64,000 nt of DNA from Streptomyces sp. ICBB 8177. GTDB lineage: Bacteria; Actinomycetota; Actinomycetes; Streptomycetales; Streptomycetaceae. Shown piece by piece: positions 1 through 64,000 of this stretch. The notes below the pieces were generated by a model, which did no database searches, was not told where the DNA came from, and worked only from the letters and a program-made list of their open reading frames with translations. The first letter of the stretch is position 1; every line of letters starts with the position of its first letter. The stretch is taken from positions 1,180,743 through 1,244,742 of the forward strand of contig NZ_NSKH01000018.1 in NCBI RefSeq assembly GCF_003144095.1, in the 5' to 3' direction. The translations under genes were made by a program, and so were the position numbers.

Positions 1-2416
1 TGTACGACCAGGTCCTGCCCTGAGGATTGGTGACACCGGTCAGGCGCAGCTCGGTGTCGTAGGTGAAGGCGTACGCGGCGCCGTCCGGGTCGAGGCGCTG
101 GGCCGGCAGGTCGAACGGGCCCGGAGTGTGCTGAGTGATGTTGCCGGCCTGGTCGGTGTGGGACAGGAGGTTGCCCTCGCCGTCCCAGGTCCAGGACTCA
201 TGGGTGCCGTCCGGGTGTTCGCGTCGGCGCGGCCTGCCCTCCGTCGTCCAGGTGAGGCGGGTGACGCGGCCGAGCGGGTCGGTGATCTCGGCGACCCTGC
301 CGAAGGGGTCGCGGAGTACGGCGGTGACGTGCCCCAGTTCGTCGGTGAGCGCCACCGGCAGGCCCGCCGCGTTCATGGTGAACGCCCGCATGCCGCCCAG
401 CGCGTCCGTGACGCTCGTCAGCCGCCCCCCGTCGTCGTAGGTGCGGCGGGTCTCGGCTCCCGTCGGGTCGGTCGTGCTGAGGAGGTTGCCCCGGTCGTCG
501 TAGGTGTGGCGCCAGGTCGCCCCGCCAGGCTCGACGACCTCCTCCGGCAGACCGAGCTGGTTGTACGCGGCCCGGGCCACCGAACCGTCCGGCAGGGTGA
601 CCTGGGTCGGGCGGCCATAGGCGTCGTAGGCGTAAGTCGTGGTGCGGCCGAGCGGATCGGTGATCGCGAGCGGTTTGTCGCCGTGGGCGTCCCACCGGGT
701 GCGGGTGGTGTTGCCGAGAGCGTCGGTCTCCTGCGCCACCTGTCCGTCGACGGTGTGGCGGTAAGTCGAGCGATGGCCCTGGGAGTCGGTGTACGTCGTC
801 GTGCGGGTCGCGTCGTCGTAGGAGAAGGACGCCGACAGGATGCCGTCGACGCCCTCCGTGCGGACCACCCGGCCCCGCTCGTCGTAGGCGTAGGCGAACC
901 AGGTGCCGTTGCGGTCGGCCCACCGGCGCACCCGCCCCTGGTCGTCGTACGCGAAACGCAGCGGCGAGCCACTGGAGTTGACGACTTCGGTGAGGTTGCC
1001 GGCCTCGTCGTAGCCGTAGCGGACCACCACCGTTCCGGCGTCCCGGTCCGCGCCGTCGTCATAGCGGGACGGCGGCTCGTCCAGCAGGCGCAGCGCCGTC
1101 ACGCGCGGGCCCGCGGTGTCCACGGCCAGGTAGTACCCGCCCGAGTGCCGCAACCCCACCGGCAGGCCGTGCGCGTCGCGTTCGATGTCGATCCGATTGC
1201 CGTTGCGGTCCCGGAGGCTGTCGAGCGGGAGGTGGAAGACACCGGGGGTCGCGGATGGAACGGCGGCGGTGAAGGTGCGCACGACGCCGGTGTCGGGGTC
1301 GGTGACCTCGATCGTGCCCTCCGGCGCGCCGTCCCACACCAGAGGCAGGCGAGCGCCCTTCACCGGCATCGTGGGCTCGCCCGGCCGCGGCACCGGGTAG
1401 ACCAGTCGCCTGCCGTCCGCGGCGGCGAACACCACGCCCTCGCCGTCGATCTGGCAGCACTCGTCCAGCGTCGAGGCCCACACCGGCCCGAAGCAGACCC
1501 CGCCGCGATAGGATGACTGATGGGTGCGTTCGAAGACCAGCGGCAGGATTCCCGGCAGCGTCAGATCGGTCTGCCGCATCAGCATGGCGCCGGTCGCCAC
1601 GTCGACGGGGTCGTTGACGCAAGGGATGTCGTCCCCGGCGCGGGCGGCCGGCCCCAGGTCGACGAGATCCGGGCGCAATGACGGCGGATACAGCATGAGC
1701 GGCACGCCGTTGCTGAACGCGCTGTCGACGCCCGCCTTCAGCACGCCCACGCCGCCGCCCATCATGGCGCCGGAGATCGTGCCGTCCTTCGCCGCCTGGG
1801 CGACCTCGTCCAGGCTCAGATGCTGCTGCGTGCCGGTGGCGATGGCCAGAGGCTGGGCGACGGCCAGGTCCACCGTCACCGACTGCACCCCGCCGAAAGC
1901 CGCCGACACCAGCGTGCCCGCGGCGATCGTGGCCACCTCTTCCGAGACGCTCACCGCGAGCGCCTCTCCCATCGCGATGATGCCGTCCGCCACCGCCGCC
2001 ACCCCGGCGGAGAAGGCGCCCGCGGTGAAGAACGCGAGCGTGATGCTCCCGGCGATCGCCGCGGCGTCGATGCCGATCTGCGTCCACAGCTTCGCGACCG
2101 CGTGGTCCACGACGTCCGCGAACTTCTCCAGGGCGTCGGCCATCTTTCCCGCCGCCTGCGACAGGTCGCTCAGCCAGCCGCCGTCCTTGCCCTTCGCGTA
2201 CCGGCCCCAGAAGACCTCGAAGGCGTCGATCGCCTCACCCGAGTTGTTGTGGACGAGAGAGGCGGCCGTGTTGTTCACCGGTGTGCGAACGTCGTCCACG
2301 GCGGTCGCGAACGTCCGCCACGCACCGGCGGCCGTACGCAGCGTGCCGGAGTTGGCGTCGGGCCACCACAGGCCCATTTTGAGCAGAATGGCCTTGGCGT
2401 CGTCTTCAAGGCTCAC
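1..2416 (-). CDS. RHS/YD-repeat protein, N-terminal part (runs off window)
   Basis: The first 805 codons of a large RHS-family protein; the C-terminus lies beyond base 1. The GTG start overlaps the stop of the WXG100-like gene (GTGA at 2413-2416), with GGGGGA about 10 bases upstream. Residues 1-110 look like a helical ESX-type N-terminus. Residues 115-190 hold glycine/alanine-rich hydrophobic segments. About 265-310 is a DUF6531-like entry motif (DPVDVATG then FERTHQSSY). From about 460 onward there are many YD repeats such as YDDQGRV, YDEAGNL and DPLGRTT. RHS shells enclose a C-terminal toxin in polymorphic toxin systems. Any toxin, its immunity gene and the secretion route cannot be seen here. 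Confidence 0.88.
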   Translation of the reverse strand, partial: MSLEDDAKAILLKMGLWWPDANSGTLRTAAGAWRTFATAVDDVRTPVNNTAASLVHNNSGEAIDAFEVFWGRYAKGKDGGWLSDLSQAAGKMADALEKFADVVDHAVAKLWTQIGIDAAAIAGSITLAFFTAGAFSAGVAAVADGIIAMGEALAVSVSEEVATIAAGTLVSAAFGGVQSVTVDLAVAQPLAIATGTQQHLSLDEVAQAAKDGTISGAMMGGGVGVLKAGVDSAFSNGVPLMLYPPSLRPDLVDLGPAARAGDDIPCVNDPVDVATGAMLMRQTDLTLPGILPLVFERTHQSSYRGGVCFGPVWASTLDECCQIDGEGVVFAAADGRRLVYPVPRPGEPTMPVKGARLPLVWDGAPEGTIEVTDPDTGVVRTFTAAVPSATPGVFHLPLDSLRDRNGNRIDIERDAHGLPVGLRHSGGYYLAVDTAGPRVTALRLLDEPPSRYDDGADRDAGTVVVRYGYDEAGNLTEVVNSSGSPLRFAYDDQGRVRRWADRNGTWFAYAYDERGRVVRTEGVDGILSASFSYDDATRTTTYTDSQGHRSTYRHTVDGQVAQETDALGNTTRTRWDAHGDKPLAITDPLGRTTTYAYDAYGRPTQVTLPDGSVARAAYNQLGLPEEVVEPGGATWRHTYDDRGNLLSTTDPTGAETRRTYDDGGRLTSVTDALGGMRAFTMNAAGLPVALTDELGHVTAVLRDPFGRVAEITDPLGRVTRLTWTTEGRPRRREHPDGTHESWTWDGEGNLLSHTDQAGNITQHTPGPFDLPAQRLDPDGAAYAFTYDTELRLTGVTNPQGRTWSY

Positions 2417-2781
2417 GGCGCCGCGTCCCCCGGCTGTCGCGCGGCGGCCGCAGGCTGCGCCTTCGCCTTCGTGAACATGCCGGCGATCACCTGGTCGTTG
2501 GCGACGTGACCGTCAGCCATGTCCGACATCGCCTCGTGAATGCTCGTCAGCCCGAGGACGAGAACGCCGGTCGCGCTCTCGATCGCCTTCTGCTGCGGCG
2601 AGTAGGCCTTCTCGAACTCCTTGCCCTGCTTGTCCTCACCCCACGGCGTACCCAGGCCGTCCAGCGTCTTGATCAATGTCGTCAACGCCGAACTCAGCGC
2701 CTCCGCCTGCGTCTGGAACACCGGCGCCGACACCTTCAGGTCCGCCGTCTTGATGTCCAGCACCTTGCCGCTGTCACCCAT
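2413..2781 (-). CDS. WXG100-like small secreted-type protein
   Basis: A 122-residue protein, mostly helical, with a central W-G-E turn (TPWGEDKQGKEF, about residues 45-57) in the place where WXG100/ESAT-6 family proteins carry WxG between two helices. The tail is alanine/proline-rich. It sits directly upstream of the RHS protein with a 4-base overlap, so the two are translationally coupled. WXG100 proteins are usually partners or targets of type VII (ESX) secretion, which suggests the RHS protein is exported that way. No ESX machinery lies in the window, so the route is inference. The ATG start at 2781 is the natural first codon. Confidence 0.8.
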   Translation of the reverse strand: MGDSGKVLDIKTADLKVSAPVFQTQAEALSSALTTLIKTLDGLGTPWGEDKQGKEFEKAYSPQQKAIESATGVLVLGLTSIHEAMSDMADGHVANDQVIAGMFTKAKAQPAAAARQPGDAAP

Positions 2782-2926
2782 GCGGCAACCCCCTCCCGTC
2801 CCCGGCCGATCCTAGGTGACACCAGGTAGGCGGCCAGCGGTGAGTACGGCCACCCCCGCACGGGCAGCCCGGCGGCTGGGTGTTGGGCTGCGTCCGGCGA
2901 AGAGGCTGGAACCAGCCGCCCCCGCC

Positions 2927-3199
2927 TTACGAAGCGTGCACGCGGGCCCGCCGGATGACGAGGAGTTCGCTCGCGGTCACGCCCCAGTAGAGCGCGCCGA
3001 GCCAGGGCAGCAACGCGTCGGTGGTCAGGCGGTGCGTGGCGAACAGCGCGGCCACCGCGACGGCCGGCGGGACGAGCGCCGCGACAGGCCCGCGTGCCGA
3101 CTCGCCGCGTCGCGGGCCTGATCCCGCGCGACGGCAACCGCGCCACAGCGTCGTCACCGTCATCACGAGCAACCCGCCCCACACCAGGATCCCGGCCAT
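2927..3199 (-). CDS. Small hydrophobic membrane protein, unknown function
   Basis: A 90-residue protein with an N-terminal membrane segment (about residues 3-17), a basic arginine-rich loop, and two further hydrophobic stretches (about 38-53 and 62-80), ending in a basic tail. The ATG at 3199 is preceded by GGGAGGAGA at proper spacing. An ATG five bases upstream is in another frame. It lies 47 bases downstream of the next membrane protein gene on the same strand and may be co-transcribed. I do not recognise a family. Topology of two or three TM helices is inferred from hydrophobicity only. Confidence 0.65.
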   Translation of the reverse strand: MAGILVWGGLLVMTVTTLWRGCRRAGSGPRRGESARGPVAALVPPAVAVAALFATHRLTTDALLPWLGALYWGVTASELLVIRRARVHAS

Positions 3200-3246
3200 G
3201 CCATTCTCCTCCCGCGCGCACCCGGCCGGGGCACCCTACCGTTCTC

Positions 3247-3810
3247 TCAGGCGCGCGGCCTGCGGAACCAGTCGCCCGAGACGCTGCGGGAGAGGTTGAC
3301 GACCACGGCTACCGACAGGGCCAGCGGTATCAGGCCCGTGCCGGGGCTGCGGCCCAGGGCGGCCAGACCGGAGGCGATCGTCAGCGAGGCGAAGACGATG
3401 GCGGTCACCCGGCAGGCCGGACCCGCGCGGTGGAACAGCAACGCGCAGACGAACAGCCCGATCACGGGGAAGCCCCCACCCACGATCGCACCCGCGACGA
3501 CCGGCCCCGCCAGCGCCCCGCCGATCACCGCACCCAGTATCAGCAGCCCGAACGCCACGTACGCGAGCACCCGCGCCGCCTTCACCGGCCCCGGCATCTC
3601 CACGGCCGGCGCGGTCGCCACCGGACCGCCCGGGTAGGGCGGGTAGGGCTGCTGGTACGGGTTCTGCGCGTACGGGTTCTGGCCGTATGCGTTCTCTCCG
3701 CACGGCGACGCGCCGCCCGGCCGCTGATAGGCCTGCGGACCCTCCGGCGGAGGGGGAGCGGGCCAACCTTCCTCGTTGGGAGACGAGTTGTAGGGGTTCT
3801 GGTACGACAT
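3247..3810 (-). CDS. Membrane protein with Pro/Gly/Tyr-rich N-terminus
   Basis: A 187-residue protein. The first 70 residues are a low-complexity tail of Asn-Pro-Tyr and Gln-Pro-Tyr repeats (for example GQNPYAQNPYQQPYPPYP), common in streptomycete DUF4190-like membrane proteins. Then come about four hydrophobic segments (roughly 80-100, 103-125, 130-150, 155-175) and a basic end. The repetitive tail is presumably cytoplasmic. Function is unknown. It is divergent from the TPR protein gene, sharing the short interval 3811-3934, and has the same strand as the small membrane protein downstream. Confidence 0.75.
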   Translation of the reverse strand: MSYQNPYNSSPNEEGWPAPPPPEGPQAYQRPGGASPCGENAYGQNPYAQNPYQQPYPPYPGGPVATAPAVEMPGPVKAARVLAYVAFGLLILGAVIGGALAGPVVAGAIVGGGFPVIGLFVCALLFHRAGPACRVTAIVFASLTIASGLAALGRSPGTGLIPLALSVAVVVNLSRSVSGDWFRRPRA

Positions 3811-3934
3811 GTCCTCAACCTACCCACTGCCACTGACATCACCGCCCCGCCTTCCAGTCGGCCGTCGGCCGCCCTTCGTGCCGCCCCCAAGCCGCCCTAC
3901 GCTCGACGCGTCGGACCCGTCGAAAGGGGGCTCG

Positions 3935-4471
3935 GTGGCGAACGCCCCGCTGGACGGGTTGATCCGTCACGACGACGCCGGACGCATGGTCCCGGTGGAC
4001 GCAGAGGCGGTCGAGCACGTCGTGCGACGGTTGCTCGACGACGCCTCGGCACCGTGCGCCAGGCTCCGCGAGGCGGGCGTCGGGCTGATCGTGCTCGGGC
4101 GGTACGAGCAGGCCCGTACCGTACTTCGGCGGGCGCTCGCGCTCGCGGACGAGCGGCAGGCCGTCGCCGTCCACATCAACCTCGGCGACGCACACCGCTA
4201 CGACGGCGATCTCGACGGCGCCGAGCGGCACTACCGCGACGCGCTGCGCACCGCACGCGAAGTGCGGCCTGCGGCCGTCCACTTCTGCCTCCAGCACCTC
4301 GGCAAGCAACGCGTCGACCAGGGTCGCATCGCTGAGGCCGTCGCACTGCTGCGTGAAGCACTGGCGCTGCGCGAGACCTTGGGTGATCCGGCGCTGGTAA
4401 TGGCTACGCGTGAGGCACTTCGACTGGCTGTCCGCGGCGGGGGACCGGGGCTCCCCGGGGCTCTGCCATGA
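3935..4471 (+). CDS. Tetratricopeptide-repeat protein
   Basis: A 178-residue soluble protein. The frame stays open upstream to 3809, but the GTG at 3935 has AAAGGGGG at good spacing and upstream codons are proline-rich and atypical, so this start is preferred. Residues about 45-150 contain three helical TPR-like units: GRYEQARTVLRRALALA, then GDLDGAERHYRDALRTA, then GRIAEAVALLREALALR. These match the G-x-x-x-x-A / A-L pattern of TPR motifs. TPR domains mediate protein-protein contacts; no enzymatic domain is present. Partner unknown. Confidence 0.75.
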   Translation: MANAPLDGLIRHDDAGRMVPVDAEAVEHVVRRLLDDASAPCARLREAGVGLIVLGRYEQARTVLRRALALADERQAVAVHINLGDAHRYDGDLDGAERHYRDALRTAREVRPAAVHFCLQHLGKQRVDQGRIAEAVALLREALALRETLGDPALVMATREALRLAVRGGGPGLPGALP

Positions 4472-4486
4472 GCATCGCCCGCCGGA

Positions 4487-5422
4487 CTACGCGCCGCCGC
4501 CCGCCTCCCCGTTAAGTCTCCCTACCCCGCCGGAACTCCTGGCCCCGCCGGAACCCCCCGACTCCCCGCCCGGACTCCTCGCCGCCCCCGCAAGGTCCGC
4601 CTCCCCGAAATCCCCCTCCGTCTCGAACGCCGCCCTTCGGGTGGCCCTGCGCAGCGCCTTCAGCAGGGGCTTGCCCAGGAGGAGGGTCAGTGTGGCGGTC
4701 AGGGCCGCTCGGGGGAGGTCCCAGCCCAGGGACGTCGTCAGGTCGTACGCCGCGAAGCGGGTCAGGTTGGACGCCAGGGGCGCGCCGGGGACGTAGCTCA
4801 CGCCTGACGCCATGCCCGCGATGTACGGCCAGCCCTGGAGGTTCATCACGGTGCCGTACAGCAGGGCCGACAGCGCGCCGTAGACCGCGAGCAGCGCCAG
4901 CTCCGGCCTGTCGCGCGGCCGTTGCGGCAGCAGCCCCGCGCCCATCGAGACCCAGCCCATGCTGAGCATCTGGAACGGCATCCACGGGCCGACCCCGCCG
5001 GTCAGCAGCGCCGAGGCGAACATCGACAGCGCGCCGAGGACGAAGCCGAAGCCCGGGCCGAGCACTCTGCCCGCCAGCACCATCAGGAAGAACATGGGCT
5101 CGATGCCCGCCGTCCCGGCGCCCAGCGGCCGCAGCGCCGCACCGGCCGCCGCCAGCACACCCAGCATCGCGATCGCCTTGGCGTCCAGGCCCGTATCGGA
5201 GATCGCCGCGACGACCACGGCCAGCAGCAACGGCAGCAACGCGGCGAAGAGCCAGGGCGCGTCCGCGCTGTGCGCCAGGCCCGAGCCCGGCGAGGCCAGC
5301 AGCGGCCAGCCGAACGCCACCACCCCGATCGCGGTGATCAGCGCCAGCGCCGCGACGGAGCGCGGGCCGAGCCGCACCGCCCGCGCCCCGCGTGCCCCAC
5401 GGATCCCGCTCACCCCGGCCAT
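4487..5422 (-). CDS. ECF transporter S component (probable corrinoid specificity subunit)
   Basis: A 311-residue integral membrane protein with about seven hydrophobic segments and a Gly/Ser-rich C-terminal tail. It is the last gene of the operon and overlaps the ATPase gene by 13 bases. The ATG at 5422 is used because it has GGGGGCGATGGG upstream; a GTG at 5413 with a GTGA overlap is a possible alternative. Substrate-binding S components give ECF transporters their specificity. It shows the DUF6580/CbrT-like look, with QMLSMGWVSMGAG and GYLxP-like helices, but the substrate is inferred mainly from the cobalamin riboswitch at the head of the operon. Confidence 0.8.
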   Translation of the reverse strand: MAGVSGIRGARGARAVRLGPRSVAALALITAIGVVAFGWPLLASPGSGLAHSADAPWLFAALLPLLLAVVVAAISDTGLDAKAIAMLGVLAAAGAALRPLGAGTAGIEPMFFLMVLAGRVLGPGFGFVLGALSMFASALLTGGVGPWMPFQMLSMGWVSMGAGLLPQRPRDRPELALLAVYGALSALLYGTVMNLQGWPYIAGMASGVSYVPGAPLASNLTRFAAYDLTTSLGWDLPRAALTATLTLLLGKPLLKALRRATRRAAFETEGDFGEADLAGAARSPGGESGGSGGARSSGGVGRLNGEAGGGA

Positions 5423-7026
5423 CCCATCGCCCCCGCGACCTGACTCACCGTCAGCCAGTCCTGCGGGCGCAGCACCTTCGACACCTGCGGCGCGAACGCG
5501 GGGCTGGAGACGGCCACTTGCGCGGTCGGGCCGTCGGCCACCACCTCGCCGTCGGCCAGGACGACCACCCGGTGGGCGAGTTCGGCCGCCAGCTCCACGT
5601 CGTGCGTGGCCAGCACGATCGCGTGGCCCCCGGCCGCGAGCGCGCGCAGGTGGGCGACGAGGCGGGCCTTCGCCGCGTAGTCCAGGCCCCGGGTCGGCTC
5701 GTCCAGCAGCAGCAGCGGGGGACGCGCGGTGAGGACGACCGCCAGCGCCAGGGCGAGACGCTGGCCCTCGGACAGGTCGCGCGGGTGCGTGCCGTCCGGC
5801 ACTGCGGGCAGGAGTTCCTCCACCAGCGCCCGGCAGGTCCCGGCCGCGGCGCCCGCGTCGTCGTCCGCCGCCGCGCACTCACCGGCCACCGTGTCCGCGT
5901 ACAGCAGGTCGCGCGGCTCCTGCGGCACCAGCCCCACGTGGCGCACCAGTCGGCGCGGCGCCGTGCGGTGCGGCACGACGCCGTCCACGCGCACCGCGCC
6001 GGATGCGGGCTGGTGCAGGCCGGTCAACGTGCCCAGCAACGTGGACTTGCCCGCGCCGTTGCGACCCATCAACGCGATCGCCTCGCCCGGCCGCACCGCC
6101 AGGTCCACGCCGCGCAACGCCTCGGTCCTGCCGCGCCGCACCGCGAGGCCCGACACCCGTACGACCGGCTCGCCGTCCGCGGCGGGGGCGGCCACCGGAG
6201 CGGGCGAGCGTCCCGCCAGTGCCTCCCGCAGCGTCCCGGCCGCCCGTCGCGCGTCACGTACCGACAGCGGCAGCGGCGACCAGCCCGCCATCCGGCCCAG
6301 CGCGACGACCGGCGGGAACACCGGCGAGACCGCCATCACCGAGGCGGGGTCGCCCACCACGGGGGGCTCGCCGGGGCCGGGCAGCAGCACCACGCGGTCC
6401 GCGTACTGCACGACCCGCTCCAGGCGGTGTTCTGCGAGCAGGACGGTGGTGCCCAGGTCGTGCACGAGGCGTTGCAGTATCGCGAGGACCTCCTCTGCGG
6501 CGCCCGGGTCGAGCGCGGAGGTCGGTTCGTCCAGCACCAGCACCTTCGGGTGCACGGTGAGCACCGAGCCGATCGCCACCCGCTGCCGCTGACCGCCCGA
6601 GAGCGTCGCCAGCGGGCGGTCGCGCAGCTCGGCCAGGCCCAGCAGGTCGAGGGTCTCCTCGACGCGCCGCCGCATCACGTCCGGCGCGATCCCCAACGAC
6701 TCCATGCCGTAGGCGAGTTCGTCCTCGACGACGTCGGTCACGAAGTGCGCCAGCGGGTCCTGGCCCACCGTGCCGACCACGTCGGCGAGTTCACGCGGCT
6801 TGTGGGTACGGGTGTCGCGCCCGGCGACGGTGACCCGGCCGCCGAGACGGCCGCCGGTGAAGTGCGGCACGAGCCCGCTCACCGCGCCGAGCAACGTGGA
6901 CTTGCCCACCCCCGAAGGCCCGGCGAGCAGACACAACTCGCCTTCCTCGACGGTGAGTCCGACACCGCTGATCGCCGGGCGGTCGGCGTCGGCGTAGGTG
7001 ACCGAGACGTTCTCGAAGTGGATCAA
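5410..7026 (-). CDS. ECF transporter double ATPase (EcfA-EcfA' fusion)
   Basis: A 538-residue cytoplasmic ATPase with two complete ABC domains in one chain. Domain 1 has Walker A GPSGVGKST (about residues 36-44), signature LSGGQRQRVAIG and Walker B VLVLDEPTSALDP. Domain 2 has Walker A GRNGAGKST (about 310), a divergent signature LSEGQRLALALA and Walker B LLLLDEPTRGLD. The start is TTG at 7026: AGGAGG lies 6 bases upstream and the TTGA overlaps the stop of the T-component gene. Domain fusion replaces the separate EcfA1/EcfA2 subunits. It would energise uptake together with the S and T components on either side. Confidence 0.9.
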   Translation of the reverse strand: MIHFENVSVTYADADRPAISGVGLTVEEGELCLLAGPSGVGKSTLLGAVSGLVPHFTGGRLGGRVTVAGRDTRTHKPRELADVVGTVGQDPLAHFVTDVVEDELAYGMESLGIAPDVMRRRVEETLDLLGLAELRDRPLATLSGGQRQRVAIGSVLTVHPKVLVLDEPTSALDPGAAEEVLAILQRLVHDLGTTVLLAEHRLERVVQYADRVVLLPGPGEPPVVGDPASVMAVSPVFPPVVALGRMAGWSPLPLSVRDARRAAGTLREALAGRSPAPVAAPAADGEPVVRVSGLAVRRGRTEALRGVDLAVRPGEAIALMGRNGAGKSTLLGTLTGLHQPASGAVRVDGVVPHRTAPRRLVRHVGLVPQEPRDLLYADTVAGECAAADDDAGAAAGTCRALVEELLPAVPDGTHPRDLSEGQRLALALAVVLTARPPLLLLDEPTRGLDYAAKARLVAHLRALAAGGHAIVLATHDVELAAELAHRVVVLADGEVVADGPTAQVAVSSPAFAPQVSKVLRPQDWLTVSQVAGAMGWPG

Positions 7027-8231
7027 CTCGCCTCCTGCTCGGGCACGTTCACGCGCGCCCTGTCCTGCGGCACGGGTACGGTCGCGGGGCCGCGTCCGAC
7101 AGCCCGCGCGGGCAGCGGCGCCACCACCGCGGGCACCAGCCCCAGCAGCAGCGAGACGGCGGGCCACAGCGGCAGCGTCGGCGCGGACAGCGGAACGGCC
7201 GGAGGGTCGAGCCCGGCGGGGTCGTAGGACGCCGCCCAGACGGTCAGCGCCGCCACCGCGATCCCGGAACCTGCCACCAGCCAGGCCCGGGTGCCCCAGC
7301 GGTCCGGCCGGTACCGGGTGCGCACGCTGCGCCGCCCGCCCAGCCACAGCCCGGCCAGCGCCGCCGCCAGGCCCGCCGCCAGCAGCGGCGCCCCGAAGCC
7401 CGCGCCCTGCGCCGCCAGCAGCCCGTACGAGCCGACGCACACGCCCAGCAGCCCGCCCAGCGTCAGCGCGGCGGTCAGCCGTCGCACGCCGCGCGGGACG
7501 TCGGCGGTGCGGCCGTAACCGCGCGCGTCCATCGAGGCGGCCAGCGCGACCGAACGCTCCAACGCGCCCTCCAGCACCGGCAGTCCGACCTGCGCCAGCG
7601 CCCTGATCCCGGTGTCGGCGCGGCCCCGCATCCGGCGCGCGGCGCGCAGCCTGCCGACGTCGGCGACGAGGTGGGGCGCGAAGGTCATCGCCACGACGAC
7701 GGCGACCCCCGCCTCGTACAGCGCCCCGGGCAGCGACTTCAGCAGCCGCGCCGGGTTGGCCAGCGCGTTGGCGGCGCCGACGCAGACCAGCAGCGTGGCC
7801 AGCTTCAGGCCGTCGTACGCGGCGAACGCCACGCCCTCCGCGGTGACCCGGCCGCCGAGCCGCACGCCCTGCGCCCAGTGCGGCAACGGGATCTCGGGCA
7901 GGGTGAACAGCGTGTGGGTGCCCGGGATCGGGGAGCCCAGGACGATCGCGAAGACCACGCGGACGCCCAGCACGAACACGCCGAGCTTGAGGAACGCGCC
8001 GTAGGAGCGGGCCCAGGGCGCGTCGGTCCTCCGGGCGGCGACGACGTAGCCCGCGACCGCGACGACGAGCAGGAGCAGCAAGGGATCGGTGGTGCGCGAC
8101 GCCGCGGTGGCCAGGCCCAGCGCCCACACCCACCAGGCGCCCGCGTGCAGCGCGTTGGACCGGCCGGCCCGCGCCGGGGCCGCCGACGAGCAGGCGCGCG
8201 TCATCGCTCGTGACGACCGGGCGCGGGTCAT
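7023..8231 (-). CDS. ECF transporter T component (EcfT/CbiQ family)
   Basis: A 402-residue transmembrane coupling subunit. Several hydrophobic helices are followed by the EcfT coupling motif ASMDARGYG in the cytoplasmic helical region (about residue 240), which docks on the ATPases, and the Ala-rich variant PVLEGALERSVAL before it. The ATG at 8231 overlaps the previous stop (ATGA). A second in-frame ATG lies nine codons downstream within a local duplication (MTRARSS / MTRACSS), so either could be used. A C-terminal extension of four extra hydrophobic segments (about 270-380) is longer than in classical CbiQ proteins. It connects ATP hydrolysis to the S subunit. Confidence 0.88.
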   Translation of the reverse strand: MTRARSSRAMTRACSSAAPARAGRSNALHAGAWWVWALGLATAASRTTDPLLLLLVVAVAGYVVAARRTDAPWARSYGAFLKLGVFVLGVRVVFAIVLGSPIPGTHTLFTLPEIPLPHWAQGVRLGGRVTAEGVAFAAYDGLKLATLLVCVGAANALANPARLLKSLPGALYEAGVAVVVAMTFAPHLVADVGRLRAARRMRGRADTGIRALAQVGLPVLEGALERSVALAASMDARGYGRTADVPRGVRRLTAALTLGGLLGVCVGSYGLLAAQGAGFGAPLLAAGLAAALAGLWLGGRRSVRTRYRPDRWGTRAWLVAGSGIAVAALTVWAASYDPAGLDPPAVPLSAPTLPLWPAVSLLLGLVPAVVAPLPARAVGRGPATVPVPQDRARVNVPEQEAS

Positions 8232-8962
8232 CGCTCGCGCCGCCTGCGCACCTGCCAGGCCGCGCCCGCGCCGAGCACCAGCACGACCGCGCCCCCGGCG
8301 AGCACGCCCAGCGACGGGCCGGGGTCCGAACCGCCGCCGCCGGGACCGCCGTTCGCGCCCGCCGAGCCGGACGCGGCCGGGGCGGGGGAGGAGCCGGTGG
8401 CGCCGCCCGAGGAGACCTGCTCACCGCAGCCGGTGGCCGGGTAGCCGGTGATCGCGCAGACCAGCCCGCTCGCGTCGTACCGCAGCGGCTTGGCCACCGC
8501 CGCCAGCGCGTCGGCCGCGGTGGCGTCCTCGGGCACGCGGGCGCAGGAGGCGCGCCCGGCCGGCGGGGTCTCGCCGTCCGGGGCGTCCCGCGACGTGCCG
8601 AAGTCCAGCACCAGCGCGACCCGCTTGGTGCCCGGCCGCGGCGGCGTGCCCGCGCAGATCGTCGCGAACGCCGCCGCCCCGCGCGGCTTGACCGCGTCGG
8701 CGGAGTCCGCGCTCACCGCGAACCGCCAGCCCTCCACCGAGCCGTCCGCCGGGTCGGTCATCGCCGGGCCGGTCCGGGCGAACGTCCAGGCGGAGCCGGT
8801 GCGTTCCCAGAACGACCAGTAGCGGTATCCGACCGCCCGCGCCGGGCTCGCGGCGACCAGCGAGGCGGCCGTCGCGCAGAGGGCGAGCAGGAGCAGCGGC
8901 AGCAGCCAGGACCGTACGAGGTGCCGAGCCCCCGCGGCCGGCGTCCGCGGCGCGGCCCGCAC
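8228..8962 (-). CDS. Exported single-TM protein of the ECF operon (SCO2322-like)
   Basis: A 244-residue protein with a strong signal sequence (hydrophobic run LLPLLLLALCATAASLVA, then AARAV-type cleavage), an extracellular domain, a Gly/Ser/Ala linker (about 175-205), and a C-terminal TM helix followed by RRRRER, so it should be surface anchored. The domain starts GYRYWSFWERTG and contains GSVEGWRFAVS; four cysteines lie in the domain. The GTG at 8962, two bases after the upstream stop, gives a sensible signal peptide; the frame is open to 9040. It resembles the uncharacterised SCO2322-type family found with this transporter. I infer a role in presenting substrate to the transporter. Confidence 0.78.
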   Translation of the reverse strand: MRAAPRTPAAGARHLVRSWLLPLLLLALCATAASLVAASPARAVGYRYWSFWERTGSAWTFARTGPAMTDPADGSVEGWRFAVSADSADAVKPRGAAAFATICAGTPPRPGTKRVALVLDFGTSRDAPDGETPPAGRASCARVPEDATAADALAAVAKPLRYDASGLVCAITGYPATGCGEQVSSGGATGSSPAPAASGSAGANGGPGGGGSDPGPSLGVLAGGAVVLVLGAGAAWQVRRRRER

Positions 8963-8964
8963 CC

Positions 8965-10221
8965 TCAGCCCCGCTTCCTGCGCAGGCTGAGCGCGAAGCC
9001 GATGCCGACGCCCGCGACCAGGCCGACGCCGACGACCCACCAGACGCTCTCGCCGCCGCCCTTGCCGGTGCTGTTGTCACTGCTCGCGGACGGTGCGGGC
9101 GCGGCGCTGCCCCGCGGCCCGGTGCCGGCCAGCTGCCGCACCAGGTCGGTGCCGCCGAAGTCGTGCGGGTTGGCGCCGACCGCAGCCGAGGCCAGGACCA
9201 GCTGGCCGAGCGCGGCCGGGTTGTCCTTGGCCCACCCGGAGGCGTTGGCCACCAGCCAGTCGTACGGCTTCCTCGCCGCCGCGAGGTGGCCGTCACAGGC
9301 GAGCGCGAGCACCGCGTCCGCGGTCGTCGAGTAGTCCGGCGTCCTGGTGGTGGAGCCGGGCTGCGCGGTCGTCAGGTGCTGCCCGCCCGCGTCCAGCACG
9401 CCGGCCAGGTAGGCGGACCCGGCCTGCGCTGAGGCGTTCGCGTCGCCCGGCTTCGCCGAGGAGCCGGACGGGCAGGCCGGGGCCTTCGGCGCGCTGTCGG
9501 CCGCGGGCGCGGCGATCAGGTAGCCGGAGCCGTGCGCGCCGATGACGCCGTCGGTGGTCGCCTTGTCGTTGGCGGTGAGCTTCCCGCCCTTGGGGTCCGG
9601 CTGGTACGCGAACGCGCCGCGCTGCGCCTGCGGGGCGTCGCAGCCGAGCTGGAGCCCGCGCAGGGCGTCCATCCCGTTCCTGCCGTCCTTGGTGATCTGA
9701 GCGGGCTGCTGCCCGGCGGCGGTCAGCGCGCCCTCGACGACGGCCGTGGAGTCGGCGTCGGTGGCCGCGCCCTGCTGGTAGCCCCAGCCGCCGTCGCTGT
9801 CCTGCATCCCCTTCAGCCAGGTCACCGCCTTCGCCACGGCCGCCTGGTGCCCGCCGAGCGCGGCCAGCGCCTGCACGGCCAGGCCGGTGGAGTTGGTGTC
9901 CTCGTTCTTCGCCGCGCACGGCTGCGCGGTGTCCGCGCGGTACGCGGTGAAGCCGCCGTCCGCGCACTGCTGGCCGGTCAGCCAGTCCACCGCCGCCGCG
10001 GGCGGTGCCGTCTTCACCGCGTCAAGCGCCAGCAGCGCGGTGGCCTGCCGCCACACCCCGTCGTACGTGGGGTCACTCGCCCCGTACAGCCCCGCGGGCA
10101 GCTTCGGCGGCGCGGACGGCGACGGGGAGGCCGCGGAGGCGACCGGGACCACCGCGGCGCCGAGCGCGGCGGCGGCGACCAGGGCGCCCAGGGATCGGGT
10201 CACGGCGAGGCGGAGGGCCAT
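8965..10221 (-). CDS. Exported, membrane-anchored alpha/alpha-toroid protein (prenyltransferase/squalene-oxidase-repeat fold, intrinsic-factor-like)
   Basis: A 418-residue protein: signal peptide (residues 1-30, ending VASAA), a repeat domain (about 45-360), a Ser/Pro/Ala linker and a C-terminal TM helix with RRKRG. The repeats carry QW-like motifs typical of alpha6/alpha6 barrels: LTGQQCADGGF, LKGMQDSDGGWGYQ and DYSTTADAVLAL. This fold is shared by terpene cyclases and by the B12 carriers intrinsic factor and transcobalamin. There is no DxDD or DCTAE cyclase motif. Its position directly behind a cobalamin riboswitch and in front of an ECF transporter argues for corrinoid capture at the cell surface. 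The ATG at 10221 precedes the signal peptide. Confidence 0.82.
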   Translation of the reverse strand: MALRLAVTRSLGALVAAAALGAAVVPVASAASPSPSAPPKLPAGLYGASDPTYDGVWRQATALLALDAVKTAPPAAAVDWLTGQQCADGGFTAYRADTAQPCAAKNEDTNSTGLAVQALAALGGHQAAVAKAVTWLKGMQDSDGGWGYQQGAATDADSTAVVEGALTAAGQQPAQITKDGRNGMDALRGLQLGCDAPQAQRGAFAYQPDPKGGKLTANDKATTDGVIGAHGSGYLIAAPAADSAPKAPACPSGSSAKPGDANASAQAGSAYLAGVLDAGGQHLTTAQPGSTTRTPDYSTTADAVLALACDGHLAAARKPYDWLVANASGWAKDNPAALGQLVLASAAVGANPHDFGGTDLVRQLAGTGPRGSAAPAPSASSDNSTGKGGGESVWWVVGVGLVAGVGIGFALSLRRKRG

Positions 10222-10289
10222 GGCGTGTTCGGTGCCTTTCGGGAGACGTGACGAGCGACCTCGCGAACGCGGAGCGCGGCACGGCGCGC

Positions 10290-10515
10290 CGCCGCGTGCC
10301 CCCGCGGCGGGCGGGGGCACGGCACCGGGCTCCGGCTCCGCGTTTCCTCGACGGTGCCGGTGGCGGCGCTCGCGCGTCGTCACCGGGAGCCTCACGCGTG
10401 CGGACGGGCACTCCGGCTGGGCGTCCGTCCCGGGTCGGGCGGACGCGTCACGGTTGCGGGTCAGCGCCGGAATCCCACCGGCTTTCCCCGGGCGCACACG
10501 ATCGTTTTGTCGACT
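10290..10515 (-). promoter_or_regulatory. Cobalamin (B12) riboswitch
   Basis: Reading the minus strand from about 10515, the leader contains the conserved core GGGGAAAGCCGGTGGGATTC followed directly by CGGCGCTGACCCGCAACCGT (10441-10490), which matches the GGGAA-cCGGTG-aaTCCGG-CtGaCCCGCaaC-GT core of adenosylcobalamin riboswitches. About 25 bases further is CAGCCGGAGTGCCCGTC (10404-10420), matching the B12 box pattern AGYCMGgAgaCC. A strong hairpin follows at 10296-10320. The outer P1 stem and exact ends were not resolved. It precedes the five-gene ECF operon and implies repression by corrinoid. Confidence 0.85.
10296..10320 (-). terminator. Perfect hairpin in riboswitch expression platform
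   Basis: A 10-base-pair perfect stem (GTGCCCCCGC / GCGGGGGCAC) with a five-base loop, between the B12 box and the first gene, about 75 bases before the ATG. There is no U-tract, as is usual in high-GC actinobacteria. It could be the attenuator/terminator of the riboswitch or part of a longer ribosome-site sequestering structure. Confidence 0.55.
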
Positions 10516-10527
10516 GTTCGGTCGCCC

Positions 10528-11166
10528 TCACTTTACGTGCTGCCGTTCGCGCCCCGGATCGGCGGTGGGTGCCGTCAGGTCGATCAGGCGGCACGCGGTC
10601 GCGATGTCGGCGCGGACCTGGGTGATCGACGCGCGGCCCGACAGCCAGGTGACCAGCGCCGAGTGCCAGGTGTGCTCGACGACGCGTACCGCGGACAGCT
10701 GCTCGGCGGTCGGCGGGCCCGGCAGCCGCATCGCGTCCAGGATGATCGCCGTGGTCAGCCGGGAGACGGCGGCCACCTCTTCGCCGACCGAGCGGTCGGC
10801 GAAGATCACCGCGCGCACCATGGCGTCCGCGAGGTCCGGCTCGCGCTGCAACGCGCGAAAGGCCCGCATCAGCGTCTCGGCGACCCGTTCCGAGGGCTCC
10901 GGCGCGCTCGGCGGGCGCTTGCGCAGCGTCTCGTGCAACTGCTGGAGCTGGTCCTGCATGGTGGCGACCAGCAGATGGATCTTGGACGGGAAGTACCGGT
11001 AGAGCGTGCCGAGCGCGACCTGCGAGGTCTCGGCCACCTCCCGCATCTGCACGGCGTCGAACCCGCCGCGCCCGGCCAGCCGGGCACTGGCGTGCAGGAT
11101 GCGCCGGCGCCGGGCCTCCTGACGCTCGGTCAGGGGCGCGGAGGCCGGTCGGGATTCTGTGGCCAT
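10528..11166 (-). CDS. TetR-family regulator, KstR-like
   Basis: A 212-residue TetR regulator. The N-terminal HTH (about residues 18-65) reads ILHASARLAGRGGFDAVQMREV and then VALGTLYRYFPSKIHLLVAT in two adjoining parts, very close to the DNA-binding domain of mycobacterial KstR (cholesterol catabolism repressor). The C-terminal two-thirds is the ligand domain. The gene is divergent from the glycosyltransferase operon, and the interval contains a perfect KstR-type operator (11353-11366), so it very likely represses that operon and itself. Ligand unknown; KstR binds an acyl-CoA steroid intermediate, but no steroid genes are here. Start ATG at 11166 with GGAACGGGG upstream. Confidence 0.88.
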   Translation of the reverse strand: MATESRPASAPLTERQEARRRRILHASARLAGRGGFDAVQMREVAETSQVALGTLYRYFPSKIHLLVATMQDQLQQLHETLRKRPPSAPEPSERVAETLMRAFRALQREPDLADAMVRAVIFADRSVGEEVAAVSRLTTAIILDAMRLPGPPTAEQLSAVRVVEHTWHSALVTWLSGRASITQVRADIATACRLIDLTAPTADPGRERQHVK

Positions 11167-11352
11167 GTGCCCCGTTCCGTTGGCTCGTCCGTGCGTGTTC
11201 CGCGGCTCGTGCGCGGCGTGCGCCCGCGCTCGCGGCGCGCCGGGCGTGTGCGCATGATGGCAGCACGCCGAGCCGTGGCGCGAATCACCTGATCCGCCTC
11301 TGGCGGCCCGGTTCCCGGCCGGTAGATTCGAGGTCCGTCGAACCCCCGGGTC

Positions 11353-11366
11353 TGAAACTTGTTCTA
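11353..11366. promoter_or_regulatory. KstR-type operator
   Basis: TGAAACTTGTTCTA fits the mycobacterial KstR consensus TNNAACNNGTTNNA at every fixed position. It is 187 bases upstream of the tetR start and 54 bases upstream of the glycosyltransferase start. A TAGATT hexamer directly after it (11365-11370) could be a -10 element. Confidence 0.75.
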
Positions 11367-11419
11367 GATTAGCGCCGCCGGTTACGCTCCGGCTGATCGC
11401 AGTGAGAAGGGGGCCGTGA

Positions 11420-12784
11420 GTGCCAGCTGAGGCCGCTGAGGCAGTCGGGCGCAGGCCGCCGGTGCCCCAGGTGAACGGGGTCCGGGACGGCGACGGCGAC
11501 CGGCCGCTGCGGATCGCGCTGCTGAGCTACAAGGGCAACCCCTTCTGCGGCGGACAGGGCGTCTACGTGCGCCACCTCTCCCGCGAACTCGCCCGGCTCG
11601 GCCACAGCGTCGAGGTCATCGGCGCCCAGCCGTACCCGGTGCTCGACGAAGTGCCCGGGGTGGCCCTCACCGAACTGCCCAGCCTCGACCTGTACCGCCA
11701 GCCGGACCCGTTCCGCACCCCGCGGCGCGAGGAGTTCCGCGACTGGATCGACGCGCTGGAGGTCGCCACGATGTGGACCGGCGGCTTCCCCGAGCCGCTG
11801 ACCTTCTCGCTGCGCGCCCGCCGCCATCTGGCCGCCCGGCGCGGCGAGTTCGACGTGGTGCACGACAACCAGACGCTCGGCTACGGGCTGCTGGGCCTGG
11901 AGCGGGCGGGTCTGCCGCTGGTCACCACCATCCACCACCCGATCACCGTCGACCGCCGCCTGGACCTGGCCGCCGCGACCGGCGTCAAGCGGCGGCTGTC
12001 GGTGCGCCGCTGGTACGGCTTCGTGCAGATGCAGAAGCGGGTGGCGCGCAGGCTGCCGTCGGTGCTGACCGTCTCCGGCTCCTCACGCCGCGAGATCGTC
12101 GCCGACCTCGGGGTGCGCCCCGAGCGGGTGCACGTCGTGCCGATCGGCGCCGACACCCGCCTGTTCTCGCCCGACCCCTCGGTGCCCGAGGTGCCCGGGC
12201 GCATCGTCACCACCTCCAGCGCCGACGTCCCGCTCAAGGGCCTGGTCCACCTCGTCGAGGCGCTGGCGAAGGTCCGCGGCGAGCACCCCGGCGCCCACCT
12301 CGTCGTCGTCGGCAAGCGCCCGGACAAGGGCCCGGTCGCCGACGCGATCGCACGGCACGGACTCACCCGTGCGGTGGAGTTCGTCAAGGGGATCAGCGAC
12401 ACCGAGCTGGTCGACCTGGTGCGCAGCGCCCAGATCTCCTGCGTGCCGTCGCTCTACGAGGGCTTCTCGCTGCCCGCCGCCGAGGCGATGGCCACCGGCA
12501 CGCCGCTGGTCGCCACCACCGGCGGCGCCATCCCCGAGGTCGCGGGGCCGGACGGGCAGACCTGCCTGGCCGTGCCGCCGGGGGACCCGGACGCGCTCGC
12601 CGTGGCGCTCAACCGCCTGCTGGGGGACGCCGGGCTGCGCTTGCGGCTCGGCGCGGCGGGCCGCACCCGGGTCCTGACACGCTTCACCTGGGAGGAGGCC
12701 GCGCGCGGCACGGTGCGGCGCTACCGCGAGGCCGTCACCGCCGCAGGACGGCGACCCAGGACCACCCCCAGCACCTCCAACTGA
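11420..12784 (+). CDS. GT4-family glycosyltransferase
   Basis: A 454-residue GT-B fold glycosyltransferase of family GT4. The N-terminal Rossmann half has FCGGQGVYVRHLSRELARLGH (first 20 residues shown by F45-G64), the usual acceptor-side glycine loop. The C-terminal half carries the donor-binding E-x7-E region in SLYEGFSLPAAEAMATGTPL (about 345-365) and VPIGADTRLF. No signal peptide or TM helix, so it is cytoplasmic. GTG start at 11420 with AGAAGGGGG upstream. It leads an operon with a SAM methyltransferase and a toroid protein. Such a set could build and modify a small glycoconjugate; the acceptor is unknown. Confidence 0.88.
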   Translation: MPAEAAEAVGRRPPVPQVNGVRDGDGDRPLRIALLSYKGNPFCGGQGVYVRHLSRELARLGHSVEVIGAQPYPVLDEVPGVALTELPSLDLYRQPDPFRTPRREEFRDWIDALEVATMWTGGFPEPLTFSLRARRHLAARRGEFDVVHDNQTLGYGLLGLERAGLPLVTTIHHPITVDRRLDLAAATGVKRRLSVRRWYGFVQMQKRVARRLPSVLTVSGSSRREIVADLGVRPERVHVVPIGADTRLFSPDPSVPEVPGRIVTTSSADVPLKGLVHLVEALAKVRGEHPGAHLVVVGKRPDKGPVADAIARHGLTRAVEFVKGISDTELVDLVRSAQISCVPSLYEGFSLPAAEAMATGTPLVATTGGAIPEVAGPDGQTCLAVPPGDPDALAVALNRLLGDAGLRLRLGAAGRTRVLTRFTWEEAARGTVRRYREAVTAAGRRPRTTPSTSN

Positions 12785-12797
12785 AAGCAGAGTCCAC

Positions 12798-13532
12798 GTG
12801 CTGACCGTCGACTTCTCCCGCTTCCCGCTCGCCCCCGGCGACCGGGTGCTCGACCTCGGCTGCGGCGCGGGCCGCCACGCCTTCGAGTGCTACCGGCGCG
12901 GCGCCAACGTGGTGGCCCTCGACCGCAACGGCGAGGAGATCCGCGAGGTCGCCAAGTGGTTCGCCGCCATGAAGGAGGCGGGGGAGGCACCGGCGGGCGC
13001 CTCCGCCGTCGCGATGGAGGGCGACGCGCTGCGGCTGCCGTTCCCCGACGCCAGCTTCGACGTCGTGATCATCTCCGAGGTCATGGAGCACATCCCGGAC
13101 GACAAGGGCGTGCTCGCCGAGATGGTGCGGGTGCTGCGGCCGGGCGGCCGGATAGCGGTCACCGTGCCGCGCTGGCTGCCGGAGAAGATCTGCTGGGCGC
13201 TGTCCGACGCCTACCACGAGGTCGAGGGCGGCCACATCCGCATCTACCGCGGCGACCAACTGCTGGAGCGGATGCGTGAGGCCGGTCTCGAACCGTACGG
13301 CACCCACCACGCGCACGGCCTGCACTCCCCGTACTGGTGGATCAAGTGCGCGGTCGGCGTGGACAACGACCAGGCGCTGCCGGTGAAGGCGTACCACAAG
13401 CTGCTGGTCTGGGACATCATGAAGAAGCCGCTGGCCACCCGGCTCGCCGAGCAGGCGCTCAACCCGCTGATCGGCAAGAGCTTCGTCGCGTACGCCACCA
13501 AGCCGCACCTGCCGGCCGGGGCCGCCCTGTGA
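12798..13532 (+). CDS. Class I SAM-dependent methyltransferase
   Basis: A 244-residue methyltransferase. Motif I is VLDLGCGAGRHAFE (about residues 17-30) with the acidic residue of motif II in ALDRNGEEI. Motif III/IV is SFDVVIISEVMEHIPDDKG and the post-motif is VLRPGGRIAVTVPR. This is the UbiE/Methyltransf_11 type. GTG start at 12798. It lies 13 bases after the glycosyltransferase and overlaps the next gene by four bases (GTGA), so the three form one operon. Probable O- or N-methylation of the product of the neighbouring glycosyltransferase; substrate not deducible. Confidence 0.87.
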   Translation: MLTVDFSRFPLAPGDRVLDLGCGAGRHAFECYRRGANVVALDRNGEEIREVAKWFAAMKEAGEAPAGASAVAMEGDALRLPFPDASFDVVIISEVMEHIPDDKGVLAEMVRVLRPGGRIAVTVPRWLPEKICWALSDAYHEVEGGHIRIYRGDQLLERMREAGLEPYGTHHAHGLHSPYWWIKCAVGVDNDQALPVKAYHKLLVWDIMKKPLATRLAEQALNPLIGKSFVAYATKPHLPAGAAL

Positions 13533-14608
13533 CCTCTCCCGGGCGCACCGAGCACCTGGTCCTGCCCGGGGTGCTCACCGCGGGGCAGGCCGCCCGGACG
13601 GTCGCCGGGATCGCCTGCGTGCAGCGGCCGGACGGCGCCATACCGTGGTTCGACGGCGGCCACCTCGACCCGTGGGACCACGTCGAGGCGGCGATGGCGC
13701 TGGACGCGGCGGGCGAGCACGCGCGCGCGGCGGCGGCGTACGCGTGGCTGGCCCGGGTCCAGAACGCGGACGGCTCCTGGTACGCGGCGTACGACTACTC
13801 CGGCGGCGCGGAAGGATCGCCCAAGGACCGCGGGCGGGAGGCCAACTTCTGCGCCTACGTGGCGGTCGGCGTCTGGCACCACTACCTGTCCACCGGCGAC
13901 GACGCCTTCCTGGACGTGATGTGGCCGCACCTGTTCGCCGCGGTCGAGTTCGTGCTCGCGCTGCAACTGCCCGGCGGCGAGATCGCCTGGAAACGCGACG
14001 ACGACGGGAGCTTCCCGCGCGAGGCGCTGCTGACCGGCTGCTCGTCGGTCTACCACGCGCTGCGCTGCGCGCTCGCCGTCGCAGAGGCACGCGAGGACCC
14101 GCAGCCCGACTGGGAACTGGCCACCGGCAGGCTGCGGCACGCGATCGTCCACCACCCGGAGCGGTTCCTGGCCAAGCCGCACTCGATGGACTGGTACTAC
14201 CCGGTGCTGGGCACGGCGCTGCGCGGCGACGCCGCTCGCGCCCGCGTCCAGGAGGGCTGGGACCGCTTCGTCGTCCCCGGCCTCGGGGTGCGCTGCGTGG
14301 AGCCCAACCCGTGGGTGACCGGGGCGGAGAGCGCCGAACTCGCCCTCGCGCTGTGGGCGATCGGCGAGTCGGACCGCGCGGTGCGCCTGCTCACCGACAT
14401 CCAGCACCTGCGTGCCGAGGACGGCATGTACTGGACCGGGTACGTCTTCGAGGACGACGCGGTCTGGCCCGAGGAGCGCACCACCTGGACGGCGGGCGCG
14501 CTGCTGCTGGCGGTCGCCGCGCTCGGCGGGGACGAGGCGACGACGGCGGTCTTCGGCGGCGACCGGCTGCCGCTGGGGCTCGACGACCCGGCGGAGAGCT
14601 GCTGTTGA
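13529..14608 (+). CDS. Cytoplasmic alpha/alpha-toroid protein (prenyltransferase-like / six-hairpin fold)
   Basis: A 359-residue protein of repeated helical hairpins: GGHLDPWDHVEAAMALDAAG, LARVQNADGSWY, and GEIAWKRDDDG with LLTGCSSVYHALRCAL. These are toroid motifs seen in prenyltransferases and six-hairpin glycosidases. No signal peptide and no cyclase motif. The true start is the GTG at 13529 that overlaps the methyltransferase stop; the frame is open farther upstream. It ends in two cysteines. Genes of this type are often labelled prenyltransferase, but neither isoprenoid chemistry nor glycosidase acid residues can be assigned, so catalytic role is open. Confidence 0.78.
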   Translation: MTSPGRTEHLVLPGVLTAGQAARTVAGIACVQRPDGAIPWFDGGHLDPWDHVEAAMALDAAGEHARAAAAYAWLARVQNADGSWYAAYDYSGGAEGSPKDRGREANFCAYVAVGVWHHYLSTGDDAFLDVMWPHLFAAVEFVLALQLPGGEIAWKRDDDGSFPREALLTGCSSVYHALRCALAVAEAREDPQPDWELATGRLRHAIVHHPERFLAKPHSMDWYYPVLGTALRGDAARARVQEGWDRFVVPGLGVRCVEPNPWVTGAESAELALALWAIGESDRAVRLLTDIQHLRAEDGMYWTGYVFEDDAVWPEERTTWTAGALLLAVAALGGDEATTAVFGGDRLPLGLDDPAESCC

Positions 14609-14723
14609 GGGGCTGACCCCGCGGAACGCGCCGTGCGTCCTCCGGATGGGGGCGCTCCGGTGGCGGGGCGGTGGCGGCGCCGTGACGCTCGCAGGGATGC
14701 CCGCCCCCGCCCACGGAGGACCC

Positions 14724-15389
14724 ATGTCCACTCGCCCGTCCGGCCCGCCGCTCAGCCCGTCAGGTCCGCCGTCCCGCACGACGAGGCGGCCCCCGCGTCC
14801 CGCCTCGGGGACGCGCGCCCGCGGGCTGGTCGCGTTGCTGCTGGCCGCTGTGCTGATGACGCTGACCGCGTGCGGCGGCGGCCACAGGGCGGCGGCCGGT
14901 GCGAGTGCCACGGCCGCGGCGAGCCCCCCGGCGGCGGCGCCCGCGACGGGTGCGGCGGCCGACTCCTCCACCTCGCCGGTGAAGCTGGCGAAGACGAAGT
15001 TCGTGCTCAACTCCTCGCTCGCCGCGGGGGCGACGTACCAGTGGATCTACAAGCCGTACAAGGCGGGCACGTTCAAGAAGGGCGCCAAGGGCCGTACCTT
15101 CGCGCTGGTCAAGGCGGGCCTGGCCGGAGCGTTCACCTACAACCGGCTCAAGGCCGCGCTGCACGACGCGCAGGGCGACAAGACGCTCGCCAAGCTGGTC
15201 GCGCCGCTGACCAGGAGTGTCGACTCGCTCAAGGCGCTGCCGTCCAAGCTGAAGAAGGGCGAGTCGCCGGACAGCACGGTCAAGTCCTTCCAGGACACCA
15301 TCAACGACGTGAAGTCCACGGCCAAGAAGGACGGCGACAACGTCACCGACAAGGTCCCCTCGCTCAGCCAGCTCAAGAGCGGAAGCTGA
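14724..15389 (+). CDS. Lipoprotein of unknown function
   Basis: A 221-residue lipoprotein precursor. An Arg/Pro-rich n-region (about 1-32) is followed by LVALLLAAVLMTLTACGGG with a lipobox LTAC, so Cys at about 50 should be lipidated. Then comes an Ala/Ser/Pro linker (to about 85) and a lysine-rich helical domain (about 100-215: GTFKKGAKGRTFALVKAG, then LKALPSKLKKGESPDS). The ATG at 14724 has GGAGGA six bases upstream. It follows the toroid operon by 115 bases and is closed by a strong hairpin. No known domain recognised. Confidence 0.8.
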   Translation: MSTRPSGPPLSPSGPPSRTTRRPPRPASGTRARGLVALLLAAVLMTLTACGGGHRAAAGASATAAASPPAAAPATGAAADSSTSPVKLAKTKFVLNSSLAAGATYQWIYKPYKAGTFKKGAKGRTFALVKAGLAGAFTYNRLKAALHDAQGDKTLAKLVAPLTRSVDSLKALPSKLKKGESPDSTVKSFQDTINDVKSTAKKDGDNVTDKVPSLSQLKSGS

Positions 15390-15424
15390 CCAACGCGGCC
15401 CGCTCATGCGGGAGTTGACGAAGG

Positions 15425-15454
15425 CGGCCCCCTCCGCCGGTGCGGAGGGGGCCG
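15425..15454. terminator. Bidirectional intrinsic-type terminator
   Basis: A perfect 13-base-pair stem (CGGCCCCCTCCGC / GCGGAGGGGGCCG) with a four-base loop, between the convergent lipoprotein gene and the membrane protein gene. No U-tract. Confidence 0.8.
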
Positions 15455-15477
15455 TCGTGCGGCGAGCAGGCGGGCGG

Positions 15478-16332
15478 TCAGCCGCGCTGGATGCCCGTGG
15501 TGTCCTGAAGGACGCCGCGGCGCCCGTCCTGGGTCTGCGCCACCAGCGCGGAACCGCGCTGGTCGACCGCCAGGTACCAGGTGCCGGGGGTCAGTTCGGC
15601 CAGCGGGGTCGGTGAGCCGTCCTCCGGGTACAGCGGCCGGGCCACCGGCACCGCGAACCAGAACGGCGCGAAGTCCTGCGCGTGCGCGGCCTGCTGAGGC
15701 TGCGCGGCGGCCGCCTGATGACCCTGCGCCGCGGCCGGGGCGGGCTGCACGCCCCCGATCGGGGCCCCCGGCTGCTGCGGCTGGGCACCGTAGCCGTGCG
15801 GCTGGCCCGGGTAGCCGTAACCGCCGCCGGGCTGGCCGGGGCCGGGGGCGAAGGGCTGCTGGCCGGGGAAGGCCTGCTGCGGCTTCGGGGCGCCCAGCAG
15901 CGCCGCCTTCAGCGCGGGCACCCGCGGCGTGGCGATGGCCGCCGCCGCCAGCACCAGGGTCGCCACCAGACCGAGGATCGCACCGGCGCCGGGGCTGAGC
16001 TGCGAGCCGCCGCCCATGAGCGACCACAGCGCGCTCCACGCCGCGAACACCGCGAGCGCGGTGCCCCACTGGTCCAGGGTGAGCCCGGCGACCCTGCGGT
16101 TCTGCGGCAGCAGGCGCGCCGCCACGATCAGCACGGCGGCGATCAGGCCGGCGAGGAACACCGAGGGCAGCACGGGGAAGATCTCGGACTTCCAGCCGGA
16201 CGGCATCTGGACCTGGCCGCACAGGTTGCCGCAGTCGCTGACGCTGTAGAAGTCGAGGAACGACGCGATCAGCAGCAGCACGGCTGCACCGATCACCGCG
16301 CCGTCTCCTCGGGTGAGGGAGCGGATGTTCAC
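15478..16332 (-). CDS. Membrane protein with Gln/Pro/Gly linker and C-terminal soluble domain
   Basis: A 284-residue protein with four hydrophobic segments (about 11-26, 55-75, 85-103, 112-135), a long Pro/Gly/Gln-rich stretch (about 150-225), and a folded end resembling the short domain ELTPGTWYLAVDQRGSALVA. Two cysteines in DCGNLCGQ lie in the first external loop. It resembles DUF5336-like actinobacterial membrane proteins. Start ATG at 16332. It lies 126 bases downstream of the amidase gene on the same strand. Function unknown. Confidence 0.72.
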   Translation of the reverse strand: MNIRSLTRGDGAVIGAAVLLLIASFLDFYSVSDCGNLCGQVQMPSGWKSEIFPVLPSVFLAGLIAAVLIVAARLLPQNRRVAGLTLDQWGTALAVFAAWSALWSLMGGGSQLSPGAGAILGLVATLVLAAAAIATPRVPALKAALLGAPKPQQAFPGQQPFAPGPGQPGGGYGYPGQPHGYGAQPQQPGAPIGGVQPAPAAAQGHQAAAAQPQQAAHAQDFAPFWFAVPVARPLYPEDGSPTPLAELTPGTWYLAVDQRGSALVAQTQDGRRGVLQDTTGIQRG

Positions 16333-16458
16333 GTGGAGTGTCCTTCGTCAGTCTCGGTGGTCGTCGCTGGCGCCGGTACGCACGGGGCGCTCCCGGTCCC
16401 GGCAGGGGGCGAGCGCGGGGGGTGGGGGACCCATCGTACGGGTGTGACCTGGTGCCGG

Positions 16459-17325
16459 TCAGCCGGGTTGGGCGGGCGTCCCCAGGCGTCCCGAGCCTCC
16501 GGAACCCTCCAGGTATGCGGCGATCCCGTCCGCGATGCCCCGTGCCGCCCGCTGCCGCCAGGAGGCGTCGGTCAGCCGCGCGGCGTCCTGCGGATCGCGC
16601 ATGTTGCCGCACTCGATGAAGACCTTCGGCACGGTCGACAGGTCGAGCCCGCCGAGGTCGCCGCGCACGTCCAACGCGGTGCCGTGGCCCACGTAGTTGG
16701 AGAACGGCTCGCCGGTGTCGGCGGCGAATCGATTCCGCAGGTCGATGCCGAGGGTCCGGGACGGCGCCACGATCGGCCGGGTGTCCGCGATCCCCGCGTG
16801 CACCGCGGCGGGCAGGATCACGTGGAAGCCGCGATCGCCGACGGCCGCGCCGTCCGCGTGGATCGAGACGGCGGCGTCGGCGTGCGCCGCGTTGCCGATC
16901 CGGGCCCGCTCGTCCACGCACGGGCCCCACGCCCGGTTCCCGTCCTGGGTGAACGTCACCTTCGCGCCCAGCGCCGTCAGCAGCGTCCGGGCCCGGCGTG
17001 CGACGTCGAGCGTGAAGTCCGCCTCCGGGTAGCCGGCGTCGGTGGCGGTGCCGGTGGTGTCGCAGGCCTTGCGGCTGCCGCCGATGTCGACCAGCCGGTC
17101 GATCTCGGCCGTGTGGTACTGGTTGCCGGTGTTGTGGCCGGGGTCGATCACCACGACCTTGCCCGCCAGGGGCTTGCCGGGCGAGGCGCCGGAGTCGTGG
17201 ACGGTGGGGGAGACGCGCGGCGCCGGCGAGGTGGGGGGAGCCGGCGGACGCTGCGCCGAGCACGCCGTCACGAGGGCGGCGAGCCCGAGCGCGACGGCCG
17301 TGCCGCGCCGTGTGGGGCTGGACAT
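16459..17325 (-). CDS. N-acetylmuramoyl-L-alanine amidase, lipoprotein-type (Amidase_3)
   Basis: A 288-residue zinc amidase that cuts the lactyl-peptide bond in peptidoglycan. An N-terminal signal with lipobox LVTACSAQ (Cys at about 22) is followed by a Pro-rich linker and the Amidase_3 domain: VVVIDPGHNTGNQ (metal His), then YPEADFTLDVA (metal Glu), ADAAVSIHADGA (metal His), and PKVFIECGNMRD with the catalytic Glu. All expected ligands are present. An insertion with cysteines around GGSRKACDTTG and AWGPCVDERA may form a disulphide. Start ATG at 17325. It lies 11 bases downstream of the methyltransferase gene and so is probably co-transcribed. Confidence 0.9.
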   Translation of the reverse strand: MSSPTRRGTAVALGLAALVTACSAQRPPAPPTSPAPRVSPTVHDSGASPGKPLAGKVVVIDPGHNTGNQYHTAEIDRLVDIGGSRKACDTTGTATDAGYPEADFTLDVARRARTLLTALGAKVTFTQDGNRAWGPCVDERARIGNAAHADAAVSIHADGAAVGDRGFHVILPAAVHAGIADTRPIVAPSRTLGIDLRNRFAADTGEPFSNYVGHGTALDVRGDLGGLDLSTVPKVFIECGNMRDPQDAARLTDASWRQRAARGIADGIAAYLEGSGGSGRLGTPAQPG

Positions 17326-17336
17326 GGGCGTAGACC

Positions 17337-18014
17337 TTAGACGCCTTCCGCGACCCGGCGCAGCACGCGCAGGGACCGCGTGACCGACGTCTCGGTGAAC
17401 GCGCCCGACTCCAGCGCCCTGCGGTAGATCCGGAACGGGGCCTGCCCGCCGTCCGCCGGGTCGGGGAAGACGTCGTGCACGACCAGCAGGCCGCCGGGTG
17501 CCACGTGCGGCGCCCAGCCCTCGTAGTCGGCCGTGGCGTGCTCGTCGGTGTGCCCGCCGTCGACGAAGACCAGGCCCAGCGGGTGGCCCCACAGCGCGGC
17601 GGCCCTCGGGGAGCGCCCGACCAGGGCCACCACGTGGTCCTCCAGGCCCGCGGCGAACAGCGTCCTGCGGAACGTCGGCAGGGTGTCCATGCGCACGGTC
17701 CGCGCGCCGTCCCCTCCGGTCTCCGTCAGCTCGGGGTCGACCAGCTCCGCGTCGTGGTACTCCCAGCCCGGCTGCTGCTCCTCGCTGCCGCGGTGGTGGT
17801 CGACGGTGACGGCGGTCACGCCCGCGTCGCGCGCGGCGGCGGCCAGCAGGATCGTGGAGCGCCCGCAGTACGTGCCGACCTCCAGCAGCGGCAGCCCCAG
17901 CGCGGCGGCCTCGACGGCGGCGGCGTACAGGGCCAGGCCCTCGTCGACGGGCATGAAGCCCTTGGCCTTCTCGAACGCGGCGAGGACCTCGGGGTGCGGT
18001 GCGGGGTTGCTCAT
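17337..18014 (-). CDS. Class I SAM-dependent methyltransferase
   Basis: A 225-residue protein with a Rossmann methyltransferase core: LPLLEVGTYCGRSTILLA (motif I, about residues 41-58), AVTVDHHRGSEE (motif II acidic residue), VFVDGGHTDEHATADYEGW and GGLLVVHDVFPDP. The VDGGH-D pattern is that of the Methyltransf_24 / cephalosporin-hydroxylase-like group, which often uses a metal. Start ATG at 18014. Divergent from the first MFS gene, with the short tandem repeat at 18075-18114 between them. Substrate unknown. Confidence 0.85.
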   Translation of the reverse strand: MSNPAPHPEVLAAFEKAKGFMPVDEGLALYAAAVEAAALGLPLLEVGTYCGRSTILLAAAARDAGVTAVTVDHHRGSEEQQPGWEYHDAELVDPELTETGGDGARTVRMDTLPTFRRTLFAAGLEDHVVALVGRSPRAAALWGHPLGLVFVDGGHTDEHATADYEGWAPHVAPGGLLVVHDVFPDPADGGQAPFRIYRRALESGAFTETSVTRSLRVLRRVAEGV

Positions 18015-18074
18015 GCCCACATCGTGCCGCAGGCGGCGCGCGGGACGACGCCCGGGTGCGGGCCGCCGCGGTCC

Positions 18075-18114
18075 GCGGGCACCGGCTGCCCGCGGGCACC
18101 GGCTGCCCGCGGGC
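18075..18114. repeat. 17-bp tandem repeat
   Basis: Two exact copies of GCGGGCACCGGCTGCCC in a row (18075-18091, 18092-18108), with the start of a third. They lie in the divergent interval between the methyltransferase and MFS genes. Each unit contains GGGCA...TGCCC inverted arms, so it can form small hairpins. Confidence 0.7.
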
Positions 18115-18260
18115 TCCGGGCTGCGGGCAGCGGCCTGGGACCTGCGGTCTGCGGCCCGCGGCGGAACTCCCCGTACTGCGGCGGACCCCGGAGCAGGGGC
18201 GCTGTACGCCGCCGGACCTACGACGTAAATCCGATGCGCGTTCCAGCGGCGCGCGACAGC

Positions 18261-19712
18261 ATGGCGAGCATGCCCGACCTCACCGCGCAGCTGAACACCT
18301 CCGGCACGGACCGGCGGCCCGCGCCGCCCGCCTGGGCGGTGCTGCTCGCCGCCTGCGCCGGGCAGTTCCTCGTCGTGCTCGACGTGTCCGTGGTCAACGT
18401 GGCGCTGCCGTCGATCCGCGGCGACCTCGGGCTGAGCGCGACCGGCCTGCAATGGGTGGTCAACGCCTACGCGTTGACGTTCGCGGGCTTCCTGCTGCTG
18501 GGCGGCCGGGCCGCCGACCTGTTCGGGCGCAAGCGGGTCTTCCTGCTGGGGCTCGCCCTGTTCACCCTCGCCAGCCTCGCCGGCGGGCTGTCCCAGCAGC
18601 CGTGGCAACTGGTCGTGGCGCGGGCGGTGCAGGGCCTGGGCGCCGCCGTGCTGTCGCCCGCCACGCTGACCATCCTCACCACCAACTTCCCCGAGGGATC
18701 GGCCCGTACCCGAGCGATAGGCACCTGGACCGCGGTCGGCGCGGGCGGCGGCGCGGCCGGTGGCATGGTCGGCGGCATCCTCACCGACTACCTGTCGTGG
18801 CGCTGGGTGCTGCTGGTCAACGTGCCCGTGGGCGCCCTCGTCCTGGTGGTGGCCGCGCTGCGGCTGGCCGAGTCCCGCGCGCAGGGGCCGCGGCGCAGGC
18901 TGGACGTGCCCGGTGCGCTGCTGGTGACCTCGGGCGTGGCCGCGCTCGCCTACGGCATCGTCAACTCCGGTCAGTACGGCTGGGGTTCGGGCCGGGCGCT
19001 GGTGCCGCTGCTGGGCGGGGCGGCGCTGCTGGCCGGCTTCGGTGTCGTACAGGCGCGGACCCGGGAGCCGTTGATGCCACTGGGGCTGCTGCGGGTCAGG
19101 TCGGTGTCCGCGGGCAACGCGATCATGCTGGTGGGCGGTTCCGCGATGTTCTCGATGTGGTACTTCATGTCGCTCTACATGCAGAACGTGCTGCGCTACT
19201 CGCCGTTGCGCGCCGGGTTCGCCTTCCTGCCGTTCACGGTGTCGATCATCCTCGGCTCCAAGCTCGCGCCCCGGCTGATGGCCCGGGTCGACGCGCGGCT
19301 GCTGTGCGTGGTGGGCGCGCTGGCGCAGGCGGCCGGTTTCGCCTGGGAGAGCCGGATGACCGCGCACGGCACCTTCACCGGGACGATCCTGGGTCCCGCG
19401 GTGCTGATGTCGCTGGGCACCGGGCTTTCGATGACACCGCTCGCCACGGCGGCCACCTCCGGGGTCGCGCCGACGGAGGCGGGACTGGTCTCGGGCCTGG
19501 TCAACACCTCGCGGCAGATGGGCGGCGCGCTGGGCCTGACCATCCTGGCCACCGTCGCCGCCGACCGCACCGGCACGGCGACCTCGGCCGCCGCGCTGGC
19601 CGCCGGATACGGCAGGGTCTTCCTCGTCGCCACCGGCTTCCTGCTGGTCGCCGCGGTGCTGATGGCGGTGGCGCTGCCTCGGCCCGCGACGCGCGCGGTG
19701 AAGGCGGGCTGA
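18261..19712 (+). CDS. MFS efflux transporter, DHA2 (EmrB/QacA) family, 14 TM
   Basis: A 483-residue proton-driven drug exporter. TM1 ends in the DHA2 motif LDVSVVNVALPSI. Loop 2-3 has the MFS signature GGRAADLFGRKR (about residue 85-96), and motif C-like GGGAAGGMVGGILTDYLSWRW lies in TM5 (shown as two parts: GGGAAGGMVG and ILTDYLSWRW). Fourteen hydrophobic segments are visible. Start choice is uncertain: ATG 18261, 18270 or 18234 are all in frame without a strong ribosome site. It is followed by a second pump of the same family after a tandem-repeat spacer. Substrate unknown; neighbouring methyltransferase gives no strong clue. Confidence 0.88.
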   Translation: MASMPDLTAQLNTSGTDRRPAPPAWAVLLAACAGQFLVVLDVSVVNVALPSIRGDLGLSATGLQWVVNAYALTFAGFLLLGGRAADLFGRKRVFLLGLALFTLASLAGGLSQQPWQLVVARAVQGLGAAVLSPATLTILTTNFPEGSARTRAIGTWTAVGAGGGAAGGMVGGILTDYLSWRWVLLVNVPVGALVLVVAALRLAESRAQGPRRRLDVPGALLVTSGVAALAYGIVNSGQYGWGSGRALVPLLGGAALLAGFGVVQARTREPLMPLGLLRVRSVSAGNAIMLVGGSAMFSMWYFMSLYMQNVLRYSPLRAGFAFLPFTVSIILGSKLAPRLMARVDARLLCVVGALAQAAGFAWESRMTAHGTFTGTILGPAVLMSLGTGLSMTPLATAATSGVAPTEAGLVSGLVNTSRQMGGALGLTILATVAADRTGTATSAAALAAGYGRVFLVATGFLLVAAVLMAVALPRPATRAVKAG

Positions 19713-19752
19713 GGGGCGATCGCGGGCGCCGGGCGCCCCCAGGGATCGAGGG

Positions 19753-19846
19753 GGCCCGGCGCGGTGAGCCCACCGGCTCCTGAGGAGGCCAGGCGCGGTG
19801 ATCACTCCGGCTCCTGAGGGGGCCAGGCGCGGTGATCACTCCGGCT
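19753..19846. repeat. 34-bp tandem repeat, three units
   Basis: Three successive units start at 19753, 19787 and 19821, each beginning GGCC[C/A]GGCGCGGTGA and running through CCGGCTCCTGAGG. The last two are identical over 26 bases and contain the palindrome GTGATCAC (19799-19806 and 19833-19840). The array fills the spacer between two pump genes and ends 35 bases before the second ATG. Confidence 0.8.
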
Positions 19847-19880
19847 GCGGATCGTCCCGCACGGGTTCACAATCAAACGC

Positions 19881-21551
19881 ATGAGCAGCGGTACCCCCTC
19901 CGCCGCGAGTCCCCCGGCCGAGCGATCGGACGTGGTGGTCTCCGGCGGGCCGATGCGTCCGGGCCGCCAGACCCTCGTTCTTGCGGCCATGCTCTTCACG
20001 GTCTCGATGACGTTCATCGACCAGACCATCGTCGCGATCGCGGCACCCAACATCATCAGCGAGCTGAACCTGACCGCGTCCGGCATGCAGTGGGTGGTCA
20101 ACGCCTACCTGCTCTCGCTGGCCGCGTTCTTCGCGTTCGGCGGACGGCTCGCCGACCTGCTGGGGCCACGCCGGGTGGCGCTGGGCGGCACGATCGTCTT
20201 CGTGGTCGCCTCGGCGCTGTGCGGTGCGGTGCCCAAGGGGTCGGGCGCCCTGGCCTGGCTCGTCACCTGCCGCGCCATCCAGGGCTTCGGCGCCGCGCTG
20301 CTGTTCCCGGCCGCGCTCGCCGTGGTCGTCGCGGTCTTCCCCGTCGAGCGCAGGGGCCGCGCGCTGGCGCTGTTCTTCGGCATCTCCGGCGCGCTGACCT
20401 CGCTCGGCCCGATCCTCGGCGGCTGGCTGACCACGTGGACGTGGCGGGCGATCTTCTGGGTCAACGTGCCCGTCGCCGTCATCGCCGTCACCCTCACGCT
20501 GATGGCCAGGCTGCGCGACCGGCCGCGCCACGAGGCGATGGACTGGCGGGGCGCCGCGCTGGTCGCCGTCGGCATGGGCGGTGCGGTGCTCGGACTCCAG
20601 CAGTCGACGACCTGGGGCTGGGGCGACTGGAAGACGTGGGTGTGCATCGTGGGTGGTCTCGCCGTCCTGGCGGTCTTCTGCCGGGTCGAACTGGCCACCG
20701 CCCACCCGCTGATCAAACTGCGGGTCTTCCGCGACCGGGCGTTCGCCATCGACAACGGCGTGCTGTTCTTCGCCATGATGGCGTTCGTCCCGCTGTTCTT
20801 CTTCGCCTCCGTCTACGGGCAGGTCTGCCTGAGCATGTCGCCCAGTGAGGCGGGCTCCTACCTGTTCATCTTCTTCGCCGGGTTCGCGGTCGCCTCGCAG
20901 ATCGGCGGGCGCATCCTGGACCGCAACGGCGCGCGGCCCGCGATGCTGCTGGGCACGGCGCTCGGCGCGGTGGGATTCGCGTTGTGGGCGGCCAAGCTGA
21001 CCGACCTTTCGCTCAGCGGGCAGTGGTGGTTCGTGGTGATGGCGGGCGCGGGCATCGGCTTCCTGCTCGCCCCCGCCTCGACCGACGCGGTCAACCGTGC
21101 CATCGACGCCAGTTACGGCGAGGTCACCGGCATCACGCAGACCGTCCGCAACTTCTCCGCCGCGATCGGTCTCGCCGTGTTCAGCACCGTGCTGAGCCAC
21201 GTCACGACCGACCGCATCGTCTCCTCGTTCCAGGCCCGCGGCGTCCCACCGTCCGTCTCGCACAACGTCGCCCACCAGATCAGCCAGTCCATCTCCGGCC
21301 GTGGCAACGCGAGCGCGCCCACCGGCAACGGCCCGGCGGCGACGCTCGCGCGCGGCGCGATGGCGACCGTGCGCGACGACTTCGCCCAGGGCAACCAGGC
21401 GGTCTTCTACGGCATGGCGGCGGCGCTCGCGGTCGCGTTCCTCGTCGCGCTGTGGCACCCGGGGACGCGGGTCACGCAGGGGGAGCGGGCTGTGGTGCCT
21501 CCGGGGGCAATGCCGCCGACACAGGCGGGAGTTGACCGCCCGCCAAGTTGA
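19881..21551 (+). CDS. MFS efflux transporter, DHA2 (EmrB/QacA) family, 14 TM
   Basis: A 556-residue exporter. TM1 carries FIDQTIVAIAAPNI (D-x-T motif of 14-TM pumps). The loop 2-3 signature is GGRLADLLGPRR (about 92-103), and TM5 has LGPILGGWLTTWTWRAIFWV. A long periplasmic-type loop near 440-490 (HNVAHQISQSISG) and a Pro-rich C-terminus distinguish it from the pump upstream, to which it is only distantly similar. Start ATG at 19881 is directly after the 34-bp repeat array. It converges with the response regulator gene, with only seven bases between stops. Confidence 0.88.
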   Translation: MSSGTPSAASPPAERSDVVVSGGPMRPGRQTLVLAAMLFTVSMTFIDQTIVAIAAPNIISELNLTASGMQWVVNAYLLSLAAFFAFGGRLADLLGPRRVALGGTIVFVVASALCGAVPKGSGALAWLVTCRAIQGFGAALLFPAALAVVVAVFPVERRGRALALFFGISGALTSLGPILGGWLTTWTWRAIFWVNVPVAVIAVTLTLMARLRDRPRHEAMDWRGAALVAVGMGGAVLGLQQSTTWGWGDWKTWVCIVGGLAVLAVFCRVELATAHPLIKLRVFRDRAFAIDNGVLFFAMMAFVPLFFFASVYGQVCLSMSPSEAGSYLFIFFAGFAVASQIGGRILDRNGARPAMLLGTALGAVGFALWAAKLTDLSLSGQWWFVVMAGAGIGFLLAPASTDAVNRAIDASYGEVTGITQTVRNFSAAIGLAVFSTVLSHVTTDRIVSSFQARGVPPSVSHNVAHQISQSISGRGNASAPTGNGPAATLARGAMATVRDDFAQGNQAVFYGMAAALAVAFLVALWHPGTRVTQGERAVVPPGAMPPTQAGVDRPPS

Positions 21552-21558
21552 CTGAGCC

Positions 21559-22200
21559 TCACAACCAGCCGTTGGTACGGGCGGTGCGGGCGGCCTCGGT
21601 GCGGTTGCGGGTGCTGGTCTTGCCGATGGCGGACGACAGGTAGTTGCGCACGGTGGACTCCGACAGGTGCAGCTTGGCCGCGATGTCGGCGACCGTGGCA
21701 CCGTCCGCGGAGGCGGTCAGCACGTCGCGTTCGCGCACGGTCAGCGGGTTGGGCCCCGCGCTCAACGCGGCGGCGGCCAGCGCCGGATCGATGACCCGTT
21801 CGCCCGCCAGCACCCTCCGGATCGCGGCGGCCAGTTCCTCGACGGGTCCGTCCTTGACCAGGAACCCCGACGCGCCCGCCTCCATCGCCCGCCGCAGGTA
21901 GCCGGGCCGCCCGAAGGTGGTGAGTATCAGCACCCGGCACTCCGGCAGGGCGGTGCGCAGCTCCGCGGCGGCGTCCAGCCCGCTGCGGCCGGGGAGTTCG
22001 ATGTCGAGCAGCGCGACGTCGGGTCGCGCACCGAGGGCGGTCGGCACGATGGCCTCGCCGTCCGGGACCTGGGCGACGACCTCCATGTCGTCCTCCAGTC
22101 CCAGCAGCAGCGCGAGGGCGCCCCGCATCATGCCCTGGTCCTCGGCGAGCAGGACCTTCACGCGGCCGCTGGCGGCGGACTCGCCGGAAGCGTCAGTCAT
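21559..22200 (-). CDS. NarL/FixJ-family response regulator (DesR-like)
   Basis: A 213-residue regulator. The receiver domain has the acidic pair ED at 20-21, phosphoacceptor Asp66 in VALLDIELPG, the Thr of ILTTFG, and Lys in GFLVKDG. The LuxR-type HTH is at about 148-205 (LTVRERDVLTASADGATVAD, then HLSESTVRNYLSSAIGKT). This matches DesR-type partners of HisKA_3 kinases. The obvious partner kinase lies on the same strand but 4.7 kb upstream (26892-28166), separated by unrelated genes. Start ATG at 22200. Confidence 0.9.
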   Translation of the reverse strand: MTDASGESAASGRVKVLLAEDQGMMRGALALLLGLEDDMEVVAQVPDGEAIVPTALGARPDVALLDIELPGRSGLDAAAELRTALPECRVLILTTFGRPGYLRRAMEAGASGFLVKDGPVEELAAAIRRVLAGERVIDPALAAAALSAGPNPLTVRERDVLTASADGATVADIAAKLHLSESTVRNYLSSAIGKTSTRNRTEAARTARTNGWL

Positions 22201-22241
22201 GCGGGCAGCTTAAGGGGTGCGCCGTGCCCCGGGGCGGGCCG

Positions 22242-23163
22242 TCACGGCGCCGAACCCGCGACCGGCGGCCGGGTGTCCGCGCGGTCGGCGAGGGCGCGGA
22301 CCTCGTCGGCGTAGGAGGCCCAGGAGTCGCGGGCCAGGAAGTGGCCGACGCCGGGCATGGTGCGCAGGCGGGCGCCCGGGACGGCGGCGGCGATGTCGTA
22401 CGCGGCACGGACGCGCAGGAGCGGGTCGCCCTCGCCGTGCAGGACGAGCGTCGGCGCGGTGATCCCGGCGAGCGTGCCCCCGTGCCACGTGGCGCCGATC
22501 TGGCGGCTCTGCGCCTTGGCGTCGCGGAAGCTGGTCACGCCTTGCGCCGCCTCCTTGTCCACGAACTCCCGCACGTCGTCCTCGCCGAGCCGTTGCCCGG
22601 GCGCGGCCAGCAGCTGGGCGACGCGGGCGGCCAGGGCGAGGTTGCCCTCGGGGGTCTCCGGGTGGTGCAGCGCCGCGAAGCGGGCCACGCACTTCAGGCG
22701 CAGATAGCGAAGGACGCTCGGGCCCTTGGTGTCGCTGGGGACGGCCGAGGACGTCGTGACGCTGCGGACGCGGCGCGGGTGGCGGATGGCGAGGCGCTGG
22801 GCGACCAGACCGCCCATGGAGTGGCCGAAGACGTGGGCGTCCTGCCAGCCCAGCGCGTCGAGGACGGCGACCGCGTCGTCGGTCAGGTCCTCGGCGCTGT
22901 ACGCCGGGGGCTTCGCGGCGGAGCAGGGCCGCCAGGGGCGGACCGACGCGGCGGTCGGGCAGACGGCTGGACTCACCGGCGTCGCGCTGGTCGTAGGCGA
23001 CGACGTGGAAGCCGCGGCTGACGAGCGCGGCCACCAGCCCGTCGGCGAACCAGAAGCGCGACGTACCGAGCCCCATGACCAGCAGGAGCGGGATGCCGCC
23101 GGCTCCGCCGAGTTCCTCGAAGGCGATCCGGGTCCCTCCGTTGTGCGCGAACTGTGTCGTCAC
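22242..23163 (-). pseudogene. Alpha/beta hydrolase, frameshifted
   Basis: Two adjoining frames together encode a normal hydrolase of about 300 residues. The first frame starts at GTG 23163 (GGGGAGGG upstream) and gives VTTQFAHNGGTRIAFEELGG, then LLLVMGLGTSRFWF and YDQRDAGESSRLPD. The second frame resumes with PPAYSAEDLTDDAVAVLDAL, the nucleophile elbow VFGHSMGGLVAQ (Ser), the acid in LHGEGDPLL and the final His in PGVGHFLARD. The frame change lies about 22900-22935, near a run of five C; the downstream frame needs one extra base read. Divergent from a TetR gene. Decay or a sequencing indel cannot be told apart. Confidence 0.75.
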
Positions 23164-23190
23164 AGCGCCCTCCCCTGCTTGGCGGTTCGT

Positions 23191-23225
23191 GTTCGCGAAC
23201 GATGTATGCGAACACCGTATGCGAA
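23191..23225. promoter_or_regulatory. Repeated TetR-type operator
   Basis: The divergent interval holds the perfect palindrome GTTCGCGAAC (23191-23200) and two exact GTATGCGAA repeats at 23204-23212 and 23217-23225, spaced 13 bases start to start. It is relatively AT-rich. It lies 28 bases upstream of the hydrolase start; the divergent TetR protein is the natural candidate to bind it. Confidence 0.6.
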
Positions 23226-23340
23226 GGGATAGGGTGACGGCAACGTGGAGGCGGCGGAAGGCGTCGAAAGGCGGCGGAAGCGTCGGAGGCGGCGAAGAGG
23301 CCGGAGGCGGCCGGGGCTCCCGGACTCCTGGGCTCCCGGG

Positions 23341-23367
23341 CCTTCCGGGCCTTCCGGGCCTTCCGGG
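23341..23367. repeat. 9-bp tandem repeat
   Basis: Three exact copies of CCTTCCGGG, with degenerate copies on both sides, 25 bases upstream of the TetR start codon. The purine/pyrimidine-biased stretch from about 23245 continues to 23390 and looks like slippage-expanded leader sequence. Confidence 0.65.
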
Positions 23368-23391
23368 GGCTTCCGAGGTGCGGGAGGTGGC

Positions 23392-24069
23392 GTGGCGGTG
23401 GTACGAGAGCAGGACCTGGTGATCTGGCTGCGGCCGGAGCAGGCGCGGGTCGGACGCCCGGCCGAACGCAGCCGCGCCGAGATCACGGCGGCCGCGGTCG
23501 AACTGGCCGACCGCGAGGGCCTGGAGGCCGTTTCCATGCGCCGGGTGGCCGCGGCCCTGGGCACCGGAGCCGCGTCCCTCTACCGGTACGTGGCCACCCG
23601 CGACGACCTGCTCGACCTGATGACGGACAGCACGGCGGGCGAGTACGACCTGCCGGCGCCGAGCGGGGACTGGCAGGCCGACCTGCTGCGGATCGCCGAG
23701 CAGGCACGCAGCATCATGCGCCGCCACCCGTGGCTGCCGGGCCTGGTCATCACCCGCCCCACCCTCGGGCCGAACGGCGCGGACCTGCTGGAGCACGTGC
23801 TCGACGTCCTGGCGGACCATCCGGCGCAACCCGCCCGAAAGCTGGAGGCGTTCGCGGTCCTGAACGCGCTCACGGCGATGTTCGTCCAGAACGAGGCGGC
23901 GGCGGGCGCCCCGGCGGCGCAGCGGCAGGCGGCGTACCTGCGCCACGTGGCGCAGGAGGGCAACCACCCGAGGCTGGCCGCCCTCTTCACGACGCCTCCC
24001 GCGGCGGACCCGCCCGCCGACCGCTTGCCTGCGGTGCTCATCAGGGCGTTGGCGGGTGTGCTGGGCTGA
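23392..24069 (+). CDS. TetR-family regulator (TetR-class C-terminal domain)
   Basis: A 225-residue regulator. The frame is open from 23245, but upstream codons are repetitive and the GTG at 23392 has GGGAGG four bases before it, so this start is chosen. HTH at about 24-66: RAEITAAAVELADREGLEAV, then MRRVAAALGTGAASLYRYVA. The C-terminal half looks like the tetracycline-repressor all-alpha domain (TetR_C). Divergent from the frameshifted alpha/beta hydrolase, with repeated operators between them, so it probably represses the hydrolase and itself. It lies inside the block that separates a kinase from its response regulator. Confidence 0.87.
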   Translation: MAVVREQDLVIWLRPEQARVGRPAERSRAEITAAAVELADREGLEAVSMRRVAAALGTGAASLYRYVATRDDLLDLMTDSTAGEYDLPAPSGDWQADLLRIAEQARSIMRRHPWLPGLVITRPTLGPNGADLLEHVLDVLADHPAQPARKLEAFAVLNALTAMFVQNEAAAGAPAAQRQAAYLRHVAQEGNHPRLAALFTTPPAADPPADRLPAVLIRALAGVLG

Positions 24070-24075
24070 GGGTCC

Positions 24076-24590
24076 CTATCGCTGCGCGATGCCCCGGTGG
24101 CGCAGCCAGGCCCGTGCGGCGTCCGTCATGACGGAGAGCCAGGCTGCGCCGGGACTCCGTAGCGAGTGCGTTCGGTACATCCGAAAGCAGGCCGTGGCGA
24201 AGGCGTCCAGCGCCCGTGGTTGCGCTGTGCGCCAGGCCGGGCAGTGCGCGGCCCAGGATTCGGCCGATGCGGCGGTGTGCCCGGCGGCGAGGAGTTGCAG
24301 GACGAGGCAAGCGGGGTCGATGAAGGCGGCACCCCGGCTCGGCCAGGCCCAGTCCACGATCCAGGTGGAGCCGGGTCCGAGGAGGATGTTGTCCGGGTTG
24401 AGGTCGGTGTGCAGCAGGGTGTCGCCACGGAAGAGGGTCGCCGCTGCCGACGGGTCGTCGGCGAAGCGGTCCCAGCGGGTTTCGTGCCAGTCGCGGGCGA
24501 ACGAGGGGAGGCGGATACCACCGACGCGCGCAACGCCGGCGACGACGTGCCCGAGATCCGCCGAGCCGGGTTCGATCCTCGACCGGCTGG
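24076..24590 (-). pseudogene. Aminoglycoside-phosphotransferase-type kinase, C-terminal remnant
   Basis: About 170 codons of a choline/aminoglycoside kinase-like protein. The catalytic loop is LLHTDLNPDNILLG (Brenner motif H-x-D-x-x-x-x-N) and the following IVDWAWPSRGAAFIDPAC supplies the metal-binding Asp. The N-terminal lobe is missing. Recognisable sequence begins near EPGSADLGHVVAGVARV (about 24585), and codons farther upstream in this frame are antisense to an HTH remnant. A full family member would need about 100 more residues. It appears to have been cut at a junction shared with the gene reading the other way. Confidence 0.7.
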
Positions 24591-24826
24591 CCCAGGAGGC
24601 CGGAAGCCACCTGCGGTGCGACAAGTACACGGTGAACAAGTGGACCGGGGGAACCACGCCCCGCGAGGCCATCAGACCCCTGGTGGTGGAGGCGCTGGCC
24701 CGCCGCTTACGACGTCCCGTCACCCTGACCGAAGCGGGTTTCCCGTCGGTCGTGGCCGGATCGGCACTCGGCGCCGGCCCGCCGGGGGACACTCTGGAAG
24801 GACTTCTCACTACCGGAAGGGAAGAT
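24590..24826 (+). pseudogene. HTH-domain remnant of an XRE-type regulator
   Basis: In frame with the downstream TPR coding sequence, this stretch encodes DKYTVNKWTGGTTPREAIR, then LVVEALARRLRRPVTLTEAG, a hallmark of streptomycete XRE/TPR regulators in which DNA-binding is followed by TPR repeats. The first helices of the HTH are absent and no convincing start codon or ribosome site lies upstream; the sequence before about 24590 is the phosphotransferase remnant. A TTA leucine codon (24707-24709), rare in streptomycetes and dependent on the bldA tRNA, is in this remnant. Confidence 0.65.
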
Positions 24827-25849
24827 ATGGACCCCTCACGGCGGAAGTTCCTCGCCACGACGCTCTACTCCGCGGCACTGCCCATCCCGGCCTTCCACGA
24901 AGTCGCCGATCGAGCGGAGAAGCAGACCGGCGCCCCCACGGCCCGCGTCGGGAAGGGCCACGTCGCGACCGTTCGTGGGGTGACCGACTCGATCGCCGAC
25001 ATCCTGGACGAACACGGGGGCGCCATCGCCCGTCCCATGGCGGCCTCGTTCATCGTGAACACACTCGGTCCCTACCTGCGTGCCGACGCGTCCGGCGCCG
25101 TGAAGCGGGACATGCTCTCCGCCGCCTCCGACCTCGTCTACCTGACCGGGTGGATGGCCATGTACGAGAAGGAGCACGGGCGCGCGCAGCAGTGGTACCA
25201 CCGGGCCCTGACGCTCGCCCGGGACGCCGACGACCACGTGACGTACTGCCGCACGTTGCGCGGCATGGCACTGCAAGCGGCCAACCTGAAGCTGGGCCGC
25301 CGGGCGCTCGACCTCGCCGACTCGGCGGCGCAGGCGGCGCCCAGGTCCGGGCCGCGCCTGCGCGCGTTCCTCACCGGCCAGCAGGCGCACGGTGCCGCCC
25401 TGGTCGGTGACCGGCGTCAGGCGTTCACCCGGCTGGCCGAGACGGAAGCGGCACTGTCCAGGGCGGACGACCGGCGGGACGCGATCGGCGGCTACGACCT
25501 CGCCGCCTACTACTTCCACGTCTCCAGCGTGACCTACGCGCTCGGCGATCTCCCTGCGTCCATCAAGGCGATGCAGGACTCCAACCGTGTCCGCCCGCCG
25601 ATGGAGAAGCAGGGCCGCGCCCATGCCAGCGCGCTGCTCGCCCAACGTCGCCTGGAGGCCGGACACCTCGAAGCCTCGTGCGCGACCTGGGAGAGCTTCC
25701 TCGACGACTACGAGAACCTCTCCTCGGCCCGCGCCGACGAGCATTTCACCACTCTCCGGGCGACGCTCAGGCCGTACCGAGACCACCGCACCGCACGCAG
25801 CGTGCTCATCCGGGCCGGCGAGGTCGGCCGACGGAAGGTGACCGTCTGA
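24827..25849 (+). CDS. TPR-type regulatory protein (C-terminal part of XRE/TPR regulator)
   Basis: A 340-residue protein starting MDPSRRKFLATTLYSAALPI, a twin-arginine-like stretch typical of the mid-region of these streptomycete regulators. The ATG at 24827 has GGAAGGGAAG in front, so translation can start here independently of the damaged HTH. Helical TPR-like repeats run to the end (AQQWYHRALTLARDADDHVT; LEAGHLEASCATWESFLDDY). The frame is continuous with the HTH remnant upstream, so this was once one gene. A close paralogue follows immediately. Without the HTH it can no longer be a DNA-binding regulator by itself. Confidence 0.72.
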   Translation: MDPSRRKFLATTLYSAALPIPAFHEVADRAEKQTGAPTARVGKGHVATVRGVTDSIADILDEHGGAIARPMAASFIVNTLGPYLRADASGAVKRDMLSAASDLVYLTGWMAMYEKEHGRAQQWYHRALTLARDADDHVTYCRTLRGMALQAANLKLGRRALDLADSAAQAAPRSGPRLRAFLTGQQAHGAALVGDRRQAFTRLAETEAALSRADDRRDAIGGYDLAAYYFHVSSVTYALGDLPASIKAMQDSNRVRPPMEKQGRAHASALLAQRRLEAGHLEASCATWESFLDDYENLSSARADEHFTTLRATLRPYRDHRTARSVLIRAGEVGRRKVTV

Positions 25850-25913
25850 TCGATCTCGGGAGGACAGACATGGATCCGTCCCGTCGGGTGTCATCGCCGC
25901 CGGGCTGTTCTCC

Positions 25914-26885
25914 GTGGCCCTCACCGTTCCCGGGTGGCCCGACGTGGTCGGTCGTATGGAGGCCGTTCAGACAGGGATGACACGACGCGTCGGCATGCCC
26001 GAGGTCGACATGGTCGTCGCGATGACCGAGCGGGTCTCCGGCCTCGACGACCGTTTCGGCGGGCGCCACGCCAGGCCCATGGCGGCGGCCTTCCTTGTGA
26101 ACACCGTTGCCCCGTACCTGCGGGCCGATGCTCCCGCGACGGTGCGCAAAGCTATGATGTCGGCCGCTTCGGACCTGTGTTATCTCACCGGCTACATGGC
26201 CGTGGACGAAGGACTCCACGGGCTGGCACAGCGGTACTACACGAAGGCGCTGGAACTGGCCGGAGCCTCCGAGGACCATCTGACCTACTGCACGACACTG
26301 CGCGGAATGAGCGTCCAGGCCGTCGACCTCGGCCATGGCCGCGAAGCGCTGCGCCTGGCCGACGCGGCTGCTGCTGCATCGCCGAGTGCCGGGCCGCGTA
26401 TGCGCGCGTTCTTGGCAGGCCAGCAAGCGCACGCGGCAGCCCGGACGGGAGACCGGGGCCGCGCCCTGAGACTTCTGCGCGAGGCGGAGTCCGCGATGGA
26501 CAGAGCCGAGTCGCAGGAGCGGGCCTTCGGCTCATACGACCCGGCAGCGCTGAAATACCACGTCAGCCAGGTGCGTTACGAACTCGGCGACCTGGCAGGG
26601 GCGATCGCGGCCATGGAGGAGTCCGATCGCGTGCGCTACAGCACGTACCGGCGAGCCCGCGTCCGTCACCGCTGCACTCTCGCGGAACGGCAACTCGCCG
26701 TCGGCCACCTCGAAGCCGCCTGCGCCACCTGGCACCTCGCGTTGGACGACTACCCGGGCCTGCAGTCCGGCCGCGCCGACGAACGGCTCCGTGCCATGTA
26801 CCGCGCGCTTCGCCCGTACCTCAGGAACCCGATGGCCCGGGACCTCTACGAACGCGCCCGCACCGTCGCCCCTGCGCCTGGCTGA
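25914..26885 (+). CDS. TPR-type regulatory protein, tandem paralogue (5' frameshift)
   Basis: A 323-residue protein, clear paralogue of the gene upstream across its whole length (RPMAAAFLVNTVAPYLRADA versus RPMAASFIVNTLGPYLRADA). The original start is probably the ATG at 25870, after GGGAGGAC, giving MDPSRR. A one-base loss at about 25891 (aligning GTGTC-ATC with AAGTTCCTC of the first copy) breaks the frame, which then continues as IAAGLFSVALTVPGWPDVV. The listed GTG start is the first in-frame one after the break. This copy never had an HTH region, since it begins 20 bases after the first gene ends. Confidence 0.7.
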   Translation: MALTVPGWPDVVGRMEAVQTGMTRRVGMPEVDMVVAMTERVSGLDDRFGGRHARPMAAAFLVNTVAPYLRADAPATVRKAMMSAASDLCYLTGYMAVDEGLHGLAQRYYTKALELAGASEDHLTYCTTLRGMSVQAVDLGHGREALRLADAAAAASPSAGPRMRAFLAGQQAHAAARTGDRGRALRLLREAESAMDRAESQERAFGSYDPAALKYHVSQVRYELGDLAGAIAAMEESDRVRYSTYRRARVRHRCTLAERQLAVGHLEAACATWHLALDDYPGLQSGRADERLRAMYRALRPYLRNPMARDLYERARTVAPAPG

Positions 26886-26891
26886 CCGCTC

Positions 26892-28166
26892 CTACCCCAA
26901 CTCCTCCCCGTCCACCGGAAGTTCCGCCGTCAGGCGGAAGCCGCCTCGGGGGATCGGGCTCGGTGTCAGGGAGCCGCCTGCCATCGCGAGGCGTTCCTTC
27001 AGGCCCTTCAGGCCGTTGCCACTGCCTCCGCCGGCGCCTGAACCGTCGCCGTCGTCCGTGATGTCCAGCCGCGCGCGGCCCTCCTGCGTACGCAGTTCGA
27101 TCCGGCAGGACGACGCGCCGCTGTGCCGCACGACGTTCGTCACCCCCTCGCGCACCACCCACCCCAGCAGCGCCGCCGCCTGCGGGGGCAGCGGGGGGCC
27201 GGACTCCGTCACCGTCAGCTCGACGCCGGACGCCTCCAACGCCGAACGCGCGCGGTCCAGTTCCGTGGTGAGGCTGCCCTCACGGTAGCCGGAGACCGCC
27301 TCGCGGATCTCGGTGAGCGCCTGACGGGCCACCGACTCGATGTCCGCCGCCTGCCCCAGCGCCGCGTCCAGGTCGCGCGGCGCCAGCCTGCGCACCGCCT
27401 CCGCCTTCACCACGACCACCGACATGGTGTGCCCCAGCAGGTCGTGCAGGTCCCGCGAGAAGCGCAGCCGCTCCTGGTTGACCGCCGCACGCGCCAACTC
27501 CTGCCGCGCGGACCGCAGTTGGCCGATCACCTCGTACAGCGACAGGATCGCGCCGGTCACCAGGCCGGAGACGAACGTCGCGTACGCGATGCTCGCCGCG
27601 CTCCACAGACTGGCACCGCCGTGCCCGGCGACGACCCCGGCCGAGATGGCGAGCACCGCCACGATCTGGCCCAGGTGCCGCCCCCGGAAGACAGTCCCGC
27701 ACGCGAATGCCAGCATCACGATCAACGTGATCCAGTTGTGCCGGAATCCGATCGCGCCCGCGTAGGCGATCACCGCGCTCGCGCCCACCAGCACCTTCGG
27801 CGACACCCCGAACCGAGGCCGCTCGTCGAACGCCGAGATGACACTCATCGCGTACAGCGCGCAGAACGCGGCGAGCGCGAGCCACGCCAGCCATGCCGGA
27901 TGCGCCCGGTGGTGCAGCACGTCCGCGGCCGGGGCCACCATGATGGTCAGCCACGGCAGCATGATCCGGCTGTCCGGCCGCTTGATGCGCTCGATGTACG
28001 AATCGAGTTCCGCGCCCTGCAACGAGCCCAGGTCGTGCACCTCCAGGAGGTTCTGCCCGCGCTGTCGCGGCCTCCCGCGACCCCGCCGCGCCACCTCCAC
28101 GCGGCCCCACCACCGCCGCGCCTCCTGCCAGGCCCGCCGCGCCCGCGTCCCCCGGTTGCCCGCCAT
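26892..28166 (-). CDS. Sensor histidine kinase, HisKA_3 type (DesK-like)
   Basis: A 424-residue membrane kinase. A basic N-terminus is followed by about five TM helices (roughly 70-215). The dimerisation/phosphoacceptor motif is FSRDLHDLLGHTMSVVVVKA with His241. The ATPase domain has the N-box VVREGVTNVVRHS and the G-box NGLKGLKERLAMAGG. It is a DesK/NarX-class kinase and fits the DesR-like regulator at 21559-22200, which should be the next gene downstream but is 4.7 kb away. Start ATG at 28166. Confidence 0.9.
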   Translation of the reverse strand: MAGNRGTRARRAWQEARRWWGRVEVARRGRGRPRQRGQNLLEVHDLGSLQGAELDSYIERIKRPDSRIMLPWLTIMVAPAADVLHHRAHPAWLAWLALAAFCALYAMSVISAFDERPRFGVSPKVLVGASAVIAYAGAIGFRHNWITLIVMLAFACGTVFRGRHLGQIVAVLAISAGVVAGHGGASLWSAASIAYATFVSGLVTGAILSLYEVIGQLRSARQELARAAVNQERLRFSRDLHDLLGHTMSVVVVKAEAVRRLAPRDLDAALGQAADIESVARQALTEIREAVSGYREGSLTTELDRARSALEASGVELTVTESGPPLPPQAAALLGWVVREGVTNVVRHSGASSCRIELRTQEGRARLDITDDGDGSGAGGGSGNGLKGLKERLAMAGGSLTPSPIPRGGFRLTAELPVDGEELG

Positions 28167-28499
28167 CCGCCTCGTCCGTTCCTCGTGTCCTCGTGCCTTG
28201 GGCCTCGTGGCTCGTGCCTCGCGCCCTCGTGGGCCGGTCCCCGTACCGGCTCCATCATGGTGCGGGGGCGGGGGGCCGGGCCATTCGGCTCGATCGGGTG
28301 ACTCGCGGCCGGCGCGGGCGAGGATGCCCCGGCGCTCGCGAGCGGACGGCTACGTTGAACGAACGGGCGGCCACGTCGAGTGGGGGCCGGCCGCTGAAAG
28401 CGGTGCCGACCAGGCCGGATCACCGCCCCCGCGGTTCGGCGGCCCGCAGCACGTCGCACTGCGACCCAACCCCTCGCAGCAAGGAGTGCCACCACCGGC
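28167..28499. other. Divergent intergenic region, 333 bp
   Basis: Between the kinase and the VOC gene. Near the kinase there are six imperfect CCTCGTG repeats (28176-28232). A GGAG lies 14 bases upstream of the VOC ATG. No open frame with good coding character and no RNA gene was recognised. Promoters for both genes must lie here but no clear -10/-35 pair stands out. Confidence 0.5.
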
Positions 28500-28934
28500 A
28501 TGGACGTTCTGTTCATCACGAGCGTGGCGGCGGTCGTCGCCGACCCGCCGCTGAGCCGCAAGCTGTTCATCGAGGCGCTCGGGCTCCCTCTGGAGGGGGA
28601 AGGCGAGGGCTACTACTCCAGCGGGAACATCCCCGGCAGCAGGCACTTCGGCCTGTGGCCGCTGTCGCAGGCGGCCGAGGCGTGTTTCGGCACGGCCGAG
28701 TGGCCCGGCGACCGGGTGGTGCCGCAGGCGTCGATCGAGTTCGAGGTGGCCGACGCGGACGCCGTCACGGCCGCGGGCGCCGAACTCCAACGTGCGGGCT
28801 TCGAGCTGCTGCACCCTGCCCGCACCGAACCGTGGGGCCAGACGGTGGCCAGACTCCTCACGACGGACGGGCTGATCGTCGGGATCTCCTATGCGCCCGC
28901 TCTGCACGACGCCCGAGGGGACGATCAACGTTGA
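28500..28934 (+). CDS. VOC (glyoxalase/bleomycin-resistance) superfamily protein
   Basis: A 144-residue protein with the beta-alpha-beta-beta-beta layout of VOC proteins: FITSVAAVVADPPLSRKLFI at the start, PQASIEFEVADADAVTAAGA for the second half, and WGQTVARLLTTDGLIVGISY at the end. The usual metal-ligand His/Glu set is incomplete (HFGLWPL keeps a His), so enzymatic activity is uncertain; binding or resistance roles are possible. Start ATG at 28500. The stop lies inside a 26-bp perfect palindrome. Confidence 0.75.
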   Translation: MDVLFITSVAAVVADPPLSRKLFIEALGLPLEGEGEGYYSSGNIPGSRHFGLWPLSQAAEACFGTAEWPGDRVVPQASIEFEVADADAVTAAGAELQRAGFELLHPARTEPWGQTVARLLTTDGLIVGISYAPALHDARGDDQR

Positions 28935-28952
28935 TCAATATTGATCAACGTT
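28927..28952. repeat. 26-bp perfect palindrome with nested palindromes
   Basis: From 28927 to 28952 the sequence equals its own reverse complement: AACGTTGATCAAT followed by ATTGATCAACGTT. A second palindrome, GATCAACGTTGATC (28923-28936), overlaps it, and GATCAACGTTG occurs twice. It covers the VOC stop codon and is AT-rich in a GC-rich genome. It looks like a protein-binding site array or recombination target rather than a terminator. Confidence 0.85.
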
Positions 28953-28965
28953 GCGGCGGAGTCGA

Positions 28966-29078
28966 TGAGGCGCCCGGTGAGTCGATGAACTGCCTGGGTG
29001 AGTCAATGAACTGACTGCGTGGATCAACAAGTTGACCTGGGCCAACAAACGAGTTGACCTGGCGAATCAATGGATTGA
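28966..29078. repeat. Low-GC direct-repeat tract
   Basis: Paired imperfect repeats follow the palindrome: GGTGAGTCGATGAACTG / GGTGAGTCAATGAACTG (28976 on), CAACAAGTTGACCTGG / CAACAAACGAGTTGACCTGG (29024 on), and TCAATGGATTGATTG. Base composition is near 50% GC. No coding frame on either strand has streptomycete codon use. Confidence 0.65.
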
Positions 29079-29123
29079 TTGCGCATCAGGTTCGGCCCTT
29101 TGGGGGCCTGCGGAGCCTCCGGA

Positions 29124-29176
29124 CACGCCACGGCGGCCGGTCCGGGGACGCTCCCGGGGCCGGCCGCCGTGGCGTG
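29124..29176 (-). terminator. Strong hairpin terminator
   Basis: A perfect 17-base-pair stem (CACGCCACGGCGGCCGG / CCGGCCGCCGTGGCGTG) with a 19-base loop that can fold further. It lies 20 bases beyond the stop of the 52-residue gene on the minus strand and can serve both strands. Confidence 0.75.
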
Positions 29177-29196
29177 GTGGTGCGAGATCCGCCTGC

Positions 29197-29355
29197 TCAG
29201 CCGTTGTCCTGCTCGGGCCTGCGGTGCTTGCCATGGGCCGGGATGCCGGACTCGTCTGCGGCGGAGGCGGGACCACGGTGCTTTGGGCCCTCGGCTCCCA
29301 GGCCGGCCGCCTGCATGGCGCGGTCGTCGGTGACGTCGGTGCGGGCTTCGGACAT
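29197..29355 (-). CDS. Small conserved-type hydrophilic protein (52 aa)
   Basis: A short frame encoding MSEARTDVTDDRAMQAAGLG, then AEGPKHRGPASAADESGIPA, then HGKHRRPEQDNG. Support comes from the ATG at 29355 with GGAGAGA nine bases upstream, streptomycete codon bias (G/C in third positions), and a strong terminator right after the stop. The protein is charged, lacks cysteine and hydrophobic segments, and is probably disordered. Small proteins of this look occur widely in Streptomyces with no known role. It is monocistronic. Confidence 0.7.
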   Translation of the reverse strand: MSEARTDVTDDRAMQAAGLGAEGPKHRGPASAADESGIPAHGKHRRPEQDNG

Positions 29356-29489
29356 CAGAAGTCTCTCCGTCGGGATCGCTTACTGGGATGGCGAGTCGGG
29401 GCGCATGACACATGACGCGCCTTGACACAACCGCCCGTTGCGCACTGACGTGGCCGGGTCGTCCGGCTGTGCAGCCCCCGTTCTCGAGT

Positions 29490-31379
29490 CTAACCGTGGA
29501 CATGATCACTGAAACCGGCGGTCCGACTCGCGTCTGTCACGGTGGTTGTTGCTGAATCGTGGCGCGACGGTGACGCTGAATCGTTTGTGCGCACGGGGCC
29601 CTCCGCGGCGGACATCGGCGCCTGCTGGAGCGGGACGACACGGTTGGCCGGATGGTCGGACACCGGGTCCTTGGCCTGGTCGGGGCGCTGGTCCGGTTGC
29701 TCGGCGGGGGGCGGCGCGTCGGAGGGCCCCGGCGGGGCGTCGGGCGGCGCGGAGGCGGGCTGCTCGGCGTGGGATCCGGAGGTGCGTCGCGCGGCGGTCT
29801 CCACGCGCGGCCCGGCGCTTCGGCCGACCGGGGCAGGTCCCGCCGTGTCACCCTTCGCTTCTGAGGACGGGGCGGCGTAAACATCCCGCACGTCAGCCCG
29901 GAGGGTGATGTCGCGCACGCCGTACGGCTGTTCCGGCCGCGCGTACGGGAGGCGCAACGTGTCGCCGTCGCCCCACCACGCGCCGTCCACCAGCCACCCC
30001 GGCGGCGTGGGCAACGGCTCCAGCCGCCGGGTCGACGGGCGCCACAGCACCGCCCGGTTCCCGATCCGCAGCGCCACGCCGCATGCCTCGGGCGTCAGTG
30101 CCTGCCCCGGCTGCACGGCCAGCGGCACCGCGCCGGGATCGCGCAGGCAGTCGGGGAAGCGCACCGGGCGCGTGCTGCCCAGCACGCCCCAGCCCAGCCG
30201 GGCGTCCCCCGGCGCGTCGCTGCGCACCAGCAGCAGACCGCTGTCGGGGTCGGCGAGCAGCAGCCGGTCGTCGCTGTCCTCGGTGATCTGGAGCAACGGG
30301 TGCACGCTTCCGTCCGCCAGGTCGACGGCGACCGTCTTCGTCCGCCCGTCGATCTCCCGGTCGAGCGCCAGCGTCCGGCCTTCGCGGTCGAGCCAGATCC
30401 CGCCGTTGCAGCGGCCGGGTACCTCGGCGAGCGGGGCGAGCCCGGGGCCGCCGTGCACCAACCAGACCGTGCTGACGCCGTCCGTGCGGGCCAGCGCGTA
30501 CGCGGAACCGTCGGCCGCCGCGGGCAGCAGGCGCACCTGCTCGCCGTGTAGGAAGCCCACCGGCAGCTCCCCGGTGCCGGGGCCGGTGGGGTAGAGCAGC
30601 GCGAGGTCGTGGCGGTCGCCGTCGCCGGGGCGGCGGATGAGCACGCGGCCGTCCGGCAGCGGCAGCACCTGCGCCTCCGGCGACTCCGGCCGGGCGCCGG
30701 GCAGTCGCACGGTGTACGGCTCGGGCCCGCCCAGCGTCCAGCGTTCCGGGTACCAGCCGCCGTCCCCGTGGTCGGCGAGGCAGGCCCCGTACGAGCCGTC
30801 CCGGGTGACGGCGAACCCGATGCGGCGCGGAGTGGCGAGCGGGACTGCCGCGCGCGGGCGGGCCGAGACGGGCGCCCGCGGTGCCGGGGCCCCCGGGGGA
30901 GCGGTGCGGGCCGCGGAGGCCCGCGGGGAGCCCTGATCCGGATCGGGGCCGCGGGACGGCGCCGCCTCCGCCGCTACGGGCGCCGCCTCCGCCGGCACGG
31001 GCGCCGCCTCGGCTTCCGTCGGCACGGACGACGCCGCCGCCGACCCTGAAGACGCCGCCGCAGCCCCTGAAGCCGCCCCGGCTTCCGTCGGCGCGGGCCC
31101 GCCCGCCTCCGCTCCTGCGCCCGCAGACGCCTCCGTCGCGGCCCGTACCCCCGAAGACGCCTGCGCCCCAGCCCCCGAAGGCGCCTGCGCCCCAGCCCCC
31201 GAAGGCCCTTCCGCCGCCGTCCCCGCCCCCGAAGGCGGCGCCTCCGTTCGCGCGCGCCCCGGCGCGGCCTCCGCCTCCGAAGACCGCGCCTCCGGCATCG
31301 TGACGCGCAGCGTCCTCGTGCCGGTCAGGCCGAAACCGGTCGCGGCGGAATTCGCGGTGTGCGTGGCCAAGACGGTCAT
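29490..31379 (-). CDS. Large protein with beta-propeller-like core and disordered tails
   Basis: A 629-residue protein. Residues about 30-190 are a low-complexity Ala/Glu/Pro/Gly segment with repeats such as GAGAQAPSGAGAQASSG and AEAAPVPAEAAPVAAEAAPS. Residues about 190-510 alternate short strands (YTVRLPGARPESPEAQVLPL; STVWLVHGGPGLAPLAEVPG; RLLLADPDSGLLLVRSDA), consistent with a beta-propeller. The last 110 residues are again Pro/Ala-rich. No signal peptide. ATG at 31379 with GCAGGAAG upstream. Function not recognised; repeat tails suggest a scaffold or interaction role. Confidence 0.7.
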   Translation of the reverse strand: MTVLATHTANSAATGFGLTGTRTLRVTMPEARSSEAEAAPGRARTEAPPSGAGTAAEGPSGAGAQAPSGAGAQASSGVRAATEASAGAGAEAGGPAPTEAGAASGAAAASSGSAAASSVPTEAEAAPVPAEAAPVAAEAAPSRGPDPDQGSPRASAARTAPPGAPAPRAPVSARPRAAVPLATPRRIGFAVTRDGSYGACLADHGDGGWYPERWTLGGPEPYTVRLPGARPESPEAQVLPLPDGRVLIRRPGDGDRHDLALLYPTGPGTGELPVGFLHGEQVRLLPAAADGSAYALARTDGVSTVWLVHGGPGLAPLAEVPGRCNGGIWLDREGRTLALDREIDGRTKTVAVDLADGSVHPLLQITEDSDDRLLLADPDSGLLLVRSDAPGDARLGWGVLGSTRPVRFPDCLRDPGAVPLAVQPGQALTPEACGVALRIGNRAVLWRPSTRRLEPLPTPPGWLVDGAWWGDGDTLRLPYARPEQPYGVRDITLRADVRDVYAAPSSEAKGDTAGPAPVGRSAGPRVETAARRTSGSHAEQPASAPPDAPPGPSDAPPPAEQPDQRPDQAKDPVSDHPANRVVPLQQAPMSAAEGPVRTNDSASPSRHDSATTTVTDASRTAGFSDHVHG

Positions 31380-31571
31380 CTTCCTGCGTCACCTCCGAGC
31401 GCAGACGCTAGTTTTCGTACGCCCAGCCGATCGCCACGAGTTGCCGCGCTTCACACATAAGGGTGGCCGCGTTCCGGAACGGCGTGAAACGGGCGCTCGG
31501 ATGTGCTGCGCGCCCCCGGGCGGAACCCGGCGGGAGGCCCCGGGGCCGCCATGAGAGGTAACCTTCCACCC

Positions 31572-32486
31572 GTGCCCAAACTGTCCGACGTGATCGCCGC
31601 CCTCGACGGCCTGTGGCCCGCCGACCGGGCCGAGCAGTGGGACGCCGTGGGACTGGTCTGCGGCGACCCCGACACCGAGGTCGGCCGGGTGCTGTTCGCC
31701 GTGGACCCGGTGCGGGAAGTCGCCGAGGAGGCGGTACGGATCGGGGCCGACCTGCTGGTCACCCATCACCCGCTCTACCTGCGGGGCACGACGACGGTCG
31801 CGGCGACCCACTTCAAGGGCCGCGTCGTCCACGAGCTGATCAAGCACGACATCGCGCTGCACGTCGCCCACACCAACGCGGACCGGGCCGACCCCGGCGT
31901 CTCCGACGCCCTCGCGGCCGCCGTGGGCCTGCGCGTCACCGGCCCCCTCGTGCCCGACCCCGGCGACCCGGCGGGCCGTCGCGGCCTCGGCAGGGTGGGG
32001 GAGCTGACGGTGCCGCTGACGCTGGCCGAATTCGCCGCGCAAGCCGCCCGCGGCCTGCCCCGCACCGCCACCGGGCTGCGCGTCGCCGGCGATCCGGAGC
32101 GCGAGATCCGTACCGTCGCCGTCTGCGGAGGCTCCGGCGACAGCCTCTTCGACCAGGTGCGCGCCGCCGGGGTGGACGCCTACCTCACCGCCGACCTGCG
32201 CCACCACCCCGCCTCCGAGGCCACCCAGCACGGTGGCCCCGCCCTGATCGACGCCGCGCACTGGGCCACCGAGTGGCCGTGGTGCGAGCAGGCCGCGGCG
32301 GAGCTGGACCAGATCTCCGACCGGCACGGATGGAGCCTGCGCGTCCACGTCTCCCGTCAGGTCACCGACCCGTGGACGCTGCACGCGTCCGCCCCTCCGG
32401 TCCAGGAAGTCCCCCCGGCCCCGGAAGTCCCTCCGGTCCCGGAACCGGAATCCGCCCCCTCCAGCAGCTCAGGAGCCCCGAACTGA
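31572..32486 (+). CDS. Nif3-like dinuclear metal-centre protein
   Basis: A 304-residue NIF3/YbgI family protein (GTP cyclohydrolase I type 2-like). Metal-binding motifs are in order: LLVTHHPLYLRG (His-His, about 60-72), HVAHTNADRADPGVSDAL (His, Asp), and near the end YLTADLRHHPASEA and AAHWATEWPW. GTG at 31572 is chosen, with GAGAGGT about 12 bases before it; the in-frame ATG at 31551 would add seven residues. The C-terminal Pro/Glu repeat tail (PPAPEVPPVPEPE) is unusual. It overlaps the zinc-ribbon gene start. Biochemical role of the family is still unsettled. Confidence 0.88.
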   Translation: MPKLSDVIAALDGLWPADRAEQWDAVGLVCGDPDTEVGRVLFAVDPVREVAEEAVRIGADLLVTHHPLYLRGTTTVAATHFKGRVVHELIKHDIALHVAHTNADRADPGVSDALAAAVGLRVTGPLVPDPGDPAGRRGLGRVGELTVPLTLAEFAAQAARGLPRTATGLRVAGDPEREIRTVAVCGGSGDSLFDQVRAAGVDAYLTADLRHHPASEATQHGGPALIDAAHWATEWPWCEQAAAELDQISDRHGWSLRVHVSRQVTDPWTLHASAPPVQEVPPAPEVPPVPEPESAPSSSSGAPN

Positions 32487-33226
32487 ACGCCGCGCCCGCT
32501 GACCAGATCCGCCTTCTCGACCTCCAGGCCCTCGACGTGCGTCTGGGGCAGCTGGAGCACAAGCGCACCCACCTCCCGGAGCACGCCGAGGTCGAGCGGC
32601 TGTCCGCCGACGCGGCACAGCTGCGCGACCTGCTGGTGGCCGCGCAGACCCAGGAGAGCGACACCGCGCGCGAGCAGACCAAGGCCGAGCAGGACGTGGA
32701 CCAGGTGCGCCAGCGCGCCTCCCGCGACCAGAAGCGGCTGGACTCCGGCCTGGTCACCTCGCCGAAGGACCTGGAGAACCTCCAGCGCGAGATCGCCTCG
32801 CTCGCCAAGCGCCAGGGCGACCTGGAGGACGTGGTGCTGGAGGTCATGGAGCGCCGCGAGGCCGCCCAGGAGCGGGTCGCCGAGCTGACCCAGCGCCTGG
32901 AGTCGGTGCAGGCCAAGGTCGCCGAGGCGGAGGCGCGCCGGGCCGAGGCGCTCAAGGAGATCGACGCGGAGGGCTTCACGGCCGGCAAGGAGCGCGAGGT
33001 CGTCGCCGCCTCCATTCCCGCCGAGCTGCTCGCGCTCTACGACAAGCTGCGCGCCCAGTTCGGCGGCGTCGGCGCGGCCAAGCTCTACCAGAAGCGCTGC
33101 GAGGGCTGCCGCCTGGAGCTGAACATCACCGAGCTGAACGACGTCAGGGCCGCCAAGCCGGACGAGATCGTGCGCTGCGAGAACTGCCGCCGCATCCTGG
33201 TGCGCACCCCGGAATCCGGCCTGTGA
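32483..33226 (+). CDS. Coiled-coil protein with C4-type zinc ribbon
   Basis: A 247-residue protein: long coiled coil (about 15-180; for example EVMERREAAQERVAELTQRL), then a C4 zinc ribbon, CEGCRLEL ... CENCRR (about 205-240). This family (DUF164) is conserved next to Nif3 in actinobacteria. The start appears to be CTG at 32483: AGGAG lies eight bases upstream, it overlaps the Nif3 stop TGA, and no ATG/GTG/TTG is in frame before about codon 18. It ends in a GTGA overlap with the RNase H gene, so the three are one operon. Confidence 0.88.
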   Translation: MNAAPADQIRLLDLQALDVRLGQLEHKRTHLPEHAEVERLSADAAQLRDLLVAAQTQESDTAREQTKAEQDVDQVRQRASRDQKRLDSGLVTSPKDLENLQREIASLAKRQGDLEDVVLEVMERREAAQERVAELTQRLESVQAKVAEAEARRAEALKEIDAEGFTAGKEREVVAASIPAELLALYDKLRAQFGGVGAAKLYQKRCEGCRLELNITELNDVRAAKPDEIVRCENCRRILVRTPESGL

Positions 33227-34458
33227 GCAACGCGTTCGTCGTCGAGGCGGACGGAGGGTCCCGGGGCAACCCGGGCCCCGCGGGATACGGCGCCGTCGTC
33301 GTCGACGCGGCGAGCGGCGAGACGCTGGCGGAGGCCGCCGAGTACATCGGCACCGCCACCAACAACGTCGCCGAGTACCGCGGCCTGATCGCGGGCCTGC
33401 GCGCGGCACACCAACTCGACCCGGACGCCACGGTCCTGGTGCGGATGGACTCCAAGCTCGTCGTCGAGCAGATGTCGGGCCGCTGGAAGGTCAAGCACCC
33501 CGGCATGCAGCCGCTGGCCGCCGAGGCCCGTGCGATCTTCCCGGCGGAGCAGGTGTCGTACGAGTGGGTACCGCGCTCGCGCAACAAGCACGCCGACCGC
33601 CTCGCCAACGAGGCGATGGACGCGGGCAAGCGCGGCGAGCAGTGGGATCCCGCCACCTCGACGGCCGCCCTCAAGTCCCCGCGTGGACAAGGAACTTCGG
33701 GAGTTGACGTGACGTCAGGTCCGGGTGGCGCCGGTGCGGACGCCGCGGTCGCCGCGCCCGCTGTGGAACCGGTCGCCCAGCCGCTCGCCGAGCCCGCCGC
33801 CGTCCCGGTCGGCTGGGGCGCCGCGGACCTGGGCACGCCGACCACGTTCGTGCTGCTGCGGCACGGCGAGACCGCGCTGACCCCGCTCAAGCGCTTCTCC
33901 GGCTCCGGCGGCGAGGACCCGGGGCTGTCCGAGAAGGGCCGGTGGCAGGCCGACCGCGCCGCCGACGCGCTGGCCGCCCGGGGCACCGTCCAGGCCGTCG
34001 TCACCTCGCCGCTGGCCCGCTGCCGCCAGACCGCGCAGGCCGTGGCCGACCGGCTGGGCCTGGAGGCCGGCGTCGAGGAGGACTTGCGCGAGACCGACTT
34101 CGGGGCGTGGGAAGGACTGACGTTCTCCGAGGTGGGGGAGCGGTACCCGGACGACCTCCGGGCATGGCTGGCGTCCGCGAAGGCCAGGCCCACCGGCGGG
34201 GGCGAGAGCTTCGCGACGGTCGCCCGCCGGGTGGCGGGCGCCCGCGACCGGCTGATCGCCCGCCACGCGGGGAAGACCGTGCTGCTGGTCACTCACGTCA
34301 CCCCGGTCAAGACGCTGGTCCGGCTCGCGCTGGGTGCGCCGCCGGAGTCGCTGTTCCGCATGGAGCTGTCCGCCGCCTCGCTGTCGGCGGTGGCGTACTA
34401 CGCCGACGGCAACGCGTCGCTGCGGCTGCTCAACGACACGGCGCACCTGCGGAGTTGA
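33223..34458 (+). CDS. Bifunctional RNase H / acid phosphatase (SCO2299-type)
   Basis: A 411-residue two-domain enzyme. The RNase HI domain (about 1-135) has VEADGGSRGNPGPAGYG (catalytic Asp), a Glu in NNVAEYRGLIAGL, RMDSKLVVEQM and the final Asp in NKHADRLANEAMD. After an Ala/Pro linker, the histidine phosphatase domain (about 205-411) has LLRHGETALTPLKRFSG, VTSPLARCRQTA and the second His in LLVTHVTPVKTL. In S. coelicolor and mycobacteria this fusion degrades RNA-DNA hybrids and carries phosphatase activity, in mycobacteria linked to alpha-ribazole phosphate. Starts at GTG overlapping the upstream stop. Confidence 0.93.
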   Translation: MSNAFVVEADGGSRGNPGPAGYGAVVVDAASGETLAEAAEYIGTATNNVAEYRGLIAGLRAAHQLDPDATVLVRMDSKLVVEQMSGRWKVKHPGMQPLAAEARAIFPAEQVSYEWVPRSRNKHADRLANEAMDAGKRGEQWDPATSTAALKSPRGQGTSGVDVTSGPGGAGADAAVAAPAVEPVAQPLAEPAAVPVGWGAADLGTPTTFVLLRHGETALTPLKRFSGSGGEDPGLSEKGRWQADRAADALAARGTVQAVVTSPLARCRQTAQAVADRLGLEAGVEEDLRETDFGAWEGLTFSEVGERYPDDLRAWLASAKARPTGGGESFATVARRVAGARDRLIARHAGKTVLLVTHVTPVKTLVRLALGAPPESLFRMELSAASLSAVAYYADGNASLRLLNDTAHLRS

Positions 34459-35161
34459 CGGGCCCGGGCTCCGGGGCGCCCGGTAGCGTTCCGCCCGCGG
34501 CGGCCGCCGCCCGGGCCAGCCGCTCGATCCGCCCCCAGTCGCCGGCCCGTACCGCATCGGCGGGCACCATCCAACTCCCGCCCACGCACGGCACGTTGGG
34601 CAACGCCAGGTAGTCCGCCGCGCGGGCCGCGTCGATCCCACCGGTGGCGCAGAAGCGCGCCGAGGGCAACGGTGCCGCCAGCGACCGCAGATACCGGACG
34701 CCGCCCGCCGCCTCGGCGGGGAAGAACTTCATGTCGCCCACCCCGCGTTCCAGCAGCGCCATCGCCTCCGACGCGGTGGCCACCCCGGGCAGCACCGGCA
34801 CCCCGGAGCCCAGCATCGCCGTCAGCAGCCCGTCGGTGCACCCCGGGCTGACGAGGAAGCGAGCGCCCGCGTCCAACGCGCCGCTCACCTGGCGAGGCGT
34901 CAACACCGTTCCCGCGCCCACGATCGCGTCCGGCACGTCCCGGGTGACCGCGCGGACGGCGTCGAGTCCGGCGGGCGTCCGCAGCGTGATCTCGACGGCC
35001 GGCAGACCGCCCGCCACCAGTGCCCGGACCAGCGGTACGGCGTCGTCGGCGTCGTACAGCGTGACGACGGGGACGACGGGCGCGAGATCGAGGACGGACG
35101 GGGCGGCCGGGACGGAAGAGGTGGCGAGGCCGGAGGCGGGCGCGTCGGGCATGGCCGTCAT
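34430..35161 (-). CDS. eda: KHG/KDPG aldolase
   Basis: A 243-residue class I aldolase cleaving 2-keto-3-deoxy-6-phosphogluconate (or 4-hydroxy-2-oxoglutarate) to pyruvate and an aldehyde. Key motifs: VVTLYDADDAVPLVRALVAG, the catalytic Glu in LPAVEITLRTPAG, IVGAGTVLTPRQV, the Schiff-base Lys in DMKFFPAEAAGG, and FCATGGIDAARAADYLALPN. ATG 35161 is preferred; ATG 35152 and TTG 35191 are alternatives. It converges on the RNase H gene with a 29-base overlap of the ends. No Entner-Doudoroff dehydratase is adjacent. Confidence 0.9.
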   Translation of the reverse strand: MTAMPDAPASGLATSSVPAAPSVLDLAPVVPVVTLYDADDAVPLVRALVAGGLPAVEITLRTPAGLDAVRAVTRDVPDAIVGAGTVLTPRQVSGALDAGARFLVSPGCTDGLLTAMLGSGVPVLPGVATASEAMALLERGVGDMKFFPAEAAGGVRYLRSLAAPLPSARFCATGGIDAARAADYLALPNVPCVGGSWMVPADAVRAGDWGRIERLARAAAAAGGTLPGAPEPGPVNSAGAPCR

Positions 35162-35227
35162 CGTGCCGCTCGGGTCCGCGGACCGCAACAACCGTTGCGC
35201 TCATCGCAACGCGATACCCGTTCCGTT

Positions 35228-35368
35228 GATCGCGATATACCTCCCGGGCGGCAACGGGCCAGCCCTGTCCGCCCGGAACCCTTGATATTGCTGGTCGCTC
35301 TTGACGTCTCCGGCTTCGGCGCGAGTGCTTGACATGTATCGCGATAGTCATAATATGAATATCGCGAG
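35228..35368 (+). promoter_or_regulatory. AT-rich promoter with repeated ATCGCGAT operators
   Basis: A consensus-like promoter TTGACA (35329-35334), 16-base spacer, TAATAT (35351-35356) points to the monooxygenase gene. The palindrome TATCGCGATA (35337-35346) fills the spacer. ATCGCGAT also occurs at 35229-35236, and ATATCGCGA follows the -10 (35359-35367). Such an AT-rich promoter is exceptional here and argues for tight repression, plausibly by the PadR protein encoded after the monooxygenase. Confidence 0.7.
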
Positions 35369-35417
35369 TCGTCGTCCCGGCAGGGCGCGGCATCCCACCC
35401 ATCCCACGGAGACCCTC

Positions 35418-36755
35418 ATGTCCCGCACATCCCCGCACGTCATCGTCATCGGCGCAGGCTTCGGCGGCATGGCCCTCGCGCACGGCCTCAGGCGGGCCGG
35501 CATCGCGGTGGACGTCTACGAACGCGACCGGACCCGCTCCGACGGCCTGCACGGTTACCGCGTCGGCATCGACCCCGACGGCTCCCGGGCGCTGGAACGC
35601 AGCCTGCCGCCCGAGCTGTACCGGACCTTCCTGGCCACCTGCGCCCGCTCGCCCGAGCACTTCGTGATGCTCTCCGAGAAGCTGCGCACGACGCTGGACA
35701 TACCGCTCACCGAGGAGACCGCCGGCCACTCCGTCAGCCGCATGACGCTGCGTCAGGTACTCCTGACCGGCCTTGAGGACGTCGTGCACTTCGACAAGAC
35801 GTTCACGCACTACGAACAGCTGCCGGACGGCCGCGTCACCGCGCACTTCGCCGACGGCACCAGCGCGACCGGAGACGTGCTGGTGGCGGCGGACGGCGCC
35901 AACTCCCGCGTACGGCAGCAGTATCTGCCGCACTCGACCGTGCTGGACTCCGGCATCGTCGCGCTGGCCGCCAAGGTCCCGCTCACCGACGCCACCCGCG
36001 CGCTGCTCCCGGAGCACGTCTCGCAGGGCATCGGCATGGTGATGGCACCGCGGGGCTTCGGCGGCATCCTGCACACCATGGAGTTCAAGTGGGACCGCTC
36101 CGGCGCCCTGAAGAACGGCATCGGCGGCAACGACGCCGAACTCCTCGCCGAATGGCCCGGGTTGCTCTTCGACAACACCCGCGACTACATCAACTGGTCG
36201 GTGTGGGCCGCCGCCGACAAGTTCCCGGCCGGCGCCGCCCGGCTGCGCGGCACGGACGTCGCCGACCTCGCGCTGCGCCTCACCTCGCACTGGCACCCGA
36301 ACCTGCGCCGCCTGATGGAGCTGTCCGACCCCTCCTCGGCGTTCGCCCTGGCCATCCGCACCTCGGTCCCGGTCGAACCGTGGCGGCCGACCCCGGTCAC
36401 CCTCCTGGGCGACGCCATCCACACCATGACCCCCGGCATGGGCGTGGGCGCCAACACCGCGCTCATCGACGCGGTGGAGCTGTGCCGCGCGCTGACCGCG
36501 TACCGCGACGGGGCGCGCACGCTGACCGAGGCGGTCGGCGGCTACGAGGAACGCATGCGCGACTACGGCTTCAAGGCGGTCGTCGCCTCCCGCGAGCGGA
36601 TGAGCTCCGACGGCGTGATCCACAAGCCGTACGTGGGCCGCCTGATACTCGGAGCCCAGCGCGCGTTCCTGCGCACGGTCAACCACACGCCGCCGGTCAA
36701 GCGGAAGCTCACGGAGAAGATGATGGCGAAGCGCACGGAGGGGCGGGAGGGCTGA
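35418..36755 (+). CDS. FAD-dependent monooxygenase (aromatic-ring hydroxylase type)
   Basis: A 445-residue flavoprotein. N-terminal GxGxxG in IVIGAGFGGMALAHGLRRAG, then the acidic end VYERD. Mid-chain DG motif DVLVAADGANSRVR (about 155-168). FAD-ribityl motif VTLLGDAIHTMTPGMGVGAN (about 330-349). The set defines group A (PHBH-fold) monooxygenases. The frame is open from 35301, but the ATG at 35418 has ACGGAGA upstream and starts right at the Rossmann fold. A PadR gene follows 136 bases downstream. Substrate unknown; resistance by drug hydroxylation (as in TetX/RIF enzymes) is possible. Confidence 0.9.
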   Translation: MSRTSPHVIVIGAGFGGMALAHGLRRAGIAVDVYERDRTRSDGLHGYRVGIDPDGSRALERSLPPELYRTFLATCARSPEHFVMLSEKLRTTLDIPLTEETAGHSVSRMTLRQVLLTGLEDVVHFDKTFTHYEQLPDGRVTAHFADGTSATGDVLVAADGANSRVRQQYLPHSTVLDSGIVALAAKVPLTDATRALLPEHVSQGIGMVMAPRGFGGILHTMEFKWDRSGALKNGIGGNDAELLAEWPGLLFDNTRDYINWSVWAAADKFPAGAARLRGTDVADLALRLTSHWHPNLRRLMELSDPSSAFALAIRTSVPVEPWRPTPVTLLGDAIHTMTPGMGVGANTALIDAVELCRALTAYRDGARTLTEAVGGYEERMRDYGFKAVVASRERMSSDGVIHKPYVGRLILGAQRAFLRTVNHTPPVKRKLTEKMMAKRTEGREG

Positions 36756-36891
36756 AGCCCGCCACCCCGGGGTGGCCGCGGGCCTTGCGGTCACGGGACT
36801 GCTGCGGCCTGCGGCGACGGCCGCGTACGGTGACCGGCGTACGGTAGCGCCCGTCCGCGTACGCGGCCCGCGCGGAAGCAGAAGGAGACCC

Positions 36892-37491
36892 ATGGCCACC
36901 GCCGACGCCCCGAGCCCGCGCCGCTCCACGCTGGCCATGACCGTCCTGCTGCTGCTCGGCATCGAGCCCCTGCACCCGTACGCGTTGCGGCAGCGGATCT
37001 ACGCGTGGGACAAGGACCGCGTGGTCAACGTCGGCCAGCGCAACTCGGTCTACCAGACGGTCGACCGGCTGGCCCGCTCCGGACTGATCGAGGCGGTCAC
37101 ACCGGGCGGCCCGCGCGACCGCACCGTCTACCGCACGACCGAGCGCGGCGCGCGGACCGGCAGGCGCTGGCTGCTCGACCTGCTGGCCGAGCCGCTGGAC
37201 GAGTACCCGGCCTTCCCCGCCGCGCTGGCCTTCCTCGGCGCGCTTCCCCGGCCGACGGTACTGGAGGCGCTGCGCGAGCGGGCCGCGTCGGTCGCGACAC
37301 GCCTGGAACGCGAGGACGCGGAGGTCGCCGAGGGCCTGGCCGCGATCCCGGGCGGCGTCGACCGGATCAACCTCGTCGAATACGACTACCTGCGCACGAT
37401 GCGCGCGGCGGAACTGGCGTGGCTGCGCGGGCTGATCGAGGAACTGGAGCAGTCCGGACCCGAGGACGGGCAGGAACCGGCGCCGAAGTGA
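36892..37491 (+). CDS. PadR-family regulator
   Basis: A 199-residue winged-helix regulator. The N-terminal domain (about 12-90) has LAMTVLLLLGIEPLHPYALR, NSVYQTVDRLARSGLIEAVT and the wing DRTVYRTTERGARTGRRWLL, followed by a C-terminal helical dimerisation region. ATG at 36892 with GAAGGAG upstream. Two CGTACGGT repeats (36826 on and 36838 on) precede it. As it follows a monooxygenase with an operator-rich promoter, it is the likely repressor of that gene, responding to a small phenolic or drug-like ligand. This link is inference. Confidence 0.87.
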   Translation: MATADAPSPRRSTLAMTVLLLLGIEPLHPYALRQRIYAWDKDRVVNVGQRNSVYQTVDRLARSGLIEAVTPGGPRDRTVYRTTERGARTGRRWLLDLLAEPLDEYPAFPAALAFLGALPRPTVLEALRERAASVATRLEREDAEVAEGLAAIPGGVDRINLVEYDYLRTMRAAELAWLRGLIEELEQSGPEDGQEPAPK

Positions 37492-37506
37492 GGCCGGCGG
37501 ACCGGC

Positions 37507-38292
37507 TCAGTGCACGTCGGACACCAGCACGTCGAGTTGGCCGGGCTTGGCGCCCTCCTCCACGGTGAAGCCCAAGTCCCGCCAGACGTCGGCGAGTTCG
37601 GCGGCCGTGCCGGGGCGGGCGTTCGCTTCGAGGAGGGCGCGGACCAGTCGGCCCTTGGTCGCCTTGTTGAAGTGGCTGACCACGCTGCGCCGTTCCACGC
37701 CGTCCACCATCCGCACCTGGAGGACCCGCACGGCGACGGTCCTGCGGGCGAGTTCGCCCTTCGGCTTCCAGGCGGCGGCGTACGCGGAGGAGCGCAGGTC
37801 GAGCACCAGCCCGTCCCCGGCCACCTCCGGCATGACCCGGGACATCGGCTCGCGCCAGAACGCGGCGAGCGCGCCGAGGGCGGGAAGCTTGACGCCCATC
37901 GGGCAGCGGTAGGAGGGGATGCGGTCGCCGATCCGCACGGCGCCCCACAGACCGGAGAAGACGAGCAGCGACTCACGGGCGAGCCGCAGTGCGTGCGGGG
38001 CGAGACCGGCGAGCCCCAGGGCGTCGTACAGCACCCCCGTGTACACCTCGCCGGCGGGCAGGGCCGGGGCGGTCTCCAGGGCCGCGTTCCTGGCCACCTC
38101 GCCCCGCAGCCGCTCCCCGAGCCCGAGCACCTCGAGGGCCTTCGCCTCGTCGCCCCGGCACAGCTCCACCAGCTCGCCCAGCACCGTGCGCCGCGCCTCG
38201 GTCAGCCCGGGCAGCGCGAGGGCGTCCAGGTCGAGGGCGGGACCCTCGCTCCCGCAGGCCTTGCCCTCGGACGGCGGAAGCAGGACGAGCAC
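37507..38292 (-). CDS. yaaA: Peroxide stress protein YaaA (DUF328)
   Basis: A 261-residue protein of the YaaA family, beginning MLVLLPPSEGKACGSEGPAL as family members do, with the conserved RIPSYRCPMGVKLP, VLDLRSSAYAAAWKPKG and SHFNKATKGRLVRALLE. In E. coli YaaA lowers free intracellular iron during peroxide stress and binds DNA. Length is normal. Converges on the PadR gene (16 bases between stops) and is divergent from the RNase P RNA gene. Confidence 0.92.
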   Translation of the reverse strand: MLVLLPPSEGKACGSEGPALDLDALALPGLTEARRTVLGELVELCRGDEAKALEVLGLGERLRGEVARNAALETAPALPAGEVYTGVLYDALGLAGLAPHALRLARESLLVFSGLWGAVRIGDRIPSYRCPMGVKLPALGALAAFWREPMSRVMPEVAGDGLVLDLRSSAYAAAWKPKGELARRTVAVRVLQVRMVDGVERRSVVSHFNKATKGRLVRALLEANARPGTAAELADVWRDLGFTVEEGAKPGQLDVLVSDVH

Positions 38293-38370
38293 GGCGGTTC
38301 TCCCTCGTACGGCCGGTGACGGATCCCGTGCAGCCTACGACGCCCCGGTGGTCGACTAGGATGGCGGGAC

Positions 38371-38777
38371 GGCAGACGAGTCGTGCGGGCGGTCGCGTCA
38401 GGGCATTTGGTCCTGCCGAGGAACGTCCGGGCTCCACAGGGCAGGGTGGTGGGTAACGCCCACCCGGGGTGACCCGCGGGAAAGTGCCACAGAAAGCAGA
38501 CCGCCGGGGACCTCGGTCCCCGGTAAGGGTGAAACGGTGGTGTAAGAGACCACCAGTGCCCAGGGCGACCTGGGCAGCTAGGTAAACCCCACCCGGAGCA
38601 AGGTCAAGAGGGACGCCCCAGGGCGTCCTGCGCGGATGTTCGAGGGCTGCCCGCCCGAGTCCGCGGGTAGACCGCACGAGGCCGGCGGCAACGCCGGCCC
38701 TAGATGGATGACCGCCTCCCGGCGGACCGCGAGGTCCGCCGGAGACAGAACCCGGCGTACAGCACGACTCGTCTGCC
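38371..38777 (+). ncRNA. rnpB: RNase P RNA (class A)
   Basis: The catalytic RNA of RNase P. Ends pair as helix P1: GGCAGACGAGTCG (38371-38383) with CGACTCGTCTGCC (38765-38777). Conserved core elements are present in order: GAGGAACGTCCGGGCTCC (38421 on, P3-P4 region), GGGTGAAACGGTG, GGTAAACCCCACCCGGAGCA (38581 on) and, near the 3' end, GACAGAACCCGGCGTACAG. Length about 407 nt is normal for high-GC actinobacteria. A TAGGAT hexamer at 38357-38362 may be its -10 element. Confidence 0.96.
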
Positions 38778-38887
38778 GCTCACCGTTTCCCCGCGGGACA
38801 GGGGCCGCGTTGCCGGCGCGCCTGCCACTGCCAGGCCGGATCCGGGCCGCTTCCTGAGCGGTGGGGCCGGGCACCGCGTCCGCGGGG

Positions 38888-39097
38888 TCAGTCCGGGCGG
38901 TTCCGGGAGACGGCGCGGCGCAGGGACAGTCCCAGCACTACCGCCACCGCGGCGGGCGGCAGCCACCAGGCGTTGACGCCCGCGCTCGTGAGACCCGCTG
39001 TGGCGGCCAGGGCGAGGAGGACCCCGCACGCGATCCGCCAGTCGTCGCCGATGACGAAGTCGCGCCAGAACGCGGCGAAGGCGCGGATCCGGGTCAT
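38888..39097 (-). CDS. Small membrane protein (69 aa)
   Basis: A 69-residue protein: an amphipathic start (MTRIRAFAAFWRDFVIGDDW) followed by two TM helices (about 22-38 and 42-58) and a basic tail. The ATG at 39097 has AAGGAG six bases upstream and overlaps the stop of the larger membrane protein gene (ATGA), so they are translationally coupled. The start FWRDFVIGDDW occurs in small actinobacterial proteins of unknown function beside this type of permease. Likely an accessory subunit of its neighbour. Confidence 0.72.
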   Translation of the reverse strand: MTRIRAFAAFWRDFVIGDDWRIACGVLLALAATAGLTSAGVNAWWLPPAAVAVVLGLSLRRAVSRNRPD

Positions 39098-39867
39098 GGG
39101 GAGACTCCTTGCGCGGAGGACTTCCGCGTGGGGGTGGCGGGGGGACGGGTCCGGCGCAGCAGCGAGGTGCAGGCGAGGGCGAGCAGCGCCACGGCGGGCA
39201 CCGTCGCGAGCAGAGCGGCGTCGCCGCCGGGCCAGTGCGCGCCGGTGCCCTCCGTCGCCCAGAACAGGCCGAAGGCGGTGAGCATGACGCCCACGGCGAA
39301 CTTCATGGTGTTCTCCGGAACGCGGGCCAGAGGGGCGCGCACGGCGAAGCCGACGGCCGTGACGAGCAGGACGGCCGCTGCCGCGCCGAGCACGGCCACG
39401 GGTACGTCGTGCTGGTTGGCGCCGAACGTGACCACGATGAACACGACCTCCAAGCCCTCCAGGAGGACGCCCTTGAAGGCCAGGGTGAAGGCGTACCAGT
39501 CGCGGACCCGCCACCGGCCGCCGGTCGCCGCGGTCCGGGCCGCGGCGACCCGCGCGGCGTAGATACCGGCTTCGTCGTGCAGCGCCTTGAGGCCGGAGGC
39601 GCGCAGCACGGCCTTGCGCAACCACTGCAGACCGAACAGCAGCAGCAGCGCGCCGACGACCAGGCGCAACGCCCTGAGCGGGAGCAGGCCGACGGCCGGA
39701 CCCAGTGCGGCGACGGCGGCGGTGAGTACGGCCATCGCCGTCACGGTGCCGGAGGCCACCGAACCCCAGTGGCGGCCGACGCCGGCGGCCAGGACGATCG
39801 TCAGCGCCTCCACCGCCTCCACCGTGCAGGCCAGGAAGACGGTGAGGAACAGGGCCCAGGCCGTCAC
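39094..39867 (-). CDS. FTR1/COG4280-like membrane protein with two Glu motifs
   Basis: A 257-residue membrane protein, seven hydrophobic segments. Two matching intramembrane motifs, VEAVEALTIVL (helix 1) and LEGLEVVFIVV (middle), recall the REGLE motifs of FTR1/OFeT iron permeases, in two halves of the chain. COG4280-type proteins have this layout. GTG 39867 is chosen because codons upstream, back to 39981, overlap a TAGGGT -10-like element and encode Ala/Arg-rich sequence. Possibly a metal-ion permease working with the coupled 69-residue protein. Substrate not established. Confidence 0.72.
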   Translation of the reverse strand: MTAWALFLTVFLACTVEAVEALTIVLAAGVGRHWGSVASGTVTAMAVLTAAVAALGPAVGLLPLRALRLVVGALLLLFGLQWLRKAVLRASGLKALHDEAGIYAARVAAARTAATGGRWRVRDWYAFTLAFKGVLLEGLEVVFIVVTFGANQHDVPVAVLGAAAAVLLVTAVGFAVRAPLARVPENTMKFAVGVMLTAFGLFWATEGTGAHWPGGDAALLATVPAVALLALACTSLLRRTRPPATPTRKSSAQGVSP

Positions 39868-40197
39868 GTCCCGCGCCGCGGGAGTGGAGCGGACTGGCGA
39901 GCGGACACGGAACCTCCCGGCCGTCGAGCGGGCCCCGGCCGGTCGTGCGGCGGCCGCCCGGCGCCCTGGGACGGCTACCACCCTAGAGGGCTTCGCAGTT
40001 CCCGCCCAGTGCTCGCCCGCAGCAGCCGGCCCGCCTGCGTAACCGGCCCCGCACGATGCGCCACGTAGTACCGCGGTACCACCTGCGACGCGATGATCGC
40101 TCCTGGGTACGACGGGTCGCGCCGCGCGAGGCTCCTAGCGTGGGGACCCGATGCGGCCGGACGGGTCCGGCGGCCGAGACCGGAAGAACGGGTCCCG
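39868..40197. other. Divergent intergenic region with GTACCGCGGTAC palindrome
   Basis: 330 bases between the FTR1-like gene and the ABC exporter operon. TAGGGT (minus strand, about 39982-39987) may be a -10 for the former. Toward the exporter, the 12-bp perfect palindrome GTACCGCGGTAC (40068-40079) lies upstream of TAGCGT (40136-40141), a possible -10. The palindrome is a candidate site for the response regulator encoded in the exporter operon. Confidence 0.5.
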
Positions 40198-41160
40198 ATG
40201 ATCGAGGCACAGCAGCTGACCAAACGGTACGGGGAGAAGACGGCGGTCGACCGCCTCGACTTCACGGTCAAGCCGGGTACGGTGACGGGATTCCTGGGCC
40301 CCAACGGGGCGGGCAAGTCCACCACGATGCGCATGATCGTGGGCCTGGACGCCCCGAGCAGCGGGTCCGTCACGGTCAACGGACGCCGGTACGCCGAGCA
40401 CACCGCTCCGCTGCAGGAGGTCGGTGCGCTGCTCGAGGCGAAGTCGATCCATCCCGGGCGCTCCGCGTTCAACCACCTCAACTCCCTGGCGCTGACCCAC
40501 GGCATCCCGCGCCGCCGAGTCGAGGAGGTGATCGAGCTGACGGGCATCGAGGGCGTCGCCCGCAAGCGCGCCGGCGCCTTCTCGCTGGGCATGGGGCAGC
40601 GGCTCGGCATCGCCGCCGCGCTGCTGGGCGACCCGGCCACGATCATGCTGGACGAGCCGGTCAACGGCCTCGACCCGGAGGGCGTGCTGTGGATCCGCAA
40701 CCTGCTGACCGACCTGGCCGCCGAGGGCCGCACCGTCTTCGTGTCCTCGCACCTGATGAGTGAGATGGCGCTGACGGCCGACCACCTCATCGTGGTGGGC
40801 CGGGGACGGCTGCTGGCCGACACCACGGTGCAGGACCTGATCCGGCAGTCCGGCGGTGACACCGTGAAGGTGGCCGGCTCGGACCCGGGCCGGTTGCGCG
40901 AGGTGCTGGCGGGCCCCGGTGTGGAGATCACCGGGCGGTCCGGTTCCGAGGAGCTCCAGGTCACCGGGCTGACGGCCCGCGCCATCGGGCTGAAGGCGGC
41001 GGAGGCGGGCATCGCCCTGTTCGAACTGACCACGAAGGGCGTCTCGCTGGAAGAGGCGTTCATGGAGCTGACCCGGGACGACGTGGAGTACCACGGCCGC
41101 ACCACGGTCCGCACCACCCGCGACACCGAGGCCGCCGAGCCGGTGGGGAGCGCAGCATGA
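40198..41160 (+). CDS. ABC transporter ATP-binding protein (exporter type)
   Basis: A 320-residue ATPase. Walker A GPNGAGKSTTM (about residues 36-46), signature FSLGMGQRLGIAAAL (LSGGQ variant SLGMG), Walker B TIMLDEPVNGLDPEG and H-loop VFVSSHLMSEM. The C-terminal extension (about 225-305) is the DUF4162-like domain of drug/bacitracin-type exporters. ATG at 40198 begins MIEAQQLTKRYG. It overlaps the permease gene by ATGA and is followed by a two-component pair, a typical self-regulated export module. Confidence 0.92.
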   Translation: MIEAQQLTKRYGEKTAVDRLDFTVKPGTVTGFLGPNGAGKSTTMRMIVGLDAPSSGSVTVNGRRYAEHTAPLQEVGALLEAKSIHPGRSAFNHLNSLALTHGIPRRRVEEVIELTGIEGVARKRAGAFSLGMGQRLGIAAALLGDPATIMLDEPVNGLDPEGVLWIRNLLTDLAAEGRTVFVSSHLMSEMALTADHLIVVGRGRLLADTTVQDLIRQSGGDTVKVAGSDPGRLREVLAGPGVEITGRSGSEELQVTGLTARAIGLKAAEAGIALFELTTKGVSLEEAFMELTRDDVEYHGRTTVRTTRDTEAAEPVGSAA

Positions 41161-41990
41161 GCACGACGACGACCACGGCCGCGGCCACACCGGCGCGGCA
41201 GGTCCACAAGGTCACCTTCGGGCGCGTGGTGCGCGCCGAGTGGGCCAAGTTCTGGTCGCTGCGCTCCAGTTGGATCACGCTCGGACTGGCGCTGGTCTTC
41301 ATCCTGGCGTTCGGCCTGATCCGGGACTGGCGCTACACCGCCATGATCAACGGCGGTCACGTCCACGACCCGGAGGTGCTCGGGGCCAACGCGGTGGGCC
41401 TGTCCCTGTTCGGGCTGAACTTCGGACAGCTCGCGGTGGGGATCCTCGGGGTGCTGGTCACCGCGGGCGAGTACTCGACCGGGATGATCCGCTCCACGCT
41501 CGCGGCCGTCCCCCGGCGGCTGCCCGTGCTGTGGTCCAAGGCGGTCATCTTCGGCGCCGTCGCGCTGCTTCTGGGCGTCGCCGGGGCGTTCTGCGCCTTC
41601 GGCATCGGCAGCGGCATCGTCTCCGGGACCCGGGCCGCGCTGGGGTTCTCCGACGCGGGGGTGCTGCGGGCCCTGTTCATGGCGGGCCTGTACCTGGCGC
41701 TGATCGGCATCTGCGGGGTGGCGCTGGGCGCGCTGCTGCGCTCGGTCGCGGGCGGCATCGCCGTCCTGGTCGGCACGCTGCTGCTGGTGCCCGGCCTGAT
41801 GGAGCTGCTGCCGACGACCTGGCAGAACAACGTCAGCCAGTACCTGCCCAGTCACGCGGGCGACTCGATGTACGCGTTGCACCAGGATCCGCATACCCTC
41901 TCTGCGGGCGCCGGCCTGGCCGTGCTCACGGGGTGGGCACTGCTCGCCCTGGCCGGTGCGGCCTACCGGCTCGGGCGCACCGACGCCTGA
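41157..41990 (+). CDS. ABC-2-type permease
   Basis: A 277-residue membrane protein with six TM helices: cytoplasmic start RVVRAEWAKFWSLRSSWITL (typical ABC-2 coupling start), then hydrophobic blocks near 38-55, 80-105, 125-150, 170-190, 195-215 and 245-265. The loop GVLVTAGEYSTGMIRSTLAA is the conserved ABC-2 E-Y-x-x-G-x-x-R motif. It pairs with the ATPase upstream (4-base overlap). Substrate unknown; such exporters often handle peptides, lantibiotics or lipids. Confidence 0.9.
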   Translation: MSTTTTTAAATPARQVHKVTFGRVVRAEWAKFWSLRSSWITLGLALVFILAFGLIRDWRYTAMINGGHVHDPEVLGANAVGLSLFGLNFGQLAVGILGVLVTAGEYSTGMIRSTLAAVPRRLPVLWSKAVIFGAVALLLGVAGAFCAFGIGSGIVSGTRAALGFSDAGVLRALFMAGLYLALIGICGVALGALLRSVAGGIAVLVGTLLLVPGLMELLPTTWQNNVSQYLPSHAGDSMYALHQDPHTLSAGAGLAVLTGWALLALAGAAYRLGRTDA

Positions 41991-42052
41991 GTGATCCGAA
42001 GGGGCCCGAGGGGCCGAGGCAGTGCTTGGCGTGGTGAGGATGGGCAGGGCAG

Positions 42053-43342
42053 GTGACGGCAGTGGCTGAGCCGGCGGAACGGGACCCGGTATGGGGTCAC
42101 CCGTCGGTGGCCCGTCTGCTGCGGGTGTGCCGCCGGCTCCGGCAGGGCGACCGGAAGCGGCCCTGGCTGCTGGACGCGCTGCTGGTCGCCACGGTACTGG
42201 CGCTCTTCGGCCTGCCGGACCTGCTGCACGGCATGGGACCGGTCCGCCACGGCCACGGCGGTCTGTCGCCGGCCGCGGTCGTGGCGGCGCAGCTCGGGCT
42301 GGCCGTGCCGCTGCTGTGGCGGCGCCGGTGTCCGACGGCGGTCTTCGCCGTGGTCGCGGCGGTCTTCGTGGCGCAGTGGAGCTGGAACGTGTGGCTGCAC
42401 GCGGACATCGCCCTCTTCCTCGCCCTGTACAGCGTCGCCCGGCTGGCGCCCCTGCGCCGGCTGCCGTGGGCCGGCGCCGCGACCGTGGCGGCGCTGCTGC
42501 TGGTGGTCTTCAGGGTCTCGGTGGTGATCTCGCCGCTGATCGCGCTGTTCTTCCTGAGCAGCGCGGCCACGGCCGCCACCGCCCTGGGTCTGGCCATCCG
42601 GATCGGCACGGCCTATCTCGCGGCCCTGCGGGAACGCGCCGCCCGGCTGGAGGTGGAGCGCGACCAGCGCAGCCGCCTGGCCGCCGCCGCCGAGCGCACC
42701 CGTGTCGCCCGGGAGATGCACGACATCATCGGCCACCACCTCGCGGTCATCATCGGCCTGGCCGACGGCGGCCGCTACGCCGCCGAGACCAGGCCGCAGC
42801 GCGGCAGGGAAGCCCTCCAGCTGATCGGCGGGACCGGACGCCAGGCCCTGGACGAGCTGCGCCGGATGCTCGGCGTCCTGCGCGAGGAACAGGAACAGGA
42901 CCCGCAGCTCATGCCGCAGCCAGGGGTCGCGGACCTGAACGCGCTGTGCGCACGGGTGCGAGCCGCGGGCCCGCAGGTGTCCTACCGCACGGTCGGGGAC
43001 TGGGAGTCCCTCGACCGGGGACGGCAGTTGGCGGTGTACCGCATCGCGCAGGAGGCGCTCACCAACACCCTCAAGCACGCTGGCGCGGACACCCGGGCGC
43101 AACTGACGGTCGCCGTGGAGGAAGCGGGGGTGCGCGTCAGGGTCGAGGACAGCGGCCGTCCGTACGACGGCGACCACCCCGCCGAGGAGCGGCCGCACAA
43201 CGCCGAGGGGCAGGGGATCGCCGGCATCAGGGAACGCGCGGCGCTCTACGACGGGCAGGTGAGCGCGGGCCGCCGGCCCGGCGGCGGCTGGGTGGTCGAG
43301 GCCACGCTGGCCGGGCCGTCCCTGACGGGCGCGGCGTCGTGA
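42053..43342 (+). CDS. Sensor histidine kinase, HisKA_3 type
   Basis: A 429-residue kinase. Five or six TM helices (about 38-58, 72-92, 95-115, 117-130, 140-185) precede the phosphoacceptor VAREMHDIIGHHLAVIIGLA (His223). ATPase N-box is VYRIAQEALTNTLKHAG, G-box GQGIAGIRERAALYDGQ. GTG at 42053. Overlaps the regulator gene by GTGA. Its position directly after the exporter genes suggests it senses the exported compound or cell-envelope stress and controls this operon. Confidence 0.91.
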   Translation: MTAVAEPAERDPVWGHPSVARLLRVCRRLRQGDRKRPWLLDALLVATVLALFGLPDLLHGMGPVRHGHGGLSPAAVVAAQLGLAVPLLWRRRCPTAVFAVVAAVFVAQWSWNVWLHADIALFLALYSVARLAPLRRLPWAGAATVAALLLVVFRVSVVISPLIALFFLSSAATAATALGLAIRIGTAYLAALRERAARLEVERDQRSRLAAAAERTRVAREMHDIIGHHLAVIIGLADGGRYAAETRPQRGREALQLIGGTGRQALDELRRMLGVLREEQEQDPQLMPQPGVADLNALCARVRAAGPQVSYRTVGDWESLDRGRQLAVYRIAQEALTNTLKHAGADTRAQLTVAVEEAGVRVRVEDSGRPYDGDHPAEERPHNAEGQGIAGIRERAALYDGQVSAGRRPGGGWVVEATLAGPSLTGAAS

Positions 43343-44031
43343 CCACTGTCCTCATCGTGGACGACCAGCCGTTGCAGCGCTTCGGCTTCCGCATGCTGCT
43401 GGACAGCGCCCCGGGCACCCACGTGCTCGGAGAGGCCGGCAACGGGGCCGAAGCGGTGCGCCAGGCCGCCGAGCTGCGGCCCGACGTGGTGCTCATGGAC
43501 GTACGGATGCCCGGCATGGACGGCATCGAGGCGACCCGCCGGATCATCGCGGCGGGCGGCCGTTCACGCGTCCTGGTGCTGACCACCTTCGACCTCGATG
43601 ACTACGCCCACGCGGCACTGCGGGCCGGAGCCAGCGGATTCCTCCTCAAGGACGCCCTGCCCGAGGAACTCCTGGCCGGGATCCGTGCCGTGGCCGCGGG
43701 TGACGCCGTGATCGCCCCCGGCCTGACCCGGCGCCTCCTGGACGCCTACGCACACCGGCTGCCCGGGGCGTCGCCCGCGCCCGCTCCGCGGTCACACCCC
43801 CGGCTGCGCGCACTGACGGAACGCGAGTACGAGATCCTCGTCGCCATCGGCCAGGGCTGGAGCAACGGCGAGATCGCGGAACGCCTGGTGCTGTCGGAGA
43901 GCACGGTCAAGACCCACGTCGGCCGGGTCCTGGCGAAGATCGGGGCCCGCGACCGCGTCCAGGCCGTGATCCTCGCCTACGACCTCGGCCTGGTCCGCCC
44001 CGCCCCGCCCACCGAGGCGGGGCCGCCCTGA
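43339..44031 (+). CDS. NarL/FixJ-family response regulator
   Basis: A 230-residue regulator. Receiver: VDDQ at 7-10, phosphoacceptor Asp54 (VLMDVRMPGMDG), TTFD, and Lys in GFLLKDAL. LuxR-type HTH at about 162-215: LTEREYEILVAIGQGWSNGE, then LVLSESTVKTHVGRVLAKIG. GTG start overlapping the kinase stop. Cognate partner of the kinase upstream. A likely target is its own operon promoter with the GTACCGCGGTAC palindrome, which is inference. Confidence 0.92.
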   Translation: MTTVLIVDDQPLQRFGFRMLLDSAPGTHVLGEAGNGAEAVRQAAELRPDVVLMDVRMPGMDGIEATRRIIAAGGRSRVLVLTTFDLDDYAHAALRAGASGFLLKDALPEELLAGIRAVAAGDAVIAPGLTRRLLDAYAHRLPGASPAPAPRSHPRLRALTEREYEILVAIGQGWSNGEIAERLVLSESTVKTHVGRVLAKIGARDRVQAVILAYDLGLVRPAPPTEAGPP

Positions 44032-44087
44032 GGGGCCCGAGAACCCAGTCCGTTTCCCCAGCAAGTCAGTCGTAGGAGAGGGATGTC

Positions 44088-44972
44088 ATGCGAGGTTCGG
44101 CCAAGCCGTCGGGATCGACGCGAGAGCCGCTGGCCGCGAAAGTGCCCGAGATCACCGCGCTGTTCTGGGTGGTCAAGATCCTCACCACGGGCATGGGCGA
44201 GGCGACGTCGGACTTCCTGTCCAACGGCAGCCTGCCCGTGGCCGGGGCCGTCGGCCTGGGCGGATTCTGCCTGGCCCTGGGGTTGCAGTTCCGCGTCCGG
44301 CGCTACCACGCGGCGGTCTACTGGCTCGCCGCGGTGGCGGTCGCGGTCTTCGGCACGATGGCCGCCGACGGCCTGCACGTCGGGCTCGGGCTTCCCTACT
44401 ACGCCACCTCAACCCTGTACGCGGTGTTCCTGACCGTCGTCCTGGTCGCCTGGTACCGCAGCGAGGGGACCTTGTCCATCCACAGCATCACCACCCGTCG
44501 CCGGGAGGTCTACTACTGGTGCACGGTCCTGGCGACGTTCGCCCTGGGCACCGCGCTGGGTGACTTCGCGGCGGCAACCCTGCACATGGGATTCCTGGCC
44601 GCCGGAGTGGTGTTCGCCGTCCTCATCGCCGTTCCGCTGCTCGCCTGGTGGAAGTTCGGCATGAACGCGATCCTGGCCTTCTGGTTCGCCTACGTGGTCA
44701 CCCGCCCGCTGGGCGCCTCGTTCGCCGACTACCTCGGCAAGCCGCACTCGCTCGACGGCCTCGGCTTCGGCGACGGCACCGTCGCGGCGGCCGCTTCCGT
44801 GGTCATCGTCGCTCTGGTGGGATACGCGGTCGTCACGCGCAGCGACATCCAACGCCCCGCGGCAGCCGAACCGGTGCCCGTCGGGGACCAGGCCGGCGTC
44901 GGCCACGGGCGCGTTCACGACGACGAGAGCCGCCAGTACCTGACGGCCAACGGTCCCGGCGGGACGAGCTGA
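44088..44972 (+). CDS. DUF347 / COG4705-type membrane protein
   Basis: A 294-residue membrane protein with internal repeats. The repeat signature VPEITALFWVVKILTTGMGE near residue 19, and a later EVYYWCTVLATFALGTALGD, match the PEITxxFWxxKxLTTxxGExxxD pattern of DUF347 repeats (four per protein). About eight TM helices and a hydrophilic tail. ATG at 44088 with GGAGAGGG before it. It follows the exporter operon by 56 bases and may belong to it. Family function unknown; some members are associated with acid or metal stress. Confidence 0.8.
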   Translation: MRGSAKPSGSTREPLAAKVPEITALFWVVKILTTGMGEATSDFLSNGSLPVAGAVGLGGFCLALGLQFRVRRYHAAVYWLAAVAVAVFGTMAADGLHVGLGLPYYATSTLYAVFLTVVLVAWYRSEGTLSIHSITTRRREVYYWCTVLATFALGTALGDFAAATLHMGFLAAGVVFAVLIAVPLLAWWKFGMNAILAFWFAYVVTRPLGASFADYLGKPHSLDGLGFGDGTVAAAASVVIVALVGYAVVTRSDIQRPAAAEPVPVGDQAGVGHGRVHDDESRQYLTANGPGGTS

Positions 44973-45333
44973 CCGGCGGTCTTCGCATCCCGTACTCGGT
45001 AGGAGCGGGCGGCGGCCGACGGCGAACCGCCCGGCATCCGCGGAGGGCGGCTGCCGGGCTTCGTCGCGGCTCGCCGGAACACGCCGTGATCTCGTGCTCG
45101 GGAGACGAGTTGGCGCGGCGGCTCCCCAGCCCCTTCAGCGACTTGAAGGCAAGGCTCACCTAAGTTAAGGTGGCGCGTCGGTGCGAGGACACACGGCGGC
45201 TGCGTAGTCGCAGGTGAATTCGCCCTCGCCTCGCCGACGCGGCGGTCCGGGGCGGATCAGTCGGACGAGCCGCGTTCGCCGCCCCGGTCTCGCGAGTCGC
45301 CTGAGCCCGTGGCCGCCCCCGAGGAGGATGCCA
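44973..45333. other. Intergenic region, 361 bp, with metal-responsive promoter
   Basis: Upstream of the Nramp gene. Contains TTGAAG (45143-45148), 17-base spacer, TAAGGT (45166-45171) as a plausible promoter overlapping an iron box, then an untranslated leader of about 155 bases with several GC-rich inverted repeats. I checked by eye for M-box and yybP-ykoY manganese riboswitch cores and did not find them. Confidence 0.5.
45145..45163 (+). promoter_or_regulatory. DtxR/DmdR/IdeR-type iron box
   Basis: GAAGGCAAGGCTCACCTAA agrees with the streptomycete DmdR1 iron box TTAGGTTAGGCTCACCTAA at 15 of 19 positions, with the whole right side exact. It lies between the putative -35 and -10 of the Nramp transporter gene, the position expected for metal-dependent repression. 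Confidence 0.72.
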
Positions 45334-46647
45334 GTGCCGGCCGATGTGTCCGAGTCGACAACGGCAGACACACCCGTGGTGGACGCGGCGGCGGCTCCAC
45401 GCCGCCGCTTCTCCTTGACGCGGCGTCAGATGGTGATCTGCGCGATGCTCGCGGCGTGGGGGCCGGGGCTGATCGTGATGCTGGCCGACACCGACGCCGG
45501 TTGCCTGATCACCGCCGCGCAGTCGGGCGACCAGTTCGGCTACTCCATGGTCCTGCCCCAACTGATACTGATGCCGATCCTGTTCGCGGTGCAGGAGATA
45601 ACCGTCCGGCTGGGCATCGTCACCGGCAAGGGGCACGGGACCCTCATCCGGGAGCAGTTCGGCAAGTGGTGGGCACTGCTCTCGGCCGGCACCCTGTTCC
45701 TGTCGGCCATCGGCGCACTGCTCACCGAGTTCGCGGGCGTGGCCGGCGTCGGCGAACTGTTCGGCGTCTCCAAGTGGGTCACCGTGCCCACGACCACGGC
45801 GTTCCTGGTCGGTTTGGCCTTCACCGGCAGCTACCGGCGCTCGGAGCGGATCGGGATCGCCATCGGCCTGGCCGAGCTGGCCTTCGTGCCGGCCATGATC
45901 ATGACCCACCCCAAGGCCCATGACCTCCTCCACGGCCTCGGCTCGTTTCCCGGCCACAACACCCAGTACGTGTACCTGCTGGCCGCGAACATCGGCGCGG
46001 TCATCATGCCGTGGATGATCTTCTACCAGCAGAGCGCCGTGGTGCAGCGGAAGCTCGCGGTCTCCGCCCTCCGGCAGGCCCGCTGGGACACCGCGGTCGG
46101 TACCGTGCTCACCCAGGGCATCATGGTCGTCGTGGTGATCGCGCTGGCCGCCTCGGTCGGACGCAAGAACACCGAGGCCACGCTCAACGACGTGGGTCAG
46201 ATCGCCAACTCGCTCGCCCCCTACCTGGGAACGGGCAGCGCCAAGTGGCTGGTCGGCGCCGCGATCCTGGGCGGCGCGCTGGTCGCGGCACTGGTGGTGT
46301 CGCTCGCCGGGTCCTGGGGCCTGGCCGAGGTCCTGGGCTGGAAGCACAGCCTGGACGAGCGGATCAACCGCCGCAACGCCAAGTTCTACGTCACCTACGC
46401 CCTGTCGCACATCGTCGGCGCCGTGCTGGTGCTGGCCAGCTTCGACCTCGTCAGCCTGGCCGTCGACTGCGAGGTGATGAACGCCTTGCTGCTGCCCATC
46501 GTCCTCGGGTTCCTGCTGGCGCTGGAGGCCAAGGCCCTGCCGCGCGAACACCGGATGCGCGGAGCCTACCGCGTGACGATCACCGTGCTGTGCGTCGTGG
46601 TGATGGGCTTCGCGCTCTACATGATCCCCAAAACCCTCGGCTACTGA
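45334..46647 (+). CDS. Nramp-superfamily metal transporter, divergent binding-site motifs
   Basis: A 437-residue transporter with eleven TM helices. The helix-1 motif normally DPGN reads DAGC (within VMLADTDAGCL, about 48-58), and the helix-6 motif normally MPHN reads MPWM (225-228, VIMPWMIFYQQ). The key Asp and Met remain, but the Asn and His are changed, so selectivity may differ from classical MntH. GTG at 45334 is chosen because GAGGAGG is six bases upstream; an ATG six bases earlier abuts that site. An iron-box promoter precedes it. Substrate may be Fe, Mn or Mg. Confidence 0.85.
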   Translation: MPADVSESTTADTPVVDAAAAPRRRFSLTRRQMVICAMLAAWGPGLIVMLADTDAGCLITAAQSGDQFGYSMVLPQLILMPILFAVQEITVRLGIVTGKGHGTLIREQFGKWWALLSAGTLFLSAIGALLTEFAGVAGVGELFGVSKWVTVPTTTAFLVGLAFTGSYRRSERIGIAIGLAELAFVPAMIMTHPKAHDLLHGLGSFPGHNTQYVYLLAANIGAVIMPWMIFYQQSAVVQRKLAVSALRQARWDTAVGTVLTQGIMVVVVIALAASVGRKNTEATLNDVGQIANSLAPYLGTGSAKWLVGAAILGGALVAALVVSLAGSWGLAEVLGWKHSLDERINRRNAKFYVTYALSHIVGAVLVLASFDLVSLAVDCEVMNALLLPIVLGFLLALEAKALPREHRMRGAYRVTITVLCVVVMGFALYMIPKTLGY

Positions 46648-46701
46648 GCAGCGGCCCGCGGCCGGACCAAGGCGCCCTCGACCGTGCGTACGCGGGCTCC
46701 C

Positions 46702-46732
46702 TTGACGTAATTATTCTGGAGACCAGAATAAT
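46702..46732 (+). promoter_or_regulatory. Promoter with perfect inverted-repeat operator
   Basis: TTGACG (-35, 46702-46707) is followed by ATTATTCTGG-AGA-CCAGAATAAT (46710-46732), 10-bp perfect arms with a three-base spacer, which would lie over the spacer and -10. The size suits a MarR- or TetR-type dimer. The only gene downstream is the broken lectin gene; no regulator is adjacent. Confidence 0.72.
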
Positions 46733-46782
46733 GTGATGTCGTTCCACCGAGGCCATGGACGCAGGTTCGCCGACCTGGTGAC

Positions 46783-47737
46783 ATGGCGTCAGAACGACTC
46801 GCCACGTGCGCGCCGGCGTCGCGCTACTCCTTCAACGCGACGTCACCCGCCGGCGGTTCGAAGACGATCACCATGCGGAACACCGCCACCGGCGACTGCG
46901 ACCTGCACGAGACCAACGTCAGCTACACCTACACGGACGACGATCTCGTGCCGGGGCCCGACTACCAGCCCCTGAACATGGCCGAGGGCACCCAGCGTCT
47001 CGTACCACGCGAACATCCACCACAACGGCGGCTTCACGTGCGGCCAGCACCGGGCCATCCTCACCACGGACTTCATCTTCCAGGACCCGCACAACGGCCC
47101 CGGAAAGCCCGATGTCATCTCCGTCGTCCACTTCGACCCCGGCACCTTCCAGCCCGTCAAGTCCAACGGGGTCCAGTGGGACAACGCGTACGACGACCTC
47201 ATCCAGGGCGAGTGCGGGTCGGGCTGCCGGGTCATGGTGCACAGCGACGCCCAGATCCCCGACTCCACGACGACCTCGGTAACCGACGACTTCGGTCAGC
47301 TGTTCCGGACCTACAAGTCCTACGTCGACCCCTGGAACCTGCCGGACTCCGACTTCGTCCTGCGCGGGGTCCAGGTCGTCAGCAGCAACGAAGGCAGCGA
47401 CACGACGTCCTCGGTGAGTGATGTCGACGCCACCTTCACACCGAACGCGGACCCGAGCGCCGCGCCTGAGGGCCCCCTGCGGTACGGCATCCAGGGAAGC
47501 GGCGGATCGAACCTCTGCCTGGACGACTTCGGCAGTGCCACGCAGGCCCCCGCCACCGCGGACCTCTGGGACTGCACCAGCGGCGACGGGGCGCAGAACT
47601 GGACCTTCGGCCTGGACGGCACCCTCCAGGTGAACGGCCTGTGCCTCGCGGCGGACGGCACCGCCGCCGGCTCCGCGGTCGCCCTCGCCTCCTGCGACGG
47701 CACCACCGGCCAGAAGTGGGTCACCCCGCAGCAGTGA
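46783..47737 (+). pseudogene. Secreted-type protein with ricin-B lectin domain, damaged
   Basis: Two frames combine into one protein. The first gives YSFNATSPAGGSKTITMRNT and TATGDCDLHETNVSYTYTDD. After a frame break at about 46995-47003 the second gives YHANIHHNGGFTCGQHRAIL, VVHFDPGTFQPV and, from about 47480, a ricin-type beta-trefoil (LCLDDFGSATQ, LWDCTSGDGAQNWTF, LCLAADG, CDGTTGQKW, with QxW motifs). No signal peptide is found at the 5' end, so the start seems lost too. An open frame from ATG 47234 could still make the lectin part (167 residues). Conserved cysteines suggest the ancestor was exported. Confidence 0.65.
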
Positions 47738-47751
47738 CGGCCGCAGCCCCG

Positions 47752-47798
47752 TCGTCCCGTCCCGCCGGCCGCTGCTCGCGGTCGACGGGACAGGACGA
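47752..47798 (+). terminator. Hairpin after the lectin gene
   Basis: TCGTCCCGTCCCG (47752-47764) pairs with CGGGACAGGACGA (47786-47798), 12 of 13 positions, loop 21 bases. It starts 15 bases after the stop. The rest of the gap to 48024 shows only GC-rich sequence without convincing coding character. Confidence 0.5.
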
Positions 47799-48024
47799 GG
47801 GACCCGGAGGGCGACGGCCGAGGACCAGGTGAACGATGGGCAACTGAACGATGACCTCTCGGCGCGCCGCCGTGCCGCCGGCGCGGACCGAGGACCGGCC
47901 GCCCGCGCCCGGAGCGCTGCCCGCCGCCCCCGACGAGGAGGCGGCGCAAACCTGGCCGCCGCCGGGTCCGCGCGGCCTGCTACACCCCGCCGTAGGACTG
48001 AACACCGGTAAGCGGCAACGGCGT

Positions 48025-48792
48025 TCAGCCCCGGCCGACGTATGGCATCGTCGTCGCCATCACCGTCACGAACTGCACGTTGGCCTCCAGCGGCAGCGAC
48101 GCCATGTGCAGCACCGTGCCGGCCACGTCGGCCGCGTCCATCACCGGCTCCGGCACCACACGGCCGTCCGGCTGCTCGATGCCCTCGGCCATCCGCCGGG
48201 TCATCTCGGTGGCCGCGTTGCCGATGTCGATCTGGCCGCAGGCGATGCCGTACGGGCGCCCGTCCAGCGACAGCGAGCGCGTCAGGCCGGTGATCGCGTG
48301 CTTGGTCGCGGTGTAGGCGACGCTCTTCGGGCGCGGCACGTGCGCCGAGATGGACCCGTTGTTGATGATCCGCCCGCCCATCGGGTCCTGCTCGCGCATC
48401 GCGCGGAACGCGGCCCGAGCGCACAGGAAGGCGCCGCCCAGGTTCACGTCGACGACCGCCCGCCACCGCTCGTACGACAACTCGTCGATCAGCGACGGCG
48501 GGGCGCCGGTGCCCGCGTTGTTGAACAGCAGCCCGAGCGCCCCGAAGCGCTCCGCGACGGTGGCGAACAGGGCGTCCACCTGGCCCGGATCCGTCACGTC
48601 GGTGGGCACCGCGACCACCGGCGCCGCCTCGCCCGCCAGCCGCGCGGTCTCCCGCAGCGGTTCCTCCCGGCGGCCCGCGAGCGCCACCGACCAGCCCGCG
48701 CCGGCCAGCGCCAGCGCGACCGCCCGCCCGACACCGGAACCGGCGCCGGTCACCACGGCGGTCCTCGCCGCGATCTTCCGAATTTCGCTCAT
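48025..48792 (-). CDS. Short-chain dehydrogenase/reductase
   Basis: A 255-residue classical SDR. Cofactor motif TGAGSGVG (about 15-22), NNAG in [11 protein letters not shown] (about 88-98), catalytic Ser in NNGSISAHV and YTATK (YxxxK) in [13 protein letters not shown]. The ATG at 48792 directly precedes the Rossmann fold; codons farther upstream, to 48876, are unlikely. The sequence after strand beta-2 reads AGRREEPL, with Arg residues that favour NADP(H). Divergent from the pterin dehydratase gene. Substrate unknown. Confidence 0.9.
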
Positions 48793-48875
48793 GCCCGATG
48801 AGGGTAGGGGGTGGGACGATGGGACATCACGGACACAGCGTGACCGATGAGCATCCTGTGAGGGGAGTCCGCCCA

Positions 48876-49187
48876 ATGCCGAGCGCAGACCCGCTGTCCA
48901 ACAAGGAGATCGAGGACCGCCTCGCCGAACTGCCGGGCTGGCGGCTGTCCCTGGACGGCACCGCCCTCACCCGCGTCTACCGCCTCCCGCACCTGCGCGC
49001 CGCCATCCTCGCCCTGCACATCGCGGGCGTCCAGGACGAGCTGAACCACCACTCCGACCTGGCCCTCGGCTACGACACTCTCGCGGTGTCCATCACCACG
49101 CACGAGGGCGGCGGCGGGCTCACCGCGAAGGACTTCGACCTCGCCCAGCGCATCAGCGAACTCGCCCCGACGCACGGCGCCGCCTGA
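48876..49187 (+). CDS. 4a-hydroxytetrahydrobiopterin dehydratase (pterin-carbinolamine dehydratase family)
   Basis: A 103-residue protein of the PCD/DCoH family. The active-site region reads [20 protein letters not shown], then [20 protein letters not shown], matching the HHP-x3-xYN-x-V-x-x-x-LxTHxxGGLTxxD signature, except that the usual Pro after HH is Ser and YN is YD. The ATG at 48876 has GAGGGGAG upstream. In bacteria these enzymes recycle pterin cofactor for aromatic amino-acid hydroxylases; none is seen nearby, so the role may be general pterin repair. Confidence 0.88.
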
Positions 49188-49348
49188 GCCGCGCTCTTCG
49201 AGCCGCACTTCCCGCGCCACGCTTCCCGAGCCGCGTCCAGGTCACCCCGGGCCGTCCCCGCCGCCGATTCCGCATCGCGGTGGGCGGGGCGGCGCGCACC
49301 GGAATCCTGAGAGACTGATGGCCGTTGCAACGACCCATGGAGAACAGG

Positions 49349-50710
49349 ATGACGGAGCCCGGCCCCGCCACGCCCGCGGACAACGCCGTGCCCGCGGAAG
49401 CCGCCGCGCCCGCGGAGAAGGCCACGCCCGCCGACGGCCGAATACCTGACCATATATCGGATGATTCGGAACTATCCGGACGTTCGCCTTCGTCCTCCGG
49501 GCACCCGGCGAGCCGCCGACTGCTCGTCACGTTCGTGCTGGGCGGCCTGACCGCGCTGCCCCCGCTGTCCATGGACATGTACCTCCCCTCGCTGCCCGCG
49601 GTCACCGCCGCGCTGCGCAGCCCGGCCGCGACCGTCCAGCTCACCCTGACCGCCTGCCTGCTCGGCATGGCCCTCGGTCAACTGGTCGTCGGCCCGATGA
49701 GCGACAAGTGGGGCCGCCGCCGCCCGCTGCTGATCGGCATGACGGTCTACGCGCTCGCCACCGCCGTCTGCGCGTTCGCCCCGAGCGTCGAACTCCTCAT
49801 CGGCTTCCGCCTGGTGCAGGGCCTGGCCGGTGCGGCGGGCATCGTCATCGCCCGTGCCGTGGTGCGTGACCTGTACGACGGGGTGGCGATGGCGCGGTTC
49901 TTCTCCACCCTCATGCTGATCTCCGGCGTCGCCCCCGTCGTGGCGCCCGTCATCGGCGGCCAGATCCTCCGGTTCACCGACTGGCGCGGGGTCTTCGTCG
50001 TCCTCACGGTGATCGGCGCGCTGCTCACGCTGCTGGCGACGCGCGTACTGCCCGAGACGCTGCCGGCCGCACGACGGCACGACGGCGGCCTGCGTGACGC
50101 GGTGCGCACCATGCGCGCGCTGATGGCGGACCGGGTCTTCGCCGGATACATGCTCGCCGGAAGCTTCGCCTTCGCCGCGCTGTTCGCGTACGTCTCCGGC
50201 TCCTCCTTCGTCGTGCAGGACATCTACGGAGCCTCGCCGCAGACGTTCAGCCTGCTGTTCGCGCTCAACTCGGTCGGGCTGGTGGGGATCGGGCAGCTCA
50301 ACGGCAAGGTGCTGGTCGGCCGCGTCCCGCTGGACCGCGCGCTCGCCGTCGGGCTGAGCGTCATCCTGCTGGCGGCGTGCTGCCTGCTGGCGCTTACCTG
50401 CGGGGTGTTCGGGCACGCCGGGCTGCCGCCGGTCGCGGCCTCGCTCTTCGTGCTGATGTCGGCGATGGGGCTGGCGATGCCCAACACCAACGCGCAGGCG
50501 CTGATGCGTACTCCGCACGCCGCCGGATCCGCCTCGGCGCTGCTGGGCGCTGGACAGTTCCTGGTCGGCGCGGTGGCCTCGCCGCTGGTCGGCGTGGCGG
50601 GCAGCGGGACCGCGGTGCCGATGGCGCTGGTCCAGGTGAGCTGCGCGGTGGTGGCGCTGGGCGCCTTCGCGGGCATGTGCAGGCCGTGGCGGCTAGCGTC
50701 GGCGGTATGA
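49349..50710 (+). CDS. Bcr/CflA-family multidrug efflux MFS transporter, 12 TM
   Basis: A 453-residue DHA1 pump. After a Pro/Ala/Glu-rich cytoplasmic tail (about 1-55), TM1 carries the Bcr/CflA hallmark LPPLSMDMYLPSLPAV. Loop 2-3 has GPMSDKWGRRRPLLIG, and motif C-like GVAPVVAPVIGGQI lies in TM5. Twelve hydrophobic segments. ATG 49349 has GGAG six bases before; ATG 49337 is an in-frame alternative. It overlaps the serine hydrolase gene (ATGA), a pairing that suggests joint resistance or export function. Confidence 0.9.
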   Translation: MTEPGPATPADNAVPAEAAAPAEKATPADGRIPDHISDDSELSGRSPSSSGHPASRRLLVTFVLGGLTALPPLSMDMYLPSLPAVTAALRSPAATVQLTLTACLLGMALGQLVVGPMSDKWGRRRPLLIGMTVYALATAVCAFAPSVELLIGFRLVQGLAGAAGIVIARAVVRDLYDGVAMARFFSTLMLISGVAPVVAPVIGGQILRFTDWRGVFVVLTVIGALLTLLATRVLPETLPAARRHDGGLRDAVRTMRALMADRVFAGYMLAGSFAFAALFAYVSGSSFVVQDIYGASPQTFSLLFALNSVGLVGIGQLNGKVLVGRVPLDRALAVGLSVILLAACCLLALTCGVFGHAGLPPVAASLFVLMSAMGLAMPNTNAQALMRTPHAAGSASALLGAGQFLVGAVASPLVGVAGSGTAVPMALVQVSCAVVALGAFAGMCRPWRLASAV

Positions 50711-51957
50711 GAACGCGGGAGGGCGGCACGCCGGGGGAGGACGGAGCGGGCGCGGACCACGGGCTCGCGGCGGAGTCGGCCCGGGCGTCCGGGATGGCCG
50801 AGGCATCCGGGGCGGACGCTCTCGCCGGGCTGATCCGCGGTGACCTCGACGACGCGGTCGCCGTCCCGCCGCCCTCCGGCGCCGGGCGGGCGCACCCCTG
50901 GTGTTCCGGCGTCGTCGCGCTGGCCGGTCGTGGCGAGGACGTCGTGTGCCACGAGGCCGCGGGCTGGGCGGTGCGCTACGCCTCGTACGACGAAACGACA
51001 GACCGGGGTGTGGAACTGCCGCGCGAGCGGTGGCTTCCGGTCCGCCGGGACACCGTCTTCGACCTCGCGTCGCTGACCAAGCTGTTCACCGCGATCGCCG
51101 TGATGCGGGAGGCGGAACGCGGCACGCTGGAGCTGGACGCGCCGGTGGCCCGCGGTCTCCCGGAGTTCGGCGCGCACCGCAAGCAGGATGTGACGGTACG
51201 TCAACTGCTCGCACACACTTCGGGGTTGCGGCCGGAGCTGGCGTTCTGGGCGGAGCCGACCGCGTCGGCGCGGCGTGGACTGCTGTGGCGCGAGGAGCCG
51301 TTGACGGCGCCGGGGGCCGCGTACCTCTACTCCGACCTCAACTTCCTCGCCGCGCAGTTCCTGCTGGAACGGGTGACGGGCCGCCCGCTGGACGTCCTCG
51401 TGCGGGAGGGGATCACCGGACCGCTGGACATGCGGGACACCCGGTTCGCGCCGCCTTCCGCGTGGCTGCCGAGGATCGCGGCGACCGAGGACCAGCGCGG
51501 GCCCTGGGGGCGGCTGGAGCGTGGGATGGTGCACGGCACGGCGCACGACGAGAACGCGTTCGCCTTCGGCGGCGTCGCCGGGCACGCCGGGCTCTTCTCC
51601 ACCGCCGCCGACCTCGGCCGGCTCTGCGCGGCGCTGCTGGACGGCGGGCGCGGGGTGCTGCGGCCGGAGTCGGTCGCGGAGATGTTCGCCGACCACGGTG
51701 TGCCGGGCCGCCCGCACGGCCTGGGCTTCGACCTCGGCCAGCCGTGGCTGACCGGCGGGCTGTCGGGCCCCCGCACCGCGAGCCACACCGGCTTCACCGG
51801 CACCAGCCTGGTGATCGACCCGGTCTCCGGCGTCTACGTGATCCTGCTGGCCAACGCCGTGCACCCGGTCCGCACCTGGCGGCGGGGAAACGCGCCGCGC
51901 GCGGCGGTGGCCGACCGGCTGGCCGGATGGGTCAAGAGTTGGCAACGATTGTCATAA
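50707..51957 (+). CDS. Serine hydrolase of the beta-lactamase class C / esterase family
   Basis: A 416-residue cytosolic-looking enzyme without a signal peptide. Catalytic S-x-x-K is SLTK (in FDLASLTKLFTAIAV, about residue 122), with the tyrosine motif YSDLN (about 208) in place of YxN, and a late HTGFTG in the position of the KTG box. The family covers esterases, D-aminopeptidases and penicillin-binding-like proteins; lack of export argues against a true beta-lactamase. Translationally coupled to the Bcr/CflA pump. A Zur-like box overlaps its last codons. Confidence 0.87.
   Translation: MRTREGGTPGEDGAGADHGLAAESARASGMAEASGADALAGLIRGDLDDAVAVPPPSGAGRAHPWCSGVVALAGRGEDVVCHEAAGWAVRYASYDETTDRGVELPRERWLPVRRDTVFDLASLTKLFTAIAVMREAERGTLELDAPVARGLPEFGAHRKQDVTVRQLLAHTSGLRPELAFWAEPTASARRGLLWREEPLTAPGAAYLYSDLNFLAAQFLLERVTGRPLDVLVREGITGPLDMRDTRFAPPSAWLPRIAATEDQRGPWGRLERGMVHGTAHDENAFAFGGVAGHAGLFSTAADLGRLCAALLDGGRGVLRPESVAEMFADHGVPGRPHGLGFDLGQPWLTGGLSGPRTASHTGFTGTSLVIDPVSGVYVILLANAVHPVRTWRRGNAPRAAVADRLAGWVKSWQRLS
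51940..51954. promoter_or_regulatory. Zur-like box 1
   Basis: TGGCAACGATTGTCA lies in the last codons of the serine hydrolase gene, directly before its stop. It matches box 2 (read on the opposite strand) at 13 of 15 positions and fits the TGaaA-TcaTTTTCA inverted-repeat family of streptomycete Zur sites only loosely on its own. Confidence 0.5.
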
Positions 51958-51978
51958 CAGACCGGATGGGGCTGGTGG

Positions 51979-51993
51979 TGAAAATCGTTTCCA
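51979..51993. promoter_or_regulatory. Zur-like box 2
   Basis: TGAAAATCGTTTCCA, 44 bases upstream of the znuA ATG, is a near-perfect 7-1-7 inverted repeat resembling the streptomycete Zur consensus TGAAAATGATTTTCA. It sits where a promoter is expected. Confidence 0.75.
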
Positions 51994-52036
51994 CTTAGCG
52001 TGGGGTCATACCGAACGATCGAGGAGTCCCGCGCCG

Positions 52037-53089
52037 ATGAGTGCCGCCCGCCGTACCGACCGCCCCGCGATATCCCGCGCCGCCCGTGCCGCGCTCTCCC
52101 GTGCCGCCTCCCGCGCGACCACGACCCGCGCCGCGCGCCGCACGAGGCGGGTGGGCCTGGGCGCCGCCACGGTGGCCGCCCTGGCGGTGACCGCTACCGC
52201 CTGCGCCACCTCCTCCCCGAACGCCTCGACCGGATCGCCGTCCGGCTCCTCGGGGTCCTCCGGCTCAGGCAAGGTCGTCCAGGTCGTCGCCGCCGAGAAC
52301 TTCTGGGGCAGCATCGCCGCCCAGCTCGGCGGCAGCCACGCCAAGGTGACCAGCATCATCACCAACCCGGCCACCGACCCGCACGACTACGAGCCCACCG
52401 CCGCCGACGCCCGCACCGTCGCCGGGGCGCAGTTCGCCATCGTCAACGGCATCGGCTACGACGCCTGGTCCGACAAGCTGCTGTCCGCCAACCCGGCCGG
52501 CGACCGCACCGAGCTGAAGGTCGGCGACCTGGTCGGCATCAAGCCCGGCGGCAACCCGCACCGCTGGTACTCGCCCGCGGACGTCCACCAGGTCATCGAG
52601 CGGATCACCGCCGACTACAAGAAGATCGACCCGGCCGACGCCGCCTACTTCGACGCCCGCAAGACCGCGTTCGAGGACACCGCCCTGGCCCCGTACAACC
52701 AGCTCATCGCCCAGATCAAGGCCAAGTACGCGGGCACCCCGATCGGCGCGTCCGAGTCCATCGTGACCCCGCTCGCCGAGGGCCTCGGCCTGAAGATGCT
52801 CACGCCCGAGTCGTTCCTCGACGCCATCAGCGAGGGCTCCGACCCGACCGCGCACGACAAGGCGGAGATCGACCAGCAGATCAAGACCAAGCAGATCAAG
52901 ATCTACGTCTACAACAGCCAGAACTCCACCCCCGACGTCCAGGCCCAGGTCAATGAGGCCAAGGCGGCGGGCATCCCGGTGACCACGGTGACCGAGACGC
53001 TCACCCCGGCGGGCGCCTCGTTCCAGGACTGGCAGGTGCGGCAGCTGGGGGGCATCGAGCAGGCGCTCGCCAAGGCGACCGGCAAGTGA
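52037..53089 (+). CDS. znuA: Zinc ABC transporter substrate-binding lipoprotein (cluster A-I)
   Basis: A 350-residue lipoprotein. The Arg-rich n-region is followed by VAALAVTATACATSS with a lipobox (TATAC, Cys at about 55). Metal ligands: His in TDPHDYEPTAAD and His in GNPHRWYSPAD. The third position, usually His in a T-Y-H-x-A-F motif, reads ASESIVTPLAEGLG, and the last ligand region is QNSTPDVQAQV. So the site has two His plus acidic/polar residues. No His-rich loop. First gene of an operon with an ATPase and two permeases, behind Zur-like boxes. Confidence 0.88.
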   Translation: MSAARRTDRPAISRAARAALSRAASRATTTRAARRTRRVGLGAATVAALAVTATACATSSPNASTGSPSGSSGSSGSGKVVQVVAAENFWGSIAAQLGGSHAKVTSIITNPATDPHDYEPTAADARTVAGAQFAIVNGIGYDAWSDKLLSANPAGDRTELKVGDLVGIKPGGNPHRWYSPADVHQVIERITADYKKIDPADAAYFDARKTAFEDTALAPYNQLIAQIKAKYAGTPIGASESIVTPLAEGLGLKMLTPESFLDAISEGSDPTAHDKAEIDQQIKTKQIKIYVYNSQNSTPDVQAQVNEAKAAGIPVTTVTETLTPAGASFQDWQVRQLGGIEQALAKATGK

Positions 53090-54075
53090 CCGCGACCGGC
53101 ACGACAGCAGGCGGTGACCGGATGAACATCCCCCTCCCCACCCAGCAACGGCGCCGGGCCGCGTCCGGCGACGCCCCCGTGCTCGAACTGCGCGGCGCGG
53201 CCGTACGCGTCGGCGGCCGCACCCTGTGGTCCGGCGTCGACCTCGCCATCGGCCCCGGCGAGTTCACGGCCGTCCTCGGACCCAACGGCGTCGGCAAGTC
53301 CACCCTGCTCAAGGCCGTACTGGGCCTCCAGCAGCTGGCGTCCGGCGAGATCCGGGTGCTCGGCGCCCCGCCCGGGCAGGCCGGACGCGCCGTCGGCTAC
53401 CTGCCGCAGCGCCGCAGCTTCGATGCGTCGCTGCGCATCCGGGGCCGCGACATCGTCGGCCTCGGCCTCGACGGCGACCGCTGGGGCGTCCCGCTGCCGG
53501 TGCCCGCCCGCTTCAGCGCCCGGCGCCGCGCGGCCCGGCGCCGGGTCGCCGAGGTCATCGAACTCGTCGGCGCCTGCGCCTACGCGGACCGGCCCATCGG
53601 CCAGTGCTCCGGCGGCGAGCAGCAGCGGCTGCTGATCGCCCAGGCCCTGTGCCGCAGGCCCGACGTCCTGCTGCTGGACGAACCCCTCGACAGCCTCGAC
53701 CTGCCCAACCAGGCAGCCGTCGCCCGGCTGATCGGGCGGATCTGCCGCGAGGAGCGCGTCTCGGTGGTGATGGTCGCCCACGACGTCAACCCGATCCTGT
53801 CCTACCTCGACCGCGTGGTGTACCTGGCCGAGGGCGGCGCCGCCACCGGCACCCCCCACGAGGTCATCACCTCCGCGACGCTGACGAAGCTGTACGGCAC
53901 GCCTGTCGAGGTACTGCGCACCTCCGACGGCCGCCTGGTCGTCGTCGGCGGCCCGGAGGCCCCCGCGCTCCACACCGACCGCCACGAGGACGACCGGCAC
54001 GCCGGGGCCGGGCGCGCGGACGACCCGCTCGCCGGCGGCGGCTCGCCCGAGGGGAGCGCGCATGCCGCTCGCTGA
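53086..54075 (+). CDS. znuC: Zinc ABC transporter ATP-binding protein
   Basis: A 329-residue ATPase. Walker A GPNGVGKSTLL (about 63-73), Q-loop LPQRRSFD, signature CSGGEQQRLLIAQAL, Walker B VLLLDEPLDSLDL and switch His in VMVAHDVNPIL. The GTG at 53086 overlaps the znuA stop; ATG 53122 (MNIPLPTQQRR) is an in-frame alternative. A charged C-terminal tail rich in His/Asp (TDRHEDDRHAGAGRADD) could bind metal. It overlaps the first permease gene by 14 bases. Confidence 0.9.
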   Translation: MTATGTTAGGDRMNIPLPTQQRRRAASGDAPVLELRGAAVRVGGRTLWSGVDLAIGPGEFTAVLGPNGVGKSTLLKAVLGLQQLASGEIRVLGAPPGQAGRAVGYLPQRRSFDASLRIRGRDIVGLGLDGDRWGVPLPVPARFSARRRAARRRVAEVIELVGACAYADRPIGQCSGGEQQRLLIAQALCRRPDVLLLDEPLDSLDLPNQAAVARLIGRICREERVSVVMVAHDVNPILSYLDRVVYLAEGGAATGTPHEVITSATLTKLYGTPVEVLRTSDGRLVVVGGPEAPALHTDRHEDDRHAGAGRADDPLAGGGSPEGSAHAAR

Positions 54076-55012
54076 CGCCGCCACCGCGCCCTGGTCGTGG
54101 AACCCGCTGACCGACATCCAGCTGATGTGGTCCTACCCCTTCATGGTCAACGCCTTCCGCGCCGGCGCGGTCATCGCCGTACTGGCGGCCGCGGTGGGCT
54201 GGTTCGTGGTGCTGCGCCGGCAGACCTTCGCCGCGCACACCCTCGCCGTGGTCGGCTTCCCCGGCGCCTCCGGCGCCGTGCTCCTCGGGATCGCCGCGGG
54301 CTACGGCTACTTCGCGTTCTGCCTCGCGGCGGCCGTCGTCATCGCGCTGATCCCCGGCGCCGGGCAGGGACGGGGCGAGGAGTCCGCGCTGACCGGCACC
54401 GTCCAGGCGTTCCTGCTGGCCTGCGGCTTCCTGTTCGTCGCCCTCTACAAGGGCTTCCTCGGCGGGGTGAACGCGCTGCTGTTCGGCTCCTTCCTCGGCA
54501 TCAGCGACAGCCAGGTGGTGCTGCTCGCCGTGGTCGCGGCCGTCGTGCTCGCCGCGCTCGCCGCGGTCGGCCGGCCGCTGCTGTTCGCCTCCGTCGACAC
54601 CTCGGTGGCCGCCGCACGCGGCGTCCCGGTGCGGGCGCTGTCCACGCTCTTCCTCGTCCTGCTCGGGGCGGCGACCGCGGAGGCCAGTCAGATCACCGGC
54701 TCGCTGCTGGTCTTCGCGCTGCTGGTGATGCCCGCCGCGACCGCCCAACTCCTCAGCGCCCGGCCGGTGGTGAGTCTGCCGCTGGGCATGCTGATCGGTG
54801 TCGCGGTCAGCTGGCTGGGCCTGACCGCGGCCTACTTCTCGCCCTATCCGGTGGGCTTCTACGTCACCACCTTCGCCTTCGGCGCCTACGTCCTCGCCCG
54901 CCTGTGGCGCTCCGCGCTCACCGCCAGGTCCGCGCGGCCGGCGGGCGGCGAGCCGCGTCCGCGCCCGGCGGAGAAACGTCCCGCCGCCCCCGCCGGGAGG
55001 GCCGCCGCATGA
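54062..55012 (+). CDS. znuB: Zinc ABC transporter permease 1
   Basis: A 316-residue permease of the ABC-3 family (eight or nine TM helices). Typical features: FMVNAFRAGAVIAVLAAAVG at the start, VVLRRQTFAAHTLAVVGFPG (the ABC-3 RRMSFxGHALSH-like loop), LLFGSFLGIS, and SQITGSLLVFALLVMPAATA. The His in FAAHT is kept. Basic Pro/Arg-rich tail. ATG 54062; its stop overlaps the second permease start (ATGA). Confidence 0.9.
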   Translation: MPLADAATAPWSWNPLTDIQLMWSYPFMVNAFRAGAVIAVLAAAVGWFVVLRRQTFAAHTLAVVGFPGASGAVLLGIAAGYGYFAFCLAAAVVIALIPGAGQGRGEESALTGTVQAFLLACGFLFVALYKGFLGGVNALLFGSFLGISDSQVVLLAVVAAVVLAALAAVGRPLLFASVDTSVAAARGVPVRALSTLFLVLLGAATAEASQITGSLLVFALLVMPAATAQLLSARPVVSLPLGMLIGVAVSWLGLTAAYFSPYPVGFYVTTFAFGAYVLARLWRSALTARSARPAGGEPRPRPAEKRPAAPAGRAAA

Positions 55013-55872
55013 GCTGGAGCAGCGTGGGCCTCGCAGCCCTCGACCACCCCTTCTTCCTGCACGCGGTCCTCGCGGGTGGCGCGATCGCGGTGGCCGCCGG
55101 ACTGACCGGGTACTTCCTGGTGTTGCGCGCCCAGATCTTCACCGGCGACGCGCTCAGCCACACCGCCTTCACCGGCGCGCTGGCGGCGCTGGCCCTCGGC
55201 TGGGACCTGCGGATCGGGTTGTTCGCCGCCACCATCGGGGTCGCGCTGCTGCTGGGCGTGCTGGGCCGCCGCAGCCGTGCCGACGACGTGACGATCGGCA
55301 GCGCCTTCTCCTGGATCCTCGGCCTCGGCGTCTTCTTCCTCACCCTCTACACGACGACCCGTTCCACCGCCAACGGCAACGCGGGCGTCAGTGTGCTGTT
55401 CGGCTCCATCTTCGGTCTGTCGGCGTCGGCGGCCTGGACCGCCGTCCTGATCGCGGCGGCGGTGTGCGTCGCGGTGCTCGCGCTGGCCAGGCCGCTGCTG
55501 TTCGCCTCGCTGGACGAGGCGGTGGCGGCGGCGCGCGGGCTGCCGGTGCGCCTGCTGGGGCTGGCGTTCCTCGCCCTGGTCGGGGCGTGCGCGGCGGAGG
55601 CCACGCAGGCGGTCGGCTCCCTGCTGCTGCTCGGCCTGCTCGCGGCACCGGCCGGGGCGGCGCAGCGGCTCACCGACTCCCCTTACCGCGCGCTGGCGTT
55701 GTCGGCCGTGCTGGCGCTCGGCGAGATGTGGGCGGGGCTGGCGCTCGGGTACGCGGTGCCCAGCGTGCCGCCCAGCTTCGGCATCATGGCTGCGGCCACG
55801 GTGGTCTACGGGCTCACCTTCCTGCCCAGGCCGTCCGCCCGACGCGGGCCCGCCCTGCGGGCGCCGGCCTGA
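55009..55872 (+). CDS. Zinc ABC transporter permease 2
   Basis: A 287-residue ABC-3 permease, paralogous to the one upstream: LRAQIFTGDALSHTAFTGAL, VSVLFGSIFGLS, LLFASLDEAVAAARGLPVRL and TQAVGSLLLLGLLAAPAGAA. The classical loop with DALSHT is better conserved here than in permease 1. Presence of two different permeases suggests a heterodimeric channel. Last gene of the znu operon, followed by a hairpin terminator at 55907-55936. Confidence 0.89.
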   Translation: MSWSSVGLAALDHPFFLHAVLAGGAIAVAAGLTGYFLVLRAQIFTGDALSHTAFTGALAALALGWDLRIGLFAATIGVALLLGVLGRRSRADDVTIGSAFSWILGLGVFFLTLYTTTRSTANGNAGVSVLFGSIFGLSASAAWTAVLIAAAVCVAVLALARPLLFASLDEAVAAARGLPVRLLGLAFLALVGACAAEATQAVGSLLLLGLLAAPAGAAQRLTDSPYRALALSAVLALGEMWAGLALGYAVPSVPPSFGIMAAATVVYGLTFLPRPSARRGPALRAPA

Positions 55873-55906
55873 CCTCGGGTACGCGCCGCAGGCGCCCGGG
55901 GGCGAG

Positions 55907-55936
55907 CCCCGGCCGTCGCGGCGGTGGCGGCCGGGG
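55907..55936. terminator. Terminator between convergent genes
   Basis: CCCCGGCCG (55907-55915) pairs exactly with CGGCCGGGG (55928-55936), loop 12 bases, between the znu operon and the winged-helix regulator gene. Confidence 0.65.
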
Positions 55937-55944
55937 ACCCCGGC

Positions 55945-56286
55945 TCAGTCCGGTGCCCGCGTCCCCGCCTCGCGGGCGGCGTCCACGATGGCCTGGAGCG
56001 CCGCCAGATGCCGGGTGAGCGCGGCGCGCCCGTCGCGGGTCAGCGACAGCCAGGTGCGCGGCCGGCGTCCCACGTACCCCTTGCGCACCTTCACGTAGCC
56101 CGCCTCCTCCAGCGCGGAGGCGATCCGGCTCACGCTGGCGTCGGAGACCTGGAGGTAGTCGCGCACGGCGGCGAACTCCGCCTCCAGGCAGCCCGCCAGG
56201 AACGCCATCATCGTCAGCCGGGTGGGGTGGTGGATGACCTCGTCCAGCGCGGGGGGCGTCGGCTCGTCGGGTATGTGCGCGGTCAC
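55945..56286 (-). CDS. Winged-helix transcriptional regulator
   Basis: A 113-residue MarR/ArsR-like protein (HTH_27-type): LDEVIHHPTRLTMMAFLAGC, then VRDYLQVSDASVSRIASALE (recognition helix) and the wing GYVKVRKGYVGRRPRTWLSL. GTG at 56286 overlaps the stop of the membrane protein gene upstream, so the two are an operon. No metal-binding cysteines are evident except one Cys in AGCLEAEF. Such small regulators with membrane partners usually autoregulate; the inverted repeat at 56975-56993 upstream of the pair is the likely operator. Confidence 0.86.
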   Translation of the reverse strand: MTAHIPDEPTPPALDEVIHHPTRLTMMAFLAGCLEAEFAAVRDYLQVSDASVSRIASALEEAGYVKVRKGYVGRRPRTWLSLTRDGRAALTRHLAALQAIVDAAREAGTRAPD

Positions 56287-56909
56287 GCGGCCAGCTTCGC
56301 ACGGGCCTCGGCGGCGAGGCGGTTGTGCCGTGCGCAGCGCCGCCACAGGCCGGCGCCGCTGAGTATCGCGCCGGTGAGCACCGCCGCGTCCCAGCCGCTC
56401 GCCAGGTAGACCAGGGCGGCGGCGGGCAGCGCCAGTATCGGGGTGAACTCCGTCACCATCCGCTGCCGCGTCGTCCCGGGTGGCAGCGTCACGACGCTCG
56501 TGCGCCGGGCCCGCAGCACGCAGAGGGCGGGGAAGACCGCCAGCAGCGCGAGCCCCAGCAATGTGCTCGGCTCGGTACCCAGCAGCCGGTGCGGCCAGGA
56601 CCCGAAGAACAGGGCCACGCCCGCGACTTCACAGGCGCCCGCCACGGGGCCGCACCAACGCGGCCACGGCGTGAAGAGGTTGGAGGTGGCGCGGGCGCGG
56701 TCCGCCGCGCGCAGGGCGGCCTCCGCGTCGTCGGCGGCGGCCATCCGGCCGCTCGGGTCGCTGGGGCCGCTCGGCTCGTTCCGGTGGCTCGGGCTGTCGT
56801 TCCGGTCGTTCCCGCCGCTCGGACTGTCGCTCCGGTGGCTCGGGCTTTCGTTGCGGTCGCCGGACACAGCGTTCTCGCCGCCGGACACGGTGTTGTCTTC
56901 GTCTGACAT
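56283..56909 (-). CDS. Membrane protein with Ser/Asn/Arg-rich repeat tail
   Basis: A 208-residue protein. Residues 1-55 are low complexity with repeats such as SPSHRSDSPSGG and NDSPSHRNEPSG. Four hydrophobic segments follow (about 85-105, 110-130, 150-170, 172-190). ATG 56909 is chosen because GGAGA is seven bases upstream, inside an earlier in-frame ATG (56921) that has none. Coupled to the winged-helix regulator, so it may sense the membrane or modulate the regulator. Function unknown. Confidence 0.78.
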   Translation of the reverse strand: MSDEDNTVSGGENAVSGDRNESPSHRSDSPSGGNDRNDSPSHRNEPSGPSDPSGRMAAADDAEAALRAADRARATSNLFTPWPRWCGPVAGACEVAGVALFFGSWPHRLLGTEPSTLLGLALLAVFPALCVLRARRTSVVTLPPGTTRQRMVTEFTPILALPAAALVYLASGWDAAVLTGAILSGAGLWRRCARHNRLAAEARAKLAA

Positions 56910-56974
56910 GACGGTCTCCATGCCTGAGGGGTGCGGCCGCCCCCGCGGTGGCCGCACCCCCCATCATGGCATCT

Positions 56975-56993
56975 ACTTTCGCGACCCGAAAGT
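56975..56993. promoter_or_regulatory. Inverted-repeat operator ACTTTCG-N5-CGAAAGT
   Basis: Perfect seven-base arms with a five-base spacer, 65 bases upstream of the membrane protein start. AT-rich relative to surroundings. Likely the binding site of the winged-helix regulator of this operon. Confidence 0.65.
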
Positions 56994-57032
56994 CCTTTCG
57001 CCTGGAGAACTCCTTCGGGTGATGGCGGTCAA

Positions 57033-57272
57033 CTACCGTCCGCTGTACGGGATCAGCGCCATCTCCCGCGCGTTCTTGATGGCGCGCGCGAGTTGCCGCT
57101 GCTGCTGGGCGGTCACCCGGGTCACCCGCCGACTGCGGATCTTGCCCCGGTCGGAGATGAACTTCCGCAGCAGATCGGTGTCCTTGTAGTCGACGTACGT
57201 GATGCCCGCGGCGTCCAGCGGGTTGGGCCGCTTGCGGTGCGGGTCGGTGCCCCTGGTGGGACGGCGTGCCAT
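57033..57272 (-). CDS. rpsR: 30S ribosomal protein S18, cysteine-free paralogue
   Basis: A 79-residue S18: [20 protein letters not shown], then [20 protein letters not shown] and the end [13 protein letters not shown]. It has no cysteine, so it is the C-minus form that does not bind zinc. In Streptomyces such paralogues (rpsR2) are derepressed by zinc starvation through Zur and replace the zinc-containing protein. ATG 57272 with GAAAGGACC upstream. It lies 69 bases downstream of the COG0523 gene and probably shares its transcript with the L33 paralogue. Confidence 0.93.
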
Positions 57273-57341
57273 CGCGGTGGTCCTTTCGGTGGTGGCCGGC
57301 GCCGGGCCGGTCATGGGGGAGCGGCGGGGGGAGAGGGGGCC

Positions 57342-58493
57342 TCAGGAGACCGGGTCGAGCAGGCCGTCGAAGGCGTGCGGCAGGCGCGCCCAGGCGTCCG
57401 GCCCCGCGCGGTACTCGGCGTCCGTGAGCAGGCAGGAGTCCAGCAGCACGCGCAGGCCGTCGTCGTCGAGGCCGGGCGAGGTGAACGTCAGGTGCTGCCC
57501 GCGGTCGCCGTGCCGGGGGTGCCAGTCGAGGGCGGCGGCGACCCGGCGTTCCGCGGGGACCATCTCCCAGGCGGCGTCCGGCAGCGCGGCGAGCCAGGGG
57601 CCGGAGGGCTCCACGCACAGCGCGCCGCCCGCCGCGTCCCACGACAGCAGTGTGTCCGGGCGGTCGGCCAGCCAGAACCGGCCGCGACTGCGGGCCGCCG
57701 CGCACGCCAGGTCCTCCAGCGCCGCGTACAGCCGTTGCGGGTGGAACGGCCGGTCGCGGCGCCAGACCATCGTGCGGATCCCGTGCGCGTCGGCCTCCTG
57801 CGGCAGCAGCGCGCTGGCCGGATGCATGCGCGCGGTGGCGGCCCGCAGGTCGAACCCGGCGGCGAGCGCGGGACCCAGCGGATCCCGGTCCAGCACCAAC
57901 GTCCGTGCGGTCGGGTGGAGTTGAGTCAGCAGTTCGCGGTCGGCGTCGTCGCCGGGGCCGCCCAGGAGCAGCAGTGTCGGGTACTCCAGCTGCCGGGCGA
58001 AGGTGTCGGCGACGGTGCGCCGGTCGGTCGGCGCGGCGGCCAGGCCGACCTCGTCGAGGTCGTCGCCGGTGGCGAGGTACGGCACGACGAGCGCGGGATC
58101 GACCGCGGTCGCCACGGCCGCCAGTCGCAGCGGCGCGCCCGCGGCGGCGATCACCGCCGCCATCGCCTGCGGCTCGACGGAGTCCCACAGTTCGACCACG
58201 GCCAGCCGGTGGCCGCCCCCCTCCGCGAGGCGCAGCAGTTCGGGGACGAGGTCCTCGCGCAGCGCGCAGCAGGCGCAGTCGTTGACCAGGGGCGCCTCGC
58301 CGACGCCCAGGAGGCCGGACGCGTCGCGCACGGTCCTGCGGACGGAGCCCTCGGTCGCGGCGGACAGGTCGTGGTGCAGGACGACCGCGCCGGCGACTGT
58401 GCGAAGGACCGCCTCCACGGCCTCCCGGCGGGTGTCCGCGTGCAGGCCGCCGATGATCGCGACGTCCAGCCTCCCGGCGTCCGCCGCGGTCAT
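57342..58493 (-). CDS. COG0523 (CobW/YciC-type) protein with degenerate P-loop
   Basis: A 383-residue putative metallochaperone/metal-insertase. The metal-binding CxCC motif is intact: [11 protein letters not shown] (Cys73, 75, 76). The CobW C-terminal domain runs about 240-375 ([40 protein letters not shown]). The N-terminal Walker A, normally GxxGSGKT, reads GGLHADTRR (15-23), without the Lys-Thr. So GTP binding is doubtful. It is flanked by the L33 and S18 C-minus paralogues, with ATGA overlap to L33, which places it in the zinc-starvation response. Confidence 0.9.
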
Positions 58494-58654
58494 CGCTCCT
58501 CCCGGAAGTCGACGTGGCGGCGGACGACCGGGTCGTACTTGCGCAGCGTGAGCCGGTCGGGGTCGTTGCGGCGGTTCTTGCGCGTCACGTAGGTGTACCC
58601 GGTCCCCGCCGTGGACCGGAGCTTGACGATCGGACGCAGTTCGTTGCGGGCCAT
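58490..58654 (-). CDS. rpmG: 50S ribosomal protein L33, cysteine-free paralogue
   Basis: A 54-residue L33: [20 protein letters not shown], then [20 protein letters not shown] and [14 protein letters not shown]. It lacks the two CxxC pairs of zinc-binding L33, so it is a C-minus form expected under zinc limitation. ATG 58654; its stop overlaps the start of the COG0523 gene. First gene of a zinc-starvation operon L33 - COG0523 - S18. A Zur-like box lies 22 bases upstream. Confidence 0.93.
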
Positions 58655-58675
58655 GAGCCGCAGTCTATACGGAAG

Positions 58676-58690
58676 TGGTTTTCGTTTTCA
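58676..58690. promoter_or_regulatory. Zur-like box upstream of rpmG
   Basis: TGGTTTTCGTTTTCA, with the half TCGTTTTCA matching the Zur consensus and the other half weaker. On the minus strand it reads TGAAAACGAAAACCA, 15 bases before a TATAGA (-10-like) and the L33 start. It agrees with known streptomycete practice of Zur control of C-minus ribosomal genes. Confidence 0.55.
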
Positions 58691-58841
58691 TCTGGCGACG
58701 GAAGTCGGGCAATTACTTGCCGGAGACAAGGGGTGACAAGCGATTCCCGGAGACATCCCCTGGCAAGCCTCCGGTAGACGCCCCCGCTCCCGCCCGGCCG
58801 AGCGCAGGCGCAGGCCACCCGGAGCAGTGCCCCGCACCGCA

Positions 58842-58847
58842 TAGGGT
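58842..58847 (+). promoter_or_regulatory. -10 element suggesting a leaderless transcript
   Basis: TAGGGT fits TANNNT and ends six bases before the GTG start of the Rsm22-like gene, the spacing expected if transcription starts at the start codon itself. No strong ribosome site is present. Confidence 0.5.
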
Positions 58848-58853
58848 GAAGAG

Positions 58854-59867
58854 GTGAACGCCCCCGCCCCCGCTCTCGACGCCGAACTGCGTGACGCGCT
58901 GCGTGCCCGGCTCGACGACCTCACCCCCCGCCAGGCGACCCAGGCCGTCGAGCGCCTGATCGCCAACTACCGGGGGCGGACGCCCACCGACGCGCCGGTC
59001 CTGCGCGACGCGGCCGACGTCGCCGCCTACGCCGCGTACCGCATGCCCGCCACCTTCGAGGCGGTACGGGCCGCGCTCGACGCGTTCCGCGCGCGGGCCG
59101 GTGACTGGACGCCGGCCCGCCACGTCGACGTGGGCGGCGGGACGGGTGCCGCGACCTGGGCCGTCGCCGACGCGTGGCCCGGCAGCGCGCACGAGACGAC
59201 CGTCGTGGACTGGGCGCAGCCCGCGCTCGACCTCGGCCGCACGCTCGCCCGCGACGCCTCGCACCCCGCCCTGCGCACCGCCACATGGCGCCGCGAACCC
59301 ATCGGCCCCGCGCTCGCCCTCCCGGACGCCGACCTGGTGACCGTCAGCTACGTGCTGGGTGAGCTGACCGACCGCGACCGGGCGTCGGTCGTCGCCGAGG
59401 CGGCCCGCGCCGGACGGGCGGTGGTCGTCGTGGAGCCCGGCACCCCGCCCGGCTACGCCCGGGTCATCGAGGCGAGGGCGCGGCTGATCGAAGCGGGGTT
59501 CACGGTGCTCGCGCCGTGCCCGCACGACGCCGCCTGCCCGATCGAGGAGGGCGCCGACTGGTGCCACTTCGCGGCCCGGGTGAGCCGTTCCTCGTTGCAC
59601 CGGCAGGTCAAGGGCGGCTCGCTGCCGTACGAGGACGAGAAGTTCAGCTACGTCGCCGCCGTGCGGGAGGGCGAGCCGGGGGCGGCGCGGGCCCGGGTCG
59701 TACGGCATCCGCAGACGCGCAAGGGGCAGGTGCTGCTCGACCTGTGCACCCGCGACGAGGGGCTGCGGCGGGTGACCGTCTCCAAGCGGCAGGGCGAGGT
59801 GTACCGCGCCGCGCGGGACGCCGAGTGGGGCGACGTGTGGCCGCCGAGGTCAGCGTCCGAGGACTGA
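58854..59867 (+). CDS. Rsm22-family ribosomal small-subunit methyltransferase-like protein
   Basis: A 337-residue protein of the Rsm22/METTL17 family. SAM motif VDVGGGTGAATWAVA (about 83-97), and LVTVSYVLGELTDRDR. The family's cysteine cluster is CPHDAACPIEEGADWCHFAA (about 222-241), now known in mitochondrial METTL17 to hold an iron-sulphur cluster. GTG start at 58854. Its end overlaps the convergent oxidoreductase by 18 bases. It probably acts in small-subunit assembly; that it sits beside ribosomal paralogue genes may be coincidence. Confidence 0.88.
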   Translation: MNAPAPALDAELRDALRARLDDLTPRQATQAVERLIANYRGRTPTDAPVLRDAADVAAYAAYRMPATFEAVRAALDAFRARAGDWTPARHVDVGGGTGAATWAVADAWPGSAHETTVVDWAQPALDLGRTLARDASHPALRTATWRREPIGPALALPDADLVTVSYVLGELTDRDRASVVAEAARAGRAVVVVEPGTPPGYARVIEARARLIEAGFTVLAPCPHDAACPIEEGADWCHFAARVSRSSLHRQVKGGSLPYEDEKFSYVAAVREGEPGAARARVVRHPQTRKGQVLLDLCTRDEGLRRVTVSKRQGEVYRAARDAEWGDVWPPRSASED

Positions 59868-61397
59868 CATCGCCGCGTTGTGGCCGGGGACGCCGCTGAC
59901 CCCGCCGCCGCGCACCGCGCCCGCGCCGCACAGCAGCACGTTGGGATGGGCGGTCTCCACGCCCCAGCGGCCCGTCGCCTCGTCCGCGTACGGCCAGGAC
60001 AGGTCGCGGTGGAAGATGTGGCCGCCGGGCAGCCCGATCTCGCGTTCCAGGTCGAGCGGGGACTTCGCCTCCAGGCAGGGCCGCCCGTCCGCGTCGCGCG
60101 CGAGGCAGTCCTCCAGAGGTTCGGCGAGCACCGCGTCCAGGCGGGCGAGCGTGGACTTCAGCAAGGCCTCCCGCGCCCCCTCGGGGTCGTCGGCGAACAG
60201 GCGGGCGGGCGCGTGCAGGCCGAAGAGGGTGAGGGTGTGGCAGCCGGCTTCAGCCAGCCCGGGGGAGAGGATCGACGGGTCGGTCAGGGAGTGGCAGTAG
60301 ATCTCCGAGGGCGGCGCGGCGGGCAGCGCGCCGGACGCGGCCTGCGCGTAGGCCGTCGCCAGCTCCTCGTAGGACTCGCCGACGTGGAAGGTGCCGGCGA
60401 ACGCCTCCCGTGGGTCGACCCCGGCGTCCCGCAGCCGGGGCAGACGGCGCAGCAGCATGTTGACCTTCAGCTGGGCGCCCTCGGGCGCACCGGCCGCGTC
60501 CGGTGCGCCCAGCAGCCCCGCGAGGGTGCGGGGTGCGGCGTTGACCAGGACGTGGCCGGCCTCCACCGACTCCGCCGAAGCGTCACCGCGGTGGGTCACC
60601 CGCGCCCGTACGCCGTCCGTCTCGATGCCGGTGACCTCGCGGCCGGTGCGGATCTCGGCGCCCGCCGTGCGCGCCGCGGCCGCGAGCGCGTCGGTGAAGG
60701 CGCCCATCCCGCCCACGGGGACGTCCCAGTCACCGGTGCCGCCCCCGATGACGTGGTAGAGGAAGCAGCGGTTCTGGCGCAGCGAAGGATCGTGCGCGTG
60801 GCTGAACGTGCCGATCAGCGCGTCCGTCAGCACCACCCCGCGCACCAGGTCGTGGCCGAAGGCCGCCTCGACCGCCTCGCCGAGCGGGCGCTCGAACAGC
60901 GCCTCCCAGGCGGCCGGTTCGCCGATCCGTGCCGCCAACTCGCTTCGCGTGGGCAGTGGTTCGGTCAGCGTGGGGAAGACGGCGCGGGCCACCCGGCCGG
61001 TCATCGCGTAGAACCGCTGCCACGCCTCGAACTCCCGGTCGGAGCCGGTGAGCCGGGCGAAGCCCTCCCGGGCGCGGGCCGGGTCGGCGGTGTCGACCAG
61101 CAGGCCGGGCCCTGACCTCGCCGGGGTGTAGGAGGAGATCCGGCGGCGGCGCACCGCGAAGCGCAGCCCCAGGTCGTCCACGATCTTCCGGGGCAGCAGG
61201 CTGACCAGGTACGAGTAGCGCGAGAGACGGGCGTCGACGCCGGTGAACGCACGGGTGGAGACCGCCGCGCCGCCGGTGACCGGGAGCCGTTCGAGGACCA
61301 GCACGGAGCGGCCCGCGCGGGCCAGGTAGGCGGCGGCGACCAGTCCGTTGTGGCCGCCTCCGACCACCACGACGTCGTACCGGGTGCGCTCGGGCAT
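59850..61397 (-). CDS. FAD/NAD(P)-binding oxidoreductase, phytoene-desaturase-like
   Basis: A 515-residue flavoprotein. N-terminal GxGxxG in VVVVGGGHNGLVAAAYLARAG, followed by LVLERLPVTGGAAVS, the CrtI/PYROXD2-type arrangement. C-terminal FAD motif NVLLCGAGAVRGGGVSGVPG. ATG 61397 has GGAGGGAGC upstream. Similar to PYROXD2 and CrtI-like amine-oxidase-fold proteins; no carotenoid genes are adjacent. It is 124 bases downstream of the dimethylarginine hydrolase gene on the same strand. Substrate unknown. Confidence 0.88.
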   Translation of the reverse strand: MPERTRYDVVVVGGGHNGLVAAAYLARAGRSVLVLERLPVTGGAAVSTRAFTGVDARLSRYSYLVSLLPRKIVDDLGLRFAVRRRRISSYTPARSGPGLLVDTADPARAREGFARLTGSDREFEAWQRFYAMTGRVARAVFPTLTEPLPTRSELAARIGEPAAWEALFERPLGEAVEAAFGHDLVRGVVLTDALIGTFSHAHDPSLRQNRCFLYHVIGGGTGDWDVPVGGMGAFTDALAAAARTAGAEIRTGREVTGIETDGVRARVTHRGDASAESVEAGHVLVNAAPRTLAGLLGAPDAAGAPEGAQLKVNMLLRRLPRLRDAGVDPREAFAGTFHVGESYEELATAYAQAASGALPAAPPSEIYCHSLTDPSILSPGLAEAGCHTLTLFGLHAPARLFADDPEGAREALLKSTLARLDAVLAEPLEDCLARDADGRPCLEAKSPLDLEREIGLPGGHIFHRDLSWPYADEATGRWGVETAHPNVLLCGAGAVRGGGVSGVPGHNAAMSVLGR

Positions 61398-61521
61398 GGG
61401 GCTCCCTCCACCGTGGCCGTCCGATCCTGGGACGCTATCCGGCCGCGGCGCGCCGCGCACCCTAAACGTGCGACGAGGGCGGGGCGGCCGGATCGCGGTC
61501 GCCCCGGCCCCGCCGGCCGCG

Positions 61522-62337
61522 TCAGTCGCGCAGCTCCAGCGTGCAGCACTTCACGCTGCCACCGGCCTTGTGCAGTTCCGACAGGTCGACGCCGACCGGC
61601 TCGAAACCGCGCCTGCGCAACGGCTCGAACAGGCCCGAGGCGCCGGCCGGCAGGACCACGTGGCGGCCGTCGCTGACCGCGTTGAGGCCGAGCGCCGCCG
61701 CGTCCTGCTCGGTGGCCAGCAGCGCGTCGGGGAAGAGCCGGGCGAGCACGTCCTGGCTGCCGGGGGAGAAGGCCTGCGGGTAGTACATGACCTCGTCCCC
61801 GTCGAGCACGGCGAGCGCGGTGTCCAGGTGGTAGTAGCGGGGGTTGACCAGTTCCAGGCCGATCACCGGGCGGCCGAAGAACTCCTGGGCCTCGGCACGC
61901 GCCGACGGGCTGCTGCGGAAGCCCGCCCCCGCCAGCACCCAGGAGGCGGTGGGGGTGAAGTCGCCCTCGCCCTCGTTGATGTGCTCCGGCTCGTGGACCC
62001 GGCGGTAGCCGTGCTCGCGGAACCACGCCAGGTGGGCGGGCGCCTCGCCGCGCCGCTCGGCATTGGCGAACCTGGCACCGAAGACCCGGCCGTCCACCAC
62101 GGTGGCGCCGTTGGCCGCGAAGACCATGTCCGGCAGGCCGGGCACCGGCTCCAGCACTTCGACGGTGTGGCCGAGCGCGCGGTAGCGATCGCGCAGGTCC
62201 TCCCACTGCAACAGCGCCAGCGCGCTGTCGACGGGCTTGTCCGGGTCCATCCAGGGGTTGATGGAGTAGGTGACCCGGAAGTGGGCCGGGGGACACATCA
62301 GATAGCGCCGGGGGGTGGCGACGCGTTGTGTGGGCAA
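61522..62337 (-). CDS. ddaH: N,N-dimethylarginine dimethylaminohydrolase (DDAH family)
   Basis: A 271-residue amidinotransferase-fold enzyme hydrolysing methylated arginine to citrulline and dimethylamine. Catalytic elements: GLPDMVFAANGATVVDGRVF, acidic EGEGDFTPT, His in NPRYYHLDTALAVLDGDEVM, and the nucleophile in GGSVKCCTLELRD near the C-terminus. The start is TTG at 62337, since GAGGAG is six bases upstream and the next Met (YLMCPPAHF) would cut conserved sequence. Same strand as the downstream oxidoreductase. Confidence 0.9.
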   Translation of the reverse strand: MPTQRVATPRRYLMCPPAHFRVTYSINPWMDPDKPVDSALALLQWEDLRDRYRALGHTVEVLEPVPGLPDMVFAANGATVVDGRVFGARFANAERRGEAPAHLAWFREHGYRRVHEPEHINEGEGDFTPTASWVLAGAGFRSSPSARAEAQEFFGRPVIGLELVNPRYYHLDTALAVLDGDEVMYYPQAFSPGSQDVLARLFPDALLATEQDAAALGLNAVSDGRHVVLPAGASGLFEPLRRRGFEPVGVDLSELHKAGGSVKCCTLELRD

Positions 62338-62661
62338 TGAAGGCTCCTCACCGTTGAGGCTCCGTGCACGCGGTTGCGTCCGTGTACGCATGGTCCACCC
62401 CGCGCGGCCGGTGGCGCACGCTCCTTTCGAGTGGTTCGCCGAACCGTGACCCGGTGGCCGGGCGCACCCGCCCCGGGCGTTGCCGCAGGTCCCACGAGAC
62501 CACTCGAACGAGCGACCGACGACGTTTCGGCCAAGCTGGGCCGACCGGCCGGTTGGACGCCACCCCGCGTTCACACTTCGGACGCGCGAGGAGCAGGATG
62601 GAGGGTGGGCCCGGGTCGTGACCACCCCGGGAGCGGTGAGCGCGCTGATGAGAGGGGCTCC
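62338..62661. other. Divergent intergenic region, 324 bp
   Basis: Between ddaH and the primase-type gene. Holds a 10-bp inverted repeat TTCGAGTGGT (62426-62435) / ACCACTCGAA (62499-62508) 63 bases apart, and a closer pair TGCACGCGG...GTGTACGCA near 62360-62390. GAGAGGGG precedes the downstream ATG. No open frame with convincing coding bias was seen. Confidence 0.45.
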
Positions 62662-63381
62662 ATGGAACGCAGGAGCAGGCTGGCGGAGTGGCTGCGGCGG
62701 CGCCCGGGTGCCCCGGGGGGTACGGCCCGGGGGAGCGCGGCCGCGGCCGACCGGGAGGCCCTCCTGCTGGGCGCGGCGGCCGCGTCCTTCCCCGTCGCGC
62801 CGGCCGCCCACCCGTCCGGCTTCGGGTGCTCCTGCGACCGGGTGGGCTGTCCCACGCCGGGCATGCACCCGGTGTCGTTCGCCTGGCAGACCGAAGCGAC
62901 CACCGACGCCGCCAAGATCACCCGCTGGCTGCTGGCCGATCCGCTCGCCAACTTCGTCACCGCCACCGGCGCCGGCCACGACGTGCTCGACGTGCCCGCG
63001 CAAGCCGGCCGGATCGCCCTCGCCCGGCTGGAGGCCGAGGGCACCGGCACCGGACCGGTCGCCATGTACGGCGACGACCGGATGCTGTTCTTCACCGCCT
63101 CGCGCGGCACCCCGGACGACGAGGACGAGTGGTGGCCGTGCGAGCTGGACTGCCATCCCGAGACGCTCGACGAACACCCGGGGCTGCGCTGGCACTGCCG
63201 GGGCAGTTACGTGCTGCTGCCCCCGTCCCGGCTGCCGGACGGCTCGGCGGTCACCTGGCTGCGGCCGGCCGACCGGCCGCTGCCCGACCCGCTGCCGCTG
63301 CTCGCGGTGCTGACCGACGCCTGCGGGCAGGTCCCCGAGGCGCCGGAGCCTGAGGCCGCGGGCGGCTGGCCGAGCCGCTGA
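62662..63381 (+). CDS. Bifunctional DNA primase/polymerase N-terminal-domain-like protein
   Basis: A 239-residue protein. The core resembles the prim-pol domain found in streptomycete genes: CSCDRVGCPTPGMHPVSFAW (about 55-74), then ANFVTATGAGHDVLDVPAQA and WHCRGSYVLLPPSRL. Family members have catalytic Asp residues in a D-x-D/E arrangement; here HDVLDVP is the likely site. ATG 62662 with GAGAGGGG six bases upstream. It is chromosomal and single, without helicase or plasmid genes, so it may be a repair/tolerance primase or a non-catalytic relative. Confidence 0.8.
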   Translation: MERRSRLAEWLRRRPGAPGGTARGSAAAADREALLLGAAAASFPVAPAAHPSGFGCSCDRVGCPTPGMHPVSFAWQTEATTDAAKITRWLLADPLANFVTATGAGHDVLDVPAQAGRIALARLEAEGTGTGPVAMYGDDRMLFFTASRGTPDDEDEWWPCELDCHPETLDEHPGLRWHCRGSYVLLPPSRLPDGSAVTWLRPADRPLPDPLPLLAVLTDACGQVPEAPEPEAAGGWPSR

Positions 63382-63447
63382 GCTCGCCCGTACCCGTACG
63401 GGCCCGTCCCCCGAATCCGCCGTTCGTGCCCACTTCCCGGGGCGGTG

Positions 63448-64000
63448 TCACTGGCCGGTGGCGGAGACCAGGCCGGCGATGCGGTCGACGAAGGCCACCT
63501 TGCCGCCGCTCGTGGTGGCCGACGGCACCGTCACCACCTGCTCCGAGACGTAGGTCAGCGTCACCGACCTGCTCGGGGTGCCGGTCAGCAGGGCGTTGAC
63601 GGTGGGGTCCTGCACGCGCACCGGCCCCTTGGCCACCGTCTGCTTCATGATGTGCTGGGTGGTGAAGAACACCAGCGCGCCGCCGTCCGACAGCCGCAGC
63701 GCCACCGGGGGGTAGCGCACCGGGTCGGCGCCCGAGTCGGCGAACTGCGTGACGACCTGCGGGGTCGGCGCGTACTGGGTGCGGCGCTGCGTGCGCAGGG
63801 CCGTGGTGTCCGGCCCGGCCGCGAAGTCCGGGGACCCGGCGTCGCCCCGCTGGAGGTAGGCAGCGTAGGCGGGGCCCAGGCCACCCGGCTGGACCAGCAG
63901 GCCGGAACCGGTCACCGGCACCGGCTCGGCGTACCCCTTCGCGTCGGTGGCGAACCGCGGCTCCGCGCCCGGCGCGACGACCAGCAGGTACGACGCCCTC
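63448..64000 (-). CDS. Unknown protein, C-terminal part (runs off window)
   Basis: At least 183 codons, open to the window edge. Visible sequence begins ASYLLVVAPGAEPRFATDAK and includes VVTQFADSGADPVRYPPVAL, VFFTTQHIMKQTVAKG and VTLTYVSEQVVTVPSATTSG. Mostly beta-strand pattern, no membrane segment and no cysteines. I do not recognise a family. It converges on the primase-type gene with 66 bases between, containing a short CCCGTACGGG palindrome. Confidence 0.6.
   Translation of the reverse strand, partial: RASYLLVVAPGAEPRFATDAKGYAEPVPVTGSGLLVQPGGLGPAYAAYLQRGDAGSPDFAAGPDTTALRTQRRTQYAPTPQVVTQFADSGADPVRYPPVALRLSDGGALVFFTTQHIMKQTVAKGPVRVQDPTVNALLTGTPSRSVTLTYVSEQVVTVPSATTSGGKVAFVDRIAGLVSATGQ

Follow-up and report, generated by a model that had tools for sequence, protein, structure and literature searches.

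The window, that is, the whole stretch of 64,000 nucleotides from Streptomyces sp. ICBB 8177 analysed here, carries on its plus strand an open reading frame of 144 aa (28500-28934), which we assign to the VOC (glyoxalase/bleomycin-resistance) superfamily from its match to Pfam PF00903 (E 3.5e-5; 24.6 bits at a cut-off of 20.6). The gene ends in GAC GAT CAA CGT TGA, and its stop codon (28932-28934) supplies the leading half of what is the first exact TGATCA core at this place. A perfect palindrome of 28 bp spans the stop (CAACGTTGATCAAT/ATTGATCAACGTTG, 28926-28953, no strand). It consists of two perfect 14-nt arms without a loop, has a GC content of 36% and is followed by CGGCGG. No perfect palindrome in the window is longer, and the runner-up has 20 bp. 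The sequence-only reading had already pointed to it, although with a length of 26 bp, which is too short.

The palindrome contains two TTGATCAA boxes, neither of which has a strand; box 2 (28941-28948) lies 10 bp past box 1 (28931-28938). A partial box, GATCAACG (28923-28930, no strand), is found 10 bp ahead of box 1, in the coding end of the VOC gene. The motif GATCAACGTTGATC (28923-28936) overlaps the palindrome, and 28923-28953 as a whole forms a GATCAACGTT direct repeat with a period of 10 and 3.1 copies.

Behind the palindrome, from 28956 to about 29080, there are about 130 bp of diverged repeats of 20-22 bp, which resemble worn relatives of one theme, TCAA...TTGA. Three direct repeats of 20-21 bp come first (GAGTCRATGA...; GTGAGTCAATGAACTG units, 28956-29017), largely opposite a gap in the sister species. 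They are followed by two copies of an AAC(A/G)AGTTGACCTGG repeat (29026-29040 and 29048-29062) and by three diverged dyads, TCAACAAGTTGA, CAACAAACGAGTTG and ATCAATGGATTGAT (29022-29079), recognised from the sequence, the repeat family and the alignment; TCAATGAGTTGATTGCG in the sister species is a relative of the last one. In the island as a whole (28922-29095) 91 of 174 bases are G or C (52%), compared to 72.7% for a 2.0-Mb part of this contig. Hence, the AT-rich island of overlapping motifs and direct repeats that had been described from the letters is confirmed. That it is not coding is true for most of its length but not for 28922-28934, where the last VOC codons and the stop lie inside the array.

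Further downstream lies a GC-rich inverted repeat (29124-29176, both strands), detected by repeat scan and folding, with 25-nt arms that are 92% complementary. The segment 29110-29190 folds on both strands (-64.3 and -58.6 kcal/mol), and the hairpin is nearly identical in the sister species. It is predicted, and likely, to be a two-way terminator between convergent genes. The gene on the other side is a small ORF of 52 aa on the minus strand (29197-29355), whose start and end align in the sister species and which has no Pfam match. The island had been called not a normal terminator; this needs to be qualified, with a strong terminator-like hairpin so close downstream and a palindrome that also folds as RNA, if more weakly. 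Compared to an intrinsic terminator, the palindrome offers a stem-loop near the stop and no U run after the stem. A terminator scan of 28400-29500 gave no plus-strand site and one weak minus-strand site (29046-29031), and a sigma-70 promoter scan of the island gave none. Membership in a known RNA or gene, which the sequence-only reading had named as the finding that would speak against it, turned out to be half true: the first 13 bases of the island are gene, and an Rfam scan of 27500-30500 yielded no family at the gathering score and two sub-threshold matches at chance level. A plasmid collection contained nothing similar to the island itself; its matches were VOC genes only, at 34-37% query coverage. 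Upstream of a divergent histidine-kinase gene, at 28177-28231, the window also holds a CGTGCCT-type tandem repeat with a period of 7 or 22.

The island as a whole matches only itself in the window's own genome. Its palindrome, by comparison, is a member of a small set of AT-rich dyads (box GTTGATCAAC, core TTGATCAA) found at four unlinked places in two species. Our sample of the genus consists of these two genomes, that of the window and that of the sister species Streptantibioticus parmotrematis, recognised as such by a VOC stretch identical to the named locus L249. The exact TTGATCAA occurs 23 times in the former and 27 times in the latter. When all places with two or more exact copies within 40 bp are listed in both genomes, the clusters in the window's genome are confined to the 3′ ends of three genes, VOC, holA (DNA polymerase III delta) and a lamin-tail-domain (LTD) gene. 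In the sister species the clusters are the same three plus one in the leader of an agmatinase gene (arginase family; NCBIfam agmatinase above the cut-off). The search for related sites that had been proposed together with the palindrome was thus rewarded: the sister has the same 29 bp in place and a second site. At its VOC and agmatinase sites, 26-27 bases are identical to the window's palindrome, and holA and LTD have 28 bases in common at 93%. A search of both genomes for triple TGATCA added the holA and LTD 3′ ends in both and the leader of a polyketide synthase (PKS) gene in the sister. In that leader, between two modular-PKS-like genes, a 9-bp CTGATCAAC array fills the space (G001:C45, about 256029, L140; by eye).

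The three arrays at 3′ ends (1.00, 1.21 and 1.72 Mb in the window's contig) each contain the stop codon of a plus-strand gene and face a convergent neighbour on the minus strand. Their boxes are spaced by 10 bp at VOC, by 11 bp four times or more at LTD, and by 11 and then 18 bp at holA; at agmatinase the units are 10 bp long, by reading. In the sister, the agmatinase site is flanked by the start of the agmatinase gene on one side and by a divergent PucR-domain gene on the other. The corresponding leader in the window's genome contains, by reading, about 10 diverged 10-bp units, in which the dyad is kept and every exact TTGATCAA is lost.

Comparing the two species shows which parts of the sites are kept. 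At the VOC stop 29 bp, the palindrome and one more base, are identical and in the same place, while much of the nearby spacer differs; in the sister the perfect palindrome even extends to 36 bp (arms of 18). Of the window's repeat tail, about 105 bp have no counterpart in the sister, where the alignment shows a gap. After the holA stop 47 bp align with few changes, and the sequence beyond hardly aligns. At LTD the array, which is two units shorter in the sister, and the hairpin that follows are well preserved. Across VOC, holA and LTD, none of 54 bases in TGATCA cores has changed, compared to 6 of 36 in the spacers (Fisher p 0.003), a small count made by hand, from first to last core, in two species. 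The agmatinase arrays differ greatly between the species and oppose this pattern: both aligned cores carry a change, and adding them weakens the test.

Recognition of the sequence itself is suggested by the recurrence of one box at unlinked places, by cores that have not changed and by a spacing close to one helical turn. We tentatively favour the explanation that the palindrome is a clustered palindromic DNA site for a putative dimeric DNA-binding protein. The earlier suggestion of a binding array is compatible with our data and in this form narrowly our first choice. It is closely rivalled by two other explanations, a mutational origin and a hairpin in the mRNA. Dyads that outlive their sequence, as at agmatinase, are what one would expect from a hairpin or from mutations that perfect palindromes.

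How unusual the box is can be judged from the first 2.0 Mb of the contig, for which a simple codon model gives 1791 genes and 85% coding sequence (starts are approximate, stops exact). With 22 occurrences for 1.5 expected, TTGATCAA shows the greatest excess of all non-coding 8-mers whose strand-counted occurrences number at least 14. It is also the only one of 64 composition-matched palindromic 8-mers that forms clusters; two were counted in this test, holA and LTD, VOC having just two boxes within one mismatch. Both the enrichment and the clustering are driven by a few arrays. GATCAA ranks first among 1358 AT-rich hexamers by clustering. Perfect palindromes of at least 22 bp number 20 in the 2.0 Mb, of which seven exceed that of VOC in length and two (32 and 28 bp) are the only AT-rich ones. 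At 13 or more matched pairs there are 168 inverted repeats, with a median arm GC of 0.84; AT-rich arms (at most 55% GC) occur in 10 of them, namely four parS pairs, three TTGATCAA arrays and three others. The location of the arrays is less telling. All three lie in convergent segments, which make up 251 of 1360, but measured against the convergent share among gene 3′ ends or hairpins this gives p of about 0.05, which is not strong evidence.

It is possible that the arrays arose as mutational by-products. In this case short duplications and template switching would create palindromic arrays at the ends of genes and perfect them, and the arrays would be tolerated there and have no function. The large background of short arrays near stop codons supports such an origin. 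The non-coding part of the 2.0 Mb holds 335 merged short tandem arrays, 56 of which abut a stop. Where at least 25 nt of non-coding DNA follow a stop, the first hexamer is repeated within 45 nt at 41 of 1274 stops, with many unrelated sequences. That a part of the window's tail lies opposite a gap in the sister fits as well. However, four observations are left unexplained or point the other way. First, local duplication does not put the same 8- to 10-mer at four unlinked loci. Second, it does not explain why the arrays of the genus are dyads instead of direct repeats. Third, the hexamer is repeated at three of the eight stops that read TGATCA compared to 38 of the 1266 others (Fisher p 0.0016). 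Fourth, cores are unchanged and spacers changed. Other repeats at stops exist in the same contig. Between two convergent genes, a 15-bp TGATTCA array with five copies borders on a stop (G000:C11:19709-19787). Near 1268461 of the same contig a 24-bp stem of TGAGTCGCGA repeats encloses a gene's stop codon; among the 1789 stop-codon folds examined none is stronger (z -13.6).

In the orthologues that we read from other genera the arrays are absent. In a scan of named genomes 80 VOC loci were kept and the 20 most relevant were read, one of which is the sister; the other 19 all lack this palindrome at the stop. Streptomyces sp. WM6378, among these, shows just one TGATCA together with some GATCAA words further downstream. 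None of four VOC loci from the family that were read separately contains a TGATCA; three of the four coincide with loci of the set of 20. For holA, where 30 of 41 matches were read (the frame is doubtful in at least three, L346, L348 and L349), both members of the genus have three TGATCA each, and none follows the stop at 28 of 28 other loci. At agmatinase, 28 of 28 other loci lack TTGATCAA in the 300 bases upstream, and two have one TGATCA. Judging from two species, the genus itself seems to have gained the arrays. A PucR-type operator at agmatinase was considered and is weakened by the same 28 of 28 leaders from other genera without the array (300 bases); no such regulator was identified at the other three loci. 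A different stretch, GGAGGAAACGTACACTTC, recurs by eye in several agmatinase leaders of other genera.

Arrays of TGATCA do occur elsewhere in the family, at other genes. Triples with a period of 10 (at most one mismatch) are present in 26 of 394 genomes, compared to 1 of 394 for a reversed-pattern control. With gaps of 1-20 allowed, arrays are found in 174 of 394 genomes (control 3 of 394), many of them coding (12 of 29 loci examined). The control includes CTAG, a rare word in genomes of this kind, and other periods are found just as easily; we therefore dropped the idea of strict 10-bp phasing in the family, where no single period stands out. All 26 period-10 loci (L079-L104) are intergenic according to the gene caller, and 9 of them by script, or 12 by reading, start at a stop codon. 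Among the free-gap loci (L105-L133), 17 of the 29 examined are intergenic, and 12 of these 17 start at a stop. A convergent location is not a rule of the family either: 6 of 28 loci (including those of the genus itself) and 8 of 17, compared to 251 of 1360, amount to a weak excess at most, and three of the eight (L108, L110 and L111) are one gene pair in three species. This pair, in another genus, keeps its TGATCA array with differing numbers of units. In two convergent gene pairs from other genera (L116 and L130) the stops of both genes lie inside one array. By eye, one period-10 array is situated between ybaB-like and recR-like genes (L089, G008), and another, with a period of about 10, just upstream of a gyrB-like gene (L100, G298).

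When the spacers of family arrays are compared (20 loci with comparable spacers of 41 given), they agree in direct orientation at 130 of 164 positions and in inverted orientation at 45 of 164. Read in this way, family arrays are of varied period and mostly direct duplications, and genus arrays are dyads. The family data add to the case for a mutational origin, as do the different arrays at different genes in other genera, such as an unrelated TGAC array after holA in L354.

Another explanation, which we hold to be somewhat less likely, places the function in the mRNA. A long stem holding the stop codon (at agmatinase, the leader) would protect or expose the 3′ end, aid termination or serve as an RNase III site. 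Long dyad arms are indeed present at all four loci: 14 nt at VOC (sister 18), 16 at holA (sister 13 with one mismatch), 21 at LTD (sister 14 with one mismatch) and 30 with 28 paired at agmatinase (sister 12). Measured against dinucleotide shuffles, strong folds are found at agmatinase (z -9.3; sister -2.7; one truncated stretch -1.0), LTD (z -8.3; sister -3.2), holA (z -6.7; sister -3.2, but -1.7 in another window) and the VOC site of the sister (z -5.2). In the outer stem at LTD a C-G pair has become U-A in the sister, and the agmatinase leader has kept its dyad although most of its sequence was replaced. Against a hairpin, the window's own palindrome forms a 12-bp stem with z -2.3 (-2.1 in another run), at the weak end of the arrays, the repeat tail does not stand out (z -1.5), and a far stronger hairpin lies 170 nt downstream. 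Moreover, a hairpin has no need for the same sequence at four loci, and any array of palindromic units can fold. Of five arrays from other genera that were folded, three were unremarkable (z -0.5 to -1.2) and two folded clearly (z -3.3 and -3.9). Stop-codon hairpins with other sequences also occur in the window's genome, so that folding alone marks nothing special.

One could also argue that the arrays are stop-codon cassettes, since TGATCA reads TGA on both strands and a period that is not a multiple of three would halt read-through in all frames. The island does contain 18 stop triplets on both strands, compared to 10.9 (sd 2.2) in shuffled sequence, where 0 of 500 reach 18, and it has stops in all six frames. 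The family arrays that start at a stop (9 of 26 with period 10, 12 of 17 intergenic ones with mixed periods) and the two that hold both convergent stops fit this idea. Nevertheless, we consider it very unlikely. The next in-frame stop follows only after 18 codons at VOC, 60 at holA and 11 at LTD, instead of within a few codons as expected of a fail-safe stop. About 18% of non-coding TGATCA (15 of 82) are stops anyway, the leader arrays at agmatinase and PKS are left unexplained, and periods divisible by three are avoided to a small degree (5 of 39 spacings, 3 of 17 first spacings). In addition, a published study reports no selection for extra stops in bacteria, least of all in GC-rich ones (Ho and Hurst 2019, PMC6764699).

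An attachment site or the footprint of a mobile element, both proposed in the sequence-only reading, is the most improbable explanation, and we give it hardly any weight. Such sites do typically contain palindromes and direct repeats. However, the same 29 bp are in the same place in the sister, the nearest and only tRNA gene found in a scan of the window is 29 kb away, and the island has no match elsewhere in the genome. The attachment site is accordingly unsupported, and so is an insertion footprint as far as the palindrome is concerned; the approximately 105 bp of tail opposite the sister's gap do mean that a part of the island varies.

Returning to the protein-binding array, we infer that its effect would be as follows. 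A dimeric protein would occupy boxes one helical turn (10-11 bp) apart. Three of its sites would span borders of convergent genes, the first box enclosing the stop codon of the upstream gene, and protein bound there could block transcription from entering the neighbour. At the site in the agmatinase leader the protein might act as a roadblock or a repressor. Taken all the way, with the stop codon inside a protein box, a dimeric Streptantibioticus protein that would block polymerases from both sides and an agmatinase box that would be its operator, the proposal becomes unlikely.

Several points speak against a binding array altogether. No binding protein was found, and no adjacent regulator was identified at VOC, holA or LTD. 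A literature search with the exact words GTTGATCAAC and TTGATCAA found no description of the box as a binding motif, and none found a paper combining TGATCA, Streptomyces, tandem repeat and stop codon. For an architectural protein one would expect more than three or four loci, and this small number (exact clusters: three in the window's genome and four in the sister) also argues against a general nucleoid protein; a nucleoid-protein site, with Lsr2 as the example, had been one of the initial suggestions. The 3′ ends of genes are odd places for a regulator. The spacing is not constant (18 bp at holA, 9 bp in the PKS leader), and an agmatinase leader with a dyad but no exact TTGATCAA fits a hairpin or decay better.

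Either outcome would be of interest. If a protein binds, the genus has a small and defined set of sites, three of which hold a stop codon at the ends of convergent genes, and one can test directly how read-through transcription is controlled in a chromosome of high GC content. Should mutation alone account for the arrays, they would illustrate cleanly how perfect palindromes come about and are retained at stop codons, and would caution against taking every palindrome for an operator.

The arrays resemble several known systems. Hairpin terminators without a U-tract are called I-shaped in actinobacteria. Like the arrays, they are long perfect inverted repeats over or just after a stop, often between convergent genes. 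The median arm GC of the 168 hairpins in the 2.0 Mb is 0.84, however, compared to 0.36-0.38 in the arrays, which are made of a repeated box, and VOC has a separate GC-rich hairpin downstream. REP families, which have many copies, are also short palindromic sequences at gene ends and common to unlinked loci. In place of many dispersed copies there are three or four array loci here. The TGATCA arrays of other Streptomycetaceae share the core, the intergenic location and often the start at a stop codon, but they are direct duplications at other genes, with other spacers and periods.

The parS sites bound by ParB provide a further parallel, as AT-rich perfect palindromes in a GC-rich chromosome that come in close pairs, are intergenic and often lie between convergent genes. 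In the window's genome (G000:C11:350168-371325) they form close inverted pairs, three of four between convergent genes, and hairpin-capable dyads with arms of up to 32 nt. PMC7022226 gives the consensus for Mycobacterium and, with one base different, for Streptomyces coelicolor. This consensus, GTTTCACGTGAAAC (14 bp), differs from the array box GTTGATCAAC, and the palindrome CAACGTTGATCAATATTGATCAACGTTG does not match it. Nine of the 11 exact parS copies in the 2.0 Mb are found at 350-371 kb, where the arrays are not clustered, and unlike the boxes of the arrays, parS boxes are not one turn apart and hold no stop codon. By analogy, and not as proof for the arrays, the known AT-rich double palindromes of this chromosome are protein sites.
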